From the NCBI GenBank assembly GCA_039636865.1, contig CP144172.1, positions 2,046,001-2,110,000 on the forward strand: a DNA stretch of 64,000 nucleotides. Reading direction: 5' to 3'. Shown piece after piece: positions 1 through 64,000 of this stretch. Positions within the stretch are counted from its first letter, which is position 1, and the number at the start of each line of letters is the position of its first letter. Made by a program: the position numbers and the translations under genes. The stretch comes from Dermatophilaceae bacterium Sec6.4 (lineage in GTDB: Bacteria > Actinomycetota > Actinomycetes > Actinomycetales > Dermatophilaceae). The notes under the pieces were generated by a model. The model saw only the letters and a list, made by a program, of their open reading frames with translations, had not been told where the DNA came from and did not search any database.

Positions 1-278
1 TTGGAGAAATAGGTCAGGAAGAGGCAACCGCGGCGGCGGGTGTCGAAGGTGTCGACATAGTCGCTGCGCGAATCCCACAGTGACTGGCGTCGAAGGTGGT
101 CGATCGTTGACTGCAGGCCTGCGCCGAGTTCGGCCGGCAGGGAGGCTGCGACCTCGCTGAGAAGATCGAGGCGTTCGAAGAGTCGCGCGCCGGGGTAATC
201 CATCAAGAGGGAGGCGGATTGCCAGGCGCGGGCCAACTGGTCCGCCGAATACTTCAGAGCGGGAACGCGCGGTGTCAT
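1..278 (-). CDS. narJ: Nitrate reductase assembly chaperone NarJ (partial, cut by window edge)
   Basis: The reading frame opens with ATG at 278 and runs off the left edge, giving about 92 N-terminal residues. The start overlaps the narH stop as ATGA, so the two genes are translationally coupled. Residues around 75-92 read YVDTFDTRRRGCLFLTYFS, close to the conserved NarJ/TorD-family segment (DTFD-RRR-C-LYLTY). NarJ is a cytoplasmic chaperone that binds the NarG N-terminus and promotes molybdenum cofactor insertion before NarGH docks on the membrane subunit NarI. Position directly after narH fits the usual narGHJI order; narI would lie outside the window. The C-terminal half is not visible. Confidence 0.9.
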   Translation of the reverse strand, partial: MTPRVPALKYSADQLARAWQSASLLMDYPGARLFERLDLLSEVAASLPAELGAGLQSTIDHLRRQSLWDSRSDYVDTFDTRRRGCLFLTYFS

Positions 279-1942
279 AGCTGGTCTCCGGATTGGCTCG
301 GCGATCCGGACGCCGTTTCGGAGGTGGGGAAAAGCCCATTGGGGGTGCCCTGCCCGTTCCAGTTGAGCAGATTGATCCGCACCCCTTCGGGTCGTCCGTG
401 ACCGTCAGATGTGCTCGCGGTGGGGCTTCCCGTGGCGGGGTCGGTGCCGAACGATCCACCCATCGAGCCGTCCATGCCGCCCATGCCGGGCCCGCCGTCG
501 ACGTTCAGTGAGCACTCGGTCGCAACATTCTCCAGCTTGTGGGCATCTTCGTAATGTGCTGGTGGGATGACATAGCGCTCTTCGTATTTAGCGATCGCGA
601 GTAGCCGGTACATGTCTTTGATTTCTTGCCCGGTCATACCCACGGATGCTGGGATGGACTCGTTCGTCTCCCAGCCCATGTTGATGTCGCGCATGTAGGA
701 ACGCATCGCGGCCAGTTTGCGCAGCACCTTGTCGACCGGCGCAGTGTCGCCAGCGGTGAAGAGTCCCGCAAGGTATTCGATCGGGATCCTGAGACGGTCG
801 ATCGCGTTGAACAGATTGTCCTTACGCTCCCCGTCCTCGCCGGTCTCGCTGACGGCGTCTACGACCGGTGACAGCGGCGGGATGTACCAGACCATCGGCA
901 TGGTGCGATATTCCGGATGCAGCGGCAGAGCGACCTTGTACTCGTTGATCAGCGCCCAGATCGGTGAGCGTTGGGCGGCCGTGATCCAGTCTTCGGGGAT
1001 GCCTGCGAGTCGTGCCTCGCGGATCACCTCTGGGTCTTTGGGGTCCAGGAACACATCTCGCTGCGCTTCGTAGAGACCGTGCTCCTCAGGGGTGGTCGCA
1101 GCCTGCATGACACGGTCCTGGTCGTAGAACATCAACCCGAGGTACCGCAACCGTCCCACGCAGGTTTCGGAGCAGATCGTGGGCTGGCCGACCTCGATAC
1201 GCGGATAGCAGAAGGTGCACTTCTCGACTTTGCCGGTTTTGTGATTGAAGTACATCTTCTTGTACGGGCATCCGCTGACGCACTGTCGCCAACCGCGGCA
1301 GCGGTCCTGGTCGACCAGGACGATGCCGTCTTCTTCGCGTTTGTAGATGGCCCCCGTGGGGCACGCGGCTACACATGCCGGGTTCAGGCAATGTTCACAA
1401 ATCCGCGGCAGGTAGAACATGAATGCCTGCTCATACTCGAACTTGACCTTGTCGCCGATCTTTCCGACTATCGGGTCTTTGTGGCCGTGCTCGACCGAGC
1501 CGGCGAGGTCGTCGTCCCAGTTCGAGGACCATTTGATTTTGGTGTTCTGGCCGGTCAAGAGCGATTTAGGACGCGCTACCGGCATGTGTTCCTGAGCCGG
1601 GGCCGTTGTGAGGTTTTCGTAGTCGTAGGTCCATGGCTCGTAGTAGTCGTTGATGCCGGGAAGGTTCGGGTTCGCGAAGATGGTGGCGAGGTTCTTCAAG
1701 CGACCACCAGCTTTGAGCTTCAGTTTTCCGCGCTTGTTGAGCGTCCATCCACCTTTCCATTTTTCCTGGTTTTCATAGGTTTTCGGGTAACCCTGCCCAG
1801 GTCGTGTCTCCACATTGTTGAACCAGACATGTTCGGATCCGGACTTGTTGGTCCACACCTGCTTGCAGGTGACCGAACAGGTATGGCAACCGATGCACTT
1901 GTCCAGGTTCATCACCATGGCCATCTGAGCCATGACCTTCAT
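275..1942 (-). CDS. narH: Respiratory nitrate reductase beta subunit NarH
   Basis: This is a 555-residue iron-sulfur subunit that passes electrons from the membrane cytochrome NarI to NarG. Cysteine groups are visible in the expected order: CIGCHTCSVTC near residue 18, CEHCLNPACVAACPTGA near residue 185, CRGWRQCVSGCPYKK near 215 and CTFC...CSETCVGR near 243-262. The Trp in CRGWRQC is the residue that replaces one cysteine in the NarH 3Fe-4S cluster site. Length is slightly above the usual 480-520 because of a Gly/Ser/Thr-rich tail after about residue 485. The start overlaps the narG stop and the end overlaps narJ, so narGHJ is one operon. Confidence 0.97.
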   Translation of the reverse strand: MKVMAQMAMVMNLDKCIGCHTCSVTCKQVWTNKSGSEHVWFNNVETRPGQGYPKTYENQEKWKGGWTLNKRGKLKLKAGGRLKNLATIFANPNLPGINDYYEPWTYDYENLTTAPAQEHMPVARPKSLLTGQNTKIKWSSNWDDDLAGSVEHGHKDPIVGKIGDKVKFEYEQAFMFYLPRICEHCLNPACVAACPTGAIYKREEDGIVLVDQDRCRGWRQCVSGCPYKKMYFNHKTGKVEKCTFCYPRIEVGQPTICSETCVGRLRYLGLMFYDQDRVMQAATTPEEHGLYEAQRDVFLDPKDPEVIREARLAGIPEDWITAAQRSPIWALINEYKVALPLHPEYRTMPMVWYIPPLSPVVDAVSETGEDGERKDNLFNAIDRLRIPIEYLAGLFTAGDTAPVDKVLRKLAAMRSYMRDINMGWETNESIPASVGMTGQEIKDMYRLLAIAKYEERYVIPPAHYEDAHKLENVATECSLNVDGGPGMGGMDGSMGGSFGTDPATGSPTASTSDGHGRPEGVRINLLNWNGQGTPNGLFPTSETASGSPSQSGDQL

Positions 1943-4900
1943 CAGTACCTCACCTCCTGGTCACGGCGCCGGATGACAGTTACTTCATCGCGTTGATTAC
2001 CGGTCGGGCCCATGTAGTTGAAGGCATACGTCTGTTGGGCATAACCACCGATCATGTGGGTGGGTTTGATCATCAGCCGGGTCAGCGAGTTGTGGTTGCC
2101 TCCGCGCTGGCCGGTTGTTTCAGAGATCGGCATGTCGATGAGGCGGTCTTGTGCGTGGTACATGTAGACCGTCCCCTCGGGCATCCGGTGGGAGATGATC
2201 GCGCGGGCATTGACCACCCCGTTGCGGTTGGTCGCTTCGATCCACTCGTTGTCCTTCACGCCGATCTTGTCCGCATCCTGCGGGCTCATCCAGATGCCGG
2301 GTCCGCCGCGAAAAAGGGACAGCATGAACAGGTTGTCCTGGTACTCCGAGTGGATCGACCACTTGTTGTGTGGCGTGAGGTAGCGCACGGAGATGCCGTT
2401 GCTGGGCGTGGCGCCGATGGCGGGTTCATCGAAGAGCGCTGTCATGTCCAGTGGTGGGCGGAACGTCGGCAACCCCTCACCGAGCTCGGTCATCCAGTCG
2501 TGATCGAGGTAAAAGTGTTGCCGCCCGGTCAGCGTGTGCCACGGTTTGAGTCGCTCCACATTGATCGTGAAGGGCGAATATCTGCGCCCGCCGCTTTCCG
2601 AACCTGACCATTCGGGTGAGGTGATCACTGGAACGGGACCGTGCTGGGTATCAGCGAAGGTGATGCGTTTGCCTTCGTGCTCCGAGGCCAGATCGTGCAA
2701 CGGCCGACCGGTGCGTTTTTCCAGCGTCTTGAACCCTTGAGTGGCCAGATGCCCGTTTGTGGTTCCAGACAGCGCCAGGATCATCTCGCAAGCCTGGATA
2801 TCGCGGAGGATATCGGGCCGCCCGTCAGCCGGGCCACCTCGCACGACGCCGTTCTTCGCCTTGAGTTCAGCTATCTCGCGCCCTAACTCGAAGGTGACGC
2901 CCTTGGTGGTGGCACCCAACGTGTCCATCAGTGGACCAACGGCGCGCATCATGTCGCCAATGGCCGTGTAGTCGCGCTCGACTTCGACGATCTTAGGCAT
3001 CGTCACGCCGGGGATCGGCTCACAGTCGCCGTACTTCCAATCGCGCACCCGCCCGTGGGGCGAGGCCATCGCGTCAGGGGTATCGTGCGTCAGCGGTACG
3101 GCGACCACGTCTGTCTGTTTTCCGAGATGCCGCACGGCCAATTGGCTGAAAACCTGGGAGATCTGCTGCCATGCATCCCAATCGGTGCGCGATTCCCAGG
3201 GCGGCGAAATCGCCGGATTGAACGAGTTGACGAACGGATGCATATCGGTCGTGGACAAGTCATATTTCTCGTACCACGTCGCAGCCGGCAGCACGATGTC
3301 TGACAGCAACGTCGAGGTCGTCATCCGGAAATCGAGCGTCGTCAGCAGATCGAGTTTGCCGATCGGTGCCTCGTCATGCCACTTGACTTCTTTGGGGCGG
3401 AACCGTTCGGCGGTCTCGGTGGCACTGACGGTGTGAGAGGTCCCGAGTAGATGATTGTAGAAATACTCATTGCCCTTGGCCGATGAACCAAACAGGTTGG
3501 TCCGCCACAGTGACAGCACCCGGGGAAAATTCTCCGGCGCGTCGGGGTCTTCGGCGGCAAAGTTCAGTCGCCCGGCCTTCAATTCCTCGACCACATACTC
3601 CTTGGTCGTCTTACCTTCTTGGAGGGCCTGGGGGGCAATCAGCAGTGGGTTACGGTCGAAGGTCGGATAGGAGGGCATCCAACCCAGACGGGCCGACTGG
3701 GCGATCACGTCAGCGGTCGTCTTACCGGCCAACTGACCCTTCCCGGTCTGGGCTGTGAGCGTGTCAGCGCCGAACTGGTCATACCGGAATTGGTCAGTGT
3801 GCAAGTACCAGTAAGCGGTCTGCACCATATTCCGAGGTGGTCGAAGCCAGTCCAGACCGTTGGCCAACTGGTTGTAACCGGTGAGTGGGCGAACTTTCTC
3901 TTGACCGACATAGTGGGCCCAGCCGCCACCGTTGACGCCTTGACAGCCGGTGATGGTGGTCATCATCAGAAAGGTGCGGTAGATGGTGTCTGAATGGAAC
4001 CAGTGATTTGTGCCGGCACCCATCAGGATCATCGACCGGCCCTTGGAGTCCTCGGCGTTCTGCGCGAATTCGCGCCCGATGCGTTCAGCCTGCTCCGCGG
4101 TGACGCCGGTGATATTTGCCTGCCAGGCCGGAGTGTAGGGAGACTCCGCGTCGTCGTAACCGCTGGGCCAGACCCCCGGTAGGCCGGGACGGCCGACGCC
4201 ATATTGCGCCAACATCAGGTCGAATACCGTGGTGACTAGTCGTCCGGCCACCCGGCGTGCTGGCACACCGCGGCGGATGACTCCCACGTTTCCCTGACCG
4301 CCAGCATCGAAACGGGGCATGTCAACGGGAACGCACTCATCGGCGTCGTCGATCAGTGAAAGTTTGGGATCGATGTCGCCGAGGTCGAGGTTCCATTTGC
4401 CCTCCCCGGTTTGGCCATACCGGTGGCCCAGGGTGCCCGGGGGTATGACCAGTTGGTTGGTGCGTGAGTCGATCAACACCGTTTTGAAGTCGGCGTTCTC
4501 CTGCTCGGTCTCTACTTCGACGGTGAGGTCGGATGCGGTCAAGAATTTGCCTGCAGTGAAGGTGGTGTCACCGGCCGCATCGACTGCTTCGTCCAGAGTG
4601 ACCAGGAACGGTAGGTCGGTGTACTTCTTGACGTAGTCGGTGAAGTAAGGGGTTTGCCGATCGACATAGAACTCCTTGAGGATTACATGACCCATCGCCA
4701 TCGCAAGCGCGCCGTCGGTGCCCGGCTCGGCAGGTAACCATTCGTCGGCGAACTTGGTGGCGTCGGCGAAGTCGGGGGAGACGACAATGACCTTCTGGCC
4801 TCGGTAACGGGCCTCGATCATCCAGTGCGCATCTGGTGTACGGGTCACTGGAACGTTGGTGCCCCAGATCATCAGATAGCTGGCATCCCACCAGTCACCG

Positions 4901-5649
4901 GATTCGGGTACATCGGTCTGGTCGCCGAATACCTGTGGAGAAGCAACGGGCATATCGGCATACCAGTCGTAGAAGCTCAGCATCGACCCACCGATCAGGT
5001 TCACGAACCTCGCCCCAGAAGCGTGCGAAACCATGGACATGGCCGGGATGGGTGAGAATCCTGCAACCCGATCTGGCCCCCACTTGCGGATCGTGTGCAC
5101 GTGGGCGGCAGCAACGATCTCGATGGCTTCATCCCAGGAGGCGCGCACAAGACCACCCTTGCCGCGGGCGCGTTTGTACCGGGTTGACCGCTCCGGATCT
5201 TCGGTGATGTCTGCCCACGCCAGGACCGGGTCCTTCAGACGTTCCTTCGCCTCTTGATACATCTCAAGTAGGACAGCACGGATGTAGGGGTAGCGGGTGC
5301 GGGTCGGGGAGTAGGTATACCACGAGAACGAGGCACCCCTGGGGCAGCCCCGTGGCTCATATTCGGGCTTGTCGGGCCCGGTTGTCGGGTAGTCGACGGC
5401 TTGGGTCTCCCACGTGATGATGCCGTCCTTGACGTAGACGTTCCATGAGCAGGAGCCGGTGCAGTTCACTCCGTGCGTCGATCGCACGATCTTGTCGTGG
5501 CTCCAACGATCGCGGTAGAACGAGTCCCCTGTCCGTCCACCCACCTTCAGGAGGGTGCGCCCGTCGGCAGAGACGGGCTGATTCTTAGTGAAGAAGTGCC
5601 GGGTCTTGATGAGAGCATCGGTCAGCGGACTGTTCATTGTGTCGCCCAT
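1942..5649 (-). CDS. narG: Respiratory nitrate reductase alpha subunit NarG
   Basis: A 1235-residue molybdopterin (bis-MGD) subunit that reduces nitrate to nitrite on the cytoplasmic face of the membrane. The N-terminus carries the FS0 cluster pattern typical of NarG (His, then two Cys in THGVNCTGSCSW, then EPRGCPRGASFSW near residue 95), and the length matches NarG. The ATG at 5649 is preceded by a GAGG-type ribosome site. It is the first gene of narGHJ. No nitrate/nitrite transporter or narXL-like regulator is seen next to it; aconitase lies upstream on the same strand. The C-terminal molybdopterin-binding domain appears complete. Confidence 0.97.
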   Translation of the reverse strand: MGDTMNSPLTDALIKTRHFFTKNQPVSADGRTLLKVGGRTGDSFYRDRWSHDKIVRSTHGVNCTGSCSWNVYVKDGIITWETQAVDYPTTGPDKPEYEPRGCPRGASFSWYTYSPTRTRYPYIRAVLLEMYQEAKERLKDPVLAWADITEDPERSTRYKRARGKGGLVRASWDEAIEIVAAAHVHTIRKWGPDRVAGFSPIPAMSMVSHASGARFVNLIGGSMLSFYDWYADMPVASPQVFGDQTDVPESGDWWDASYLMIWGTNVPVTRTPDAHWMIEARYRGQKVIVVSPDFADATKFADEWLPAEPGTDGALAMAMGHVILKEFYVDRQTPYFTDYVKKYTDLPFLVTLDEAVDAAGDTTFTAGKFLTASDLTVEVETEQENADFKTVLIDSRTNQLVIPPGTLGHRYGQTGEGKWNLDLGDIDPKLSLIDDADECVPVDMPRFDAGGQGNVGVIRRGVPARRVAGRLVTTVFDLMLAQYGVGRPGLPGVWPSGYDDAESPYTPAWQANITGVTAEQAERIGREFAQNAEDSKGRSMILMGAGTNHWFHSDTIYRTFLMMTTITGCQGVNGGGWAHYVGQEKVRPLTGYNQLANGLDWLRPPRNMVQTAYWYLHTDQFRYDQFGADTLTAQTGKGQLAGKTTADVIAQSARLGWMPSYPTFDRNPLLIAPQALQEGKTTKEYVVEELKAGRLNFAAEDPDAPENFPRVLSLWRTNLFGSSAKGNEYFYNHLLGTSHTVSATETAERFRPKEVKWHDEAPIGKLDLLTTLDFRMTTSTLLSDIVLPAATWYEKYDLSTTDMHPFVNSFNPAISPPWESRTDWDAWQQISQVFSQLAVRHLGKQTDVVAVPLTHDTPDAMASPHGRVRDWKYGDCEPIPGVTMPKIVEVERDYTAIGDMMRAVGPLMDTLGATTKGVTFELGREIAELKAKNGVVRGGPADGRPDILRDIQACEMILALSGTTNGHLATQGFKTLEKRTGRPLHDLASEHEGKRITFADTQHGPVPVITSPEWSGSESGGRRYSPFTINVERLKPWHTLTGRQHFYLDHDWMTELGEGLPTFRPPLDMTALFDEPAIGATPSNGISVRYLTPHNKWSIHSEYQDNLFMLSLFRGGPGIWMSPQDADKIGVKDNEWIEATNRNGVVNARAIISHRMPEGTVYMYHAQDRLIDMPISETTGQRGGNHNSLTRLMIKPTHMIGGYAQQTYAFNYMGPTGNQRDEVTVIRRRDQEVRY

Positions 5650-5934
5650 AAAAACCTCGGTGCGCCAGTGATGAAATGGAAGTTAAGGCAGGTCGACATC
5701 GAGTTCGGCCGCCCTGGGCGGAAATCTAGGCCGGTTTCCGTTAGGACAGCACGCTAGCAGGAGTGACGTGGTCGAGCCGGAATTTTTTTATTTTAAGTGT
5801 TGGCGCAGTCCTGTACCCGAGGTCACCACACAATGCACGAGCAGAATGTCCCAATACATAAAGGGCAGCCGTAGATAAACCCTGCTCGCTCTACACGTGA
5901 AGGGCTCGGTAAGGGCGCGAGAATTAGCTGGCCT
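5650..5934 (-). promoter_or_regulatory. Presumed narG promoter region with inverted repeat
   Basis: The 285-base gap between acnA (ends 5935) and narG (starts 5649). It contains an inverted repeat CGGAAA/TTTCCG at 5719-5740 (10-base loop) and an AT-rich run near 5783-5797 that is unusual for this DNA. I found no convincing FNR/CRP-type site. The role as narG promoter is inferred only from position. Confidence 0.35.
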
Positions 5935-8739
5935 TCACCTTTCGCCGTCGAGGAGATTACGAAGTACGTATTGCAGAATTCCTCCATGTTGGAAATATGC
6001 AGCCTCCGCTGGCGTGTCGATGCGCACGATGGCGGAAAACTCCCGCACCTGCGCACCGTCTCGGAGGCGAACCGTGACCTTGTCGGGAACACCTTGGGCG
6101 TCTGCCATCCCGGTTATCGAATAAAACTCCCGTCCGGTCAGGCCGAGGCTTTGCGCCGACTCGCCGGCCTCGAACTGCAGCGGCAAAACGCCCATGCCGA
6201 TCAGGTTGGAACGGTGAATCCGCTCGAACGACGTCGCGAGTACGGCTTTGACTCCAAGTAGTAGCGTGCCCTTGGCCGCCCAGTCGCGCGAAGAACCCGA
6301 GCCGTAGTCCGCGCCGGCGATCACGATCAGCGGCACGCGGTCAGCCGCGTACGACATCGCAGCGTCAAAGATCGTTGTCTGCTGCCCATCGGCAGGATGA
6401 CGCGTGAAGCCGCCTTCTACTCCGGGGACGAGTTGGTTGCGCAGCCGGATATTGGCGAAGGTTCCGCGGATCATGACTTCGTGATTTCCACGCCGGGAAC
6501 CATAGGAATTGAAATCAGCGGGAGCAACACCCTGCTCCATCAGATAGCGGCCCGCCGGCGAGTCCTTCTTGATGGCGCCGGCCGGCGAGATGTGGTCGGT
6601 GGTCACCGAGTCGCCCAGCAGCACCAGGACACGAGCGTCGACGATGTCTTCAAGGGGTGCGGGCGCTGCGGGCATGCCGTCGAAGAATGGCGGTGAGCGA
6701 ACGTAGGTCGAGGTGCCCTGCCAGGCGAACCTGTCGCCTGAGGGAACATCAAGACTGTTCCAATTCTCATCGCCGGCGAAGACGTCGCTGTAACCCTTGG
6801 TGAACATCTCTGCCTGTACGAACGCATCGACCACCTCGGATACCTCACCGGTGGTCGGCCAGATGTCACGCAGATAGACCGGCGTGCCGTCCGGGTCCTG
6901 CCCGAGCGGATCAGTGGTGAGATTGACATGCATGCTGCCCGCAAGGGCATACGCGACAACCAGTGGCGGCGACATGAGGAAATTCATCTTCACCTCGGCG
7001 TGGATTCGGCCCTCGAAGTTTCGGTTGCCGGACAGGACCGAACTGACATTGAGGTCGTTCTCGTTGACGGCGGCGCTGACCTGTGGGATGAGCGGCCCGG
7101 AGTTGCCGATGCACGTCGTGCACCCGTAGCCCACCAGGTTGAAACCGAGCTCTTCGAGGTAGGGGGTCAGACCTGACTTGTTGTAGTAGTCGGTGACGAC
7201 TCGCGACCCGGGCGCCAGCGAGGTCTTCACCCACGGTTTGCTTCGCAGTCCTCGCTCGACGGCCTTCTTGGCAACCAGGCCCGCAGCGATCATCACCGAC
7301 GGATTCGATGTGTTGGTGCACGAGGTGATCGCCGCGATCACTACTGAACCGTTGTCGATCGTGGCCTGGCTACCGTCCTCGAAAGTGACCGGTGTTGGCC
7401 GGGAGGGCCATTGCTGCCCAGCATCGGTGGAGCACGCCGGGCTCGGGAGGTCGATCGTGTGGTCCGCGCTGATCGAGACCGGATCGCTTGCTGGGAACGA
7501 CTCCGCGGATGCTTCGTCCAGACCGGTAGGCCCTGGCCTTGTCGGTGAGCCTGGCAGGTCCGCTAACAGGCACTCCACCTGCCGGGGTACCGATTTCAGC
7601 GCGATGCGATCCTGTGGCCGGGCTGGCCCCGCGATCGACGGCTCAACAGTGCTCAGATCCAGTTCCACGCTCTGGGAGTAGGTTGCCTCGCGCGCAGGGT
7701 CATGCCAGAGTCCCTGTTCTTTCGCGTAGGCCTGTACGAGCGCGATCTGCTGTGAGGTGCGTCCGGTGAGGCGCAGGTAGTCCAGGGTGACCTGGTCGAT
7801 CGGGAAGATCGCACACGTCGAGCCGTACTCAGGGCTCATATTGCCCAACGTGGCTCGGTTGGCCAGTGGAACGTTGGCCACGCCCGGCCCGTAGAACTCC
7901 ACGAACTTTCCGACCACCCCGGTCTGGCGCAGCACCTGCGCAACCGTAAGCACCAGGTCGGTGGCCGTAGCACCCTCAGGAAGTTCGCCGGTCAGCTTGA
8001 ACCCGAGCACCGGCGGGATCAGCATGCTCATCGGTTGACCGAGCATTGCGGCCTCCGCCTCGATGCCGCCCACGCCCCAACCGAGGACTCCCAGACCATT
8101 GACCATCGGCGTGTGCGAGTCGGTGCCCACGAGCGTGTCCGGATAAGCCATCGTGCTGCCTTCGGACTCTCGGGTGAAGACCACGCGGGCCAGGTATTCC
8201 AGGTTGACCTGGTGGCAGATTCCGGTGTCCGGAGGTACTACCAGGAAATCATCGAATGACTGCTGGGACCACCGAAGCAACTGGTAGCGCTCCTGGTTGC
8301 GTTCGAACTCCAGGGCCGCGTTGCGCCCGAAGGCGTCCGATCGCCCGAACACGTCGGCGATCACGGAATGGTCGATGACCAGCTCAACCGGCACCAGTGG
8401 ATTGATTTTCTGCGGGTCCCCGCCGAACGACGTCATCGCATCGCGCATCGCCACGAGGTCAACCGCACACGGCACACCCGTGAAGTCCTGCAGCAGTACG
8501 CGCGCCGGTGTGAACTGGACTTCGCTGCCGTGTTCTGCCGCTGGGTCCCACGCTGCGAGCGCGCGTACCTGATCAGCGGTGACCAGGACACCGTCCTCGT
8601 TGCGTAGCAAATTCTCCAGCAAAACCTTGAGGCTGTAAGGCAGTCGTTCCGAACCAGCTATTCGATCGAGTCGATAGATGGTGTAGGACATGTCGCCTAC
8701 CGTCAGTTGGCTCCGTGCATCGAAACTGTTCGCGTGCAT
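5935..8739 (-). CDS. acnA: Aconitate hydratase (aconitase A)
   Basis: A 934-residue cytoplasmic TCA-cycle enzyme that interconverts citrate and isocitrate through a 4Fe-4S cluster. Cluster cysteines are seen in [11 protein letters not shown] (near residue 470) and [11 protein letters not shown] (near residue 537). The C-terminal swivel domain carries [16 protein letters not shown] (near 810) and [10 protein letters not shown]. Length fits the AcnA/IRP family (about 890-940). The ATG at 8739 follows an AAGGAAG ribosome site. A Pro/Ser-rich stretch near residues 400-440, between domains, is longer than in the E. coli enzyme, as is common in Actinobacteria. It appears to be transcribed alone. 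Confidence 0.97.
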
Positions 8740-9560
8740 AACGACTTCCTTACATTGGGGCTGAGCAGCTTATTCGGTAAAAGCACTGTGGATCACCAGT
8801 AGTACGTCCCGCCCATTCGTGGCTCGAAGCCGATCATCGAGGGCGCAAGCCTGAAGTGGGCATTGTTTTTCCCGTGGTGCGACACAGTATTGATCGATTG
8901 ATGGCAGGAGAAGCGCGCGATTCTACCGGTTCGCATGATTGATCGCTCTGCGCCATCGAATATCGTCTCCGTGAATTAGGTAATACTCTGAGTATTCGCT
9001 GCCCTATTTGATGCTTGTTCGTCGCGTCGGCTTGATCAGGCATCGGGTCGATTGCGGGTCGTCCGACGTAGTCCATCTCGGCCGGTCTTGCCGCCGATCA
9101 GCAGGAACACGGGAGTGCCCACGGCGTAGCTCAGCTCGGCTCACTGTGCGCTGGATTCTTGCTGCAGCGCCAGGACGCGCGTGCAGGACGTCCCGCCGGT
9201 GATGCCTGACCATGAGCGAAAACTCCTCGCGACGGCGATAAGGCAGACCGCGAGTTTCAGGCTGGCTGCGAAGCAACTACCCGTCAACCTACGCCAATCG
9301 CCAACGTGCGTACAGAACAGCAGGCCGAAGATGAGACATGGTCACCAGGAGGGGCCAATCGACACCGGTAGGCGGCGCCGTTGATCGAGTCGCAGGGCAT
9401 TTCTCCGCCATCACAGGATGATGGTGAACCGAGCCCGCGCAGGGGTCGGTGCTGGTAGGTGTGTCAGGAGATATTGATCCCCGCGGTCATCGTTCGAAGC
9501 AGTCCCGGCGCGTGGCACCGCCGGTCCATCGTGACCGGGCCGGCCGCTACAGCGCGAGCA
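8740..9560. other. Intergenic stretch, no gene recognised
   Basis: Holds the acnA leader at its left end. Short open frames occur on both strands (for example 9004-9276 minus and 9181-9384 plus), but they are rich in Arg/Gly, overlap one another and show no family motif. I see no RNA gene or strong hairpin here. Confidence 0.5.
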
Positions 9561-9965
9561 TCACTGCGATCCGGACCACCACATCTCCAGTTGGATATTG
9601 TCCGGGTCCCGGAACACCAGCGCGGTTCCAGATCCTGAGGGTGCATCCGTCACGGGGGAGTGCTGCACCCCACGGTCAGCGAAGTGAGCCTGCCACGAAT
9701 CCAGATCGACTCGTTGCGCGACAGTGAACCCGATGTGATCCAGCCCTGGGCGGCGCTCATCGAATCGGTCAGCGGTAGGTCGCGCGTGTTGATTCAAACC
9801 GATGATCAGCCCGCTGTTCTCGTGTCGAAGGACGACCATGATGCGGTCTTCGAACTCTGCACGGGTAACTCGGTGCAGTCCCAGGACCTGGCAATACCAG
9901 GTGGCACTGGCTTCCACATCGGACACTGACAAATCAACGTGTGACGTACTCATGAACTCCGGCAT
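9561..9965 (-). CDS. VOC (glyoxalase/bleomycin-resistance) family protein
   Basis: A 134-residue single VOC-fold protein. It begins MPEFMSTSHVDLSVSDV and shows the paired beta-alpha-beta modules of the family: His in the first strand (SHVDLSV), Glu/Asp-rich centre, a second His in GLDHIGFTV and a metal-type Glu in the C-terminal QLEMWW. The usual annotation of the C-terminal motif is FRDPDNIQLE. These positions fit a metal-dependent lyase or dioxygenase, but the substrate cannot be told. The start at 9965 is preferred over upstream starts because GGGAAGG precedes it and the family begins here. It stands alone, divergent from the CBS-domain gene. Confidence 0.8.
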   Translation of the reverse strand: MPEFMSTSHVDLSVSDVEASATWYCQVLGLHRVTRAEFEDRIMVVLRHENSGLIIGLNQHARPTADRFDERRPGLDHIGFTVAQRVDLDSWQAHFADRGVQHSPVTDAPSGSGTALVFRDPDNIQLEMWWSGSQ

Positions 9966-10220
9966 GGTGGCCTTCCCGACGTTGTTGGCGATGCGCGACC
10001 ACCCGGCCGCGCGGCAGCCGTTCGTACAGCGTGTCACGGCCGGCACTATGTCGTTCGACTACTTTCCTGCGGGAGGGGAGGTGGGCCGGCGAGATGTCCG
10101 GTGCAAGGGATGTCTGAGACCGCCCATCTGTTACGAACGACGCGCGGCTGCGGCCGCACCCGCAGCGCTTCAGGTCGTTCTTACGACACCGGAGGTGAGA
10201 ACGGAATAGTCTGAACGGTC

Positions 10221-10727
10221 ATGGGCCAATCACAGTCCTACACCGCAGAGCCGGCTGCCGCGACAGCCGGCGAGATCATGTCGGCCCCGGTATATACCGT
10301 GTCGCCGGACGACACGGTTGGACATGTCGCGAATCTGATGCGATCCAAAGGAATCAGCGGGGTTCCGGTCGTTGATGCTGCCGGGGTACTGCTCGGGCTG
10401 GTCAGTGAATTCGACCTGCTGGCCAAGATCGGGTCCGTCGCCGCCGATGTGATGACGACGAACGTCATCAGCGTCAGTACTGGTACACCTATCGCTGATG
10501 TGCGGCACCTGCTCGTGGATCGGCGCATCCGCCGGGTGCCTGTCGTCGTCCACGGTGAGCTGGTGGGGGTCGTCAGCCGCGGTGACGTCGTGGCCCTGCT
10601 CGCTACCGAGTGGGTGTGTCAGGTCTGCGGCGAGGCAGTCCGCGCAGACCACTCACCGCAGGCCTGCCCGCGCTGCCATGCGGGAGGCGACCGCTTCACC
10701 CTGGAGGAGCAGTCTCCCGGTTTTTGA
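10221..10727 (+). CDS. CBS-domain pair protein with C-terminal zinc ribbon
   Basis: A 168-residue soluble protein. Residues 15-75 and 77-133 form two CBS domains (ATAGEIMSAPVYTVSPDDTV and DVMTTNVISVSTGTPIADV), which usually bind adenine nucleotides. Residues 135-160 hold a rubredoxin-like ribbon with two cysteine pairs (CQVCG and CPRCH) plus a His. Such proteins act as nucleotide- or redox-sensing modules; the partner is not known. It lies 57 bases before the E1 alpha gene on the same strand, so it may be co-transcribed with the dehydrogenase operon and could sense energy state for it. That link is inference. Confidence 0.8.
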   Translation: MGQSQSYTAEPAAATAGEIMSAPVYTVSPDDTVGHVANLMRSKGISGVPVVDAAGVLLGLVSEFDLLAKIGSVAADVMTTNVISVSTGTPIADVRHLLVDRRIRRVPVVVHGELVGVVSRGDVVALLATEWVCQVCGEAVRADHSPQACPRCHAGGDRFTLEEQSPGF

Positions 10728-10784
10728 ACCAGCAGCTCGCAACGCGCAGCGAGGCCACGTCGGAGTACGGACAGGAGAGAGGCC

Positions 10785-11891
10785 ATGGCTGGTAGCACCG
10801 GTAGCCCCGCGACGGGCATTCAGGAGGCGGGGGGCGACGTCGCTGCGGAGACGCTGAAGGACTACTACCGCCAGATGGTCCTGATCCGCTCGTTTGAATT
10901 GCGGGCGAGTGAGATGTATCAACGAGCCAAGATCGGCGGCTACTGCCACCTCAATCTTGGCGAGGAAGCGACGGTAGTTGGGCTGATGGCGGCGCTGCGC
11001 CGCAGCGACTACCTTTTCACCACATATCGCGACCATGGATATGCCCTGTCGCGGGGCCTGGAGCCGGGACGGGTCATGGCCGAGCTGTTCGGCAAGGTGA
11101 CCGGCGTCTCGGGCGGACGCGGTGGGTCGATGCACTTGTTCGACCAGAAGGCTCGGATGCTGGGTGGTTACGGAATCGTCGGCGGGCAGATTCCGCCCGC
11201 GACCGGTGCCGCGCTGGCGCTGACGTACCGGGGCGAGCCCGGTCCGGATGCCGAAGCCGTGATGTGCCTGATGGGCGATGGCACCACGAATATCGGCGCG
11301 TTCCACGAGTCCCTGAACCTGGCGGCACTGTGGCGCCTGCCGATCGTCTACGTCATCATCAACAACCGGCTCGGCATGGGCACCCCTGTGGAGAAGGCCG
11401 CGGCCGAACCCGAGCTCTACAAGCGTGGTTGCTCCTACCGGATGCCAGGGGTGCGGGTAGATGGTGACGACGTCGTGGCCGTGCGCGAGGCGGCCGCTGC
11501 GGCGCTGGACCAGGCCCGGACGCAGCGCCAGCCGAGCCTGGTCGAGGCGATGAGCTACCGGCTTCGCGGTCACTCTGTCGTTGATCCCGCGAAGTACCGG
11601 TCGAAGGAGGACACCCAGCAGGCGCGCGAACTGGACCCGGTGCCGGCCTTGCGGGCTCAGCTCATCGGGTCCGGGGTCCTGGATGACGACGCTGCGACTG
11701 CGATCGAAGCCGACGCGGAGGAGCGGGTCGCCGCTGCAGTCGCGTTCGCCGATGTGAGCCCCGATCCCGAGGTGGCCGACCTGTTCGTTCACGCCTACGC
11801 CACGCCGGTGGCGGGCACCCCGCACCAGCTACCCGGCGACCCGGTGATCTGCGTCCCGAGTGACGCGTCGGACGACGGGGAGCGGTCATGA
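10785..11891 (+). CDS. pdhA: 2-oxoacid (pyruvate) dehydrogenase E1 component, alpha subunit
   Basis: A 368-residue thiamine-diphosphate enzyme subunit. The TPP motif starts GDGTTNIGAFHESLNLAA (near residue 164) and ends at IINN (about residue 187). The phosphorylation-loop type segment YRLRGHSVVDPAKYRS lies near 258. It decarboxylates pyruvate (or acetoin or branched 2-oxoacids) together with E1 beta and passes the acyl group to E2. The ATG follows a strong AGGAGAGAGG site. The stop overlaps the E1 beta start as ATGA. Gene order alpha-beta-E2 without E3 is typical of acetoin/pyruvate dehydrogenases; the exact substrate cannot be settled from sequence. Confidence 0.93.
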   Translation: MAGSTGSPATGIQEAGGDVAAETLKDYYRQMVLIRSFELRASEMYQRAKIGGYCHLNLGEEATVVGLMAALRRSDYLFTTYRDHGYALSRGLEPGRVMAELFGKVTGVSGGRGGSMHLFDQKARMLGGYGIVGGQIPPATGAALALTYRGEPGPDAEAVMCLMGDGTTNIGAFHESLNLAALWRLPIVYVIINNRLGMGTPVEKAAAEPELYKRGCSYRMPGVRVDGDDVVAVREAAAAALDQARTQRQPSLVEAMSYRLRGHSVVDPAKYRSKEDTQQARELDPVPALRAQLIGSGVLDDDAATAIEADAEERVAAAVAFADVSPDPEVADLFVHAYATPVAGTPHQLPGDPVICVPSDASDDGERS

Positions 11892-12880
11892 GCGAGATGA
11901 CGTATCGCGAGGCACTGCGCTCCACCTTGCGTGCCGAGTTGGTCCGCGATGACTCGGTGGTTCTGCTCGGTGAGGAGATCGGCATTTTCGAGGGCTCGTA
12001 CAAGATCACCGCCGGTCTCCTCGCGGAATTCGGTCCGACGCGAGTGAGGGACACCCCGATCGCCGAGGAGGGATTCATCGGCGTCGGGATCGGCATGGCC
12101 ATGCTCGGCATGCGACCGGTGGTCGAGGTCATGACGATCAACTTCACGTTGCTCGCGATCGACCAGATCGTCAACCATGCCGCCAAGATGCACGCGATGT
12201 TCGGTGGTCAGGTGTCGGTGCCGATGGTCATCCGAACCCCCGGTGGCGGCGGTCAGCAGCTGGGCGCTACGCACTCGCAGAACCTGGAGGTCTGGTACGC
12301 CCATATCCCTGGTCTCAAGGTCGTGGCTCCGTCGAGCCCCGCCGATGCCAAGGCGCTGCTCACTGCATCGATTCGGGACGACGACCCGGTCCTGTTCCTG
12401 GAGAATCTCGCGCTGTACAACACCAAGGGCGAGGTGCCGGACGGTGAGCAGGTCGGCGAGATCGGCAAAGCCGCCGTAGCCAAGATCGGCACCGACATCA
12501 CCGTCATCAGTTACTCGCGCGCCACCCTCATCGCGCTCCAAGTGGCCCGCCAGTTCCAGGAGCAGGGCGTCTCAGTCGAGGTCATCGATCTGCGCAGCTT
12601 GCGACCACTCGACCGGGAAACGGTGTGCGCATCAGTGCGCAAGACCAGTCGCGCCGTCGTGCTCGAAGACGACTGGCTCAGCTACGGCATCGGAGCCGAA
12701 CTCGCGGCCACGATCCAAGAGGGAGCCTTCGACTACCTCGATGCCCCTGTGCGTCGGGTAGCCGCAGCAGAGATCCCGCTGCCCTACGCCAAACCACTGG
12801 AAAACGCAGCCCTGCCCGATGCCAAGGACCTGACCAAAGTGATCAACGAGGTCCTCGACGCCACCCGGTTCACCCGCTAG
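11888..12880 (+). CDS. pdhB: 2-oxoacid (pyruvate) dehydrogenase E1 component, beta subunit
   Basis: A 330-residue transketolase-type partner of E1 alpha. It starts with MTYREALRSTLRAEL and shows the family blocks GEEIGIFEGSYKITAG, DTPIAEEGFIGVGIGMA, and the C-terminal transketolase domain with VIDLRSLRPLDRETV. Translation is coupled to pdhA by a four-base overlap, and E2 follows after ten bases. The subunit supplies part of the TPP site and the E2-binding surface in the cytoplasmic dehydrogenase complex. Confidence 0.93.
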   Translation: MSEMTYREALRSTLRAELVRDDSVVLLGEEIGIFEGSYKITAGLLAEFGPTRVRDTPIAEEGFIGVGIGMAMLGMRPVVEVMTINFTLLAIDQIVNHAAKMHAMFGGQVSVPMVIRTPGGGGQQLGATHSQNLEVWYAHIPGLKVVAPSSPADAKALLTASIRDDDPVLFLENLALYNTKGEVPDGEQVGEIGKAAVAKIGTDITVISYSRATLIALQVARQFQEQGVSVEVIDLRSLRPLDRETVCASVRKTSRAVVLEDDWLSYGIGAELAATIQEGAFDYLDAPVRRVAAAEIPLPYAKPLENAALPDAKDLTKVINEVLDATRFTR

Positions 12881-12890
12881 GAAGCCAGCC

Positions 12891-14180
12891 ATGCCAGACG
12901 TCATCATGCCCCGCCTCTCCGACACGATGACCGAGGGGATCCTTTCCAGCTGGCTCAAAAACGAAGGCGACGAGGTCCACCGGGGTGATGTCCTCGCCGA
13001 GATCGAAACCGACAAGGCCACGATGGAACTGGAGGCCTACGAGGACGGGATCCTCACCAAGATCGTCGTCCAGGAGGGCGCCACCGTGCCCATCGGTGAG
13101 GTGATCGCGACGATTGGCGAACCAGGCGACTCGGTCGGGTCCGCTGCAGCTGAGCCACCTGAGAAGTTCGACGCCGCAGCGCCGGATGTCGCTGGGCACG
13201 GGCCTGACTCCTCAACCCCGGTCGCGCCCAGCGACGTCCGGGTGCGGGCGACGCCGCTGGTGCGTTCCCTTGCCCGCGAGCAGGGGATCGACCTGTCCAC
13301 GGTCCACGGCTCCGGGCCCGGCGGGCGGATCATTCGGGCCGACCTCGCGGACCTGGACACCACAAGCGCCGTGGCCCAGCCGACGTTACCGGCCCCAAAG
13401 CATCCTTCAGCCCTGGTGGATAAGTCAGCCCCGGTGGATAAGCCAGCCTCGGCTGCTCAGCAGACCCCCGCAGCGGCGGTCCTGCCAGCGGGAAAGGACG
13501 ACGAAAAGATCCCCCTCACCGCGATCCGGCGGATCACTGCCGAGCGCCTCACACAGAGTGCGGCCGCACCGCACTTCCACCTCACCGTCGTCGTCGACGT
13601 CGCCCCGTTGCTGCGTTTCCGCGCCGAGGTCAACACGCAACTTGCCGCAGACGGCGTCAAGATCACCATTACCGACCTGCTCATCCGGGCGTGCGCCGTG
13701 GTCCTGCGGGCGCATCCGGAGGTGAACGCCGCGTGGGGCGGGGATCACATCGTGCGCCGTGGGCACGTCAACATCGGGATCGCCGTGGCCATCGACGATG
13801 GTCTGATAGTCCCGGTCGTTCGCGACGCCGACCGCAAGACTGCCCGCGAGATCGGGGTTGAAGCTCGCGAGCTCGCAGGCCGTGCTCGTGCTGGCCGACT
13901 CACCCCCGATGAATTCTCGGGTGGCACCTTCACAATCAGCAACCTCGGCATGTTCGGGATCAGTGAGTTCACCGCGGTCATCAATCCGCCAGAGGCGGCG
14001 ATCCTCGCGGTTGGTTCGTCCGTCGAGACCCCTGTTGTGAGGGACGGGCAGGTGACGGTGACAACGACCATGCGGCTGACCCTGACCGTCGACCATCGCG
14101 TCATCGATGGAGCGACCGGGGCACAGTTTCTGCGGGACATGGTCCGAGTCATCGAAGAGCCGCTGCGGATCGTTGTCTGA
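12891..14180 (+). CDS. pdhC: Dihydrolipoamide acetyltransferase E2 component
   Basis: A 429-residue acyltransferase. Domains in order: one lipoyl domain (residues 1-77, lipoylated Lys in ETDKATMELEA), a peripheral-subunit-binding domain (about 118-155, ATPLVRSLAREQGIDLSTV), an Ala/Pro/Lys linker that contains the direct repeat SAPVDKP-like units (about 165-195), and the catalytic domain (about 205-429) ending with the active-site DHRVIDGATGAQFL. It moves the acyl group from lipoate to CoA. It is the last gene of the operon. No E3 gene follows, so a lipoamide dehydrogenase must be encoded elsewhere. Confidence 0.94.
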   Translation: MPDVIMPRLSDTMTEGILSSWLKNEGDEVHRGDVLAEIETDKATMELEAYEDGILTKIVVQEGATVPIGEVIATIGEPGDSVGSAAAEPPEKFDAAAPDVAGHGPDSSTPVAPSDVRVRATPLVRSLAREQGIDLSTVHGSGPGGRIIRADLADLDTTSAVAQPTLPAPKHPSALVDKSAPVDKPASAAQQTPAAAVLPAGKDDEKIPLTAIRRITAERLTQSAAAPHFHLTVVVDVAPLLRFRAEVNTQLAADGVKITITDLLIRACAVVLRAHPEVNAAWGGDHIVRRGHVNIGIAVAIDDGLIVPVVRDADRKTAREIGVEARELAGRARAGRLTPDEFSGGTFTISNLGMFGISEFTAVINPPEAAILAVGSSVETPVVRDGQVTVTTTMRLTLTVDHRVIDGATGAQFLRDMVRVIEEPLRIVV

Positions 14181-14366
14181 GGACTTCGAGTACGCAGCAG
14201 CCGTGGGGTGTCTGGCCGGGAACGCAGTCGCGAAGTCGGCAAGCCAAGGCAACCAGCCGTGACGGCATCTGAATGTCAGCAGCCCGATTGGCCATGTGAA
14301 TGGGTTCTGACGCTCACCAGAATGAGCCGTCCGCCTATCGAACGACCGATGGGCTGAGCCGCCCGC

Positions 14367-14409
14367 GAGTGCCTGTCGTGGCGGGCTTTGGGCTAGCCGG
14401 CAGGCACTC
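14367..14409 (+). terminator. Inverted repeat downstream of the dehydrogenase operon
   Basis: GAGTGCCTG at 14367-14375 pairs with CAGGCACTC at 14401-14409 around a 25-base loop that is itself GC-rich. There is no U-run. It could be a terminator of the operon ending at 14180 or an end of the neighbouring insertion-element relic. Confidence 0.35.
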
Positions 14410-14506
14410 AGAGGCGATTCAAACTCTCACGGGGGAGGGGAGCTCAACCTCGATCCACCGGTGAGCTGAGCGGTGCGAGCACGTCGTGAAGTGAGAATGC
14501 CCTTGC

Positions 14507-14760
14507 GTGCTAAGAAAATCGGACGTCCGCAGGGTCCGGATTTCACCACATCACGAAGGGCATCTCGTATCGGGCGCCGAGCTGGTCCCGGTCCTTGCAC
14601 TGGCCCGATCTGCTGGGCTGCACCAGTTGGCCGGGCGCCACCTGACAGTGCCGACCGATACGGGCGCGAACGCGGGGTTGAAGGTCGCCTCATTGGTCAC
14701 CTTGATGCGGTCGCCTCCCGGTTCTTGACCGGGCCGGCGCCTCGGGTCCCCGTGATCGGG
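14507..14760 (+). pseudogene. IS1380-family transposase relic (N-terminal fragments)
   Basis: The frame from GTG 14507 reads like the N-terminus of actinobacterial IS1380-type transposases: LVSGAELVPVLALARSAG, then HLTVPTDTGANAGLKVASLV. The match then breaks, and a second frame continues with HLDAVASRFLTGPAPRVPVIG (near 14698-14760), a block that normally lies about 50 residues further along. So the gene has lost an internal piece, changed frame and lost the whole catalytic C-terminus. Family assignment is from memory of the pattern, not a search. Confidence 0.65.
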
Positions 14761-15033
14761 GTACGGCTATTCCGGGGTCCGCAGACTGAACGCGCTCCAA
14801 AACACGTGACCAGCTGCCCACCAGCCACGCGAAGAAGCCGCTCCTGCACGCATATTCAGCGTTCGTGGTGCATTACTGGAATACCCGCCATAACGTCCTC
14901 ACCGACGGCCCCCACTACATGTTGACCCCGCTCTGATAGCTGTAAACCCGTGACTCAGTCCCCGAAAAGCAGGATCGGCGAACAACGTGTAATCATCGAA
15001 CGGTGACCGCCGACGACCAAGGAGGCCGCGACA
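14761..15033. other. Intergenic stretch with possible protein-end relic
   Basis: A plus-strand frame ending at the TGA at 14934-14936 reads AKKPLLHAYSAFVVHYWNTR followed by HNVLTDGPHYMLTPL, with GC-rich third positions, so it may be the tail of a lost gene. I do not recognise the family. The ribosome site of the next gene (AAGGAGG near 15019) closes the stretch. Confidence 0.35.
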
Positions 15034-15699
15034 ATGCCTACATCTACTACCGGGCATGACCCGCACACGACCCCCCAGCTCGACCGATCCGCGTTGATCG
15101 TCATTGACACCCAGGTCGACTTCTGCGACGGTGGAGCCAGTCCGATCCCCGGCACTACCGACGTGCTGCCCGCGATCGGCCAACTCCTCGCGGCATACCG
15201 CATCGCGAAGCGGCCCATCATCCACGTAGTCCGCCTCTACGACGGTGACGACGTCGATCTTGCCCGCCGCACTGCGATTGCGTCCGGCGCACCGATAGTG
15301 CGACCCCACTCCACCGGCTCTCAAATCGCACCGACACTGCTGGAGAACGACACCCCTCTGGATCCCGCCGCCCTGCTCGCCGGGCACCCCCAGCAACTCG
15401 GCGAGCGGGAATGGGTCATGTGGAAACCCCGATGGAACGCCTTCCACCGCACCCCCCTCGAGCACCACCTCCGCACCGAAGGCGTCACCACCGTCGTCCT
15501 GACCGGATGCAACTACCCCAACTGCCCCCGCGCCACCCTCTACGGAGCCAGCGAACGCGACTTCCGGGTCCTACTCATCAACGACGCCATTTCCGGGGTA
15601 AATCCTCACCACCTCGAAGAAGCCGCCTACCTCGGCGTCGGCCACGCCGCGGCCTCGGAGGCCGCTGCCGCGCTCACTGCGACTCTCAAAGCCAGATAG
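15034..15699 (+). CDS. Isochorismatase-family cysteine hydrolase
   Basis: A 221-residue alpha/beta hydrolase of the isochorismatase/nicotinamidase class. The catalytic triad is visible: Asp in LIVIDTQVDFCDGG (near residue 27), Lys in VMWKPRWNAF (near 131) and Cys in VVLTGCNYPNCPRATLYGA (near 160). The downstream ERDFRVLLINDAISG block is also typical. Members hydrolyse amides or the vinyl ether of isochorismate; the substrate here is unknown. The ATG is preceded by AAGGAGG. It appears to stand alone between relic DNA on both sides. Confidence 0.85.
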   Translation: MPTSTTGHDPHTTPQLDRSALIVIDTQVDFCDGGASPIPGTTDVLPAIGQLLAAYRIAKRPIIHVVRLYDGDDVDLARRTAIASGAPIVRPHSTGSQIAPTLLENDTPLDPAALLAGHPQQLGEREWVMWKPRWNAFHRTPLEHHLRTEGVTTVVLTGCNYPNCPRATLYGASERDFRVLLINDAISGVNPHHLEEAAYLGVGHAAASEAAAALTATLKAR

Positions 15700-16810
15700 A
15701 ACGGACGACACCCGTGGAGCACACACCATCACCGGTAGTGGAGGGCGAGTGCTATCGGTCGTTGGAACACCACAACGGCCTCGTGGTCATCGGCAGACGC
15801 GCCCCTCGGCTACCGAAGCGTCGTCCGCGCCGCGCCGTCAGCGCCAGTAGGGTCCCTGAGGATCAGAACACCGCTGCAACGGCGCTCATGACGATCGCCA
15901 GGACCACATCGTCATGCTGACACCGATCCACGTCGGCGGCGATGGTTGAAGGTCGCCGATCTGACCTCGACCGTCGGTAATCCGATGGTGAGCTCAATTG
16001 GTCGTTGCGACACCCGTTTTGTGTGTGAGGTGTTATGCCGTGTGGTCCAAGAAGGAATTGATTGATAATGAGGCCCGACTGAGCGAGGCCGGCTGCTGGC
16101 CATAAACTTTCTGCGCGATGCCTGGCGCGGGGTCAGGGGAGTAGCGGGTCGCATTGCGGCGAATTCTTCGGACTCTCGATCCTGAGCATCCTGGTTCCTG
16201 CATCAGCGAGCACTGGCCCACCCCAGCGGGCCACCAGTGGTCGCGCGATGCGACCACCTCTAGTGGCTCTTTACAATCGAGGGTGTCGTTGAGGTCTGAA
16301 TCCTCCGCTCTCGAGTAGGGATTTGGCGATGGTCGAGATCACCCTGGAGCACGCCACCGCTGTGTATCGGGCATCCAGCCGGATCACGTCGTCGAGTGCC
16401 AGGAACTCGCAACCCGCGCTGAGGACGCGCCCACCGCTCGGTGTCGATGCTGTACCCAATACACGCATAACGTCTCCGTCGGCAGCCTGCTTCACGTTGT
16501 TAGCACCGCCCCTCTGCGCAGACTTTCCGGCACTACGTACGTCCGTGGGTGCGGCATTGCGGACATCGCGATGCCTTCGTGGTCGGGGACAGCGAACAAC
16601 AGAGGATTGCTGGTCGGCAATGCCAACCCCGCGCACCGCACACCATTGACCTCGCATTCTGGTCCGCTACGATTCGCGCGAAGCGCAATCATCCTGGCTA
16701 ATGAGTGGCTAACCAGCGGCGAGCCGGTCGTTTCGGGCATAGGTCGTGGTCGTTCAGGGGATTCTGACCGGGCGGCAGCAGTGTCCATGGTGAAGAGAAG
16801 GGGCAACTGC
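15700..16810. other. Long intergenic stretch, no confident gene
   Basis: A GTG frame from 15715 could give a 68-residue Arg-rich peptide with no recognised family and no good ribosome site. Around 15940-16150 the sequence has the look of insertion-element DNA (lower GC, frames broken by stops), but I cannot name it. The minus strand at 16271-16700 holds two adjoining open frames (containing VMRVLGTASTPSGGRVLSAG and NPLLFAVPDHEGIAMSAMPH) that could be halves of a decayed gene; third-position GC is only moderate, so I do not call one. Confidence 0.4.
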
Positions 16811-17578
16811 GTGGCGCGCAGCAGTGAGACGGGTGGAGTCCAGTCCGTCAGTCGTGCTTTCATCATTCTGGAAAGCCTGGCTGATTCCGGTGGATTCGCG
16901 ACCATTTCGCAGCTGGCCGCCACGACCCGGATTCCGCTGGCCACTATCCACCGACTGCTGCAAACTCTGGTGGACGAGGGATACATTCGCCAGGAGCCCT
17001 CCCATCGTTACGCACTTGGCTCCCGACTGATCCGAATGGGAGACGCTGCCCGACGGGCCCACAGTGTCTGGGCGCAACCGAGGTTGCAGGACCTGGTGGC
17101 CGAGATCGGTGAGACCGCCAATCTCGCCAGTCTCGAGGGAGATGCCGTGGTCTACGTTGCGCAGGCGCCGTCCCCGTACGCGGTTCGTATGTTCACCGAA
17201 GTGGGTCGGCGTGTCTCTGCTCATTCCACCGGTGTCGGCAAGGTGCTGTTGGCGCGGCTCGACGACGACGACGTACGCCGACTCGTGCAACGCACCGGCA
17301 TGCCGGCCAGCACTGAGCACACCATCACAACCACGGCAGGGTTGATCCAGGAGCTGGACCGGATTCGGCAACTGGGCTACGGGGTGGATGAGGACGAGCA
17401 CGAACTGGGTGTGCGTTGTGTCGCGGTCGCGCTACAGGACGCGCCGGGCAACGTCGCCATCTCGGTGTCCGGACCGTCAGGGCGGCTGACGAGAGAGCGC
17501 GTCGCGCAGATCGTTCCAGCCCTTCAACTCGTCGCCGCAGAGCTGGGCAACGAACTGCGCCACGACAGGCCGGCCTGA
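16811..17578 (+). CDS. IclR-family transcriptional regulator
   Basis: A 255-residue regulator. The N-terminal winged helix-turn-helix covers about residues 10-70 (GVQSVSRAFIILESLADSGG, TISQLAATTRIPLATIHRLL), and the C-terminal effector-binding domain covers about 85-250 (RVSAHSTGVGKVLLARL, GYGVDEDEHELGVRCVAVAL). The GTG at 16811 is chosen because AGAAGGGG lies seven bases upstream and the family begins here; a longer frame upstream has no family signal. IclR proteins are often repressors released by small acids such as glyoxylate or pyruvate. It sits just upstream of glcDEF in the same direction, and a shared operator before glcD and malate synthase suggests these are its targets. Confidence 0.92.
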   Translation: MARSSETGGVQSVSRAFIILESLADSGGFATISQLAATTRIPLATIHRLLQTLVDEGYIRQEPSHRYALGSRLIRMGDAARRAHSVWAQPRLQDLVAEIGETANLASLEGDAVVYVAQAPSPYAVRMFTEVGRRVSAHSTGVGKVLLARLDDDDVRRLVQRTGMPASTEHTITTTAGLIQELDRIRQLGYGVDEDEHELGVRCVAVALQDAPGNVAISVSGPSGRLTRERVAQIVPALQLVAAELGNELRHDRPA

Positions 17579-17689
17579 TTGCCGCACTGCGCCGGTAGTG
17601 CATGCGCGCTCTTCACCAGGCTCAACTCCAGCGCTGATCCGGTAGTTCTACAGCTCGTACAACTGTGTCCGAAATGGGACTTCAGGCCA

Positions 17690-17718
17690 TTGACGTGACC
17701 TACATCACGACCTAATGT
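17690..17718 (+). promoter_or_regulatory. Sigma-70-type promoter of glcDEF
   Basis: The -35 box TTGACG at 17690-17695 and -10 box TAATGT at 17713-17718 are separated by 17 bases, close to the vegetative consensus. The -10 box overlaps the palindromic operator that follows, so a bound repressor would block initiation. Confidence 0.7.
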
Positions 17719-17757
17719 TTCGCCTGGCGGGAAAATGTTCCCGCCTAGTGGAAACAT
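17715..17757 (+). promoter_or_regulatory. Nested palindromic operator before glcD
   Basis: The inner inverted repeat is GCGGGAA (17727-17733) / TTCCCGC (17738-17744); the outer one is ATGTTTC (17715-17721) / GAAACAT (17751-17757). It can also be read as two tandem IclR-like sites in opposite orientation, one TTTCGCC..GGGAAA and one GTTC..CTAGTGGAAA. The second motif recurs before malate synthase at 27296-27312. Binding by the adjacent IclR protein is inferred. Confidence 0.65.
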
Positions 17758-17772
17758 TCGAGGAGTTGCTCG

Positions 17773-19260
17773 ATGAGCGTCGATACTCCGGTCGCGCGAC
17801 CAAAGACCATCACCACCCAGCTTCGTCGCCAGTTCGTCGCTGCGGTCGGGGAATCTGGTGTCATCAGCGAGCCTGCTCAGCTGCGTACCTATGAATGCGA
17901 CGGCCTGACCGGTTACCGCATGACCCCTGCGCTGGTCGTCCTGCCTCAGTCCACCGAAGAGGTCTCTGCGGCCGTGCGGTTGTGCGCCGCGCACGGTGTG
18001 CCGTTCGTGGCGCGGGGTGCCGGAACGGGCCTGTCCGGTGGGGCTCTGCCGGTGGCCGACGGCATCGTGATTGGGCTGTCACGGATGCGTGATGTCATCG
18101 GTATCGACCCGGACAACGAGCGGATGACCGTCCAGCCGGGTGTCACCAACTCCGGTATCTCAGTGCTCGCCTCTCCCTACGGTCTCTACTTCGCGCCGGA
18201 CCCCTCCAGCCAGATCGTCTGCACGGTGGGCGGGAACGTCGCCGAGAACAGTGGTGGCGCGCATTGCCTGAAGTACGGATTCACCTCCAACCACGTCCTG
18301 GGGGTCACCCTGGTCACCCCCGACGGCAGCATCATGCACCTCGGCGGCGACACCACCGACTCGATCGGCCCGGACCTACTCGGAGTCGTCGTTGGTTCCG
18401 AGGGAACCCTCGGCATCGTCACCGAAGTCACCGTCCGGTTGCTGCGACGACCGGAGTCCGTGCGCACCCTCGTTGCTGATTTTGATTCGGTCGAGGACGC
18501 CGGCCAGGCCGTGAGCGGACTCGTCGCTGCCGGGGTCATCCCTGCGGCGGTGGAGATGTTGGACAAGCTGGCCATCGAAGCCTGCGAGCAGGCCACCGGT
18601 GCCGGATTCTCCCGCGACGCCGCCGCCGCGCTGATCGTCGAACTGGACGGTTTCGACACCGAGTGCGAAGCCGACTTCGACACGGCACGGAGGCTGTGCG
18701 AATCCAACGCAGCCACCGGCATCCGGATACCCACGAGCACAGCCGAGCGTGCCCTGATCTGGCAGGGCCGTAAGTCGGCCTTCGCAGCAATGGGCCGCAT
18801 CAGCCCGGACTACTTCGTCCAGGATGGCGTCATCCCGCGCAGCAAACTCGGCCCGGTACTGACCCAGATCGCCCAGATGGCCGACGACGCCGGGCTACGG
18901 GTGGCCAACGTCTTCCACGCCGGGGACGGCAACCTGCACCCGTTGGTGCTGTACGACGCACGACACGTTGGTGAGGCGGAGCACGCTGAAGAACTGGCGA
19001 CCGCGATCGTCGAACTCTGCGTCAGCAGCGGTGGGTCGATCAGTGGTGAACATGGCGTCGGAGCGGATAAGGCCTGCTCGATGATGAAGATGTTCACCCC
19101 CGATGACCTGGCCGTGATGAAGCGGGTGCGTGATGCGTTCGACCCGGACGGCATCTGCAATCCGGGCAAGCTCTTCCCCACGCCGCGGTTGTGCGGTGAG
19201 CTGCCCGGCCCCTACCGGCCGCATCCGCTGGAAACAGCAGGCGTCATAGGGAGAGGGTGA
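17773..19260 (+). CDS. glcD: Glycolate oxidase, FAD-linked subunit GlcD
   Basis: A 495-residue FAD enzyme of the D-lactate/glycolate dehydrogenase type. The PCMH-type FAD domain (residues 40-220) shows FVARGAGTGLSGGALPVADG and VVGSEGTLGIVTEVTVRLL; the C-terminal FAD-oxidase domain carries NVFHAGDGNLHPLVLYD (near 379) and SGEHGVGADKACSMMKMFTP (near 420). It oxidises glycolate to glyoxylate (possibly also D-lactate to pyruvate) with GlcE and GlcF. It is the first gene of glcDEF, preceded by a GAGGAG ribosome site and the operator described above. glcE begins seven bases after its stop. Confidence 0.95.
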   Translation: MSVDTPVARPKTITTQLRRQFVAAVGESGVISEPAQLRTYECDGLTGYRMTPALVVLPQSTEEVSAAVRLCAAHGVPFVARGAGTGLSGGALPVADGIVIGLSRMRDVIGIDPDNERMTVQPGVTNSGISVLASPYGLYFAPDPSSQIVCTVGGNVAENSGGAHCLKYGFTSNHVLGVTLVTPDGSIMHLGGDTTDSIGPDLLGVVVGSEGTLGIVTEVTVRLLRRPESVRTLVADFDSVEDAGQAVSGLVAAGVIPAAVEMLDKLAIEACEQATGAGFSRDAAAALIVELDGFDTECEADFDTARRLCESNAATGIRIPTSTAERALIWQGRKSAFAAMGRISPDYFVQDGVIPRSKLGPVLTQIAQMADDAGLRVANVFHAGDGNLHPLVLYDARHVGEAEHAEELATAIVELCVSSGGSISGEHGVGADKACSMMKMFTPDDLAVMKRVRDAFDPDGICNPGKLFPTPRLCGELPGPYRPHPLETAGVIGRG

Positions 19261-19266
19261 CCGCAG

Positions 19267-20472
19267 GTGAGTGATACAGCGCAGACCGAGCAGATCGCAC
19301 CCCACGATCTGGACGACGCAAGCAGGGCTCTGGGCGAAGGCCAAGCAACCGGCCGCACGGTTCTCTTCAGCGGGGCCGACACCAAGTCCCAGTGGGGCGG
19401 GGTGGTCGATCCGACCGACCTGCGGATCAGCACGGATGGCCTGAACGACCTCATCAGTCACCAGCCCGGTGACATGACTGCGGTCGTCGGCGCTGGAATG
19501 CCGCTGCGTACGTTGCAGACCTCGCTGGCCGAGCAGGGCCAGTGGCTGGCCCTGGACCCCGCTACCGAGCAAGCCGGCGCAACCATCGGCGGGCTGCTCG
19601 CCACCGGCGACGCCGGTCCGCGGCGGCTGCGCTACGGCACGATGCGCGACCTCGCCATTGGGGCCACCATCGTGCTCGCGGACGGCACGATCGTGCACAG
19701 CGGCAGCCATGTCATCAAGAACGTCGCTGGTTACGACCTGACCAAACTGTTCCACGGCTCCCTCGGCAGCCTCGGACTGATCGCCGAGGTCATCCTTCGG
19801 CTGCACCCGCTGCCCGCCACCAGCTCAACACTTCGCGCGACCGCAACCGTCAGCGAGGCCACCATCGCCGCGTCAGCGCTGAGTCGCAGCGGAGTGGAGC
19901 CGACCGCTATCGAGTGGAGTCAGCCAGGCACCGGCGACGGATCAGGAACGCTGCTGGTCCGGATCGACGGGAGTGCCAGTGGGACCTCAGCGGGGTCGAG
20001 TCGCCTCGCGAAGGTCCTGTCCGACCAGGGACTGTCTGCGCATCTGTTGGACCCAGACGTCGCTGACCGACACTGGGCCACGTTCGCGGAAGCCACCCGC
20101 GGCTCGACCGAGGAGACCGTCGTACGGGCAGGCGCACTGCCCGATCGGTCACCCCAGGCCATCCAGGCACTACGCACACTTGCTGATGAGCACGGCGTGC
20201 AGGCAGCGGTCGCCAGCAGCATCGCACTCGGCCTGCATACCGCCGTCCTCAGCGGCTCGGCCGACGCCCAGATGGAGGTCGCAGATCAGTGGCGGCGCAG
20301 GGTCGAGACCCTCGGCGGCAGCTGCTCACTACGCAACCGACCGGCAGTGGTCGCCGACCAGCTGTCTGCCTTCGGTACCCCGCCGTCAAGCGCGCCGCTG
20401 CTGAGAGCTGTGAAGCACAAACTCGATCCGTACGAGCGTTGTGCACCCGGTCGTTTCCGGGGTTGGTACTGA
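19267..20472 (+). CDS. glcE: Glycolate oxidase subunit GlcE
   Basis: A 401-residue second FAD-binding subunit. Its N-terminal half keeps the FAD-binding fold (GDMTAVVGAGMPLRTLQTSL, ATIGGLLATGDAGPRRLRYG, HVIKNVAGYDLTKLFHGSLG), and the C-terminal half is more variable and Ala/Ser-rich. It ends PYERCAPGRFRGWY, matching the Cys/Gly-Arg tail of GlcE proteins. Start is GTG at 19267. Length is somewhat above the roughly 350-380 usual for the family because of a Ser/Gly stretch near residue 220-245. It forms the membrane-associated glycolate oxidase with GlcD and GlcF. Confidence 0.93.
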   Translation: MSDTAQTEQIAPHDLDDASRALGEGQATGRTVLFSGADTKSQWGGVVDPTDLRISTDGLNDLISHQPGDMTAVVGAGMPLRTLQTSLAEQGQWLALDPATEQAGATIGGLLATGDAGPRRLRYGTMRDLAIGATIVLADGTIVHSGSHVIKNVAGYDLTKLFHGSLGSLGLIAEVILRLHPLPATSSTLRATATVSEATIAASALSRSGVEPTAIEWSQPGTGDGSGTLLVRIDGSASGTSAGSSRLAKVLSDQGLSAHLLDPDVADRHWATFAEATRGSTEETVVRAGALPDRSPQAIQALRTLADEHGVQAAVASSIALGLHTAVLSGSADAQMEVADQWRRRVETLGGSCSLRNRPAVVADQLSAFGTPPSSAPLLRAVKHKLDPYERCAPGRFRGWY

Positions 20473-20545
20473 ACCTCGTAAGCACGGCATCCGACCCTGC
20501 CAGCCCATCGTGCTTCGTGCACACCGGCCCTGAACGGAATCTCGC

Positions 20546-21928
20546 ATGACTGAACAGACAACTTCCTCCAACCCCATCGACATGGCTCGCGCCGGGCAGA
20601 CCCCGGACACCGTCCTGCAGGTGGACGACCACGGCGGCACCGGCGTCTTCGATGCGTTCCACCCCCCGGCCGACGAGTTGATCTCGGACTGTGTGCACTG
20701 CGGGTTCTGCCTGCCCGCCTGCCCGACGTACAGCCTGTGGGGAGAGGAGATGGACTCTCCTCGTGGCCGCATCTACCTGATGAAGGCCGGCCGCGAAGGC
20801 ACCGTGGAGATGGACGAGACATTCGCCGGCCACTTCGACGCGTGCCTGGGCTGTATGGCGTGCGTGACGGCCTGCCCCAGCGGGGTCAAGTACGACCAGT
20901 TGTTGGAGGCGGTCCGACCGCAGATCGAGCGAAACTATTCACGCTCCCGCAGCGATCGGTGGTTCCGCGAAGCCATCTTCGCGCTCTTCCCCTTTCCGAA
21001 CCGGCTACGGGCGGCAGCGGTGTTCGGAACGCTCTACCAGCGCAGCCTGCGCAAGCCGCTGCAAAAGTCCGGACTTCTGCAGAAGCTGCCCGCCCGACTG
21101 CAGGCGATGGAGGCGCTACTGCCACCAATGGCATTGCGCGACATCAGGGTCCGCCTGCCCGAGTACACACCGGCGATCGGTCCCGTCCGTCATCGGGTGG
21201 CCATGTTGACGGGATGCGCCCAGCAGGTCTTCTTCTCAGACGTCAACGCAGCCACGGCAAGGGTCCTCGCGGCGGAGGGGTGCGATGTCCTTGCGCCGGC
21301 GGATCAGAAATGCTGCGGCGCATTGTCCGTGCATGCAGGACGTGAACCGGAAGCGCTTGATCGGGCCCGAGCACTGATCGACCGCTTCCTTGCCCTCGAC
21401 GTCGACAGCATCGTGGTCAATGTGGCCGGTTGCGGATCGACGATGAAGGACTACGGCCTGCTGCTGCGCGATGACAAGGAGTATGCCGACAAGGCCGTGC
21501 AGTTCTCCGCCAAGGTCCGCGATATCAACGAGCTGCTCTACGACCTCGGCCCGGTCGCGCCCCGTCATCCCATCCCTGGCCGGGTGGCGTACCACGATGC
21601 ATGTCACCTCTCGCACGCCCAGAAGATCCGATCCCAGCCGCGGGCAGTGCTACGCACGATCCCCGACCTGGAGGTCGTCGACATCCCCGAAACCGACCTG
21701 TGCTGCGGGTCAGCAGGTATCTACAACCTCGTCCAACCCGAGCCCGCCGAAGAACTCGGCCGGCGCAAGGTTGCCAACATCGTCAGCGTCGCACCCGACA
21801 TGATCGCCACCGCGAACCCAGGGTGCCTGCTGCAGATCCGCCGGTATCTCGACCCACCCGTCCCGCTGTACCACCCGGTCCAGCTCATCGACTTCTCGCT
21901 GCGGGGGATCAACCCACTCGCACCCTGA
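20546..21928 (+). CDS. glcF: Glycolate oxidase iron-sulfur subunit GlcF
   Basis: A 460-residue iron-sulfur subunit. Two ferredoxin-type motifs (CVHCGFCLPACPTYS near residue 49 and CLGCMACVTACPSGVKY near 99) are followed by two Cys-rich CCG domains (KCCGALSVHAG near 254; LCCGSAGIYNL near 387) of the GlpC/heterodisulfide-reductase type. It passes electrons from the GlcDE flavins toward the quinone pool. It lies 73 bases after glcE in the same operon, followed by the permease gene. Confidence 0.95.
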   Translation: MTEQTTSSNPIDMARAGQTPDTVLQVDDHGGTGVFDAFHPPADELISDCVHCGFCLPACPTYSLWGEEMDSPRGRIYLMKAGREGTVEMDETFAGHFDACLGCMACVTACPSGVKYDQLLEAVRPQIERNYSRSRSDRWFREAIFALFPFPNRLRAAAVFGTLYQRSLRKPLQKSGLLQKLPARLQAMEALLPPMALRDIRVRLPEYTPAIGPVRHRVAMLTGCAQQVFFSDVNAATARVLAAEGCDVLAPADQKCCGALSVHAGREPEALDRARALIDRFLALDVDSIVVNVAGCGSTMKDYGLLLRDDKEYADKAVQFSAKVRDINELLYDLGPVAPRHPIPGRVAYHDACHLSHAQKIRSQPRAVLRTIPDLEVVDIPETDLCCGSAGIYNLVQPEPAEELGRRKVANIVSVAPDMIATANPGCLLQIRRYLDPPVPLYHPVQLIDFSLRGINPLAP

Positions 21929-22002
21929 ACCAACCGCACGTAGCACGGCACCCCGTTTTGCCGTTTGTCTCTTCAGCTGGTTCCGAACCCGGAGGTCCAC
22001 TT

Positions 22003-23778
22003 ATGTATGACCAGATCTATGACCCGATAAGACACTCTCTCGGCCTGTCGACCATCTTCGCTGTCTTGCCGCTGCTGACCGTTTTCGTGCTGCTCGCGGT
22101 GTTCAAGGTGCGTGCCCAGTGGGCCGCACTCATCGCCCTGGCCGTCTCGATCATCGTGGCGATCGTCGTCTACTCGATGCCAGTGGGTCAGACCTTCTCC
22201 GCCGCCGGGGAGGGAGCAGTCTTCGGCCTCTTCCCGATCATGTGGATTGTGGTCAACGCCATCTGGGTGTACACAATGACGGTGACGACCGGGCACTTCG
22301 ACGTGCTCCGGCGGTCATTCGGCACGGTGTCGTCGGACCAACGGATTCAGGCCATCATCATCGCGTTCTGTTTCGGTGCGCTGCTGGAGGCCCTGGCCGG
22401 CTTCGGCACCCCGGTCGCCATTACCTCGGTGATGCTGCTGGCACTCGGCTTCTCCAAGATCAAGGCAGCCTCCGTGGCCCTGGTGGCGAACACCGCGCCT
22501 GTCGCTTATGGAGCAATCGCCGTGCCGATCACCACGCTGGCCAAGATCACCAACCTACCGGAGCACGACATCGCCTCCACGGTGGGACGCCAGACTCCCG
22601 TCCTGGCCCTGATCGTGCCGCTCGCGCTGGTGTTCATGGTGGACGGCAAGCGCGGGATCAAGCAGACCTGGCCGGTTGCCCTCCTCGCGGGCGTCGTTTT
22701 CGGCCTGCTGCAGTTCCTGTGCTCCAACTACATCTCCATTCCGCTGACCGACATCGTGGCGTCGCTCGGCTCGGCGCTGGCCATCGTGATCTTCCTGCGG
22801 GTGTGGCAGCCCAGCGAGGTGCTCCATGTGGATGCACTCTCCGAGGAGGACGTGAAGTCCCACCTGAGCGCTGCGACCGAGTCCGCGCACGCGGTAGAAC
22901 TCGGTGGCAGCCGCGGTACCGGTCGCCGTTCCGGTAGGACAGCCGAGGGCAGTACCGCCGGCCGCGCGGCGTCTGCGGCAGGGGGAGCGACGAGCGTGTC
23001 GGGAGCTTCAGGGCTGACCGACGCGGCGGGACCCGACTCCCGCTCGGACATCTTCAAGGCATATGCGCCCTACCTGATCATCATCGTGGTCTTCTCCGTC
23101 GCCCAGATCGGATTCATCGCGAAGCTGCTGGCCAAGGGCGCGACCAAGTTCACCTGGCCCGGGCTGGACATCCAGACCCCGGCCGGGAAGTCTCCGTCCG
23201 CTGTCACGTTCGCGTTCGGCTGGCTCCCCGCAGGCGGCACGCTGCTGCTGATCTCCGGAATCATCACCATGCTGGTGTTGGGGCTGGGCCCGATCACCGC
23301 ACTGCGTGACTACCTCAAGACCCTCGACCAGCTCAAGTGGGCCATCGTGACGGTCGCCGGAGTGCTCGCCCTCGCCTATGTGATGAACCTGTCCGGACAG
23401 ACCATCACGATCGGTAAGTGGATGGCCGGCGCCGGAGCGGCATTCGCCTTCCTGTCGCCCATCCTCGGGTGGCTCGGTGTTGCCGTGACAGGGTCGGACA
23501 CGTCCTCGAACGCGTTGTTCGGCACCCTGCAGACGTCCGCTGCCCAGTCGGCACACCTGCCGCCGGTGCTGATGGCTTCCGCGAACAGTTCCGGTGGTGT
23601 CCTCGGGAAGATGATCTCCCCGCAGAACCTCGCCATTGCCGCGGCTGCCGTCGGCCTGGCGGGAGACGAGGGCGTGATCCTGCGCAAGGTCCTCGGATGG
23701 ACACTCGGCTTCCTGCTGTTCATGTGTGTGCTGGTGTATCTGCAATCCACCAGCGTCCTGTCCTGGATGCTGCCGTGA
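22003..23778 (+). CDS. L-lactate/glycolate permease (LctP family)
   Basis: A 591-residue integral membrane transporter with about a dozen hydrophobic helices. Family blocks include EALAGFGTPVAITSVMLLALG (about residue 128) and the C-terminal LQTSAAQSAHLPPVLMASAN and KMISPQNLAIAAAAVGLAG. It imports lactate or glycolate with protons. The ATG at 22003 is used rather than earlier in-frame starts because GGAGGT precedes it and the family N-terminus begins here. A Gly/Ser/Ala/Arg-rich cytoplasmic loop (about residues 270-350) is longer than in E. coli LctP/GlcA. It ends the glcDEF operon and so resembles GlcA in role. Confidence 0.93.
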   Translation: MYDQIYDPIRHSLGLSTIFAVLPLLTVFVLLAVFKVRAQWAALIALAVSIIVAIVVYSMPVGQTFSAAGEGAVFGLFPIMWIVVNAIWVYTMTVTTGHFDVLRRSFGTVSSDQRIQAIIIAFCFGALLEALAGFGTPVAITSVMLLALGFSKIKAASVALVANTAPVAYGAIAVPITTLAKITNLPEHDIASTVGRQTPVLALIVPLALVFMVDGKRGIKQTWPVALLAGVVFGLLQFLCSNYISIPLTDIVASLGSALAIVIFLRVWQPSEVLHVDALSEEDVKSHLSAATESAHAVELGGSRGTGRRSGRTAEGSTAGRAASAAGGATSVSGASGLTDAAGPDSRSDIFKAYAPYLIIIVVFSVAQIGFIAKLLAKGATKFTWPGLDIQTPAGKSPSAVTFAFGWLPAGGTLLLISGIITMLVLGLGPITALRDYLKTLDQLKWAIVTVAGVLALAYVMNLSGQTITIGKWMAGAGAAFAFLSPILGWLGVAVTGSDTSSNALFGTLQTSAAQSAHLPPVLMASANSSGGVLGKMISPQNLAIAAAAVGLAGDEGVILRKVLGWTLGFLLFMCVLVYLQSTSVLSWMLP

Positions 23779-23798
23779 GCTGACGCCGCCCAGTACCC

Positions 23799-23838
23799 GT
23801 CAAACGCCCACTGCCCTCATCGGCAGTGGGCGTTTGAC
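23799..23838. terminator. Bidirectional terminator between permease and TauE-like gene
   Basis: A perfect 17-base-pair stem (GTCAAACGCCCACTGCC at 23799-23815 with its complement at 23822-23838) closes a six-base loop. The A-run and T-run inside the stem ends could serve termination in both directions. It lies between convergent genes ending at 23778 (plus) and 23860 (minus). Confidence 0.85.
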
Positions 23839-23859
23839 GTTCCCCGACATGCAGGTGGG

Positions 23860-24570
23860 TCAGGACAAGGCCTGCGCTGTGACCACGAGGCCGGAGAGTA
23901 GAGCGAATCCGAGGACGGTGTAGCGCATCAGCGGACCGGTCAGTCGGTGATGCACGAGGTGGCTCAGCAAAGCGCCGATGGCCACTGCCGGTAGCAGCAG
24001 AACCGCTGATCTGATCTGATCCGATCCGATCCTGCCGGTCAGGGCCAGAATGACCAGCGAGATCACCTCACCTATGACGAAGCACGCGGCGACGGACGAA
24101 CGCAGCGTGGGCGCCGGGCGATGTTGAAAGACGAGCGCCAGTGGTGGACCGCCGATGCCCGTCGAGGTTTCCGTCACGCCGGTCACCACCCCGGCGATCA
24201 CGAACGCAACCCGCTTCGGGTCGAACGACGGCGCGAGCAGCGTCGTGATGACAGCGAGGATGATTGACAACCCGATGAGCAACTGCAGCTGGTGCGCGGT
24301 CACCAACAGCAGCACACCCAACCCCCCGAATGTTCCGAGGAGCCTCCCGGCGCTGACCCAGGTGATCCCAGGCCTGTCGATCCCTCCGCGTTCGCGCCAC
24401 AGGATGTAGCTGTTCAGCGGGATCATCTGGATCAGCAGGAAGCCTGGCAGGAGTGCTGGTTCCACAATTCCGATGACAGGCCCCGCCAGCAGAGCGAAGC
24501 CGAAACCTGTCGCGCCTTGGACGAAGGCAGCTATCAGCACGGCTGCCGCCAGGATCAACAGGTCGGTCAT
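23860..24570 (-). CDS. TauE/SafE-family membrane exporter
   Basis: A 236-residue membrane protein with about eight predicted helices and the two family repeats, seen as FVQGATGFGFALLAGPVIGI near residue 17 and GVTETSTGIGGPPLALVFQH near 130. The family exports sulfite, sulfoacetate or other organic anions. The start at 24570 is preceded by GAAGGA. It converges on the permease gene and lies downstream of glcG on the same strand after 100 bases; a role in moving a C2 acid is possible but is only inferred from context. Confidence 0.85.
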   Translation of the reverse strand: MTDLLILAAAVLIAAFVQGATGFGFALLAGPVIGIVEPALLPGFLLIQMIPLNSYILWRERGGIDRPGITWVSAGRLLGTFGGLGVLLLVTAHQLQLLIGLSIILAVITTLLAPSFDPKRVAFVIAGVVTGVTETSTGIGGPPLALVFQHRPAPTLRSSVAACFVIGEVISLVILALTGRIGSDQIRSAVLLLPAVAIGALLSHLVHHRLTGPLMRYTVLGFALLSGLVVTAQALS

Positions 24571-24671
24571 TCGTCCTTCGGGGTTGACCTCATTCAGTGG
24601 ATATCGACCGAGCAGCTTTCTGGGAGGCTGGAATCACCATTGGCGGAGATGGCAACCAATCAGGGTGCGCG

Positions 24672-25100
24672 TCACTCGGTTTGGGGGACCAGTCCTGCCG
24701 ACTCGATCCCTGCGATGGCTGCTGACTCGTCGTTGTCCGAGGTGTCACCGGTCACCCCGACCGCTCCCAAGAGGACGCCGGCAGAGTCTCGCACGAGCAC
24801 CCCACCGGGAACTGGCAGCAACGCTCCGCCGACGGCATGGGAGACCGCTGCGATGAAGTAGGGCTGTTGCTCGGCCCGAGCCATGATGGCTCGTGACCCT
24901 ATGCCGAGCGAGAGCGCACCGTGGGCCTTGGCGAAGGCGATCTCGAAGCGCTTGTTGGACGAGCCGTCCTCGCGCTCGGCTGCTACGACGTGACCACCAG
25001 CATCGAGAACCACGATTGTGAGCGGCTTGAATCCCACTGACGAGGAGTGGTCACGAGCACTGGCAATGATCCTCCGGGAAGTTTTCAGGTCCAGTGTCAT
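24672..25100 (-). CDS. glcG: GlcG/HbpS-family protein
   Basis: A 142-residue protein of the heme-degrading/HbpS-GlcG fold. Family blocks are [19 protein letters not shown] near residue 27, [20 protein letters not shown] near 81 and the C-terminal [17 protein letters not shown]. Its role in glycolate use is unknown although it is carried in the E. coli glcDEFGBA operon. It overlaps the malate synthase stop by four bases (ATGA), the same glcB-glcG pairing, which supports the name. Confidence 0.88.
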
Positions 25101-27277
25101 GAAGCGACGTCCTCGTTGATGAGTTTGCGGGCTGCCCGTCGCCGGTGCAGGATCGGTTCGGTGTAGCCACTCGGCTGGAGGATCCCCTCCAAGATGAGGT
25201 CCCGGGCGGCGAGGAACGCCTGGCCGTCGAAGTCGGGCGCCATCGGTACGTAGGTCCTGTCGTCGGCATTCTGGCTGTCCACGACGACAGCCATCCGGCG
25301 TAACGTTTCTTCGATCTGCTCCTTGGTCACGACCCCGTGCAGCAGCCAGTTAGCAACGTGCTGGGACGAGATTCGACACGTCGCACGGTCCTCCATGAGG
25401 TTCACGCCGTGGATGTCGGGGACTTTCGAGCAACCGATGCCTGCATCGATCCACCGCACCACGTAGCCGAGCGCACTCTGCACGTTGTTGTCCAGCTCTG
25501 CCTGCCGGTCCTGCGGCGTCCACTCAGCCGCATCACCCAACGGAATTGTGAGCAACTGGTCTCTGGTCGATCGTCGTCCGCCAGCAGCCAACTCGCTCTG
25601 TCGCTGCGACACATCCACCTGGTGGTAGTGAATAGCGTGCAATGTCGCAGCGGTAGGGGAAGGGACCCAGGCGCAGGTTGCACCGGCCTGTGGGTGCTCG
25701 ATCTTCTTCTCCAGCATTTCGGCCAGGTTGTCAGGTGCGGCCCACATGCCTTTGCCGATCTGAGCTCTACCCTGCAACCCGCATTCGAGGCCGATGTCCA
25801 TGTTGGAGGCTTCGTACGCCGTGATCCACGGCTCGTTGCGCATGTCATTTTTGCGCACCATCGGTCCGGCCTGCATGGACGTGTGGATCTCGTCGCCGGT
25901 CCTGTCGAGAAATCCGGTGTTGATGAACGCAACGCGATCACTGGCGGCCATGATGGCTGCTTTGAGGTTCAGCGACGTGCGACGCTCCTCGTCCATGATC
26001 CCGACCTTGATCGTCAGTGCGGGCAGGCCCAGGGTCTGTTCGACTCGCGCGAACAGTTCACAGGCGAACGCGACTTCGTCGGGTCCGTGCATCTTGGGCT
26101 TCACCACATACATTGAGCCTGTTCGCGAGTTCCCCCGTGTTGTGTCGCCTCTGAGGTCATGCGTGCTTCCCAGCCCCGTGACGAGAGCGTCGAGGATCCC
26201 TTCCGGAACCTCGTGGCCCTCGCCATCCAGCACCGCATCGGTCGTCATGAGGTGGCCCGTCTGACGAATGAAAAGCAACGAACGCCCGTGCAGGGTCACC
26301 GCATCTCCAGCCGGAGACGTGTAAATACGATCGGGGTTCAACTCGCGGACGAATGTGCGTCCGTTCTTCGATACCTCTTGCGACAACGTCCCCTGCATCA
26401 GGTGAAGCCAGTTTCGATAACCGAGCACCTTGTCTGCAGCGTCAACCGCAGCAACGGAGTCCTCCAGATCCATGATCGTTGAGACCGCCGCCTCGAGGAT
26501 GATGTCCTTCACGCCGGCCGAGTCCGTGGCTCCGATGGGGTTCTGATGGTCGATGGCTATTTCCAGGTGCAGCCCATGGTGTTCGAGCAGAACGGCGTCG
26601 GGTGCGTCTGCCGAACCCCTGTAGCCGGTGAGCTGTGCGGGATCTTCCAGCCGGAGGATTTCTTCCTTGACGGACACGGCCAGTCCCTGAGCATCGACCG
26701 CGTACGAAGTGGCGTCGACATGAGAACCGCCAGAGAGCGGCACGTACTCATCGAGCAGTGCACGTCCCCGGGCGATGACCTCAGCGCCTCGTACGGTGTT
26801 GTAAGAGGTGCCTCGGGCCAGGTCGCCACCCTCCGGAATGACATCGGTGCCGTAGAACGCGTCGTACAGGGATCCCCAGCGGGCATTGGCCGCGTTGGTG
26901 GCGAACCGGGCGTTGAGCAGTGGTACAACCAGCTGAGGACCCGCAATTTCGCAGACCTCTGCGTCAACGCCCGCTGTTGTGATTGTGAAATCTTCGGGCT
27001 CCTCCAGCAGGTACCCGATCTCCCCTAAGAACGAGGAGTATGCGTCTGGCTCAGGAGTGCCTGGGTGGGCGCGGTGGTAGTCGTCAATTTGCTGCTGCAA
27101 CGTGTCACGTTTTGCCAACAGTGCAGCATTTCGAGGCGCAAGATCATGAATGATCGCGTCGGTGCCGGCCCAGAAGCGGTCCGCATCGACTCCCGACCCA
27201 GGCAGGGCCTCCTGCACGATGAACGTATAGAGCTCCTCTGCCACGCTCAGCCGACCGACCTGCACACGCTTCGTCAT
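25097..27277 (-). CDS. glcB: Malate synthase G
   Basis: A 726-residue monomeric malate synthase, the G-type length. It condenses glyoxylate with acetyl-CoA to malate. Visible blocks: [17 protein letters not shown] (near residue 270; Mg and substrate region), the loop with [20 protein letters not shown] (near 386), [20 protein letters not shown] (near 424), and the C-terminal [21 protein letters not shown] with the catalytic Asp (near 630). It is followed by glcG through an overlap and preceded by an operator shared with glcD, so it should be induced together with glycolate oxidase. Confidence 0.97.
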
Positions 27278-27295
27278 GTGGATCCCTCACTCGTT

Positions 27296-27333
27296 TTTCC
27301 ACTAGATGAACAAAAGTTTCCGTACGTCGAAAA
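27296..27333 (-). promoter_or_regulatory. Operator before malate synthase, matching the glcD operator
   Basis: In gene orientation the site nearer the gene reads TGTTC..CTAGTGGAAA (27296-27312) and the site further away reads TTTCGACGTACGGAAAC (27316-27333). The glcD operator has the same two sites in the same order. In both genes exactly 18 bases separate GGAAA from the ATG. Binding by the IclR protein at 16811-17578 is inferred. Confidence 0.65.
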
Positions 27334-27391
27334 TATCGTCCCATGTGCCGACACCGAGCGAAAACTGACGCGACGTGAGCGGGAACGGGTT

Positions 27392-27420
27392 TCCTGCCCA
27401 CCAGAGCGGGCACGGCAGGA
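27392..27420 (-). terminator. Candidate terminator after the 2-hydroxyacid oxidase gene
   Basis: TCCTGCC (27392-27398) pairs with GGCAGGA (27414-27420) over a GC-rich loop; the gene ends at 27432. No U-run follows, so this is a weak call. Confidence 0.35.
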
Positions 27421-27431
27421 GAGCGCCGGGG

Positions 27432-28673
27432 TCAGTCGTGGTGGTCGCGTGGTGTCAGCTGCCGTAGCTGGGTGACGTGTGCGGGTTGGAGGTCGGCGAT
27501 CGTAGGCACCTGTAGGAGTTTCATGGTCCGCTCAATCTGCTCGGCGAGAATCTCGATGGCCCGGTCGACACCGGCTCGTCCTCCGGCCATCAGCCCGTAG
27601 AGGTAGGCGCGTCCTATCAGGGTGAAATTGGCGCCGAGGGCTAGCGCAGCAACGATGTCCGCACCGTTCATGATTCCGGTGTCCAGAATGATCTCGACGT
27701 CTTTTCCCACTTCTTTCACGACCGATGGCAGCAGGTAGAAGGGCACTGGTGCGCGGTCCAGCTGACGACCACCGTGGTTTGACAGCACGATCCCGTCGAC
27801 GCCGAGGTCCACCAGCTTGCGCGCGTCCTGCACGGTCTGAACGCCCTTGACGGCGAGCTTCCCAGGCCACAGGTCCCGGATGATTTTCAGATCCTCGAAG
27901 CCGATCGTGGGGTCCATGGCCGAGTCGAGCAGCTGGGCCACGGTGCCACCGGTTGATGTCAGGGAAGCGAACTGCAACGTCGGTGTGGTGAGAAAATCAA
28001 ACCACCACTGTGGCCGCCGCGCCGTGTCGAGCACGGTGCGGGCGGTCAGTTGCGGCGGGATGGAGAACCCGTTGCGGACGTCTCGCAGGCGCGCCCCGGC
28101 CACTGGGGTGTCCACGGTGAAGAAGAGCGTGTCGAAACCTGCCTGGGCCGCGCGGTGCACCAGGTCGTAGGAGATCTCCCGTTGGCGCATGACATACAGC
28201 TGGAACCAGTTACGACCTGCCGGGTTGGCGGCCCGCACCGCTTCGATCGACGTCGTGCCGAGCGTCGATAGGGTGAAAGGGATTCCGGCCGCGCCGGCCG
28301 CACCGGCCCCGGCCGTTTCTCCCTCGGTCTGCATCAATCGGGTGAACCCCGTCGGGGCGATCCCGAACGGCAACATCGACGGGCCGCCAAGAACCGTGGT
28401 GGACATGTCGACCGTTGAGACATCCCGCAGGATCGCCGGATGGAACTCGATGTCCTCGAATGCCCTGCGCGCCCGGGCCAGGCTGAACTCCGCCTCAGCG
28501 GCACCGTCGGTGTAGTCGAATGCTGCCCGTGGGGTGCGCCGCTTGGCGATCTGGCGCAGATCGTAGATCGTCAACGCTCGGGAGAGCCGGCGGTGGGTTG
28601 CGTCCAGATCCGGCCGACGGAACTGCATCAGCTCGCGGATCTCCGCCGGTCGAGGGACTTGCCGAGAAACCAT
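27432..28673 (-). CDS. lldD: FMN-dependent alpha-hydroxyacid oxidase/dehydrogenase (LldD-like)
   Basis: A 413-residue flavoenzyme of the glycolate oxidase/L-lactate dehydrogenase family. Catalytic features: Tyr in [10 protein letters not shown] (near residue 52), NWFQLYV (near 157), the Lys of GKLAVKGVQ (near 275) and the His/Arg of [10 protein letters not shown] (near 299). It probably oxidises L-lactate to pyruvate or a related acid. The ATG at 28673 is chosen because homologues begin near the MVSRQVPRP segment; the open frame extends 24 codons further upstream from a TTG without a good ribosome site. It is next to malate synthase on the same strand but 154 bases apart, so it may have its own promoter. 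Confidence 0.9.
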
Positions 28674-29609
28674 GATCAACACCGCGATCCATCCAGAAAA
28701 AGCCCTTCCGGGCCTGGCACCAGGCGCGAACTCCTGGTAACCCAATCGAGAGCTGGATACCGCAGGTCAACGCACCGTCGACCACCAGGCTAGCCGCGCA
28801 ACCGCTCTTGGGACCTCGGTCGGCCGCCCGGTGAGGCCCGTCCTAGGGAGGGGGGCCTGCAGAAGCGGTCATCGTCGTCTCGTAGAGGCGTGGGTTGCAC
28901 GCGGGCAGAACACGCCGCGGCGCACCTGTCCTTGGCTACGCAACCGTGGGATCCACACCTTTGGCACGCGATGTTCTCGGTTTAGTAGCAGATGAACCGC
29001 CAGCCGGAGCCGGCCATTTCGAACAGGGCCAGTGGGAGAAGTGCGCGCCAAGCACGATGTGCCAGGTGACCAGCCCGCGCACGTCGAGCAGCGTCAGGAG
29101 TTCGACCCCGCACAGTCGTGGGCGTGTCGAGGCGGGCGATCACGCTGTCGACGGTGGGGTCGACCCGTCCACCCGAAACTTCTGCCCCATCCAACTGACA
29201 GGGCTTCCATTGCACCCGGTCAATGAGACGGTCCTGTAGTTGTTTCTCGTGGAAGCTGTCTTCTTCGCGCTGCGCGGTTGGTGGAGTGGGCATCCCCCTT
29301 GTCTCGGGTCTGTCGTGACGTCGCTGGAGCAGGCACAGTACGCGATCAACAAGCCCTCGACGGGTGGGACCATGGCCGGTGGTATTTCCACCATCGGGAC
29401 CGTCGGTGGGTCTGCGACGACTCCATCGAACTCCACTGCCGTCCCGCCCACCCATCGGCAGAAGACCACCGCCGTTCCCGTATGGATCACGCCACCGGCC
29501 CAGTCGAGATTGCGACCCGAGGGCAAGGGCACGACCTGTTCTCCGTCAGGTGCGCCGGGGCAGCCCGAACTGCACTGTTGACGCCCGGACACTTTTCAGG
29601 CGTCCTCGA
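28674..29609. other. Intergenic stretch of 0.9 kb, no recognised gene
   Basis: Several mutually overlapping open frames lie on both strands (for example 29140-29592 minus, 29240-29581 plus, 28982-29455 minus). None has a plausible ribosome site with a family motif. The minus-strand frames show Cys, Trp and Pro-rich strings that switch frame, which could be remnants of a decayed gene, but I cannot name one. Confidence 0.4.
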
Positions 29610-31385
29610 TCACGGGGTGTGCAGGTCACCGTCACTGTCTTGTTCGACGCCCGGGGTTTGTGATCTTCGGTCGCCGGGTGCTGTCAGCTTGGAGAGTGCG
29701 TCGGGTGCCGCAGCGACGGACAGTGCCGCCACTTCAGGGTGGTGCAGGTCGAACGCGGGGCGTTCGGAGCGGATGCGGGGGATGGAGTCGAAGTTGTGCC
29801 GCGGGGGTGGGCAGGAGGTTGCCCATTCCAGGGAGGCCCCGTAGCCCCAGGGGTCATCGGTTTCGACCAGGGGTGCGGTGCGCGCCGTTTTGTACACGTT
29901 GTACAGGAATGGCAGCATCGAGACGCCCAGGATGAACGAGCCCACGGTGGATACATCGTTCATCCACTGGAAACCGTCTTGGGGTAGGTAGTCCGCGTAG
30001 CGCCGTGGCATGCCGTCCACGCCGAGCCAGTGCTGGATCAGGAACGTGGTGTGGAACCCGATGAAAAGCAACCAGAAGTGAATCTTCCCCAGCCGTTCAT
30101 CTAACATCCGGCCGGTGAATTTGGGCCACCAGAAATAAAACCCGGCGAACATCGCGAAGACCACGGTGCCAAAGACGACGTAGTGGAAGTGCGCGACCAC
30201 AAAGTAGGAGTCCGTCAACGACAGGTCCAGGGCCGGACTGGCCAGGATGACACCGGTCAGGCCGCCGTACAGGAACGTCACCAGGAAACCGATCGCCCAG
30301 ATCATCGGCGTCTCGAACGAGAGCGACCCGCCCCACATGGTGCCGGCCCAGTTGAAGAACTTCAGACCGGTAGGCACCGCGATCAGCATCGACATGACCG
30401 CGAAGAACGGCAGCAGCACTTGCCCGGTGGCGTACATGTGATGGGCCCATACACTCACCGACAGCGCTGCGATGGCGATCGTCGCGAACGCCATGGTCTT
30501 GTACCCGAACAGTGGTTTGCGGGAGAAGACCGGCAGGATCTCGGAGATGATCCCGAAGAACGGCAACGCGATGATGTAAACCTCCGGGTGGCCGAAGAAC
30601 CAGAACATGTGCTCCCAGAGCATGGCTCCGCCGGTTTGGGCATCGAAGACGTGCGCGCCCATCACCCGGTCGGCACCTAAGGCGAAGAGCGCTGCCGCGA
30701 GCACGGGAAACACCACGATCACCAGGATCGAGGTGATCAGCACTGTCCAGACGAACATCGACATCCGGAACATCGTCATACCGGGGGCGCGCATGCAGAT
30801 GATCGTGGTGATGAAGTTGACCGATCCCAGGATGGTGCCGAACCCGGCCAGCGCCAGCCCGAAGACCCACAGGTTCCCGCCCAGGCCGGGGCTGTAGACC
30901 GAGCTACTGAGCGGCGAGTAGGCGAACCAGCCGAACGACGCGGCGCCTTGTGGGGTGAGGAAACCACCTGCCGCGATGAGCCCACCAAACAAGTAGAGCC
31001 AGTAGGCGAACATGTTCAACCGTGGGAACGCCACGTCCGGCGCGCCGATCTGCAACGGCATCAAAGCGTTTGCGAAACCCGCGAACAGTGGCGTCGCGAA
31101 CAACAGCAACATGATGGTGCCGTGCATTGTGAACAACTGGTTGTACTGCTCAGGGTTGTCCACGATCTGCAGACCCGGCGCCCACAACTCCGCGCGGATC
31201 AACAGCGCCAACAGGCCACCGATCAGGAACCAGGCGAACGAGGTGATGAGGTAGAGGTCGCCGATGACCTTGTGGTCTGTCGTCGTCATCCACTTGACTG
31301 CCGCGCGGCCGGGGTGGCGGAGGGGCGCGGGTGGTGGGTTCTGGCGACCATCCGACCTCGTCGGTGGCGCTTGGGTGGTTGCCAT
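29610..31385 (-). CDS. ctaD: Cytochrome c oxidase subunit I
   Basis: A 591-residue membrane subunit of the aa3-type heme-copper oxidase, with 12 predicted helices. Recognisable sites: [16 protein letters not shown] (heme-binding His region), [19 protein letters not shown] (Cu-B His and the cross-linked Tyr), WAHHMYATG (paired His) and [12 protein letters not shown] (heme ligands). The start follows AGGAGG. The C-terminal 50 residues are a hydrophilic tail typical of actinobacterial CtaD. No ctaC, ctaE or ctaF gene is adjacent, which is common for actinobacterial ctaD and means the other subunits are encoded elsewhere. Confidence 0.97.
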
Positions 31386-31939
31386 CGGGGTGGCCTCCTA
31401 GAATTTTTGTGAACTGGATCAGAAGCAGAGGGGCGGTCGGACAACCCGAGATATCTGCGCCTTCTAACGCGCTTTTTAACGCGCCTTCAGCGGCAGGTCT
31501 GAACGGTGGGGCACGGGTATCGCCAGCGGCGATCTGGGGCCGCGCGAATCCTTGATCTGACCGTCGCGGCGGTCCGGCTCACCCGGGGGACAGAAAGGCT
31601 GTCCGAGAGGAGCGCAGGATCGGGAGCAGGGCCAGTGGCCCAGAGCATGCTCATGGGGTGGGGCATCGCGGTCCTGACGAGAACAGCAATCGCCGTGGTG
31701 TCCGGTTGGGAGCGTGCGCTCCAGAAGGCGGCAGCGGACGGCCGGTCTTCGTTCGAACCTGCTGTGGTCTCAGCACTAAAGACGTTACCTGGGCGGGCCC
31801 AGTGTTGTCACCCTTACTCGAACCGACCCGTTATCCACTGCTACAGTAATTGCAAGATTGTGCAAGTCTTCATATTCGTGCCCGAGACTCCAGGTAGTTG
31901 AGGGCGGCCATCGTTCAGGACCACTCCGGGAGGTAACGC
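31386..31939. other. Divergent promoter region between ctaD and the ArsR operon
   Basis: Carries the ctaD leader on the left and the ArsR operator on the right. Two copies of TAACGCGC lie 12 bases apart at 31465 and 31477. An open frame at 31506-31901 has no family motif, and its composition looks non-coding. Confidence 0.5.
31850..31865 (+). promoter_or_regulatory. Candidate ArsR-type operator
   Basis: A perfect inverted repeat TTGCA-6-TGCAA lies 75 bases before the ArsR gene, in the one AT-rich patch of this gap. ArsR-family proteins bind short inverted repeats of this kind, so autoregulation of the operon is likely but inferred. Confidence 0.5.
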
Positions 31940-32308
31940 ATGGTGACCCCTCTGCATCAGGTAAAGGCCGAGTTCTTCAAGACCCTCGGCCATCCGCAGC
32001 GAATCCGGGTGTTGGAGGTTCTGTCCGATGGTGAGCACTCAGTGGGCCAGATGCTTCGTGCGATCGAGATCGAGGCCTCGAACCTCTCGCAACAACTGGC
32101 AGTCCTGCGCCGTGCCGGCCTGGTCACGACGCGCAAGGAGGGGTCGACGGTCTACTACTCCCTGGTCAGCAGCCAGATCGCGGACCTGATGGGTGTTGCT
32201 CGCTCGATCTTGACCAGCGTGCTTTCCGAGCAGACCCAGCTGCTCACCACACTCCAGTCTGATGCGGAACCTGCACGTCGCGACACGGTCCGCCGGGGCG
32301 GGTCGTGA
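31940..32308 (+). CDS. ArsR-family regulator heading the Ehr-type operon
   Basis: A 122-residue winged helix-turn-helix protein. Residues 10-90 hold the ArsR fold: FFKTLGHPQRIRVLEVLSDG, HSVGQMLRAIEIEASNLSQQ (recognition helix), LAVLRRAGLVTTRKEGSTVY. No metal-binding Cys pair (CVC type) is present in the recognition helix, so it is not a classical metal sensor. Gene order (ArsR, then hydrogenase-like genes) matches M. tuberculosis Rv0081-Rv0087, where Rv0081 is a hypoxia-linked regulator. Its stop overlaps the next start as GTGA, and GGGAGG precedes its ATG. Confidence 0.92.
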   Translation: MVTPLHQVKAEFFKTLGHPQRIRVLEVLSDGEHSVGQMLRAIEIEASNLSQQLAVLRRAGLVTTRKEGSTVYYSLVSSQIADLMGVARSILTSVLSEQTQLLTTLQSDAEPARRDTVRRGGS

Positions 32309-32796
32309 GAGATCTGCTGCGCCTGGTCCACCGGACCGGACGGATAGCGGAACCGGCGCCGCCAAGGCCCCCGGTCGCCAGAGGAAACAGCAGCGCCGAC
32401 GCTGTTTTCGGTGGCTCGATCCAGGTGCGGCACGTGGATGCGGGCTCCTGCAACGGATGCGAGATCGAGATCGCGTCGGCCTTCGGACCCGTCTACGACC
32501 TGGAGCGGTACGGCGTGCGACTGGTGGCCTCACCTCGGCACGCGGACGTCCTGCTGGTCACCGGGCCGGTAACCCGCAACATGGTGGATCCGCTCATCAA
32601 GGCCTATGAGGCGATGCCGTCGCCGAAGCGCGTCGTCGCTCTGGGTGACTGCGCGCGCGACTGTGGGATCTTCGCGACCGCCTACGGGGTGCTGGGGGCG
32701 GTCAGCGATTTCGTCCCTGTTGACATCACCATCGCGGGGTGCCCACCCGAGCCTGAAGTCATCATCGCCGCGCTGCGCGGGTTGAGCGGCCGATGA
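32305..32796 (+). CDS. NuoB/HycG-like iron-sulfur small subunit of Ehr-type complex
   Basis: A 163-residue homologue of the hydrogenase-3/complex I small subunit. Cluster N2-type cysteines are at about 49, 52 (DAGSCNGCEIEI), 116 (ALGDCARDCGIF) and 146 (IAGCPPEPEVI), so one 4Fe-4S cluster can form. It would sit at the membrane surface next to the large subunit. It overlaps its neighbours by four bases on both sides. The counterpart in M. tuberculosis is Rv0082. No HycB/HycF-type ferredoxin gene is in the operon, so this is the only iron-sulfur protein encoded here. Confidence 0.88.
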   Translation: MRDLLRLVHRTGRIAEPAPPRPPVARGNSSADAVFGGSIQVRHVDAGSCNGCEIEIASAFGPVYDLERYGVRLVASPRHADVLLVTGPVTRNMVDPLIKAYEAMPSPKRVVALGDCARDCGIFATAYGVLGAVSDFVPVDITIAGCPPEPEVIIAALRGLSGR

Positions 32797-34856
32797 GCCT
32801 GATCGCATCCGGTCTTCTGCTTGTCGCGGGCGCCACAGCCCTGGCATGCGCGGGTGCGGCCTTGGCCTCACGCATTTCGCACCGGTGGCGGCCACTTCTC
32901 TCGGGGGCGCTGACCTGTCTGGTCGGCCTCGGCGGCGTACTCGCCGGCATGGGTGCGCTGAGTGGCGCGTCGTGGTCGGTGACTATGCCGCGCCTGCTGC
33001 CGTTGAGCCAGGCGGTGCTCGTGGTCGACCCGTTGGCTGGGCTCTTCATGACCCTGGTGGGTGTCGTCGCCATCGCGGCGGGCATCTACAGCGTCGGTTA
33101 CCCCCATCCGCACGGCGATGAACATAAGGCTGCCGAAGGGGTCGGGTCGCGGACCGTGCAGGCAGCCCTGCCAGTTTTCGTGGCCGCTATGGTGGCCGTT
33201 CCCGCGGCCGGGAACGTGACGACCTTCCTGGTGATGTGGGAAGTGATGGCGCTGGCTTCGCTGGTGCTCGTGCTCGCCGAGCACCGGGCGCGACCCGAAG
33301 TGGGCCAGGCCGGGGTCTGGTACGCGGGAATGACCCACGCCGGCCTCGTGGCCATCCTGCTCGGCCTTGTAGTGTTCGCGAACGCTGCCGGCACTGAGTC
33401 GTTCGCAGGGATGCGGGCGGCGTCCTCGGGCCTGTCGTCGAGCACGCGTTCGCTGGTGTTCCTGCTCGTGTTCGTCGGGTTCGGGTCGAAAGCCGGGCTG
33501 GTGCCGCTACATGTCTGGCTGCCGCGAGCCCATCCCGAGGCACCGAGTTACGTCTCGGCGCTGATGTCCGCGGCGATGGTCAACCTGGGGCTGTACGGCG
33601 TGTTGCGGGTCGGGTTCGATCTGCTCGGTGGCGGCCAGCGGTGGTGGTGGATCCTGGTCCTCGCCGTGGGTGCGCTCTCCGCGTTGTACGGGGTCCTGCA
33701 GGCCGGGGCGGCCACCGATCTCAAGCGGCTGCTGGCGTACTCGACCACCGAGAACATGGGCCTGATCTTCATCGGTGTGGGTGCCGCCGGCATGTTCGCC
33801 GCCGCGGACAACGCGACGCTGGCCAGCCTCCTGATGATCGCTGCCCTGTTGCACACGGTGAACCACGCGGGTTTCAAGACGTTGTTGTTCCTGGGCGCCG
33901 GGGCTGTTCTGCGTAGCACCGGGCTGCGCGATCTGGACAAGATGGGTGGCCTCGCACACCGGATGCCGGCCACCGCCCTGCTCTTCGGGCTCGGTGCGCT
34001 CGGCGCCTCGGGCCTGCCCCCGGGCAACGGATTCGTCTCCGAATGGTTGCTTCTGCAGGGGCTGATCCACAGCCTGTCGCCATCCGGCTCGCCCGATGTC
34101 GCCACGGCCATCGCCATGCCGCTCGCCGTGGGCGCCGTCGCACTGACCGCCGGACTCGGTGTCGCCATGTTCGTGAAGGCTTTCGGGGTGGGGTTCCTGG
34201 CTCGGCCACGATCGGCCGAGGCGGCCGCAGCCACCGAGGTCCCTCGCACCATGCGTGCGGGCATGGTGCTCGCAGCGGTGTTCTGCGCGATCCTGGCGCT
34301 GGCGCCGCTGGCCCTGGTCCGCTCACTCCAGCGGGCGCTGCGCGCGCTGCCCTCCATCAGGCAGGAACGACCTGTTCACGGTGCCCTGGAACTGCAACTG
34401 TCGGGCATCCGAGGGTCGATGTCCCCGGTACTCATCGCGCTCGCCCTGACCGGGGGAGCGCTGCTCATTGCGTTTCTGGTGCGCCGTACAAGTGGTCAGC
34501 AGCGACGTACTGCTCTGGTCTGGGGGTGTGGAGGCACCCGACTGAGCCCGCGCATGCAGTACACCGCCACGGCGTATGCCGAGCCACTCACCCGGGTCTT
34601 CGACGACGTGCTCGGTCCCGAGCAGGACATTGACGTCACCCATCACGCCGAGTCGTCCTATCTCGTGCAGAGCATCCACTATCGCCAGCGCGTCGCCGAC
34701 CGCATCGAGAATCGTCTCTATCCGCCCCTGTTCGCTGCGGCATTGTGGTGGGCGACCGTGGCACGACGCCTGCAGAACGGCAGCGTGCACCGATACCTCG
34801 CGTACGGACTGGTGGGTCTGCTGGTCGTGCTGATCGTGGTCGGGGTGTCGTGGTGA
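32793..34856 (+). CDS. Proton-pumping antiporter-like subunit (HyfB/NuoL-like)
   Basis: A 687-residue integral membrane protein of the NADH dehydrogenase/Mrp antiporter family. The core of about 14 helices includes VTTFLVMWEVMALASLVLVL (near residue 142; conserved Glu), GFGSKAGLVPLHVWLPRAHP (near 227; conserved Lys), LLAYSTTENMGLIFIG (near 313) and LHTVNHAGFKTLLFLGAGAV (near 353). A long C-terminal extension (about 545-687) ends in one more helix, as in HyfB proteins. It is likely an ion-translocating arm of the complex. It overlaps the next gene by GTGA. Confidence 0.9.
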   Translation: MSLIASGLLLVAGATALACAGAALASRISHRWRPLLSGALTCLVGLGGVLAGMGALSGASWSVTMPRLLPLSQAVLVVDPLAGLFMTLVGVVAIAAGIYSVGYPHPHGDEHKAAEGVGSRTVQAALPVFVAAMVAVPAAGNVTTFLVMWEVMALASLVLVLAEHRARPEVGQAGVWYAGMTHAGLVAILLGLVVFANAAGTESFAGMRAASSGLSSSTRSLVFLLVFVGFGSKAGLVPLHVWLPRAHPEAPSYVSALMSAAMVNLGLYGVLRVGFDLLGGGQRWWWILVLAVGALSALYGVLQAGAATDLKRLLAYSTTENMGLIFIGVGAAGMFAAADNATLASLLMIAALLHTVNHAGFKTLLFLGAGAVLRSTGLRDLDKMGGLAHRMPATALLFGLGALGASGLPPGNGFVSEWLLLQGLIHSLSPSGSPDVATAIAMPLAVGAVALTAGLGVAMFVKAFGVGFLARPRSAEAAAATEVPRTMRAGMVLAAVFCAILALAPLALVRSLQRALRALPSIRQERPVHGALELQLSGIRGSMSPVLIALALTGGALLIAFLVRRTSGQQRRTALVWGCGGTRLSPRMQYTATAYAEPLTRVFDDVLGPEQDIDVTHHAESSYLVQSIHYRQRVADRIENRLYPPLFAAALWWATVARRLQNGSVHRYLAYGLVGLLVVLIVVGVSW

Positions 34857-35812
34857 ACGGGGCCACGACGTCATGGTCGGTGCTCGGCGTGGTCGTGCAG
34901 GTCATGCTGGTCATCGCCGGCGCCCCGGTCCTGGTTGCGCTGATGCGTCAGGTCCGGGCGAGGCTCGAGGGTCGCGTCGGCGCCGGACTGGGGCAGCCTT
35001 GGCGGGACTTGCGCAAGCAGCTGAGGAAAGAATCCATCGCGCCCGACGGTTCGACGATGGTTTTCGCCGCTGCGCCGGCCGTGGCGCTGAGTTCCATGGT
35101 GCTGATCGTGTGCGCCGCCCCGTTCATCACGACGACCTCCCCGCTCGACGGGGTGGCAGACCTGTTCGCGGTGGTGTCGTTGTTGCTGGTCGCGTCGATC
35201 GCTTTGGCCTTGGCCGGGCTCGACACCGGTTCGGCCTTCGGTGGCATGGGATCGAGCCGCACTGTCACCGTGGCCGCACTGGCCGAGCCGACGCTACTGG
35301 TGGCGGGCTTCGCTCTTTCGGTGCAGGTCGGGTCCTCGAACCTGGCAAGCCTGGTCGAGCACGGCCAGCGGGTACCAGGCACGATCTTGTCGCCGGCCAG
35401 CCTGCTGGCTGCGGTCGCGCTGTGGATCGTCGTCGTTGCCGAAGCTGGTCGACTGCCCGTGGACAACCCGTCGACCCACCTCGAGCTGACCATGATTCAC
35501 GAGGCGACGATCCTGGAGTACGCGGGCCCAGACCTCGCCATGGTGGAGCTTGGTTCCGCCATGCGTCTGGCGGTCCTGCTCGGTCTATGGGGAAACCTGT
35601 TCCTGCCCTGGGGAGTGGCGACCACAGCCGGACCCGGCACGCTGGCTCTCGGTGCCATCGTCTTCGTCGTCAAGGTCGCTGCCCTCGGTGCTGTTCTTGC
35701 CGCGAGCGAGGTCTTCATGGCGAAGTGGCGTCTTTTCCGGGTGCCCGAACTGCTCGCGGGATCCTTCCTCTTCAGTGTCCTGGCCGTCTCGTCCTCCTTC
35801 TTCCTCTCATGA
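34853..35812 (+). CDS. hycD: HyfC/HycD (NuoH-like) membrane subunit
   Basis: A 319-residue membrane protein with about eight helices, homologous to complex I NuoH and hydrogenase HycD. Signature blocks are ARLEGRVGAGLGQPWRDLRK (near residue 36), AEAGRLPVDNPSTHLELTMI (near 199; acidic cluster of the quinone/proton junction region) and EATILEYAGPDLAMVELGSA. It links the soluble small/large subunits to the antiporter-like arm. The GTG at 34853 overlaps the previous stop; an upstream open frame of 36 codons inside the preceding gene is not used. Confidence 0.9.
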   Translation: MNGATTSWSVLGVVVQVMLVIAGAPVLVALMRQVRARLEGRVGAGLGQPWRDLRKQLRKESIAPDGSTMVFAAAPAVALSSMVLIVCAAPFITTTSPLDGVADLFAVVSLLLVASIALALAGLDTGSAFGGMGSSRTVTVAALAEPTLLVAGFALSVQVGSSNLASLVEHGQRVPGTILSPASLLAAVALWIVVVAEAGRLPVDNPSTHLELTMIHEATILEYAGPDLAMVELGSAMRLAVLLGLWGNLFLPWGVATTAGPGTLALGAIVFVVKVAALGAVLAASEVFMAKWRLFRVPELLAGSFLFSVLAVSSSFFLS

Positions 35813-35850
35813 CCTGCCCTCTCACAACCGCCACGGGAAGGAGATAGCTC

Positions 35851-36510
35851 GTGTCCGTCGCGCTGTTTTCACAGCTTCTCTACCTCCTTTGCGGTGGCTT
35901 GCTGCTGTCCTCGGTGCTGATGCTGTGGCGCCGGCAGCTGTCGGCACTGGTCGGCCTGCTGGCCGCCCAGGGTGTGCTGCTGGCGGGGATGGCCGCGCTG
36001 CTGGGGACCCAGGACGGCGGCCTGGAGCTGTACGTGGTCGCTCTGGGCATTCTCGTGCTCAAGGGTGGTGTGCTGCCCGCAGTATTGCGCCGTGTGCTGG
36101 CCAATAGTGGTGCAGCGCGGGAGACGCAGCCACTGGTCAATGTTCCTGCCTCGCTGCTTGCGGCAGCCATGTTGACCCTGCTGGCCTACGCGGTGAGCAG
36201 GCCGCTGGTGGAGCTGGACCCGACGCCGATCACGCACGCGGCGCCGGTCGGTATAGCCATGGTCCTGCTGGGGTTCTTCATGTTGGTCACCCGCCGCCGC
36301 GCACTGTCTCAGGTAGCGGGGTTCCTGCTGCTGGACAACGGCATCGCCGCCACTGCCTTCCTGGTCACGTCGGGGGTTCCGTTGATCGTCGAACTCGCAG
36401 TGTCGATGGACCTGCTGCTGGTCGTTCTGGTCCTGCAGGTCCTGACTGTCCGGCTCAGAACGGCCTTCGGCGACACGGACATCGGCGAACTACGGGAGCT
36501 GAAGGACTGA
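35851..36510 (+). CDS. HyfE-like membrane subunit
   Basis: A 219-residue hydrophobic protein with about seven helices, of the HyfE/NuoK-related type (hycP in M. tuberculosis). Clear blocks are LCGGLLLSSVLMLWRRQLSA and FFMLVTRRRALSQVAGFLLL, the second followed by DNGIAATAFLV. A GGAAGGAG ribosome site precedes the GTG start after a 38-base gap, the largest in the operon. The stop overlaps the next ATG by one base. It would form part of the membrane arm. Confidence 0.85.
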   Translation: MSVALFSQLLYLLCGGLLLSSVLMLWRRQLSALVGLLAAQGVLLAGMAALLGTQDGGLELYVVALGILVLKGGVLPAVLRRVLANSGAARETQPLVNVPASLLAAAMLTLLAYAVSRPLVELDPTPITHAAPVGIAMVLLGFFMLVTRRRALSQVAGFLLLDNGIAATAFLVTSGVPLIVELAVSMDLLLVVLVLQVLTVRLRTAFGDTDIGELRELKD

Positions 36511-38024
36511 TGCTCGAGATGGTCGGGGCTCCCGCCACCGGACAGGGCGGTTTTGTGGACGCCCTGCTCATCGGGGCTCCCGTGGCTGCCCCCGCACTCG
36601 CCGCCGTGGTGGCCCTCGCTCGCCGTACGCCGAGCCGCGCGACCGGCTGGATGAGCGTCGCTGCCGCATTCGTCATCCTGGGCAGTGGCGTGTTCGCTGC
36701 GGTGCTCACCGTCGACGGGTACGCCCTGAGAGCCGGTTCCCTGCTGCGCGTGGACGCCCTCTCCGCCGTGATGCTGATCGTGATCGGATCGGTGAGCGTG
36801 ATCGCAACCTGGGCCAACGTCGACTTCGTGGGCAACGAACTGGCCTCCGGGAAGGCATCGAGCGCCGACCTTCGTCGCTACACCACTCTCGTGCCGACGT
36901 TCCTGGCGGCGATGGTCCTGGCGGTGTTGGCCAACAACCTCGGACTTCTGTGGGCTGCGGTCGAGGCGACCACCATCGTCACCGCGTTCCTCGTCGGCCA
37001 CCGACGCAGCCGCGGCTCGGTCGAGGCGACCTGGAAGTACGTGATCATCTGCTCGGTCGGGATCGCACTGGCCTACCTCGGCACCATCCTCGTCTACTAC
37101 GCGGCACAGCAGACCACCATTCCTGCCGGTGCCGCGCTGGAGTGGGATCAGCTGGTCGCCCACTCGACCGAGCTCGACCCAGGCGTGATGCGGATCGCGT
37201 TCGCGCTGCTGTTGATCGGGTACGGCGCGAAAGCAGGCATGATCCCGCTGCACAGCTGGCTACCGGATGCGCACAGCCAGGCCCCGGCCCCGGTCTCCGC
37301 ACTGATGTCCGGCGTCCTGTTGCCGGTGGCGGTCTACGCCCTGATCCGCTACCGGGTGATCGCCGTGCACAGCTTGGACCCGTCGTTCGTGCGGGCGCTC
37401 CTGCTGGTGGTGGCGCTGGCGTCGCTGGTCCTGGCGACCTCGCTGATCATCGCCCAAGGCAACTACAAGCGGCTGCTCGCCTATTCGAGCATCGAACACA
37501 TGAGCCTGATCGTGATCGGTCTGGCGATCGGCACGCCATTGGCGATCGCTGCGAGCCTGCTGCATATCATGGGACACGGGCTCGGCAAGGCTGTGCTTTT
37601 CTGCAGCGCCGGTCAGGTGCTACTTCTCGAGGGGACCTCCAAGATCGCCGGCGTCCGTGGGATCCTCGCGCGACGCCCGGTGCTCGCTGCTGTGTTCGGC
37701 GTAGGTTTCCTGGCACTGCTCGGTCTGCCGCCGTTCAGCCTCTTCGTCAGTGAGCTCGGTCTGGCGCGCGCCGCGTCCGCCGATGGCCTCACCTGGGTGA
37801 TTGCCCTGGCCCTGATGATGGTGGTGATCGTCTTCGTAGCCATCACCACCCAGTTGGCTCCGATGATCCTGGGGTCGGGCAGTGGCTCGAGCGCTGCTGG
37901 GCGCGATACCGGCTCCACCACCCCGTTGGTCGTGGGCCTGGTGGCGCTGGCCACATTGGGCATCGTTGCCTGGCCGGTGGACCAGCTCCTGCATGCTGCC
38001 AGTCTGATCGCGGGCACACCGTGA
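36510..38024 (+). CDS. Second antiporter-like subunit (HyfF/NuoN-like)
   Basis: A 504-residue membrane protein with about 14 helices of the proton-conducting family (hycQ in M. tuberculosis). Blocks: NNLGLLWAAVEATTIVTAFL (near residue 139; conserved Glu), GYGAKAGMIPLHSWLPDAHS (near 237; conserved Lys), LLAYSSIEHMSLIVIG (near 324) and ILHIMGHGLGKAVLFCSAGQ-like segment near 350. With the HyfB-like subunit it gives two potential ion channels. It overlaps the large-subunit gene by GTGA. Confidence 0.9.
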   Translation: MLEMVGAPATGQGGFVDALLIGAPVAAPALAAVVALARRTPSRATGWMSVAAAFVILGSGVFAAVLTVDGYALRAGSLLRVDALSAVMLIVIGSVSVIATWANVDFVGNELASGKASSADLRRYTTLVPTFLAAMVLAVLANNLGLLWAAVEATTIVTAFLVGHRRSRGSVEATWKYVIICSVGIALAYLGTILVYYAAQQTTIPAGAALEWDQLVAHSTELDPGVMRIAFALLLIGYGAKAGMIPLHSWLPDAHSQAPAPVSALMSGVLLPVAVYALIRYRVIAVHSLDPSFVRALLLVVALASLVLATSLIIAQGNYKRLLAYSSIEHMSLIVIGLAIGTPLAIAASLLHIMGHGLGKAVLFCSAGQVLLLEGTSKIAGVRGILARRPVLAAVFGVGFLALLGLPPFSLFVSELGLARAASADGLTWVIALALMMVVIVFVAITTQLAPMILGSGSGSSAAGRDTGSTTPLVVGLVALATLGIVAWPVDQLLHAASLIAGTP

Positions 38025-39520
38025 CCTGCCGCCGCCACCATGATCGCCACCAGGTCGAGGTGACCGTGGAGAGCCTGAGCGTCCGGGCACAGGAGTTACT
38101 TGACGACGGTTTCCGCCTGGCTCTGATCGCCGCCCACGAGGACGAGGACCGTTTCCGCATCGTCTACGTCTTCATCGCGCCCGGACCCGACCGCCGCGTC
38201 GAGCTCGTGCTGCCCACCGACCGCGAAGCACCCTCGATTCCCAGCCTGGCGGGGCTATCGTTCCCGGCGGGACGTTTCGAGCGGGAAATGCGGGACCTCT
38301 ACGGCATTACGCCGATCGGTCATCCCCTGCCACGGCGCCTGGTGCGACACCAGCACTGGCCGCAGGGCTGGTACCCGATGCGCAGTGACGCCGGCCCGCC
38401 CCCACCATTCGGCTCGACGGAGGAGCCGTTCCCCTTCCTCACAGTGCAGGGCCCAGGTGTCTTCGAGATCCCCGTCGGACCCATCCACGCCGGCCTCATC
38501 GAACCTGGCCACTTCCGACTCTCGGTCGTGGGGGAGACCGTCCTCAAGCTCAAGGCCCGCCTGTGGTTCGTGCACCGAGGCATCGAAAAACTCGCTGAGG
38601 GACGTGACCTGCCAGACGTGGTGCCGCTGATGGAACGGGTATCGGGCGACACGGCTGTCGGGCACGCGTTGGCGTACTGCCTCGCCGTTGAAGAGGCCAT
38701 GGGCTGGCCGGTGCCGGCCCAGGCCCAGGTGACGCGCGCAGCGCTGTTGGAGCTGGAGCGGCTCTACAACCACGTCACGGATATCGGTGCCTTGTGCAAT
38801 GACGCTGGTCAAGGGTTGTTGAACACCCATGCCCAGCGGGTCCGGGAGCGGCTGCTGCGGCTGAATGCCGTCGTCACCGGCCACCGGCTGCTGAGGGGCG
38901 CGGTCTTCCCCGGAGGGGTGCATATCCGGGACTGGCCGGATGCGCGCGAATTACTCGAGATCGCCGCCGATGTCGCCGAGATCGTCGATCTCGCGTTGAC
39001 CCACAGCGGCGTCCACGACCGCTTCGCCGGCACTGCGGTCCTCACCGCCGCACAGGTCAGGGACATCGGTGCGGTTGGTTACGCCGCCCGCGCGAGCGGC
39101 GTCGATCTCGATGCCCGCCGTGATCACCCTTTTACCGAGGCGACATCCGCGTTGACGGTGGTCACTGAAACGGGCGGGGACGTGCTGGCCCGGTTTATGG
39201 TGCGAGCCAGGGAGGTCCAGGCATCAATGGCCGTGCTGTTGCCGCTGATCGACGACGTCAGTGCCGGGGAGGTCGCGTGCGACAAACCCGTGCGGCAGCT
39301 TCGAGGAGCGTCCGGGTTGGGTCTGGTCGAGGGGTGGCGCGGCACCATCGCCCACCGCGTCGAGATCGGTCCGGACCATCGTCTGAGCCGGCTCAAGATT
39401 GTGGACCCGTCGTTCCTCAACTGGCCGGCGGTGCCCCTCGCGATGGTGGATACCATCGTCCCTGACTTCCCCCTGACCAACAAGAGTTTCAACCTCTCCT
39501 ACGCAGGCAACGATCTATGA
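38021..39520 (+). CDS. NuoCD/HycE-like large subunit lacking NiFe cysteines
   Basis: A 499-residue fusion of a NuoC-like N-terminus (about 1-140, with FEREMRDLYGITPIGHPLPR) and a NuoD/hydrogenase-large-subunit domain (about 145-499, with RHFRLS-like PGHFRLSVVGETVLKLKARL and FVHRGIEKLAEGR). In true group 4 hydrogenases the N-terminal motif is RVCGIC; here residues 206-212 are RVSGDTA. The C-terminal DPCxxC is DPSFLNW (462-468). All four nickel-iron ligands are therefore absent, as in complex I and in Ehr complexes. It is the last gene of the operon. Its reaction is unknown; quinone binding in the vacated cavity is one option. Confidence 0.9.
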   Translation: MTCRRHHDRHQVEVTVESLSVRAQELLDDGFRLALIAAHEDEDRFRIVYVFIAPGPDRRVELVLPTDREAPSIPSLAGLSFPAGRFEREMRDLYGITPIGHPLPRRLVRHQHWPQGWYPMRSDAGPPPPFGSTEEPFPFLTVQGPGVFEIPVGPIHAGLIEPGHFRLSVVGETVLKLKARLWFVHRGIEKLAEGRDLPDVVPLMERVSGDTAVGHALAYCLAVEEAMGWPVPAQAQVTRAALLELERLYNHVTDIGALCNDAGQGLLNTHAQRVRERLLRLNAVVTGHRLLRGAVFPGGVHIRDWPDARELLEIAADVAEIVDLALTHSGVHDRFAGTAVLTAAQVRDIGAVGYAARASGVDLDARRDHPFTEATSALTVVTETGGDVLARFMVRAREVQASMAVLLPLIDDVSAGEVACDKPVRQLRGASGLGLVEGWRGTIAHRVEIGPDHRLSRLKIVDPSFLNWPAVPLAMVDTIVPDFPLTNKSFNLSYAGNDL

Positions 39521-39739
39521 GCGCTTCTCGCGCAATAGTGCGGTGTGTGCACAGTTCCTCGACAGTCGCTTCGCGCCCGACCAGCGAGTTTGCCCACATC
39601 CGCACCCGCCCACTGTTGATTCACTGCACTAGCTGGTGGTGCAGGCTCGGCATGTGGTGTGGGCACAGCCAGAGCATGGGGGTGATCCATCGCGATTCAG
39701 GTGGCAGAGAACGGTCGGTTGCGCGAGATGTGAGGGCCC

Positions 39740-40048
39740 CTATTCGGCGGTGGTTCCCCGAGCGGCATTGCTCAACAACCGTGTCAGTTGCAGGTCATCC
39801 AGGGCGCTCCACGCCAACTCGTCCCGGTTGCCGGTGGGGGTCACCACTACGCCTGAAGGTGCCGTGACTGCTGGTGGTGCTGGGGTACGTCGCGGTAGGC
39901 AGGCGCGTACGAGGAGTGCACAGACCGCGGTGAAGCCCTTCGCCTGCCGGGTCGGGGTGGACGTGGCGCGGGCGTGTCGAGCTGGACCCAGTAGCCAGAT
40001 GGCCGTCCAGAATGCTGCGTAGATCCCTAGCGCGATGAGGGTGACCAT
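39740..40048 (-). CDS. Small membrane protein with C-terminal ALDDLQLTRLL motif (copy 1)
   Basis: A 102-residue protein of unknown function. One N-terminal membrane helix (VTLIALGIYAAFWTAIWLLG) is followed by a basic, Pro-rich region and the tail WSALDDLQLTRLLSNAARG. The protein at 57522-57782 has the same plan and nearly the same tail (WTALDDLQLTRLL). The DNA before both genes is also similar, so they are paralogues. The start is uncertain: ATG 40048 has no clear ribosome site, and the similarity continues a few codons upstream through an NRA-type segment. It is not part of an obvious operon. Confidence 0.55.
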   Translation of the reverse strand: MVTLIALGIYAAFWTAIWLLGPARHARATSTPTRQAKGFTAVCALLVRACLPRRTPAPPAVTAPSGVVVTPTGNRDELAWSALDDLQLTRLLSNAARGTTAE

Positions 40049-40270
40049 GGGTGGTGCTCGATTCAGCTCGGGTAGGTCGATACGTGGCATTGCCGACCGG
40101 AGGTGATCGGCGCAGCTGACCATGCTCGCGTATCACCGGATGATCTGAGCAGTGTCCAGATCAGTGCGGTGTACGCGTAGAAGGTGGATCTCGCGGTGTG
40201 CCCGATGGTGAGCTCATGCTCGTCGCGGTGGCCGTGGGGCAGGCCGCGATGTCCAGGCCGGCTGCGATGC
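39740..40270 (-). repeat. Duplicated segment, copy 1 (pairs with 57522-57970)
   Basis: Covers the small membrane gene and about 220 bases upstream. Shared upstream blocks include TGGTGAGC..CATGCTCGTCG, and GGCTGCGATGCAGC (40259-40272 here, 57939-57952 in the other copy). In this copy the latter is a perfect inverted repeat, GGCTGC-GAT-GCAGCC. Identity falls off outside these limits. Confidence 0.6.
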
Positions 40271-40390
40271 AGCCAGATGTGAATCTACGCCCCTACGGGG
40301 CCCACGTACAGCGGCGCCAGGACGTCGGGTTCGCAGGTCAGATCACGATCCAGGTCGGCGCGAATGCGCAGGTTCAGGCCTTACCGCTGC

Positions 40391-40624
40391 TCACCGGTTC
40401 ATGGCCGGCGGTTCATGCTGGCGCCTGCGATGTAGCTCTTGGGTGATGGTCTCTTCTCGTTGCCTCAGTGCGGCGCGGCGGGCAACCCCACCTGGTGAGG
40501 GCCGGTACCCGCTGGCAGCTGCGTCGGCGCTCACGGTGTTCTGCAGCCTGGTCAGATCCTGCAGTAGTTCTCGAATGCTCAGCCCGGTCAGGTCGTTGAC
40601 CTCCGGTGCGCTCAGGGTGCTCAT
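40391..40624 (-). CDS. Hypothetical 77-residue protein
   Basis: A small soluble, helical protein: residues 14-40 read LSIRELLQDLTRLQNTVSAD with heptad-like Leu spacing, and residues 50-70 are Arg/Gln/Glu-rich (VARRAALRQREETITQELHR). I do not recognise a family. Its ATG overlaps the stop of the 37-codon frame at 40621-40734 as ATGA, suggesting coupled translation. Moderately supported by composition and coupling only. Confidence 0.45.
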   Translation of the reverse strand: MSTLSAPEVNDLTGLSIRELLQDLTRLQNTVSADAAASGYRPSPGGVARRAALRQREETITQELHRRRQHEPPAMNR

Positions 40625-40734
40625 CGCGACCTGGTGACCGGGCAACCGTGCAGCGTGAACGCACCCGTTCGCGCACGCCGATGATGGTGGGTCACTGGGT
40701 GAAGGGGAACCGCGTCGCGGTGGAAATTCGTCAT
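40621..40734 (-). CDS. Hypothetical 37-residue leader-like frame
   Basis: A short frame with an excellent ribosome site (AAGGAG six bases before the ATG) that ends overlapping the next start by ATGA. The product is His/Arg-rich (HHHRRARTG) with no known family. It may be a real small protein, a leader peptide, or chance. Confidence 0.35.
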   Translation of the reverse strand: MTNFHRDAVPLHPVTHHHRRARTGAFTLHGCPVTRSR

Positions 40735-40837
40735 AACAGCTCCTTGCATCTGACGACGTGGGTGGGGCGGTGCAAAAGTTGCGTTCCCTGGTGGGAGGCC
40801 GCACTGTTCGGGACCGGTTCGAGCAGATCGGTGGTCG

Positions 40838-41046
40838 TTGCTGACGTCCAGGATCGCGCGAATGTCCATGTTGATCCGGTCGGTCTCGGACAAGGTTTCA
40901 TCCAGGGTGTGCTGGCCGACCACCCGGCCCAGACAGAACAGCACCCCTTCCTCGTACTGCTTCACAATCTTCAGCGCAGTGACCACCACCGCGATGAGGA
41001 GCACGAGGAGGATGACGATGGTCAGGGAAAGAGTGGAAGAAGACAC
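40838..41046 (-). pseudogene. Slipin/stomatin (SPFH) gene relic with internal deletion
   Basis: The frame starts with a membrane helix (TIVILLVLLIAVVVTAL) and the slipin entry motif IVKQYEEGVLFCLGRVV. It then jumps straight to GQHTLDETLSETDRINMDIR and AILDV, a block that in intact slipins lies about 80 residues later. After AILDV the similarity ends. A full slipin has roughly 260 or more residues, so most of the SPFH domain and the C-terminus are gone. No intact copy is in the window. Confidence 0.7.
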
Positions 41047-41388
41047 GAGAACCTACTCAGAGGCAGTGGTGACGTGCGAGGGGGCTTGAGGCTTGTGCCC
41101 CAGCGGCGCGGCGGCGGACGGCCACACCATTCCCGAACTGGCTGAACTGATCAGCAACTCGAACGCTACACCCGAAGGGATGACATCGAGTCCGGCTGCG
41201 GTGAGTGTTGGTGAGCGGCGTCGTCGCCACCATTGATCTGTCGCAACGAGAAGTTCTGGATGCCGGCCAGGGGTGGTTCTCGGTGGTTGGCGGTATCTTT
41301 GAAAAGGACCAGTCTCGCGGCGAGTGTCTCCTACCGGCGTTCCACCGCCAGCTGTGCCCATTGTGTCTCCAGCAAGAGGGGAACGGCA

Positions 41389-42107
41389 ATGAGTGATCAG
41401 CCGCCGCATGTAGGTTCGATCAAGCCAGCCACCGAAACGCAACACCAGCAGATCGACGAAGACGACGCGGATCTACACACCAGCCTCGCCGATCTGGCCG
41501 CGTTGGTGACCAGTTCTCATGGTTTGGATCGGTTACTGGAACTGGTGGCGACGTATGCGGCCAAGGCGATTCCTGGCGCGGATGGTGCGGGGGTGACCTT
41601 GTTGCGGATTGACCGCCCGGATAACAGGGTGCAGGCGTTGGCTGCCAGTGACCCGTTCGTTGCCTAGATCGACCATATTCAGTACGTGACGGTGAACGAG
41701 GGCCCGTGTATTACTGCCGCGTTGGAGGGGCGCACGGTGCGTTCGGGGTCGCTGGGTGGGGAGAAGATGTGGCCTCATTTCGGGCCGCGGGTCGGGCGTC
41801 TGGGTGATGATCACGCCCAGGAGTTGGGTGAGTTGTTTGCCGCACCGGCGGCGGTGCGGTGCACAACGCGCACACCCTGTCTCAGGCGGTTGCGTTGACC
41901 ACCCAGTTACAGACCGCGTTGGCCGACCGGCCTGTCATTGATGAGGCGATCGGGTTGATCCGCAGTCGCACGGGAGTCAGTTCGGTCCAGGCCCGTGAAC
42001 GGTTGCAGACGATGAGCCAGCACGAGCACGTGAAAATGGTCGATATCGCCGCACACATGGTCGATGAAGCGGTACGACGCGCCCGCGCCCGCCACGCGGG
42101 CAGCTGA
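41389..42107 (+). pseudogene. GAF-ANTAR regulator, broken copy
   Basis: Nearly the same as the intact gene at 50341-51147 but with three lesions. A TAG at 41665-41667 replaces the Glu codon after SDPFVA. An in-frame 87-base deletion near 41804 removes the segment between GRLG and DDHAQ in the GAF domain. A one-base deletion near 41857 shifts the frame in the segment before HNAHTLSQAV. The ANTAR part (VIDEAIGLIRSRTGVSSVQA) is still readable in the shifted frame to 42107. The ribosome site GAGGGGAACGGCA is kept. No full-length product is possible. Confidence 0.9.
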
Positions 42108-42142
42108 CGTGACGGCGCGGAGGACATACGGACGGGCGGCAG

Positions 42143-42193
42143 CAGGCTCGTTAGCTCTGCGCTCGGGAGCGCTATCGGAGCAGATGCCGGATG
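42143..42193 (+). promoter_or_regulatory. 51-base spacer element conserved in both block copies
   Basis: Identical to the reverse complement of 50140-50190. It contains the perfect inverted repeat GCGCTC-GG-GAGCGC (42159-42172) and ends at the start codon of the ANTAR gene. Flanking coding DNA in this copy has decayed, so the full identity stands out. It could fold as an RNA hairpin in the leader of the second gene. Confidence 0.55.
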
Positions 42194-42442
42194 GAAATCA
42201 CTACCGCGCTGAGCGCAGATCTCGCTCTTTTGAGTGCCGCCCTGGGTGACCCAGTGACCGGCCCCAGGATTGACACTGCAGGGCTGGTCGCGGAGTCAGA
42301 TATCCAGTTAGTGCTCGACGCGGCAACACCGGGCGCGTTCGTAGACCTGGCTGCTGACGAGCAAAATCTTGACGGTCCTGCGACCGGACGGCATGGATCT
42401 AGCGCGCCGGTGATGCGCCGTTGGCGCGTCACGCGCCCCTGA
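42191..42442 (+). pseudogene. ANTAR-protein gene relic
   Basis: The first 20 codons (MEITTALSADLALLSAAL) match the intact ANTAR protein at 49522-50142 (MKISAALNADLTLLTSAL). A deletion then joins them to the block IQLVLDAATPGAFVDLAAD, which in the intact protein (IQVVLYAATPGAFVDLAAD) lies near residue 100. The rest, including the ANTAR domain, is lost; the frame ends in unrelated sequence. Confidence 0.8.
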
Positions 42443-42971
42443 TTGCCGTGGGCGGTAGCCGCCGCTAGGGGGGCTTCTCGGAAGGGATCGTGGTGTAGAG
42501 CATCGATCAGAGCACGTGAAACGCCGTAGTGTTGGTATTGCTGGGATCCCAGCAGGTCCGAATACCGGTCGGCCGTCCGCTGCCGCCGCAGGAGCATCCG
42601 CTCCGATCCGGACACCACGGCGATCGCTTTTCGTCAGGATCACCATGTCCACCACATCAGCACATCGCACAACAGTGCAGCAGGTTCGCCCCGATGCCCT
42701 TCAGACCGCAGGGCGGGCACGTGTGCCGGGCAAAGTCCCGGGTGTTCTCCGACCCCTCGGATGGAATCGGTAAAAGCACACCGGGGACACGCGGGGCGCG
42801 CAGGCGGGTCCTCACGTTTGAGGCATGGCTGGGCGGCGCCGGGATTCGGACCACCACCGAAGGACCGTCTCGCACGGCCGGGGGTCAGCACGTCCTGGTG
42901 GCCGTTGCCTCACCCGCAGTGCGCCCTGTTCCGTCGGGGCTCGGTGGACCAGACCGGCAGGAGTTTCGGTG
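42443..42971. other. Intergenic stretch with possible relics
   Basis: Minus-strand frames here contain RYSDLLGSQQYQHYGVSRAL and, in another frame, RHTCPPCGLKGIGANLLHCC (a zinc-ribbon-like string), but each is short and no start or family is convincing. A GGCAGGAG ribosome site at the right end belongs to the next gene. Confidence 0.35.
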
Positions 42972-43886
42972 ATGAAGGCAGTTCAGTTCAGCGAGTATGG
43001 CGGTCCTGAGGTTCTGACGGTCGTCCAGGTGGCCGAGCCGCACGCCGGGGGCGCGCAGGTGCGTATCGCGGTGCGCGCGGCCGGGGTCAACGCGTGGGAC
43101 TGGAAATTGCGGCAGGGTTTGATGAGGGAGCAGATGCCGCTGGATCTGCCGGCGGGTGTGGGCCTGGACGCATCTGGTGTTGTTGATGAGGTGGGCGAAG
43201 GAGCGCACGGTGTCGCTGTGGGCGATGCCGTGTTCGGTAGTGGCCCGGGCGTTGGTGGCTCGGGTGCGTACGCACAGTTTGCGGTGCTGGATCATTGGGT
43301 CGCGAAACCTGCGCGGATGGCCTTTGAGGAGGCTGCCGGGTACGGGGTGCCGGTGGAGACCGCTGTGCGGATCTTGGACCAGGTCGGTGTGCGGTGGGGA
43401 CAGGTTCTGCTGGTCAGTGGCGCGTCGGGCGGGGTGGGGTCGGCGGTTTTACAGATCGCTATCGACCGTGGGATCACGGTGATCGCCACGGGTAGCCCCG
43501 CAAATCAGGATTATTTGCGCGGGTTCGGTGCTATTCCCACGACGTATGGGCAGGGATTGGTCCAGCGGGTGCGTGGAATTACCCCGGACACGATCGACGC
43601 GGCGCTGGACATCGCCGGGTCGGGGGTTATCGATGAGCTCATCGAGCTCACCGGTGACCCTGCGAAAGTGTTGTCGATCGCGGACTTTGGTGCGGGCGCG
43701 AAGGGCGCGAAAGTCTCAACAACTGCGGTGCGCCAGGAGGAGGCATACAACCAGGCCGCTGCGCTGTTCGAGGCCGGGAAGTTCACCCTGCCGGTGGAGC
43801 AGACTTTCACCTTGGAGCAGGCAGGCGCGGCACACCAGGCCAGCCAAGCCGGCCATGTCCGCGGCCGGTTCATCATCACGGTCTGA
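42972..43886 (+). CDS. Zinc-independent quinone oxidoreductase (MDR superfamily)
   Basis: A 304-residue NADPH-dependent oxidoreductase of the medium-chain dehydrogenase/reductase superfamily. It opens with MKAVQFSEYGGPEVLTVVQV, has the GroES-like fold to about residue 120, and the Rossmann motif LLVSGASGGVGSAVLQIAI (near 145). Catalytic zinc ligands are absent, as in quinone oxidoreductases. Length is at the short end (usual 305-330). GGCAGGAG precedes the ATG at 42972; the open frame upstream lacks family signal. It stands alone in an eroded zone but is itself intact. Confidence 0.9.
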   Translation: MKAVQFSEYGGPEVLTVVQVAEPHAGGAQVRIAVRAAGVNAWDWKLRQGLMREQMPLDLPAGVGLDASGVVDEVGEGAHGVAVGDAVFGSGPGVGGSGAYAQFAVLDHWVAKPARMAFEEAAGYGVPVETAVRILDQVGVRWGQVLLVSGASGGVGSAVLQIAIDRGITVIATGSPANQDYLRGFGAIPTTYGQGLVQRVRGITPDTIDAALDIAGSGVIDELIELTGDPAKVLSIADFGAGAKGAKVSTTAVRQEEAYNQAAALFEAGKFTLPVEQTFTLEQAGAAHQASQAGHVRGRFIITV

Positions 43887-44272
43887 GATCCACCCGCGGC
43901 GTCGTGACGGTGAGGAGGTGCTCAGCTTGCCCGGGGGCAGTCCCTGGCTCCTGGGTACGGCGCCCAGATCGGCGCTGAGCGACGTCCGGCGCCAACGGTC
44001 TCGGGTGTAGCGTCAAAGTTGCTGATCAGATCAGCTGGTTCGGGAAGGGTATGGCCGTCCGCTGCCATGCCTCAGGAGTCTTTGCTCCGCGCCCTTTCGT
44101 CCTGGCATCCCTCTCGTTGTGCAGGTCCCCCATGATGATCAGCAAGCTGCCGTCGGCTCCGACTGATGTCGATACTGAATTGGCCTCCCCGGTCCTGTTC
44201 GTCCGGCACTCGATCAACCCAATACATCGTGTGCGCACGAATGATGTTGATGGGGCGGGTGGGCGGTAGCTG
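43887..44272. other. Upstream region of sdhC, no gene recognised
   Basis: No protein family is visible on either strand. The stretch is presumably the sdhC promoter region. I see no clear -35/-10 pair or strong palindrome. Confidence 0.45.
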
Positions 44273-44995
44273 ATGGCTCAGGACAGTGTTACCCATGTCA
44301 GGGCGGTTCGTGCCGGTTCGGGGGTGGCTTTGAAGGCTGCGATGGCGGTGTCGGGTTTGCTGATGGTGGTTTTCCTGGTGGGTCATATGTACGGCAATTT
44401 GAAGGCTTTCGCGGGGCGGGGCGCTTTTGATGGGTATGCCCACCACTTGCGGACCGTTGGTGAGCCGTTTTTGCCGTATTCCGGCGCGTTGTGGATTGTC
44501 CGGGTCGTGTTGTTGGTCAGTGTGGGGGTGCATGTTTACGCGGCGGTCGTGTTGTGGCGTAGGGCGCGGGTAGCGACTAGCGGGCGTGGCGGGTGGCGTT
44601 ATGAGACGTCCAGGAACCGCGGCGGGGTTCAACGTACTTACGCATCGTTCACGTTGCGTTGGGGTGGGGTCCTCATTGTGTTGTTCGTGGTGTATCACCT
44701 GTTGAATTTGAGCGCGGATGTGATCCACCCTGGTGGTGTGTCCTCGAGCCCGTATGACCGGCTCGTGAATGGGTTCCAGATCTGGTGGGTCACGGCCAGT
44801 TACGTGCTGCCGTTGCTTGTCCTGGGTTTTCACCTGCGTCACGGGTTGTGGAGCGCGTTCGCGGATCTGGGGGCGAACACCAGCGTTGCTCGCCGCCGTC
44901 ACCTGAACGTGTTCGCCACGACTGTGGCGTCGGTTATCACGGTTGGTTTCCTTGCTCCGCCTCTCGCAGTTCTCTTTGGATGGATAGGCCCATGA
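44273..44995 (+). CDS. sdhC: Succinate dehydrogenase/fumarate reductase cytochrome b subunit
   Basis: A 240-residue membrane anchor with five predicted helices, the fused cytochrome b558 type seen in Corynebacterium-like Sdh. Heme/quinone-site features: LVGHMYGNLKAFAG (near residue 36), VHVYAAVVLWRRAR (near 84), VYHLLNLSADVIHPGG (near 143) and LGFHLRHGLWSAFADLG (near 183). It anchors the flavoprotein and iron-sulfur subunits and carries electrons to or from menaquinone. Codons ending in G or T (TTG, GGG, GTT) are much more frequent than in neighbouring genes. The next gene should be sdhA, but it is missing. Confidence 0.92.
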   Translation: MAQDSVTHVRAVRAGSGVALKAAMAVSGLLMVVFLVGHMYGNLKAFAGRGAFDGYAHHLRTVGEPFLPYSGALWIVRVVLLVSVGVHVYAAVVLWRRARVATSGRGGWRYETSRNRGGVQRTYASFTLRWGGVLIVLFVVYHLLNLSADVIHPGGVSSSPYDRLVNGFQIWWVTASYVLPLLVLGFHLRHGLWSAFADLGANTSVARRRHLNVFATTVASVITVGFLAPPLAVLFGWIGP

Positions 44996-45034
44996 AGATT
45001 TCGCACGAGGTATTTGATGGTCGGGCGCGCTGAT
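44992..45034 (+). other. Junction where sdhA is missing
   Basis: Between sdhC and sdhB only 37 bases remain, holding a 13-codon frame ([13 protein letters not shown]) that starts by overlapping the sdhC stop as ATGA and ends overlapping the sdhB start. In operons of this type a flavoprotein gene of about 1.9-2.0 kb lies here. The frame could be an sdhA end-to-end scar or a new coupling peptide. Confidence 0.6.
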
Positions 45035-45782
45035 GGACTTCACCCTGCGGGTCTGGCGGCAAGCTGATGCGGGCAGTGCTGGTGAGATGGTCAGCTACCA
45101 GGTCGGTGATGTTTCTGAGCAGATGTCGTTCTTGGAGATGTTCGATGTGTTGAACGAGCGTCTCGTGCTGGCGGGGCAGGAGCCGGTCGCGTTCGACCAC
45201 GACTGCCGCGAGGGTATCTGCGGATCGTGCGGGATGGTCATCAACGGCATCGCGCATGGCCCGCAGGCTGCTACGACTACCTGCCAGTTGTACATGCGTA
45301 GCTTCAATGATGGTGAGGTGATCGACGTCGAACCGTGGCGCGCGACCCCGTTTCCGATCATCAAGGATCTGGTGGTTGATCGCAGCGCGTTCGACCGGAT
45401 CATCGCGGCCGGTGGTTACATCAGTGCACCGACCGGGGCGCCTGCTGAGGGCAACGCCATCCTGGTGGCCAAGAAGGCGGCCGACCATGCCTTCGATGCG
45501 GCGATCTGCATCGGTTGCGGGGCGTGCGTGGCTGCCTGCCCGAACGGGTCGGCGATGTTGTTCGCGGGGGCGAAGGTCACCCACCTGGGTCTACTACCGC
45601 AAGGACAGCCCGAACGGGACTCGCGGGCCTTGTCGATGATCGCCGCCCATGATGCTGAGGGATTCGGTGGGTGCACACAGATCGGGGAATGCACCGCGGT
45701 CTGCCCACAGAGCATTCAACTCGACGTCATTTCCCAGTTCAACCACGACGTCCTGCGCGCACTACTACACGGAGAAAACTGA
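45033..45782 (+). CDS. sdhB: Succinate dehydrogenase/fumarate reductase iron-sulfur subunit
   Basis: A 249-residue three-cluster iron-sulfur protein. The 2Fe-2S site is [20 protein letters not shown] (near residue 57) with a further Cys in TTTCQLYM; the 4Fe-4S site is [18 protein letters not shown] (near 153); the 3Fe-4S ligands are in [19 protein letters not shown] (near 213). It transfers electrons between the flavoprotein and the cytochrome b. It is intact, yet without SdhA it cannot form a working dehydrogenase unless the flavoprotein is encoded elsewhere. Confidence 0.93.
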
Positions 45783-45984
45783 CCGGAGGAAGGCACCGAC
45801 GCACACACCGCGATCGCGACCGATCAGACCCATTGGATGCCGGCCGGTCTTGCCGACAGAAGCAGCCAATCTGCCCCCTCGACCCAACTCCTGCCATCAG
45901 CGGGACCGCAATCCGCACCATTCGCACCTTTCGCACCCTGAAAGGATCGAGGAAGACCCAGCACGACCTTCCATCTCGCAGCGG

Positions 45985-46230
45985 TGAGCAGAGCATCCGC
46001 CACCGGCGCGAGTTCAATGCAACATCCGCCCTGGTCCAGAACGCCCACACCGATCCTGAACTCTTCACCGGCTGGATGGGTCCACGCGGCACCACCGTCC
46101 ACCTTGATCGCTTCGAGGCCGTTACCAGCGGCGCCTTCGACCTGTACATCCAACGAGGCCTGTGACGCGATGCTGGCCGGCGGCCTGGACTCCGGCATGG
46201 ACGAGGGCGGTTTCACCTGCGGCATGGCCC
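45985..46230 (+). pseudogene. SRPBCC/AHSA1-family gene relic
   Basis: One frame reads REFNATSALVQNAHTDPELF and then GWMGPRGTTVHLDRFEAV, the start of an AHSA1-type domain. After a stop near 46164 another frame reads DAMLAGGLDSGMDEGG, which resembles the C-terminal MLAGGMDAGMNEG block of such proteins. The middle (about 80 residues) is missing. Confidence 0.65.
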
Positions 46231-46386
46231 CGCTGCTGATGGAGGCCGACGTACAGGAAGCCCGCGGGGATCGAACCGCGCACCACGTGCGGCGTGCTGC
46301 TCCAGTGCAGACTGCGTCTGAAGATGAGGCGAACTGGCGGGTGGCTTCTGGGTTAAAGCTGCCCCCGGGAACTGCAGAATCAGCGC

Positions 46387-47988
46387 TCAGCGCAGGTAGC
46401 TCAGTGAGGTGGACGGATTCGTCAGGAAATTCGCGGGACCGGCAACCACCCCGTCCTGCGGGTCCCCGTATCCGCTACTTGTCAACCTCGAGCCGTTCGG
46501 ATAGTCAGCGGTCCACAACTGCGCCCCGGCCGCGAGGGAGAACCCACTGGCGCGGGAATCATTCGTGATCACCACGCTGTCGTGGGTGCAGCGGATCTGC
46601 GGATAGGTCCCCCCGTCGAAGACCGTCGCCCACCGGCCGGCACCGCTGGACGGGTCGTAACCGGCGAAGACACCTCTCATGGAGGTCACGATCACGCCCC
46701 CGCAGTAGGCGACCGGCTCCTCACCCGTGTGCAGGTGGTGAGCATTGTGAACTGGATCAGTGGGAGCCCGGGTCACGAAGCTGCCCGTGGAGAATTGCGT
46801 CGTCAGGACCGGCTCGCCCGGTGATCGGTCGTCGGCGGAGAGTACTGAAACAGCGTTGTCGGCGACCTTGCGGTTACCGATGCTCATCTGACCTCTGCCC
46901 ACTTGGGTCACGACGCTCTGGTCAATCACAGTCAGCACGTGGCCGGGTGCCGAGCGGATCGGTGTTCCCTTCTGAACCGCGAAGATAGCCGCCCGCCCGC
47001 CCACTTCGCTGAGCGAGACCAGCGCCCTACCGGCCAGTTCGTGCACCTGGGGGCTAGCTTCCTCGCCGGTAATCCCCGAGAAGCTCCCCTGCGGCTGGAT
47101 GACGGTCACCAGGTGATTCCACTGCGGCGTGCCGTTCACCGAGAACCGCACGACCGTGCCCGCGGAGTTTGAGTCGCGGCCGAGGACATAGAACCCACTG
47201 GGTCTGACTCCGACTCCAGCGAAGGCAGCAGCGACGCTCGAGCCCGGTATCGGCGAACTCCGCAGGACAACACCGGTGGTCGGGTCCAGCCCGGTCAGCA
47301 CCGCGCTACGGTAGGCAGCGCTGAGTTGGGGACGGCCGCTGAGGGGCTGATAGGCCAGCGGAACCGTCAGACACCACAGTCGCTTGTTCAGAACCATGCA
47401 GTCGTACGTCGAACCGGCGGGTGCGCGTCTGTGCCAGGTGACACCACCATCCGCCTTGCTCAGCCCGACAAGTTCGGCCTGCTGGGAACGTTGCACCGAC
47501 ACCACGACAACGTCGGCCACCGTCGCACTGGCGGTAACGACGCACGGGTCCGCAATCGGAGGGGTCGGTGTAACCACTGTTGGGCATCGCAGGTCCGGTG
47601 CGATCTGGGCCAACGGGTGTTGCCACCGCACCTTCGGGCTCGAAGAGACCCGCACCACCCCGTACGCAGCGCCGTCAGGCACGCGGGGCGGCGCAGACCG
47701 CAATGCGGCATACGTCGCGCCGAGCGCTAATCCGAGGACCACCACAACCGTCAGAACCAACAGGCGCGCCCGACTCGGGTGCGCCCTGTCGGCCCCCGAC
47801 CACCTCTGCAACTGATCAAAATCGGCAACCTCTGCGCCACCGCCTGCGGCCTGCTGCAGACCAGCCGTCGGCGCCAGCACCGTAAAGGGGGCCTGCGACG
47901 AGGTGGCCCTGATCGGCTCGCCACAAACCCCACACACCCGGGCCTTGCGAGGCAGTCGCTGACCGCATACCGGGCACGACCTCGCCAT
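46387..47988 (-). CDS. Membrane protein with zinc ribbon and PQQ-like beta-propeller
   Basis: A 533-residue protein. An N-terminal double zinc knuckle (CPVCGQRLPRKARVCGVCGE, residues about 4-24) is followed by a disordered linker, one membrane helix (about 76-95, LLVLTVVVVLGLALGATYAA) and a large outside domain with repeated beta strands (GLSKADGGVTWHRR, GLDPTTGVVLRSS, GYDPSSGAGRWATV, GFSLAAGAQLWTAD) of the PQQ/quinoprotein propeller kind. No enzymatic PQQ ligands are evident, so a scaffold or sensor role is likelier. The ATG at 47988 follows GAGGTGAG. The ribbon faces the cytoplasm if the helix is a signal anchor. Function unknown. Confidence 0.75.
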   Translation of the reverse strand: MARSCPVCGQRLPRKARVCGVCGEPIRATSSQAPFTVLAPTAGLQQAAGGGAEVADFDQLQRWSGADRAHPSRARLLVLTVVVVLGLALGATYAALRSAPPRVPDGAAYGVVRVSSSPKVRWQHPLAQIAPDLRCPTVVTPTPPIADPCVVTASATVADVVVVSVQRSQQAELVGLSKADGGVTWHRRAPAGSTYDCMVLNKRLWCLTVPLAYQPLSGRPQLSAAYRSAVLTGLDPTTGVVLRSSPIPGSSVAAAFAGVGVRPSGFYVLGRDSNSAGTVVRFSVNGTPQWNHLVTVIQPQGSFSGITGEEASPQVHELAGRALVSLSEVGGRAAIFAVQKGTPIRSAPGHVLTVIDQSVVTQVGRGQMSIGNRKVADNAVSVLSADDRSPGEPVLTTQFSTGSFVTRAPTDPVHNAHHLHTGEEPVAYCGGVIVTSMRGVFAGYDPSSGAGRWATVFDGGTYPQIRCTHDSVVITNDSRASGFSLAAGAQLWTADYPNGSRLTSSGYGDPQDGVVAGPANFLTNPSTSLSYLR

Positions 47989-48292
47989 CAACTCACCTCA
48001 GCCTCGGTGCATGCACCCGCCGACCGTACCTTCGATCACTTGATGGAAGATCGGATCAGGTCGTCCACCAGGGACGGACGGTCAGTCGATGCTCGGGACT
48101 GGACCTGACTGAGCTGCTTTGCGAGACCCGGTCACTGATCGTCATCTGAGACGATGGCCCTGTGATGATGGCAATGGCGGGGGACCGCCTTCAGCAGACG
48201 TGTCTCTGGTTGGGGTGGGTGGTCTGTACCGGTGCGCCCGGCCCGCGCGCTGAGGTCGCACCACGGCATTACCTACGAGGGCGCACCTTCAG
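47989..48292. other. Divergent promoter region, no gene
   Basis: Separates the propeller gene (minus) from the YihY gene (plus). No strong promoter, hairpin or open frame with family signal was seen. Confidence 0.5.
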
Positions 48293-49324
48293 ATGAACGA
48301 CGCCTCGGTCGCCACCGACCCGCGCAGTGACAACGAGCCCGACAAACCCAGCGCTGGCGGATTGACTGCAACGTTGGACGGTTTCCAGCGGCGCCATCCC
48401 CAAGCTGGATTCCCTCTTGCTGTCCTCTACAAATATTTCGATGACTCCGGGGGGTATCTTGCAGCGCTGATTGCCTACTACGGGTTCTTGTCGCTGTTTC
48501 CCCTGCTCCTGCTCCTGTCGACCATCCTGGGGTTCCTGCTGGCCGGCGACCCGCACCTGCAACAACAGATCCTGCACTCGGCGTTGAGCCAGTTCCCCGT
48601 CATCGGCAACCAGCTCAACGACCCCAAGAGGGTCGGTGGCGGCGCCACCGGCCTCATCATCGGAATCCTGGGGTCCCTGTACGGCGGCCTGGGAGTGGCC
48701 CAAGCCGTCCAATACGCGATGAACACTGCGTGGATGGTCCCCAAGAACAGTCGTCCCAACCCGTTCAAGGCCCGCGGTCGCAGCGTGCTGCTGCTGGGTA
48801 CCGCTGGCCTGGCCATTGTGGGCACCACGGCGCTGTCCACCCTGGGCGCCAGCAACGTCGGATCCTTCGGGCCGCTGCTGAAGATCGTGGTGCTGGTCGC
48901 CTCAGTGCTGGTCAATGCAGCGGTGTTCGTGTTGGCTTTCCGTATTGCCACCGCCCGCAATCTGTCGGTGCGCGACGTCGCGCCTGGTGCGTTGGCCGCT
49001 GCCATCGTGTGGCAACTACTGCAAACATTCGGCGTGGTCTACGTCGGGCACGTCGTCAAAGGCGCCAGCGCGACCAACGGAGTGTTCGCCCTGGTCCTTG
49101 GACTCATTGCCTTCCTCTACCTCACCGGTGTCGCGGTCGTCCTGTGCGTCGAGATCAACGTCGTGCGGGTAGACCGACTACACCCCCGATCTCTGCTGAC
49201 CCCCTTCACCGACGACGTCGTCCTGACCGGTGGCGACCGCCGCGCCTACACCGGGCAAGCGACCGCACAACGCAACAAGGGCTTCGAAGACATCGACGTC
49301 GAATTCCACCCGCCCGGCCAATAA
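48293..49324 (+). CDS. YihY/BrkB-family inner-membrane protein
   Basis: A 343-residue membrane protein with about six helices. The family signature is clear: GGYLAALIAYYGFLSLFPLL (near residue 52), GSLYGGLGVAQAVQYAMNTA (near 127), and the C-terminal LGLIAFLYLTGVAVVLCVEI (near 266). It was once annotated as ribonuclease BN; the true function is unknown, perhaps transport. N- and C-terminal tails are polar and probably cytoplasmic. It stands between divergent and convergent stress-related genes. The ribosome site before the ATG is weak. Confidence 0.88.
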   Translation: MNDASVATDPRSDNEPDKPSAGGLTATLDGFQRRHPQAGFPLAVLYKYFDDSGGYLAALIAYYGFLSLFPLLLLLSTILGFLLAGDPHLQQQILHSALSQFPVIGNQLNDPKRVGGGATGLIIGILGSLYGGLGVAQAVQYAMNTAWMVPKNSRPNPFKARGRSVLLLGTAGLAIVGTTALSTLGASNVGSFGPLLKIVVLVASVLVNAAVFVLAFRIATARNLSVRDVAPGALAAAIVWQLLQTFGVVYVGHVVKGASATNGVFALVLGLIAFLYLTGVAVVLCVEINVVRVDRLHPRSLLTPFTDDVVLTGGDRRAYTGQATAQRNKGFEDIDVEFHPPGQ

Positions 49325-49521
49325 ATGCCGTCACACCAGCTGCCCCCATGTGACCATCGGTGACCCGGATGGTCGGGACTTGACCGGCCCTGTCCGGCGC
49401 GTCCCCGGTGCGTTCGTTGAGGCTGCGCCTGCGGCACCGGGGAGAATCTGCAGCGCGGTGTTCTGATGGGATGGACGTGGCGATTTGCCGACCATGGACG
49501 CGTGCTGCGGGGCGAGGCTCC

Positions 49522-50142
49522 TCACTGCACCAGGTTCGTGCCGCCGGGGGTGAGGGTGGTCAAGATTCTGGTTGCTTCGGTGAGTCTGTTGGTGGTTGCT
49601 TCCTGCGCGAGGGTGTCCAGTTCGGTGTGGGCCTGTTCACGGGTGTTGCCGCGGCCGATCAGGACCCCAATTGCTTCGCTGATCATCGATTCATCCTGGA
49701 TGACGCCGGTGATGTCCGGTTCGCGCGCCAAGCGTTGATGCCGGTCCAGGTCGGCGCTATCGAGTTCGTTGCCGGTCAGGAACGCCAGGTCAGCGGCCAG
49801 GTCTACGAACGCGCCCGGTGTTGCCGCGTAAAGCACTACCTGGATATCCGGCAGGTCCTGGGTTGTGTCGGCCGGTCCCGGCAGTAGCAGGGATGTCGTG
49901 ATGTCACCCGGATCAGCGGGATCCTCCAGCAGGGTCAGGCGCAGCAGGACCTGGTCAGCCAGTGCGCGGGTGCGCTCGGTGATGGTGATGCTCAGCCCGA
50001 CGAACGAATCCACTGCGAGCCGGGTGGTGGCTGCCAGGTCCAGGACTGCCACGGCAACGTCAGTCTTGGGTTCCGCCGCGAAATCGAAAAGTGCGGAGGT
50101 GAGTAGGGTCAGGTCGGCGTTCAACGCGGCAGAAATCTTCAT
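49522..50142 (-). CDS. ANTAR-domain protein
   Basis: A 206-residue protein. Residues 1-125 are an unassigned sensor-like region (MKISAALNADLTLLTSAL, with an internal ATPGAFVDLAADLAFLTGN). Residues about 145-200 form a helical ANTAR domain: MISEAIGVLIGRGNTREQAH, TELDTLAQEATTNRLTEATR. ANTAR domains bind paired RNA hairpins and prevent termination. It follows a GAF-ANTAR gene on the same strand after 198 bases, and the last 51 bases of that spacer are kept unchanged in the decayed copy at 42143. The start codon lies at the edge of that element. Confidence 0.8.
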   Translation of the reverse strand: MKISAALNADLTLLTSALFDFAAEPKTDVAVAVLDLAATTRLAVDSFVGLSITITERTRALADQVLLRLTLLEDPADPGDITTSLLLPGPADTTQDLPDIQVVLYAATPGAFVDLAADLAFLTGNELDSADLDRHQRLAREPDITGVIQDESMISEAIGVLIGRGNTREQAHTELDTLAQEATTNRLTEATRILTTLTPGGTNLVQ

Positions 50143-50190
50143 CCGGCATCTGCTCCGATAGCGCTCCCGAGCGCAGAGCTAACGAGCCTG
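50140..50190 (-). promoter_or_regulatory. 51-base conserved leader element of the ANTAR gene
   Basis: Identical to 42143-42193 on the other strand. It contains GCGCTC-GG-GAGCGC and directly precedes the ATG of the ANTAR gene. A hairpin in the mRNA leader, possibly recognised by an ANTAR protein, is an inference. Confidence 0.55.
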
Positions 50191-50340
50191 GTGCCGCCTG
50201 TAACGAGTCGTCGCGGAGCGGTGGGTGCGGATGTGGCAGGCGTCAGGAGCCTGCCAGACTTACACATCCCTTGATCACCGTACGCCACTGGCCGCCTTGT
50301 CCGTAGCCCCTGCGGGCAGAAGGGTGGGCCATCCTGTCGC

Positions 50341-51147
50341 TCACCTGTCGGAGTGGCGAGCGCGGGCGCGTCGTACCGCTTCATCGACCATGTGTGCGGC
50401 GATATCGACCATTTTCACGTGCTCGTGCTGGCTCATCGTCTGCAACCGTTCACGGGCCTGGACCGAACTAACTCCCGTGCGACTGCGGATCAACCCGATC
50501 GCCTCATCAATAACAGGCCGGTCGGCCAACGCGGTCTGTAACTGGGTGGTCAACGCAACCGCCTGAGACAGGGTGTGCGCGTTGTGCACCGCGACCGCCG
50601 CCGGCGCGGCAAACAACTCACCCAACTCCTGGGCGTGATCATCAAAGACGTCCTTACCGCGGGCGTACACATTGATCGCACCCACCACCTGACCGGGAAG
50701 TAGCAACGGCAACGACAACGCACTGTGCACACCCAGGCGCCCGACCCGCGGCCCGAAATGAGGCCACATCTTCTCCCCACCCAGCGACCCCGAACGCACC
50801 GTGCGCCCCTCCAACGCGGCAGTAATACACGGGCCCTCGTTCACCGTCACGTACTGGATATGGTCGATCTCGGCAACGAACGGGTCACTCGCCGCCAACG
50901 CCTGCACCCTGTTATCCGGGCGGTCAACCCGCAACAAGGTCACCCCCGCACCATCCGCGCCAGGAATCGCCTTGGCCGCATACGTCGCCACCAGTTCCAG
51001 TAACCGATCCAAACCATGAGAACTGGTCACCAACGCGGCCAGATCGGCCAGGCTCGACTGCAGATCATTGACGTCGTCCTGAATCTGCTGCTGTTCTGCC
51101 TCCGTCGCTGGTTTCATCGGATCCGTTTGTTGCGGCTTGTCATTCAT
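50341..51147 (-). CDS. GAF-ANTAR regulator (intact paralogue)
   Basis: A 268-residue cytoplasmic regulator. After a Gln/Asp-rich N-terminus and short coiled segment, the GAF domain covers about residues 40-185 (LVATYAAKAIPGADGAGVTL, VNEGPCITAALEGRTVRSGS, GQVVGAINVYARGKDVFDDH). The ANTAR domain covers about 205-262 (VIDEAIGLIRSRTGVSSVQA, RERLQTMSQHEHVKMVDIAA). It likely senses a small molecule or redox state and acts on nascent RNA. The start MNDKPQQ at 51147 is chosen for the GAGGGAACGGCA site, kept in the decayed copy. Upstream frame extensions are not used. Confidence 0.9.
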   Translation of the reverse strand: MNDKPQQTDPMKPATEAEQQQIQDDVNDLQSSLADLAALVTSSHGLDRLLELVATYAAKAIPGADGAGVTLLRVDRPDNRVQALAASDPFVAEIDHIQYVTVNEGPCITAALEGRTVRSGSLGGEKMWPHFGPRVGRLGVHSALSLPLLLPGQVVGAINVYARGKDVFDDHAQELGELFAAPAAVAVHNAHTLSQAVALTTQLQTALADRPVIDEAIGLIRSRTGVSSVQARERLQTMSQHEHVKMVDIAAHMVDEAVRRARARHSDR

Positions 51148-51589
51148 TGCCGTTCCCTCTTGTTGGAGACACATGGGCCACAGATGACGAGATCACGCTC
51201 GGTATGAAAAAGACACTCGCCGCGAAATGGCCCTACTTTGAAGGTACTGCCAGCAGCTGGGAACCACCCCATTCCCCGCATCCGGGGCCCCACCTTGCGC
51301 GAGGTGGCAGGTGGTGAACCCGCCAGTGAACAGGACCGGCCCGGCGGATATGCACATGTCATTCTCCGGCACCGCACGACAGGCATCGCGTGTAGAATTT
51401 GATCTGCTGAACCACTTCAGCAAGTCGAAAGAATCCCGCCGTCCGCTGCTGGATTCTCGGGCATCAGCTCGGTGTCGACAACTCGGTGACCACCCGCTCG
51501 ATCGGGATCATCATGATTGTTCGTTCATCTATTTCCGTTGAATCGTGCCGCGGTTCCGCAGACGCCCCCGACTGTGCGGCAGCGCAGCG
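51148..51589. other. Divergent promoter region of GAF-ANTAR and USP genes
   Basis: The left 220 bases are shared with the decayed block, including TCGCGGCGAGTGTC (in the minus orientation near 51210-51223). The right part shows no clear promoter or ribosome site for the USP gene. Confidence 0.45.
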
Positions 51590-52087
51590 ATGAGCGCCGA
51601 ACCGCTAATGCCTCCTGCACGTCACGTGGTCGTCGGTGTCGACGGCTCCGAGTCGAGCAGGCAAGCGCTGCGCTGGGCGCGCGTGTTGGCAGCGCCGGCT
51701 GCAAGCACCGTGGAGGCCGTGATGGCCTGGACGCTTCACACGGAGTGGGGTGTCATGAGCGCCGGCATGGACGGGATAGTGCCGACCACGGATCCCGAAG
51801 CCGATGCCAAAGAAGTCCTGATAGCGACCGTCCACGAGGTTTTCGGTGATGACCGACCGGCTGGTATGTGCTTGTCCGTCCGAGAGGGCCACCCGGCAGA
51901 AGTACTGATCGAGGCCAGTCGGAGCGCATTACTGCTCGTCGTCGGTAGTCGAGGACACGGCGGTTTCGCCGGACTGTTGTTGGGCTCGGTCAGCGCGGCC
52001 TGTACGGCGCACGCTTCGTGCCCTGTCGTGGTTCTGCACGGCGACACCCCGCCACCACAAGTCCCCAGCAAGGACGACCATCAGTAG
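51590..52087 (+). CDS. Universal stress protein
   Basis: A 165-residue single UspA domain. It has the entry strand HVVVGVDGSESSRQALRWAR (near residue 9) and the nucleotide-binding GSRGHGGFAGLLLGSVSAAC (near 123), matching the ATP-binding type G-2x-G-9x-G(S/T). Members bind ATP and help survival in hypoxia or stationary phase. Start at 51590 (MSAEPLM) is uncertain because no good ribosome site is seen; 51608 is an alternative. It directly precedes a P-type ATPase gene by six bases, so the two are co-transcribed. Confidence 0.88.
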   Translation: MSAEPLMPPARHVVVGVDGSESSRQALRWARVLAAPAASTVEAVMAWTLHTEWGVMSAGMDGIVPTTDPEADAKEVLIATVHEVFGDDRPAGMCLSVREGHPAEVLIEASRSALLLVVGSRGHGGFAGLLLGSVSAACTAHASCPVVVLHGDTPPPQVPSKDDHQ

Positions 52088-52093
52088 CGTGCG

Positions 52094-54739
52094 GTGACGA
52101 CTGATCGGTCCGCTCGAGGTCCTGCTGCGACGTGGGAGGCCGAGACCGCGATAGTCCAGGCGGCCACCCAGGAGACCGGCGTCGTCCTGACGCAGCTCGC
52201 CACGTCTGGTGAACGCGGACTATCGGCTGACGACGTCGCCCGGCTTCAAGAGCGATGGGGTCCGAATGCGGTCTCCTCGCACAAAGCACGACTGCTGCCT
52301 GTGTTGTGGCACCAGTTGCGCTCGCCGTTACTGGTGTTGCTGCTCACGGCGGCAGCGGCGTCGTATTTCGTCGGTGAGCGCAGCGGCGCCCTCATCATCG
52401 GCGCGATCGTCGCGTTGTCGGTGGGGCTGGGATTCGTGAACGAGTACCGTGCCGAAGCGGCGGCCGAGGCTCTGCACGATCAGATCCGGCACGAGACGGT
52501 CGTAACACGCGAGGGGTCGCCGCGTTCGGTCGACGTGACGGAGCTGGTGCCTGGCGACGTGCTCGACCTGCGTCTGGGCGACATCGTGCCGGCCGACGTG
52601 CGGCTGCTGTCGGTCGTCGGGTTGAGCTGCGATGAGTCAGTGCTGACCGGTGAATCATTGCCGGTCGAGAAGACTGCGGCCACCGTCTCTGCGCAGACGC
52701 CGCTGGCCGATCTGATCGGTTGTGCGCTGATGGGCACGGTGGTCAGCGCCGGCAGCGGGCGATGCGTGGTCGTGGCGACCGGCGCGCACACTGAGTTCGG
52801 CAAGATCGCCGCCGGTTTGAGTACCCACCAACTCGATACGGAATTTCAGCTGGGATTGCGCAGGTTCTCGATGCTGCTCGTATATGTCGCCGGCGCGTTG
52901 ACCACCTCGATCTTCGTGCTGAACGTGGCCCTGCACAAGCCGATCATGGATGCGCTGCTCTTCTCGCTGGCGATTGCTGTCGGAATAACGCCGCAGCTGC
53001 TACCGGCGGTCGTGTCCAGCAGCCTGGCTGCCGGGTCGCGGCGGATGAGCAGGCGCAAGGTGCTCGTGAAACGGCTGGTGTGCATCGAGGACCTGGGCAA
53101 CGTGGATGTGCTGTTCACCGACAAGACCGGCACCCTGACCGCGGGACGCATCGACTTCACCCGTGCGGTTGTCGCAGGCGAGTCGGACGCCGAATCGGTC
53201 GTGCGGTGGGGCCTGCTCGCCACCGAGAACGGCGGCACGAACGGCGCAGCAGTCGGCGGCAATCCCCTTGACCAGGCCCTGTGGCGAGCACCGTCAGCCG
53301 ATGGGCTGAAGGCTCGACTGGCGACCTTCGAACGGCTCGGCACGGTGCCGTTCGATCATGAACGCAATATGGTCTCGACACTGGTGGGGGACACCTCGCG
53401 GCAGCTGACACTGGTCACCAAGGGCGCGCCGGAAGCTGTGCTGGATCGTTGTGTCGATGTCTGCAACACGGCCCGCGAGGCACTGGCCCGGGAGTTCGCT
53501 GCGGGGAACCGAGTCGTCGCAGTAGCCACCCGGAGCGTCACCTCGACCACGGCTCCGACCACGGCCGACGAGCAGGGAATGCAGTTGGCCGGCTTCCTCG
53601 TCTTCCTGGACCCACCGAAGGCGGACGCCGCTGCGGCGCTGGCCCGGCTGGCCACTTTGGGCATCGCGGTCAAAGTCGTCACGGGTGACAATGCGGCCGT
53701 GGCTGTCAAGGTGTGCCAAGAACTCGGACTTGACGTCGGCGGGACGCTCACGGGTGCGCAAATCAGCGCCCTGGACGACGACGCGCTGCAGGCATCGATT
53801 GCGACGACGACGGTGTTTGCACGCGTCAGTCCGCAGGACAAGGCGCGGATCGTGCGGGTCCAACGGCGCAGTGGTGGCGGTGTCGCCTTCCTCGGTGACG
53901 GCGTCAACGATGCGCTAGCGCTACACGCCGCCGACGTCGGCATCTCGGTGGACTCCGCAACCGATGTCGCCAAGGACGCCGCGGACGTCATCCTGTTGGA
54001 GAAAGATCTGGACGTGCTCGCCGACGGTGTTGCCGAAGGGCGGCGCATCTTTGCGAACACGATCAAATACGTGCTGATGGGCACGTCGAGCAACTTCGGC
54101 AATATGTTCTCCGCGGCTGGTGCCTCTGTCTTCCTGTCGTTCCTGCCGATGCTGCCCTCCCAGATTTTGTTAAACAACCTGCTCTACGACACCAGTCAGC
54201 TCGCGATTCCCACCGACAACGTCGATGAGGAACAACTGCGCCGCCCCTCCCACTGGGATATCGCCTTCATCCGACGCTTCATGATCTTCTTCGGACCCCT
54301 GAGCTCGGTCTTCGACTTCGTGACCTTCGGGGTGATGTTGTGGGTCTTCCATGCTGGCGCCGCAGAATTCCGATCCGGCTGGTTCGTAGAATCCCTCGCG
54401 ACGCAGACTCTGGTCATCTTCGCGATACGGACCCGGCGTATCCCGTTCTTCCGCAGCCATCCGAGCCTGCCGCTCACCCTCGCGGCGCTGAGTGTGGTGG
54501 TGGTGGGGGCGGTGCTACCGGCCACCCCGCTGGCCCACATGCTCGGATTCAGCCCGCTACCCGTAGCTTTCTTTGCGGCGCTAATCGCCATGGTGCTCGG
54601 CTACCTCGTGCTGATCGAATTCGGGAAGCGGCTCTTCTACCGCACCGGGCCCGTACCCGCCGGTCGTCGACAGAACAATCGCAGGCACACGCTGCGCCGC
54701 AGGGCCGGTCGGTTCAGTACTTCGGCTGCACGTCGCTGA
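52094..54739 (+). CDS. P-type ATPase, magnesium-transporter (MgtA/P3B) type
   Basis: An 881-residue membrane ATPase with about ten helices. Motifs: TGES in DESVLTGESLPVEK (near residue 183), the phosphorylation site DKTGTLTAGRID (Asp near 342), KGAPEAVLDRC (nucleotide binding, near 444), and GDGVNDALALHAADVGISVD (near 600). The C-terminal half with PTDNVDEEQLRRP and the membrane motif LPMLPSQILLNNLLYD matches Mg2+-type rather than Ca2+ or heavy-metal pumps. It imports Mg2+ (or possibly another divalent ion). It follows the USP gene at once; a comparable USP-pump pairing is found in mycobacterial dormancy regulons. GTG start. The last 40 residues are Arg-rich. Confidence 0.92.
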   Translation: MTTDRSARGPAATWEAETAIVQAATQETGVVLTQLATSGERGLSADDVARLQERWGPNAVSSHKARLLPVLWHQLRSPLLVLLLTAAAASYFVGERSGALIIGAIVALSVGLGFVNEYRAEAAAEALHDQIRHETVVTREGSPRSVDVTELVPGDVLDLRLGDIVPADVRLLSVVGLSCDESVLTGESLPVEKTAATVSAQTPLADLIGCALMGTVVSAGSGRCVVVATGAHTEFGKIAAGLSTHQLDTEFQLGLRRFSMLLVYVAGALTTSIFVLNVALHKPIMDALLFSLAIAVGITPQLLPAVVSSSLAAGSRRMSRRKVLVKRLVCIEDLGNVDVLFTDKTGTLTAGRIDFTRAVVAGESDAESVVRWGLLATENGGTNGAAVGGNPLDQALWRAPSADGLKARLATFERLGTVPFDHERNMVSTLVGDTSRQLTLVTKGAPEAVLDRCVDVCNTAREALAREFAAGNRVVAVATRSVTSTTAPTTADEQGMQLAGFLVFLDPPKADAAAALARLATLGIAVKVVTGDNAAVAVKVCQELGLDVGGTLTGAQISALDDDALQASIATTTVFARVSPQDKARIVRVQRRSGGGVAFLGDGVNDALALHAADVGISVDSATDVAKDAADVILLEKDLDVLADGVAEGRRIFANTIKYVLMGTSSNFGNMFSAAGASVFLSFLPMLPSQILLNNLLYDTSQLAIPTDNVDEEQLRRPSHWDIAFIRRFMIFFGPLSSVFDFVTFGVMLWVFHAGAAEFRSGWFVESLATQTLVIFAIRTRRIPFFRSHPSLPLTLAALSVVVVGAVLPATPLAHMLGFSPLPVAFFAALIAMVLGYLVLIEFGKRLFYRTGPVPAGRRQNNRRHTLRRRAGRFSTSAARR

Positions 54740-54760
54740 GAAGTACCGGCCACGTGTATG

Positions 54761-54774
54761 GGGACGTTCGCCTC
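54761..54774 (+). promoter_or_regulatory. GGGAC-type box before the DoxX gene
   Basis: GGGACGTTCGCCTC resembles the GGGAC-N4-GTCCC/GGCCC boxes of DosR-like regulators in Actinobacteria. It lies 57 bases before the ATG. A similar and better box precedes gap. No DosR-like gene is in the window. Confidence 0.35.
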
Positions 54775-54831
54775 TACCTTGCGTTGCCTGCTTGCAGGAG
54801 CGTTGTGGCAACAACTCAGGAGGTCCCCGTC

Positions 54832-55422
54832 ATGACTATTTCCCGATCACTGCATCGGTCCGACACTCATCCAGAACGGCCGCCGCTGCCGGTGGCCACG
54901 CTCACCTCGGCCGCCGCAAAGGCGCTGGCGGTGCTGCGTATTGCGATCGGTTTCGTATTCCTGTGGGCCTTCCTCGACAAGACCTTCGGGCTGCACTATT
55001 CGACACCGTCGGCCAAAGCGTGGATACACGGTGGCTCACCTACGAAGGGGTTCCTCAGCGGTGTCGCGGTCGGCCCGTTCCAGTCCGAGTTCCACTCGAT
55101 CGCCGGCACCTGGTGGGCGGACGGGTTGTTCATGCTGGGCCTGCTCGGCGTCGGTGTCGCGTTGATGGCAGGCGTGGCCGTGCGAATCGGTGCTGTCTCA
55201 GGAGTCCTGCTGGTGGCCGGAATGTGGCTGGCGACCTACCCGCTGGCGCAGTTCGACGCCACCGGAGCGGCAACCCACTCCACCAATCCGCTCATCGATG
55301 ACCACGTGCTGGAAGCTCTCATCCTGATTGCTGTTGCCCTCACCTGCGCGGGAACGACATGGGGCTTCGGGCGGATGTGGGCGCGGATACCGTTTGTCAG
55401 CCGCCACCACTGGGCACTATGA
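54832..55422 (+). CDS. DoxX-family membrane protein
   Basis: A 196-residue protein with four or five helices: VLRIAIGFVFLWAFLDKTFG (near residue 36), then WWADGLFMLGLLGVGVALMA, a third helix pair near 120-140 (VSGVLLVAGMWLATYPLAQF), and a last helix near 160 (LEALILIAVALTCAGTTWGF). This matches the DoxX/thiosulfate:quinone oxidoreductase large-subunit-like family of redox membrane proteins. CAGGAGGT precedes the ATG at 54832. It is 92 bases downstream of the P-type ATPase and is followed by a strong terminator. Confidence 0.82.
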   Translation: MTISRSLHRSDTHPERPPLPVATLTSAAAKALAVLRIAIGFVFLWAFLDKTFGLHYSTPSAKAWIHGGSPTKGFLSGVAVGPFQSEFHSIAGTWWADGLFMLGLLGVGVALMAGVAVRIGAVSGVLLVAGMWLATYPLAQFDATGAATHSTNPLIDDHVLEALILIAVALTCAGTTWGFGRMWARIPFVSRHHWAL

Positions 55423-55453
55423 GCTGACAGGTGGCTACAGCCGCCAGGCCGCG

Positions 55454-55487
55454 GGTCAGGACAGCTACTGCGTTGCAGCTGTCCTGA
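55454..55487 (+). terminator. Hairpin after the DoxX gene
   Basis: A perfect 12-base-pair stem (GTCAGGACAGCT at 55454-55465 with AGCTGTCCTGAC at 55476-55487) closes a ten-base loop, 31 bases after the stop. There is no long U-run. Confidence 0.7.
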
Positions 55488-55770
55488 CTGCACGGCTGTC
55501 GTCATCACCGTCCGCGACGCGCGCGGCGCAATCGACCGTGACCCTTGCGGCAGTGTGCGATTCCTCGGCAGTTATGACCCTTCACCGTGAGGTCGTCCGG
55601 GTGCTCGACAGCATGTGATGCCAATCGCGCCGTGGCGCCATTGAGCGAGGCCCGCCACCTCGTCTAGGTAGGTCGCTCGGTCGACTCCCTCTGCCGCGAA
55701 CGCTGCACGGGCGGCGCGATGAAGCGTTGCCGTGAACTAGAAGTTCACACGATGAGTGCAGGAGGTTTTC
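55488..55770 (+). other. Leader region of the truncated ABC gene
   Basis: No gene is seen between the DoxX terminator and the ABC fragment. The right end holds the GTGAACT-AGA-AGTTCAC palindrome and the AGGAGG ribosome site. Confidence 0.45.
55732..55748 (+). promoter_or_regulatory. Palindromic operator-like site before the ABC fragment
   Basis: A perfect inverted repeat GTGAACT-AGA-AGTTCAC lies 22 bases before the GTG start. It looks like a TetR-type operator, but no TetR gene is present nearby. Confidence 0.5.
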
Positions 55771-56103
55771 GTGGGCACCACCGGTCGCGTTACCGACGTG
55801 GTGATCCAGGCCGTGGACCTGCGCAAGAATTTCGGCAAAGTAATTGCGCTGGGCGGTTTGGACCTGTCGGTCCGCCGCGGTGAGGTGCATGGCTTCCTCG
55901 GCCCCAACGGTTCCGGCAAGTCGAGCGCCATCCGGATTTCGCTCGGCCTCGTCCGAGCCACTGGCGGCACGGTTCGGCTCTTCGCCGACGATCCGTGGCG
56001 TGCGGCGATCGAGCTGCATCGGCGGCTCGCCCATGTGCCCGGTGACGTGTCTGTGGTCCGGTTGACCGGTGGCGAGTCCCTGTCAATGGACTTCGTCGTG
56101 TGA
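55771..56103 (+). pseudogene. Truncated ABC-transporter ATP-binding protein
   Basis: The 110-residue frame begins correctly after AGGAGG (GTG 55771) and shows the N-terminal part of an ABC ATPase: [20 protein letters not shown], Walker [16 protein letters not shown] (near residue 44) and the post-Walker segment [12 protein letters not shown]. Shortly after LTGGES the similarity stops; Q-loop, signature, Walker B and H-loop are all missing, so it cannot hydrolyse ATP as a transporter. Full-length members have about 300 residues. The 3' end overlaps the end of the convergent repeat-protein gene, marking the deletion or insertion junction near 56070-56103. Confidence 0.8.
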
Positions 56104-56511
56104 ACCGGCCTTGCGGGTGGTTTCCTCGTCAGCAAGCTCGCCGTCGGCGGGACCCCATCCAGTGTGGGTGCGGCCGCTTTCGTACCCGCCTCCGTCGCCC
56201 TGACTTTGTCCGCTGGAGGCTGCCATTCCTCCCGGTTGGGAGCGACGATCATGATCTCGCCACGCGTCGCCGTCACCGTGGTGCCGCCCCCCGGAGGAGG
56301 CCGACTCTTCCTCAGCGAGCTCGCCGTCGGCGGGACCCCACCCGGTGTGTGTGCGGCCACTTTCGTAACCCTCGCCGCCGCCCTCGCTCTGTTCACCGGA
56401 GGCTGCCATTCCTCCCGGCTGGGACTGGCGCATGTCATCTCGCCACGCATCGTTTCCACGGGCCTGTTCTTCGTGGACCTCCGCGTCGCCGGCCCGGTCT
56501 TCGTCGCTCAT
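56083..56511 (-). CDS. Small repeat protein (two 49-residue repeats)
   Basis: A 142-residue, very hydrophilic, Gly/Glu/Asp/Ser-rich protein with no membrane segment. Residues 21-69 and 82-130 are tandem repeats: [15 protein letters not shown], then a Gly-rich stretch, then [20 protein letters not shown] do not recognise a family; it is probably disordered and resembles stress or desiccation-type proteins in composition. The ATG at 56511 is preceded by GGAGGT. It is downstream of PRC-barrel and general-stress genes on the same strand, so it may be part of their operon. Confidence 0.7.
56122..56268 (-). repeat. 147-base coding repeat, second unit
   Basis: Encodes residues 82-130 of the repeat protein. 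It differs from the first unit mainly in the DDM/HDR and Gly-linker positions. The [14 protein letters not shown] block is unchanged. Confidence 0.8.
56305..56451 (-). repeat. 147-base coding repeat, first unit
   Basis: Encodes residues 21-69. The two units are separated by 36 bases, giving a period of 183 bases. Confidence 0.8.
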
Positions 56512-56581
56512 GGTCGAACCTCCATCGAGTAGCAGGTGGATGAGGCGGCGCCTGTTGTCTGTCCAGTACATGCCTGCCGGG

Positions 56582-57007
56582 TCACAGGTGGTACATCCCG
56601 GTGTGGTCCGGTAGGTAGCCATGACCCCAGTGCGACACGTAGCCGAAGTGGTCGGCGATATTCGCGTGGTACACCCGGTCATCGACCAGATGGGGAACAT
56701 ACCCGGGCGCCGAGGCGACCCGTTCGCGCGTCTGGTCGATGAGCACCTTGTCGTGAGTGATCTTCGTGACGGCTTCGACCGGTAGCAACGTCTTCGATTC
56801 GCCCATCCCGAGGAATCCGCCATGCTCGATCACCAGGAAACGGACCTTGTGCTCCTGGTCGTCGACGAGCAGGTCGGACACTTTGCCGATATCGGTGCCG
56901 TCGGTGTCTTCGACCGTGTAGCCACGGACGTCGTTGACGGTGCCGTCGATGGTTTCACCGCGGTCACCGAGCGTGTAGAGGGTGGCGATGGGCTTTTTCT
57001 CTGTCAT
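56582..57007 (-). CDS. PRC-barrel domain protein
   Basis: A 141-residue soluble protein. Residues 28-105 form a PRC-barrel (VRGYTVEDTDGTDIGKVSDL, EHKVRFLVIEHGGFLGMGES, KTLLPVEAVTKI). The tail is Tyr/His-rich (FGYVSHWGHGYLPDHTGMYH). PRC-barrels bind RNA in RimM or act in photosynthetic assembly; stand-alone actinobacterial forms are common in stress clusters and have no known function. It lies six bases after the general-stress gene stop, clearly one operon. Confidence 0.85.
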   Translation of the reverse strand: MTEKKPIATLYTLGDRGETIDGTVNDVRGYTVEDTDGTDIGKVSDLLVDDQEHKVRFLVIEHGGFLGMGESKTLLPVEAVTKITHDKVLIDQTRERVASAPGYVPHLVDDRVYHANIADHFGYVSHWGHGYLPDHTGMYHL

Positions 57008-57013
57008 CGGTGT

Positions 57014-57511
57014 TCAGCTCCTGGCGTTCTGAGGCATGGTCTCGAGCAGCTCGTGGGCCCGAGCGGCTTGCTTGTGCTCTACGAGGACCTCGTATTTGGT
57101 GGCCACGATCTGCTTGACGGAGGCGAAGTCGCGAGTGCCTCGCCGGGTGGTGGTGCTGTAACCAATCTGGCTCCAGGCCAGACCGAAGGCCGCTCCGAGC
57201 AGCGGCGTGGTCGCGAGGTAGCCGACCTGGTTCTGGGTGCTGAAAAGACTGAAGACGATCCCGACGAACAACCCGATCCAGAGCCCCGAGAGGGCGCCGG
57301 CAAGGGCGATCCTGCCTCGGGTCAGGCGGCCGGTGACGCGCTCGACGGAGCGTAACTCGGTGCCTACGATTTCCAGGTTCTGCACTGCGAATCCCTGATC
57401 GGCGAGGTAGTCCACACATCGTTGAGCCTGGTCGTACTGCCCGTACACACCCAAGGGCATCGGGTATTCCAGTTGGATGCCGGCGGAGTCGAGTAGTTGA
57501 TTCTTCAGCAT
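57014..57511 (-). CDS. General stress protein 17M-like membrane protein
   Basis: A 165-residue protein with an N-terminal soluble alpha/beta part (GVYGQYDQAQRCVDYLADQG, FAVQNLEIVGTELRSVERVT), a glycine-rich helical pair (about 68-115, ALAGALSGLWIGLFVGIVFS and TTPLLGAAFGLAWSQIGY) and a short charged C-terminus. This is the arrangement of actinobacterial proteins with a general stress protein 17M-like N-terminus. It probably acts in the membrane in stress; the role is unknown. It precedes the PRC-barrel gene and follows the small ALDDLQLTRLL gene by ten bases. Confidence 0.82.
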   Translation of the reverse strand: MLKNQLLDSAGIQLEYPMPLGVYGQYDQAQRCVDYLADQGFAVQNLEIVGTELRSVERVTGRLTRGRIALAGALSGLWIGLFVGIVFSLFSTQNQVGYLATTPLLGAAFGLAWSQIGYSTTTRRGTRDFASVKQIVATKYEVLVEHKQAARAHELLETMPQNARS

Positions 57512-57521
57512 GGCAGGGGTC

Positions 57522-57782
57522 CTATTCGGGGTCGGTGCGTCGTGCGGACTCGGTCAGGAGCCGGGTCAGCTGAAGATCGTCCAACGCCGTCCAGCGCATC
57601 CCGGCCGCGTGGCTGCCGCCGGGCATCATGTCGTCCTGGAGCGGTGAGCCAGCAGGCCCGCCAGGGGCAGGGCTGCGATCGTGCCGATTTCGGTGCATCA
57701 GTTGACGTGCCAGGTAGGCCGTGGAACACACGGAGGCGATTACCACAGTGATGAAGATGATCATGAGTTGTGCTCGATTCAC
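57522..57782 (-). CDS. Small membrane protein with C-terminal ALDDLQLTRLL motif (copy 2)
   Basis: An 86-residue protein: one N-terminal helix (MIIFITVVIASVCSTAYLAR), a His/Arg/Pro-rich middle and the tail MRWTALDDLQLTRLLTESAR. It is paralogous to 39740-40048. The tail looks like an amphipathic helix that could bind a partner. GTG start at 57782 is likely although no strong ribosome site is seen. It is the first gene of an apparent operon with the general-stress, PRC-barrel and repeat-protein genes. Function unknown. Confidence 0.65.
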   Translation of the reverse strand: MNRAQLMIIFITVVIASVCSTAYLARQLMHRNRHDRSPAPGGPAGSPLQDDMMPGGSHAAGMRWTALDDLQLTRLLTESARRTDPE

Positions 57783-57970
57783 TTCGGGTTGTTGATCGCC
57801 GATCGAACGGGTCGGCGCAGCTGGTGCTCACGTGGTGCCTGATCGCTGGTGCGGCGAGGTGAACGTGGCTGAGGTGATTCCCCGAAGTACCCGGTGGTGA
57901 GCGCATGCTCGTCGTGGTGGCTAGGGCAAACCACGAGGTCCGGGCTGGCTGCGATGCAGCTACCTGTGAC
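57522..57970 (-). repeat. Duplicated segment, copy 2 (pairs with 39740-40270)
   Basis: Matches the other copy across the small gene and about 190 bases upstream, including TGGTGAGCGCATGCTCGTCG (57893-57912) and the GGCTGCGATGCAGC block (57939-57952), where the outermost base of the inverted repeat is lost. Similarity at the protein tail (WxALDDLQLTRLL) is the strongest. Confidence 0.6.
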
Positions 57971-58022
57971 GTTACGCCGGTGCTGCTGGCAAGTACAGGG
58001 CAGATCGGGTTGGTCGAGTCGG

Positions 58023-60413
<2,391 letters not shown>

Positions 60414-60721
60414 GGATTTCTCCTGGAAACCCTGCGGGCGTCGCGGCCGGTCGTCCCGCCGGTCCCCGAGGGCACGCCGGCTTCCACCGTCGGTCCATCG
60501 GGGAAATTCAGGGTCACAGCGAGCGTCGACCGGGACCAGGGGTCCAGGATCTGCAACGCATCGGGCGTCACGGGTGCGCAAGCCATAGGGGCCTCCTTGA
60601 GGTAGCCGATCTGATCCTCCGCTGCTACCGACCCGTCTCACCAGGGCACAACGTCACGACGTCTGTCATTTTTTCGGTTGACGTCGTTTGCGTGGGTTAC
60701 GCGGCGGGACCCCGGCGGCGC
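60414..60721. other. ppsA leader and gap to the next gene
   Basis: Contains an inverted repeat GGACC-AGG-GGTCC (60534-60546), about 120 bases before ppsA, which might be an operator. No gene is recognised. Confidence 0.45.
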
Positions 60722-61540
60722 TCAGCCGCGGGCGAGGGCACGTCGTACGGCTTCGTCGACGACGTGTTGGGCAACCACAATCATTTTGAGCTGTTGTTGT
60801 TGGCTCATGGCTTGCAACCGTTCGCGTGCCTGCACAGAACTGAGGCCGGTGCGGGCCCGGATCAGACCGATGGCTTCGTCGATGACCGGGCGAGCGGCCA
60901 AGCTCGTTTGCAGCTGGGTGGCCAGTGCAATCGCCTGCGACAGGACGTGCGCATTGTGCACAGCCACGGCAGCGGGTGCGGCGAACAACTCTCCAAGTTC
61001 CTGGGCGTGGTCATCGAAAGCATCCTCGGCGCGGGCGTACACACTGATCGCTCCTATGACCTGCCCCGGAATGAGCAGCGGAAGCGACATCGCGCTCTGG
61101 ATGCCCGATCGCGCAATGCGTGGCCCGAATTGCGGCCATTTGGTGTCCTCACGGAGGGAACCAGATCGCACCGTGTGGCGTTCGCGCGTCGCAGTGATGC
61201 ACGGACCTTCGTTCACCCGCCGGTGCTGTATCTGATCGATCTGCGTAACGAACGGGTCGCTGGCTGCCGATGCCTGCAGCCGGTTGTCGGGGCGCCCGGC
61301 ATCCAGGAGGGTGATCCCGGCCCCATCTGCGCCAGGGATCGCGTGGGCTGCATAGGTCGCTACCCGTTCGAGAATGTCCGATAGGCCACCGGGGACCGTC
61401 ACCATCGCTGCGAGGTCGGTAAGGCTGGCGCTCAAGGCTTCCGTGGCCTGCAGGTGTTGCCGTGGTGGCTGGGGCCGCTGCGTGGCGGGACAATTCGATG
61501 TTGTCTGCAGAGGGGTCGGTGACAGTGATGTCGGGTCCAT
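60722..61540 (-). CDS. GAF-ANTAR regulator (second intact paralogue)
   Basis: A 272-residue regulator. A Thr/Pro/Gln-rich N-terminus (1-37) precedes the GAF domain (about 40-185; VATYAAHAIPGADGAGITLL, VNEGPCITATRERHTVRSGS, GQVIGAISVYARAEDAFDDH). The ANTAR domain is at about 205-265 (VIDEAIGLIRARTGLSSVQA, RERLQAMSQQQQLKMIVVAQ). The start MDPTSLS at 61540 is chosen because GAAGGA lies just upstream. It shares about two thirds of residues with the 50341-51147 protein. It lies just upstream of ppsA in the same direction, so it could influence that gene. Confidence 0.9.
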   Translation of the reverse strand: MDPTSLSPTPLQTTSNCPATQRPQPPRQHLQATEALSASLTDLAAMVTVPGGLSDILERVATYAAHAIPGADGAGITLLDAGRPDNRLQASAASDPFVTQIDQIQHRRVNEGPCITATRERHTVRSGSLREDTKWPQFGPRIARSGIQSAMSLPLLIPGQVIGAISVYARAEDAFDDHAQELGELFAAPAAVAVHNAHVLSQAIALATQLQTSLAARPVIDEAIGLIRARTGLSSVQARERLQAMSQQQQLKMIVVAQHVVDEAVRRALARG

Positions 61541-62154
61541 GGGATGTCCTTCGTCGGTCGGTAGGTGGCCGATCTGACCGGGGTGCAGGTTGCCTGTGCG
61601 GCGACCTGGTCGCACCTCGCGGCGGGTGGACGTGTTCCTGAGAGGTGATGGGCGGTAGGTCAATCTTTCGATGCTGCTGCATGGGGCGCACGGTGCTCAG
61701 CGGAGCCCGCGGTGGGCAGCCCGCGCGATGCCTGGCGGTGAGTGATCTCGCACCGGGTGCGGCGTACGCGGCACTCGGGCTCCAGGCCGGCTGATTCCCA
61801 GCGATCACGACCCTATCGTCGATCCAGGGCACCGACGAGTGTGTATCCCGCTTTTTGCCCAGTGCGAACTGCAGCTCTCTGGCCGTCCGCCGCCGCACGG
61901 TCGCGTGGGCGCAGAGAGTGCACCGACCGCGCCGGAGATCGGGCCGGGCCCGGGCCGAGTAGCCACCAAATTCTGCGAAATCTGACGGGGCGCCGGTGTT
62001 GCGGGGACGTTCGGCCCTAGCTCACGGGACCGTCCGGCGACGATCCTAGGGAAGGGGAACTGCGACCCTCGAGGGAGGCCACGGTGCAGGAGCTACCGAC
62101 GCCGGAGGACGTGTGCAGCCACCTCGCGTTGACTGAATCAAGAGAAGGACTGAC
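61541..62154. other. Divergent promoter region with a GGGAC box
   Basis: Separates the GAF-ANTAR gene (minus) and gap (plus). It holds the box at 62004-62018 and a second palindrome-like GGACCGTCC at about 62027-62036. No gene is recognised. Confidence 0.5.
62004..62018 (+). promoter_or_regulatory. GGGAC..GGCCC box before gap
   Basis: GGGACGTTCGGCCCT matches the general form of DosR/DevR-type boxes reported in Actinobacteria (GGGACNNNNGTCCC and GGGCCNNNNGGCCC). It is 136 bases upstream of the gap start codon. This is pattern similarity only. Confidence 0.4.
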
Positions 62155-63162
62155 ATGACGACACGTATTGCCATCAACGGATTCGGCCGCACCGGACGGG
62201 CGCTCTACCGGGCGATTCTGGAGCGTCATCTCGACATCCAGATCGTGGCGATCAACGACCTGGGGGCCCCGGAGGCGCTGGCCAGGCTGGTCCGGCGCGA
62301 CTCCGTACACGGCCGGTTCCCCGGGACGATCACGGTGCAGGGTGATGACCTCGTTGCGGACGGACACCACAGCCGTCTGCTGCGGGAACCGGATGTCGAG
62401 CAGCTGCCGTGGAAAGAACTCGGGGTTCAGGTCGTCGCGGAGTGCACCGGCCGGCATCGGACTCGCGACGCCGCTGCCGCGCACCTGGGCGCAGGCGCCG
62501 AGCGGGTCGTGGTCTCGGCGCCGTGCAAGGAAGCGGACGCGACCTTCGTCATCGGCGTGAACGACCACGAGTTCGATCCTGAGCGCCACATCGTGGTGTC
62601 CAATGCCTCGTGCACCACCAACTGCTTCGCGCCGATGGCCAAGGTGCTGCAGGATGCTTTCGGGATCGAGTCGGGCCTGATGACCACGGTGCACGCGTAC
62701 ACCGGCGACCAGCTCCTGATCGACGGGCTACACAAGGATCCTCGTCGTGCCCGGTCGGCCGCACTGAACATCGTGCCGACCTCGACGGGCGCCGCGCGTG
62801 CCGCAAGCCTCGTACTTCCGTCACTGGAAGGGCGCTTCGAGGGAGTCTCGCTGCGGGTGCCGATTCCGGATGGCTCGATCACCGACTTCGTCGCGCTTCT
62901 CGCGAGGCCCGCCTCGGCAGCGCAGGTCAACGCGGCGTTCCTCGATGCGGCCAGCGGACCGCTCGGTCACGTCCTGGAGTACTCGCAGGAGCCGCTGGTC
63001 TCCACTGATGTGGTGGGGTCGGCTGCTTCGTGCATCTTCGACTCATCGCTCACGCTGGGCCACGACCGGCTCGTCAAGGTGTTTGGTTGGTACGACAACG
63101 AGTGGGGATACTCCAACCGCCTCGCCGAGATGTGCATGCTGGTGGGTGGTGGCGGGCAGTAG
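62155..63162 (+). CDS. gap: Glyceraldehyde-3-phosphate dehydrogenase (type I)
   Basis: A 335-residue NAD-type GAPDH. Rossmann motif INGFGRTGRALYRAIL (near residue 7), NAD-selecting Asp in VAINDLGAPEAL (near 34), the active-site SNASCTTNCFAPMAK (Cys about 153), TVHAYTGDQLLIDG (His region near 181), and WYDNEWGYSNRLAEM (near 313). A few residues are missing from the LHKDPRRAR loop compared with usual GAPDH (LxDxPHKDLRRAR). The AGAAGGA site precedes the ATG. It is not next to pgk or tpi, so it may be a second, condition-specific GAPDH. Confidence 0.95.
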   Translation: MTTRIAINGFGRTGRALYRAILERHLDIQIVAINDLGAPEALARLVRRDSVHGRFPGTITVQGDDLVADGHHSRLLREPDVEQLPWKELGVQVVAECTGRHRTRDAAAAHLGAGAERVVVSAPCKEADATFVIGVNDHEFDPERHIVVSNASCTTNCFAPMAKVLQDAFGIESGLMTTVHAYTGDQLLIDGLHKDPRRARSAALNIVPTSTGAARAASLVLPSLEGRFEGVSLRVPIPDGSITDFVALLARPASAAQVNAAFLDAASGPLGHVLEYSQEPLVSTDVVGSAASCIFDSSLTLGHDRLVKVFGWYDNEWGYSNRLAEMCMLVGGGGQ

Positions 63163-63271
63163 GTACCCGATCGGGCGTACCGGAAGCCACGGACATTGGT
63201 TTTGTGCTGCCCGTCCTCTTGTGCACTGATGGTGGATCCGCGATGACATAGGAGGGCGGGCGACGCAACGC

Positions 63272-64000
63272 CTAGCTGCGGGTGTCGCAGGCACGGGCGT
63301 GTCCTACTGCGTCATCGACCAGGTGTTGCGCGACGTCGATCAGTTTCAGGTACTCGCCGTGACTCACCGCGCGTAACCGTTCGCGTGCCTGTTCCGAAGT
63401 GAGGCCGGTACGGGCACGCATCAGGCCGACCGCCTCGTCGGTGATAAGAGGGGCGGTCAGTGGCGTCTGCAGCCGGGTGGTCAGTGCGATCGCCTGGGTC
63501 AGGGTGTGCGCGTTGTTCAGCGCGACGGCAGCGGGCGCGGTGAACAACTCCGCGAGTTCCTGTGCGTGGTCGTCGAAGACGTCCGTGGCGCGGGCGTACA
63601 CACTGATCGTGCCGATGATCTGGTCTGCTGTCACCAGCGGAAGCGCCATCACGCTCTGGATGCCTGCCCGCCCCGCGCGCGGCCCGAACCGTGGCCACCT
63701 CGGCTCGCTCTCAAGATCGCCCGAACACGCCGTCCGGCCCTCCAGTGCAGTGGTGATGCAGGGGCCCTCATGCACGCTTCGATACTGGATCTGGTCGATC
63801 CTGGCGATGAACGGGTCACTCGCGGCGGACGACTCCACCCGGACGTGCGGGTGATCGACGGACAGCAGCGTCACCACGGCTGCGTCGGCGCCTGGAATGG
63901 TGCGTGCCGCGTAGGTCGCGACCTCGTCGAGCATGTCGGGCAGGCCGCCGGCGCCGGTTACGAGCGCTGCCAACTCGATCAGGCCGGCGTGCAGCGTCTG
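63272..64000 (-). CDS. GAF-ANTAR regulator (partial, continues past the right edge)
   Basis: The frame is open to the window end; an apparent TTG start at 63973 is not used because the homology extends upstream (LQTLHAGLIELAALVTGAGG). The GAF domain (EVATYAARTIPGADAAVVTL, VHEGPCITTALEGRTACSGD, DQIIGTISVYARATDVFDDH) and ANTAR domain (ITDEAVGLMRARTGLTSEQA, RERLRAVSHGEYLKLIDVAQ) are complete at the C-terminal side. It is the fourth copy of this protein type in the window and is convergent with gap. Confidence 0.88.
   Translation of the reverse strand, partial: QTLHAGLIELAALVTGAGGLPDMLDEVATYAARTIPGADAAVVTLLSVDHPHVRVESSAASDPFIARIDQIQYRSVHEGPCITTALEGRTACSGDLESEPRWPRFGPRAGRAGIQSVMALPLVTADQIIGTISVYARATDVFDDHAQELAELFTAPAAVALNNAHTLTQAIALTTRLQTPLTAPLITDEAVGLMRARTGLTSEQARERLRAVSHGEYLKLIDVAQHLVDDAVGHARACDTRS

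What the first reader, a model, noticed from the sequence alone, without database searches (positions are those of the whole stretch)
31940..39520. Ehr-type complex: hydrogenase-like operon whose large subunit has no NiFe ligands
Six overlapping genes encode small and large subunits, a NuoH-like protein, a HyfE-like protein and two antiporter-like arms. In the large subunit, RVCGIC is RVSGDTA (206-212) and DPCxxC is DPSFLNW (462-468), so no nickel site can form. The order ArsR-HycG-HyfB-HycD-HyfE-HyfF-HycE equals M. tuberculosis Rv0081-Rv0087. Such energy-converting hydrogenase-related (Ehr) complexes are known by sequence, but their substrate is not. Only one iron-sulfur cluster site is encoded, with no input module, so the electron donor is open.
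Basis: partly seen in the sequence, partly recalled or inferred. Interest (0 to 1): 0.75.

Follow-up and report, generated by a model that had tools for sequence, protein, structure and literature searches.

The report
Hydrogenase-like ion pump lacking nickel site
An actinobacterium carries a complete hydrogenase-like membrane complex that cannot bind nickel, a known but functionally unsolved kind whose relatives are often labelled formate hydrogenlyase, and elsewhere in its genome a second one that has also lost its last iron-sulfur cluster.

Summary
The operon is real: ArsR, HycG-, HyfB-, HycD-, HyfE-, HyfF- and HycE-like genes at 31940-39520. The large subunit has Ser, Thr, Ser and Gly where HycE has its four nickel-binding Cys. 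The genome has no HypD, and a tree rejects grouping it with HycE-type hydrogenases. It is an Ehr complex, whose function is called unknown in passages I read. It keeps the loop Glu of hydrogenases (E161) and a four-Cys cluster, but lacks complex I's quinone residues His38 and Tyr87. I infer a redox-driven ion pump with an unidentified, probably hydrophobic, acceptor. Lead outside the window: the same genome has a second Ehr whose small subunit lost all four cluster Cys. In 120 homologues three of those positions are almost always Asp/Glu and the fourth mostly Ser/Ala, while the fused ferredoxin's Cys stay. No structure was predicted (tool off).

The parts
31940..32308 (+). ArsR/SmtB-family regulator (122 aa, no Cys), first gene of the operon
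   Evidence: a same-family ArsR directly upstream in 10 of 23 w-type loci, this one included
32305..32796 (+). small subunit (HycG/NuoB-like, 163 aa), no ferredoxin domain
32449..32742 (+). codons of the four Cys (49, 52, 116, 146) of the single N2-type [4Fe-4S] site
   Evidence: aligned with HycG/HyfI
32793..34856 (+). HyfB-like antiporter arm (687 aa); keeps the TM5 Glu, TM7 Lys and TM11 His/His/Lys
34853..35812 (+). HycD/NuoH-like anchor (319 aa from the likely GTG start; the open frame begins at 34745)
35851..36510 (+). HyfE-like membrane subunit (219 aa)
   Evidence: NCBIfam PRK11492, under its cut-off; no Pfam match
36510..38024 (+). HyfF-like antiporter arm (504 aa)
38021..39520 (+). 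large subunit (HycE/NuoCD-like, 499 aa) without nickel ligands
38501..38503 (+). E161, equivalent of HycE Glu193 on the beta1-beta2 loop; kept
   Evidence: alignment; residue roles from PMC9474812 (passages)
38636..38653 (+). RVSGDT (206-211), replacing RVCGIC
39404..39424 (+). DPSFLNW (462-468): motif shared with HycE and NuoD, not the distal nickel site
39491..39517 (+). C-terminal NLSYAGNDL (491-499), true counterpart of the HycE DPCYSC stretch

Best explanation
This is an Ehr (energy-converting hydrogenase-related) complex of an actinobacterial clade here called w-type. Shown by sequence: a HycG-like subunit with a complete four-Cys cluster site, a HycE-like subunit with no nickel site, a HycD anchor and two antiporter arms with their Glu/Lys/His residues, behind an ArsR gene. 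Inferred: an external carrier or an oxidoreductase encoded elsewhere hands electrons straight to the cluster. The cluster reduces an acceptor in the old hydrogenase cavity (by alignment lined by E161, D210, T211, D261, R440, N491, S493, Y494). The change is passed through HycD to the two arms, which move protons (or sodium). The likeliest acceptor is a hydrophobic two-electron carrier such as menaquinone, held differently from complex I. Identity as Ehr about 0.97; redox-driven pumping about 0.6; menaquinone as acceptor about 0.35.
For: Order and subunits. Ligand table: window S/T/S/G against C/C/C/C in hycE, hyfG, L087, L088. Of 151 relatives (the capped best-120 lists, merged), none has RxCGxC or DPCxxC; 9 of 151 keep a Cys at the first position only, and the distal pair is S/G in 145, A/G in 5, S/A in 1. 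Cluster Cys: 4 of 4 in 13 of 13 w-type small subunits aligned. EPGHF with E161 in 143 of 151. Both arms keep the TM7 Lys that HycC lacks (PMC9474812 passages). Tree: 16-row clade 100/100; the window held together with HycE-type rows is rejected, p-AU 3.9e-44; the 16-row clade held with them, p-AU 6.2e-4 (the second group was named after the tree was seen). No HypD in the genome.
Against: The quinone residues of complex I are absent: His38 is I160 and Tyr87 is G209. The canopy Asp of hydrogenases and complex I (HycE Asp529, called strictly conserved in PMC9474812) is N491. The glutamate-rich HycD loop is only partly kept. No electron donor is encoded in the operon, and some sister Ehr clades have altered or lost the cluster ligands, so redox chemistry is not safe for the family as a whole. 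One four-Cys row (L032) falls among the Ehr-like rows at an unsure place. No structure or activity was tested.
Confidence: 0.5

Rival explanations
1. A sulfane-sulfur or other inorganic reductase like MBS of Pyrococcus furiosus, in which the proximal cluster itself is the catalyst.
For: MBS is a solved member of this superfamily without a nickel site and without His38/Tyr87 equivalents (PMC7684303 passages). A P. furiosus-type chain, 6u8y_L, is among the PDB hits; that 6u8y is MBS is recalled.
Against: MBS has a three-Cys cluster and keeps two of the four nickel Cys. The window keeps all four cluster Cys with CxxC spacing and none of the nickel Cys. The MBS paper calls the loop Glu (MbhL E21) absent in MBS, while E161 is kept here; but PMC9474812 says MbsL has one acidic residue on that loop, so this point is weaker.
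Confidence: 0.1
2. Not driven by electrons: an ion antiporter whose hydrogenase-like head only gates or senses redox state.
For: No donor subunit in the operon; sister Ehr complexes changed cluster ligands on four branches of the large-subunit tree, one case possibly a shifted Cys; the antiporter residues are kept.
Against: In the w-type itself all four cluster Cys are kept in 13 of 13, which points to a working electron relay.
Confidence: 0.2
3. A ferredoxin:NAD(P)+ oxidoreductase, as one paper says of Mbx, a hydrogenase-related complex of P. furiosus.
For: Stated for Mbx in PMC6349859 (passage).
Against: No flavin or NAD(P)-binding subunit in the operon; the MBS work read in passages describes a sulfane reductase instead (that Mbx and MBS are the same complex is recalled).
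Confidence: 0.05
4. A true formate hydrogenlyase, as relatives are often annotated.
For: Best PDB match is formate hydrogenlyase subunit 5; a source names a relative 'formate hydrogenase [Cellulomonas sp. WB94]'.
Against: No nickel ligands, no HycB/HycF in the operon, no hycI/hycH label in 21-52 kb, no HypD in the genome.
Confidence: 0.01
5. A decaying hydrogenase operon without function.
For: Lost cofactor site; patchy distribution, 24 of 296 genomes of the class.
Against: All frames are open, the large-subunit matches have no stops inside, and the replaced motifs are conserved among 151 relatives.
Confidence: 0.02

Closest known systems
Ehr complexes (Geobacter GSU0739-45, comammox Nitrospira, Sulfobacillus, Margulisbacteria, CPR)
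   Same: group 4-like large subunit without the nickel Cys (passages in PMC6349859, PMC10284858, PMC4378227, PMC7304191); NuoL/HyfB- and HyfE-like membrane subunits (PMC4378227, PMC7894505); function called unknown or never investigated (PMC10284858, PMC4378227, PMC7894505)
   Different: The window belongs to an actinobacterial clade ending in SYAGNDL, often with ArsR; Ehr sequences from those papers were not in my tree
M. tuberculosis Rv0081-Rv0087 'formate hydrogenlyase'
   Same: same gene list (PMC6901956 Table 1, passage)
   Different: sequences not obtained here; that paper calls it a putative [NiFe]-hydrogenase, which this clade's large subunits do not support
E. coli formate hydrogenlyase / Hyf
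   Same: subunit homology; E161 = HycE Glu193, R440 = Arg478
   Different: no nickel Cys, no HycB/HycF, no maturation protease gene seen; both arms keep the TM7 Lys, which HycC lacks
Respiratory complex I (NuoB/CD/H/L-N)
   Same: fold families; D261 = Nqo4 Asp139 in the alignment
   Different: no His38/Tyr87, no NADH module in the operon; the genome has its own nuo operon (about C2:1.02 Mb)
MBS of Pyrococcus furiosus
   Same: no nickel site, no quinone residues
   Different: MBS has a three-Cys catalytic cluster and two leftover nickel Cys; loop Glu absent by its own paper, one acidic loop residue by PMC9474812

Membership tests
Ehr | homologues of group 4 hydrogenase small, large, HycD and antiporter-like subunits in one cluster | tested here: met
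Ehr | both nickel-binding motifs of the large subunit lost | tested here: met
   S208, T211, S493, G496
Ehr | clusters with previously published Ehr sequences in a tree | not tested
   published Ehr sequences were not fetched; the 44-row tree holds own-phylum relatives and E. coli references
Ehr | assembled membrane complex | not testable with these tools
   needs purification
[NiFe] hydrogenase group 4 / FHL | RxCGxC and DPCxxC | tested here: not met
[NiFe] hydrogenase group 4 / FHL | Hyp maturation in the genome | tested here: not met
   HypD only: 0 of 1; control rings in 4 of 14 named genomes; other Hyp proteins not sought
Complex I | quinone His38 and Tyr87 of the 49-kDa subunit | tested here: not met
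   I160 and G209
MBS | three-Cys proximal cluster, two nickel Cys kept | tested here: not met
   four cluster Cys, no nickel Cys (MBS facts from PMC7684303 passages)

The most novel reading that the evidence does not exclude
The second Ehr of the same genome (C2:748.2-755.7 kb, outside the window) belongs to a family ('p-type') that has lost both the nickel site and the N2 cluster. The four Cys positions are mostly Asp, Asp/Glu, Asp/Glu and Ser/Ala, while a fused one-cluster ferredoxin and nearly all antiporter residues are kept. It would be a branch of the complex I superfamily in which no electron path reaches the old active site, so ion transport must be driven or gated by something else, or a new carboxylate metal site has replaced the cluster. 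With the w-type (nickel lost, N2 kept) and the sisters with partly changed N2 ligands, it gives a series of stepwise cofactor loss.
Probability: 0.4. Interest if true: 0.85.

Novelty: new member of a known kind. Interest (0 to 1): 0.5.

Why it matters
Ehr complexes are reported from many lineages, and passages read here still call their function unknown. A homologous operon is discussed as formate hydrogenlyase or NiFe hydrogenase in a mycobacterial paper (PMC6901956), which the sequence evidence contradicts for this clade. One genome holds a complex with the cluster and one without, so the same host could show whether electron transfer through N2 is needed for ion pumping in the complex I superfamily.

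Tried and rejected
Quinone-site reading: I first took H185 and D261 as the complex I His-Asp pair. The ungapped alignment with T. thermophilus Nqo4 shows that H185 matches H63, not H38, so this was dropped; only D261 matches D139.

DosR-like box in the window: GGGACNNNNGTCCC with one mismatch gave 2 matches, below the shuffled mean of 6.4. No evidence of DosR control here.

ArsR operator: inverted repeats upstream of the operon gave one short GC palindrome. A dyad count over 32 upstream stretches hardly rose above shuffles. A TTGAAG-gap-CTTCAA element beat all its shuffles in 3 of 32 stretches (L036, L096, L102), but the mean over all 32 was 8.03 against 7.89 in shuffles and the window did not stand out. 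Dropped. Shared k-mers looked like the start of the ArsR gene.

Conserved partner gene: among 23 w-type loci of unequal flank, the most widely shared flanking frames lie antisense to the operon and look like artefacts. Real ones were PEPCK (GTP) in 4 of 23 (L012, L013, L015, L092; Pfam) and a SulP permease in 2 of 23 (L013, L035). In the window's genome the one PEPCK found is far away (C2:113 kb), and only one weak ArsR relative besides this one was found. Left as a lead, not as support.

Print check: searches (open-access PMC only; two found nothing, 6 was swamped by unrelated papers). None of the listings or passages I saw describes N2-less Ehr, but Marreiros 2013 (the paper on Ehr as a missing link) was seen only in reference lists and He 2011 is not held, so absence from print is not claimed.

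Limits: the large-subunit tree has long branches (L032, L031x, L033, NuoD rows). Seven w-type rows (L045, L048, L050-L054) were cut out by their SYAGNDL ending (last 495 residues of the frame), so they are circular evidence for the distal motif; one search shows the same endings by tblastn. In L076-L078 the third cluster Cys may be shifted (Cys two positions either side) rather than lost. Gene picks are a home-made length and GC3 rule. L011 has no small subunit (contig end). The separate ferredoxin of L031 was left out of the small-subunit alignments. N2 states were counted on 31 of the 44 tree rows. The protein searches list only the best 120 of at most 8000 scored. Only 17 window proteins were given to Pfam.
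Full report
WHAT IS THERE. The window lies at C2:2046001-2110000 of a 3.79 Mb genome (99.3% complete). Seven genes on the + strand, 31940-39520, encode ArsR, a HycG/NuoB-like small subunit, HyfB, HycD/NuoH, HyfE, HyfF and a HycE/NuoCD-like large subunit. Small gene overlaps join all but HycD and HyfE, which are 38 bases apart. HycD's open frame begins at 34745, but a GTGA overlap at 34853 gives 319 aa, close to the length in relatives.

THE NICKEL SITE. With E. coli HycE as guide, the four nickel Cys correspond to S208, T211, S493 and G496. That stretch aligns with HycE ATYANW and with PSF of NuoD; the DPCYSC counterpart is the very C-terminus, NLSYAGNDL. Of 151 relatives (the capped best-120 lists, merged), none has RxCGxC or DPCxxC; 9 of 151 keep a single Cys at the first position. 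The genome has four genes that match PF00346 (NuoD, a solitary NuoD-like gene, this one and the second Ehr), none with four Cys at these places, and no HypD (the control rang in 4 of 14 named genomes). In the 16 wider regions compared, hycH/hycI-like genes appear only beside L087 and L088, whose large subunits have all four Cys.

TREE. In a 44-row tree of large subunits, the window sits in a 16-row clade with 100/100 support. The 37 rows that are neither HycE-type (hycE, hyfG, L087, L088) nor NuoD-type split from those seven with 100/100. Forcing the window together with the HycE-type rows is rejected (p-AU 3.9e-44), and so is forcing the whole 16-row clade with them (p-AU 6.2e-4; the second group was named after the tree was seen). 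One row inside the 37, L032, has all four nickel Cys, but its place is open and its branch long. So the tree excludes HycE-type hydrogenases as the nearest kin; it does not show when the nickel site was lost. Published Ehr sequences and other phyla were not included.

RESIDUES OF THE OLD ACTIVE SITE. From the FHL structure paper (PMC9474812, passages), HycE Asp192/Glu193 on the beta1-beta2 loop and canopy Arg478/Asp529 matter. By alignment these are I160/E161, R440 and N491 here: the loop Glu and the Arg are kept, the canopy Asp is Asn. I worked out the match of R440 to Arg478 from a 12-residue offset of the PDB chain. Complex I's His38 and Tyr87 are I160 and G209 (ungapped stretch with 2fug_4; the roles of His38 and Tyr87 are stated in PMC7684303). 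D261 matches Nqo4 Asp139. MBS also lacks His38 and Tyr87 but has a three-Cys catalytic cluster (PMC7684303, passages); the window has four cluster Cys. The two papers differ on the MBS loop acid: absent in PMC7684303, one acidic residue in PMC9474812. So the window matches none of the three characterised active sites.

MEMBRANE PART. Both arms keep the TM5 Glu, the TM7 Lys and the TM11 His/His/Lys; HycC has Leu in place of that Lys (PMC9474812). HycD keeps several but not all of the acids of the E-channel loop. Ion movement is therefore likely; direction and ion are not known.

DISTRIBUTION. Large subunits at E <= 1e-90 occur in 24 of 296 genomes of the class, 19 of 115 genera. Two of the 24 (G114, G201) score much lower; G114 falls outside the 16-row clade in the tree, and G201 was not placed. 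None of the five other listed members of its family has a match. ArsR stands directly upstream on the same strand in 10 of 23 w-type loci, and elsewhere nearby in some others. M. tuberculosis rv0081-rv0087 are listed as regulator, oxidoreductases, HycD, HycP, HycQ, HycE, and called a putative [NiFe]-hydrogenase in the same paper (PMC6901956, passages); passages in PMC5484546 discuss Rv0081-Rv0083 in the hypoxia regulon. I did not obtain those sequences.

HOW IT MOST LIKELY WORKS. Shown: subunits, the single four-Cys site, no nickel site, kept arm residues. Inferred: electrons enter the small-subunit cluster directly from a carrier or an enzyme encoded elsewhere; an acceptor in the old cavity is reduced; the arms pump. 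A hydrophobic acceptor such as menaquinone is my first guess (about 0.35), without the usual quinone residues. Papers suggest formate dehydrogenase partners for other Ehr (PMC6349859) and report raised Ehr on formate in Geobacter (PMC7894505). No formate dehydrogenase appears among the 17 window proteins that I gave to Pfam; the rest of the window was not scanned for one.

THE SECOND EHR. The same genome has another complete cluster at L007 7219-14686 (minus strand; C2:748.2-755.7 kb): HycD, HyfE, HyfF, large subunit, small subunit with a fused single-cluster ferredoxin, HyfB, then a universal stress protein and an MFS gene. Its small subunit has no N2 Cys (D, D, E, A). Among 120 homologues (its own sequence included; the best of 3847 hits) the four positions are D 119/N 1; D 110/E 10; D 107/E 12/A 1; S 65/A 52/N 3, while the four ferredoxin Cys are kept in 119-120 of 120. 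One locus row, L029, has Val at the second place. In 31 tree rows with a small subunit, 18 have four Cys, 7 are partial (CCPS, TCDD, CCCN) and 6 have none; parsimony on the large-subunit tree needs 4 changes, one of which may be a shifted Cys. The p-type was found in 4 of 296 class genomes; G000 and G005 hold both types. Its arms keep the Glu, Lys and His/Lys residues, except that one TM11 His of its HyfB is Gln. Named homologues include Flexivirga, Humibacillus and Mycobacterium heckeshornense.

NOVELTY. The window operon is a new member of a known kind. The p-type is not described in the listings and passages that I saw in ten searches of open-access papers; the original Ehr paper (Marreiros 2013) was not available, so I do not claim it is unpublished.

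Noticed in passing
L007 7219-14686 (minus), own genome C2:748.2-755.7 kb: Second Ehr cluster with neither nickel nor N2 Cys; N2 positions are mostly Asp/Glu and Ser/Ala in 120 homologues while the fused ferredoxin Cys are kept.
   Followed up: partly
L032 3125-10197 (G011:C57): An ArsR-led cluster of similar gene make-up whose large subunit keeps all four nickel Cys (RACAGC, CYAC): a possible intermediate between hydrogenase and Ehr. Its tree place is unsure, and HypD was not sought in that genome.
   Followed up: partly
L083, L085, L084, L089, L076-L078: Other Ehr clades with partly replaced N2 ligands (TCDD, CCCN, CCPS), suggesting repeated change of this cluster.
   Followed up: partly
L012 1859-3760, L013 16257-18086, L015 12077-14044, L092 5054-7153: GTP-type PEPCK lies within the fetched flanks of the Ehr operon in 4 of 23 loci, and SulP permeases in 2 of 23; a possible CO2/bicarbonate link.
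   Followed up: partly
own genome C2:1049-1053 kb (L039) and C2:3666778 (L002): A second nuo-like stretch with NuoB- and NuoH-like genes (the 12 kb were not read further), and a solitary NuoD-like gene far away.
   Followed up: no
window 41233-42107 against 50341-51174 and 63272-63973: By eye, short frames resemble the start of a 277-aa gene at 50341-51174 and look like partial copies; a 141-aa frame at 40621-41046 has no Pfam match. No alignment was run.
   Followed up: no
window 275-28745: A nitrate-reductase-like gene pair (by sequence look only), and a TauE, malate synthase and FMN-dependent dehydrogenase group upstream of the operon.
   Followed up: no
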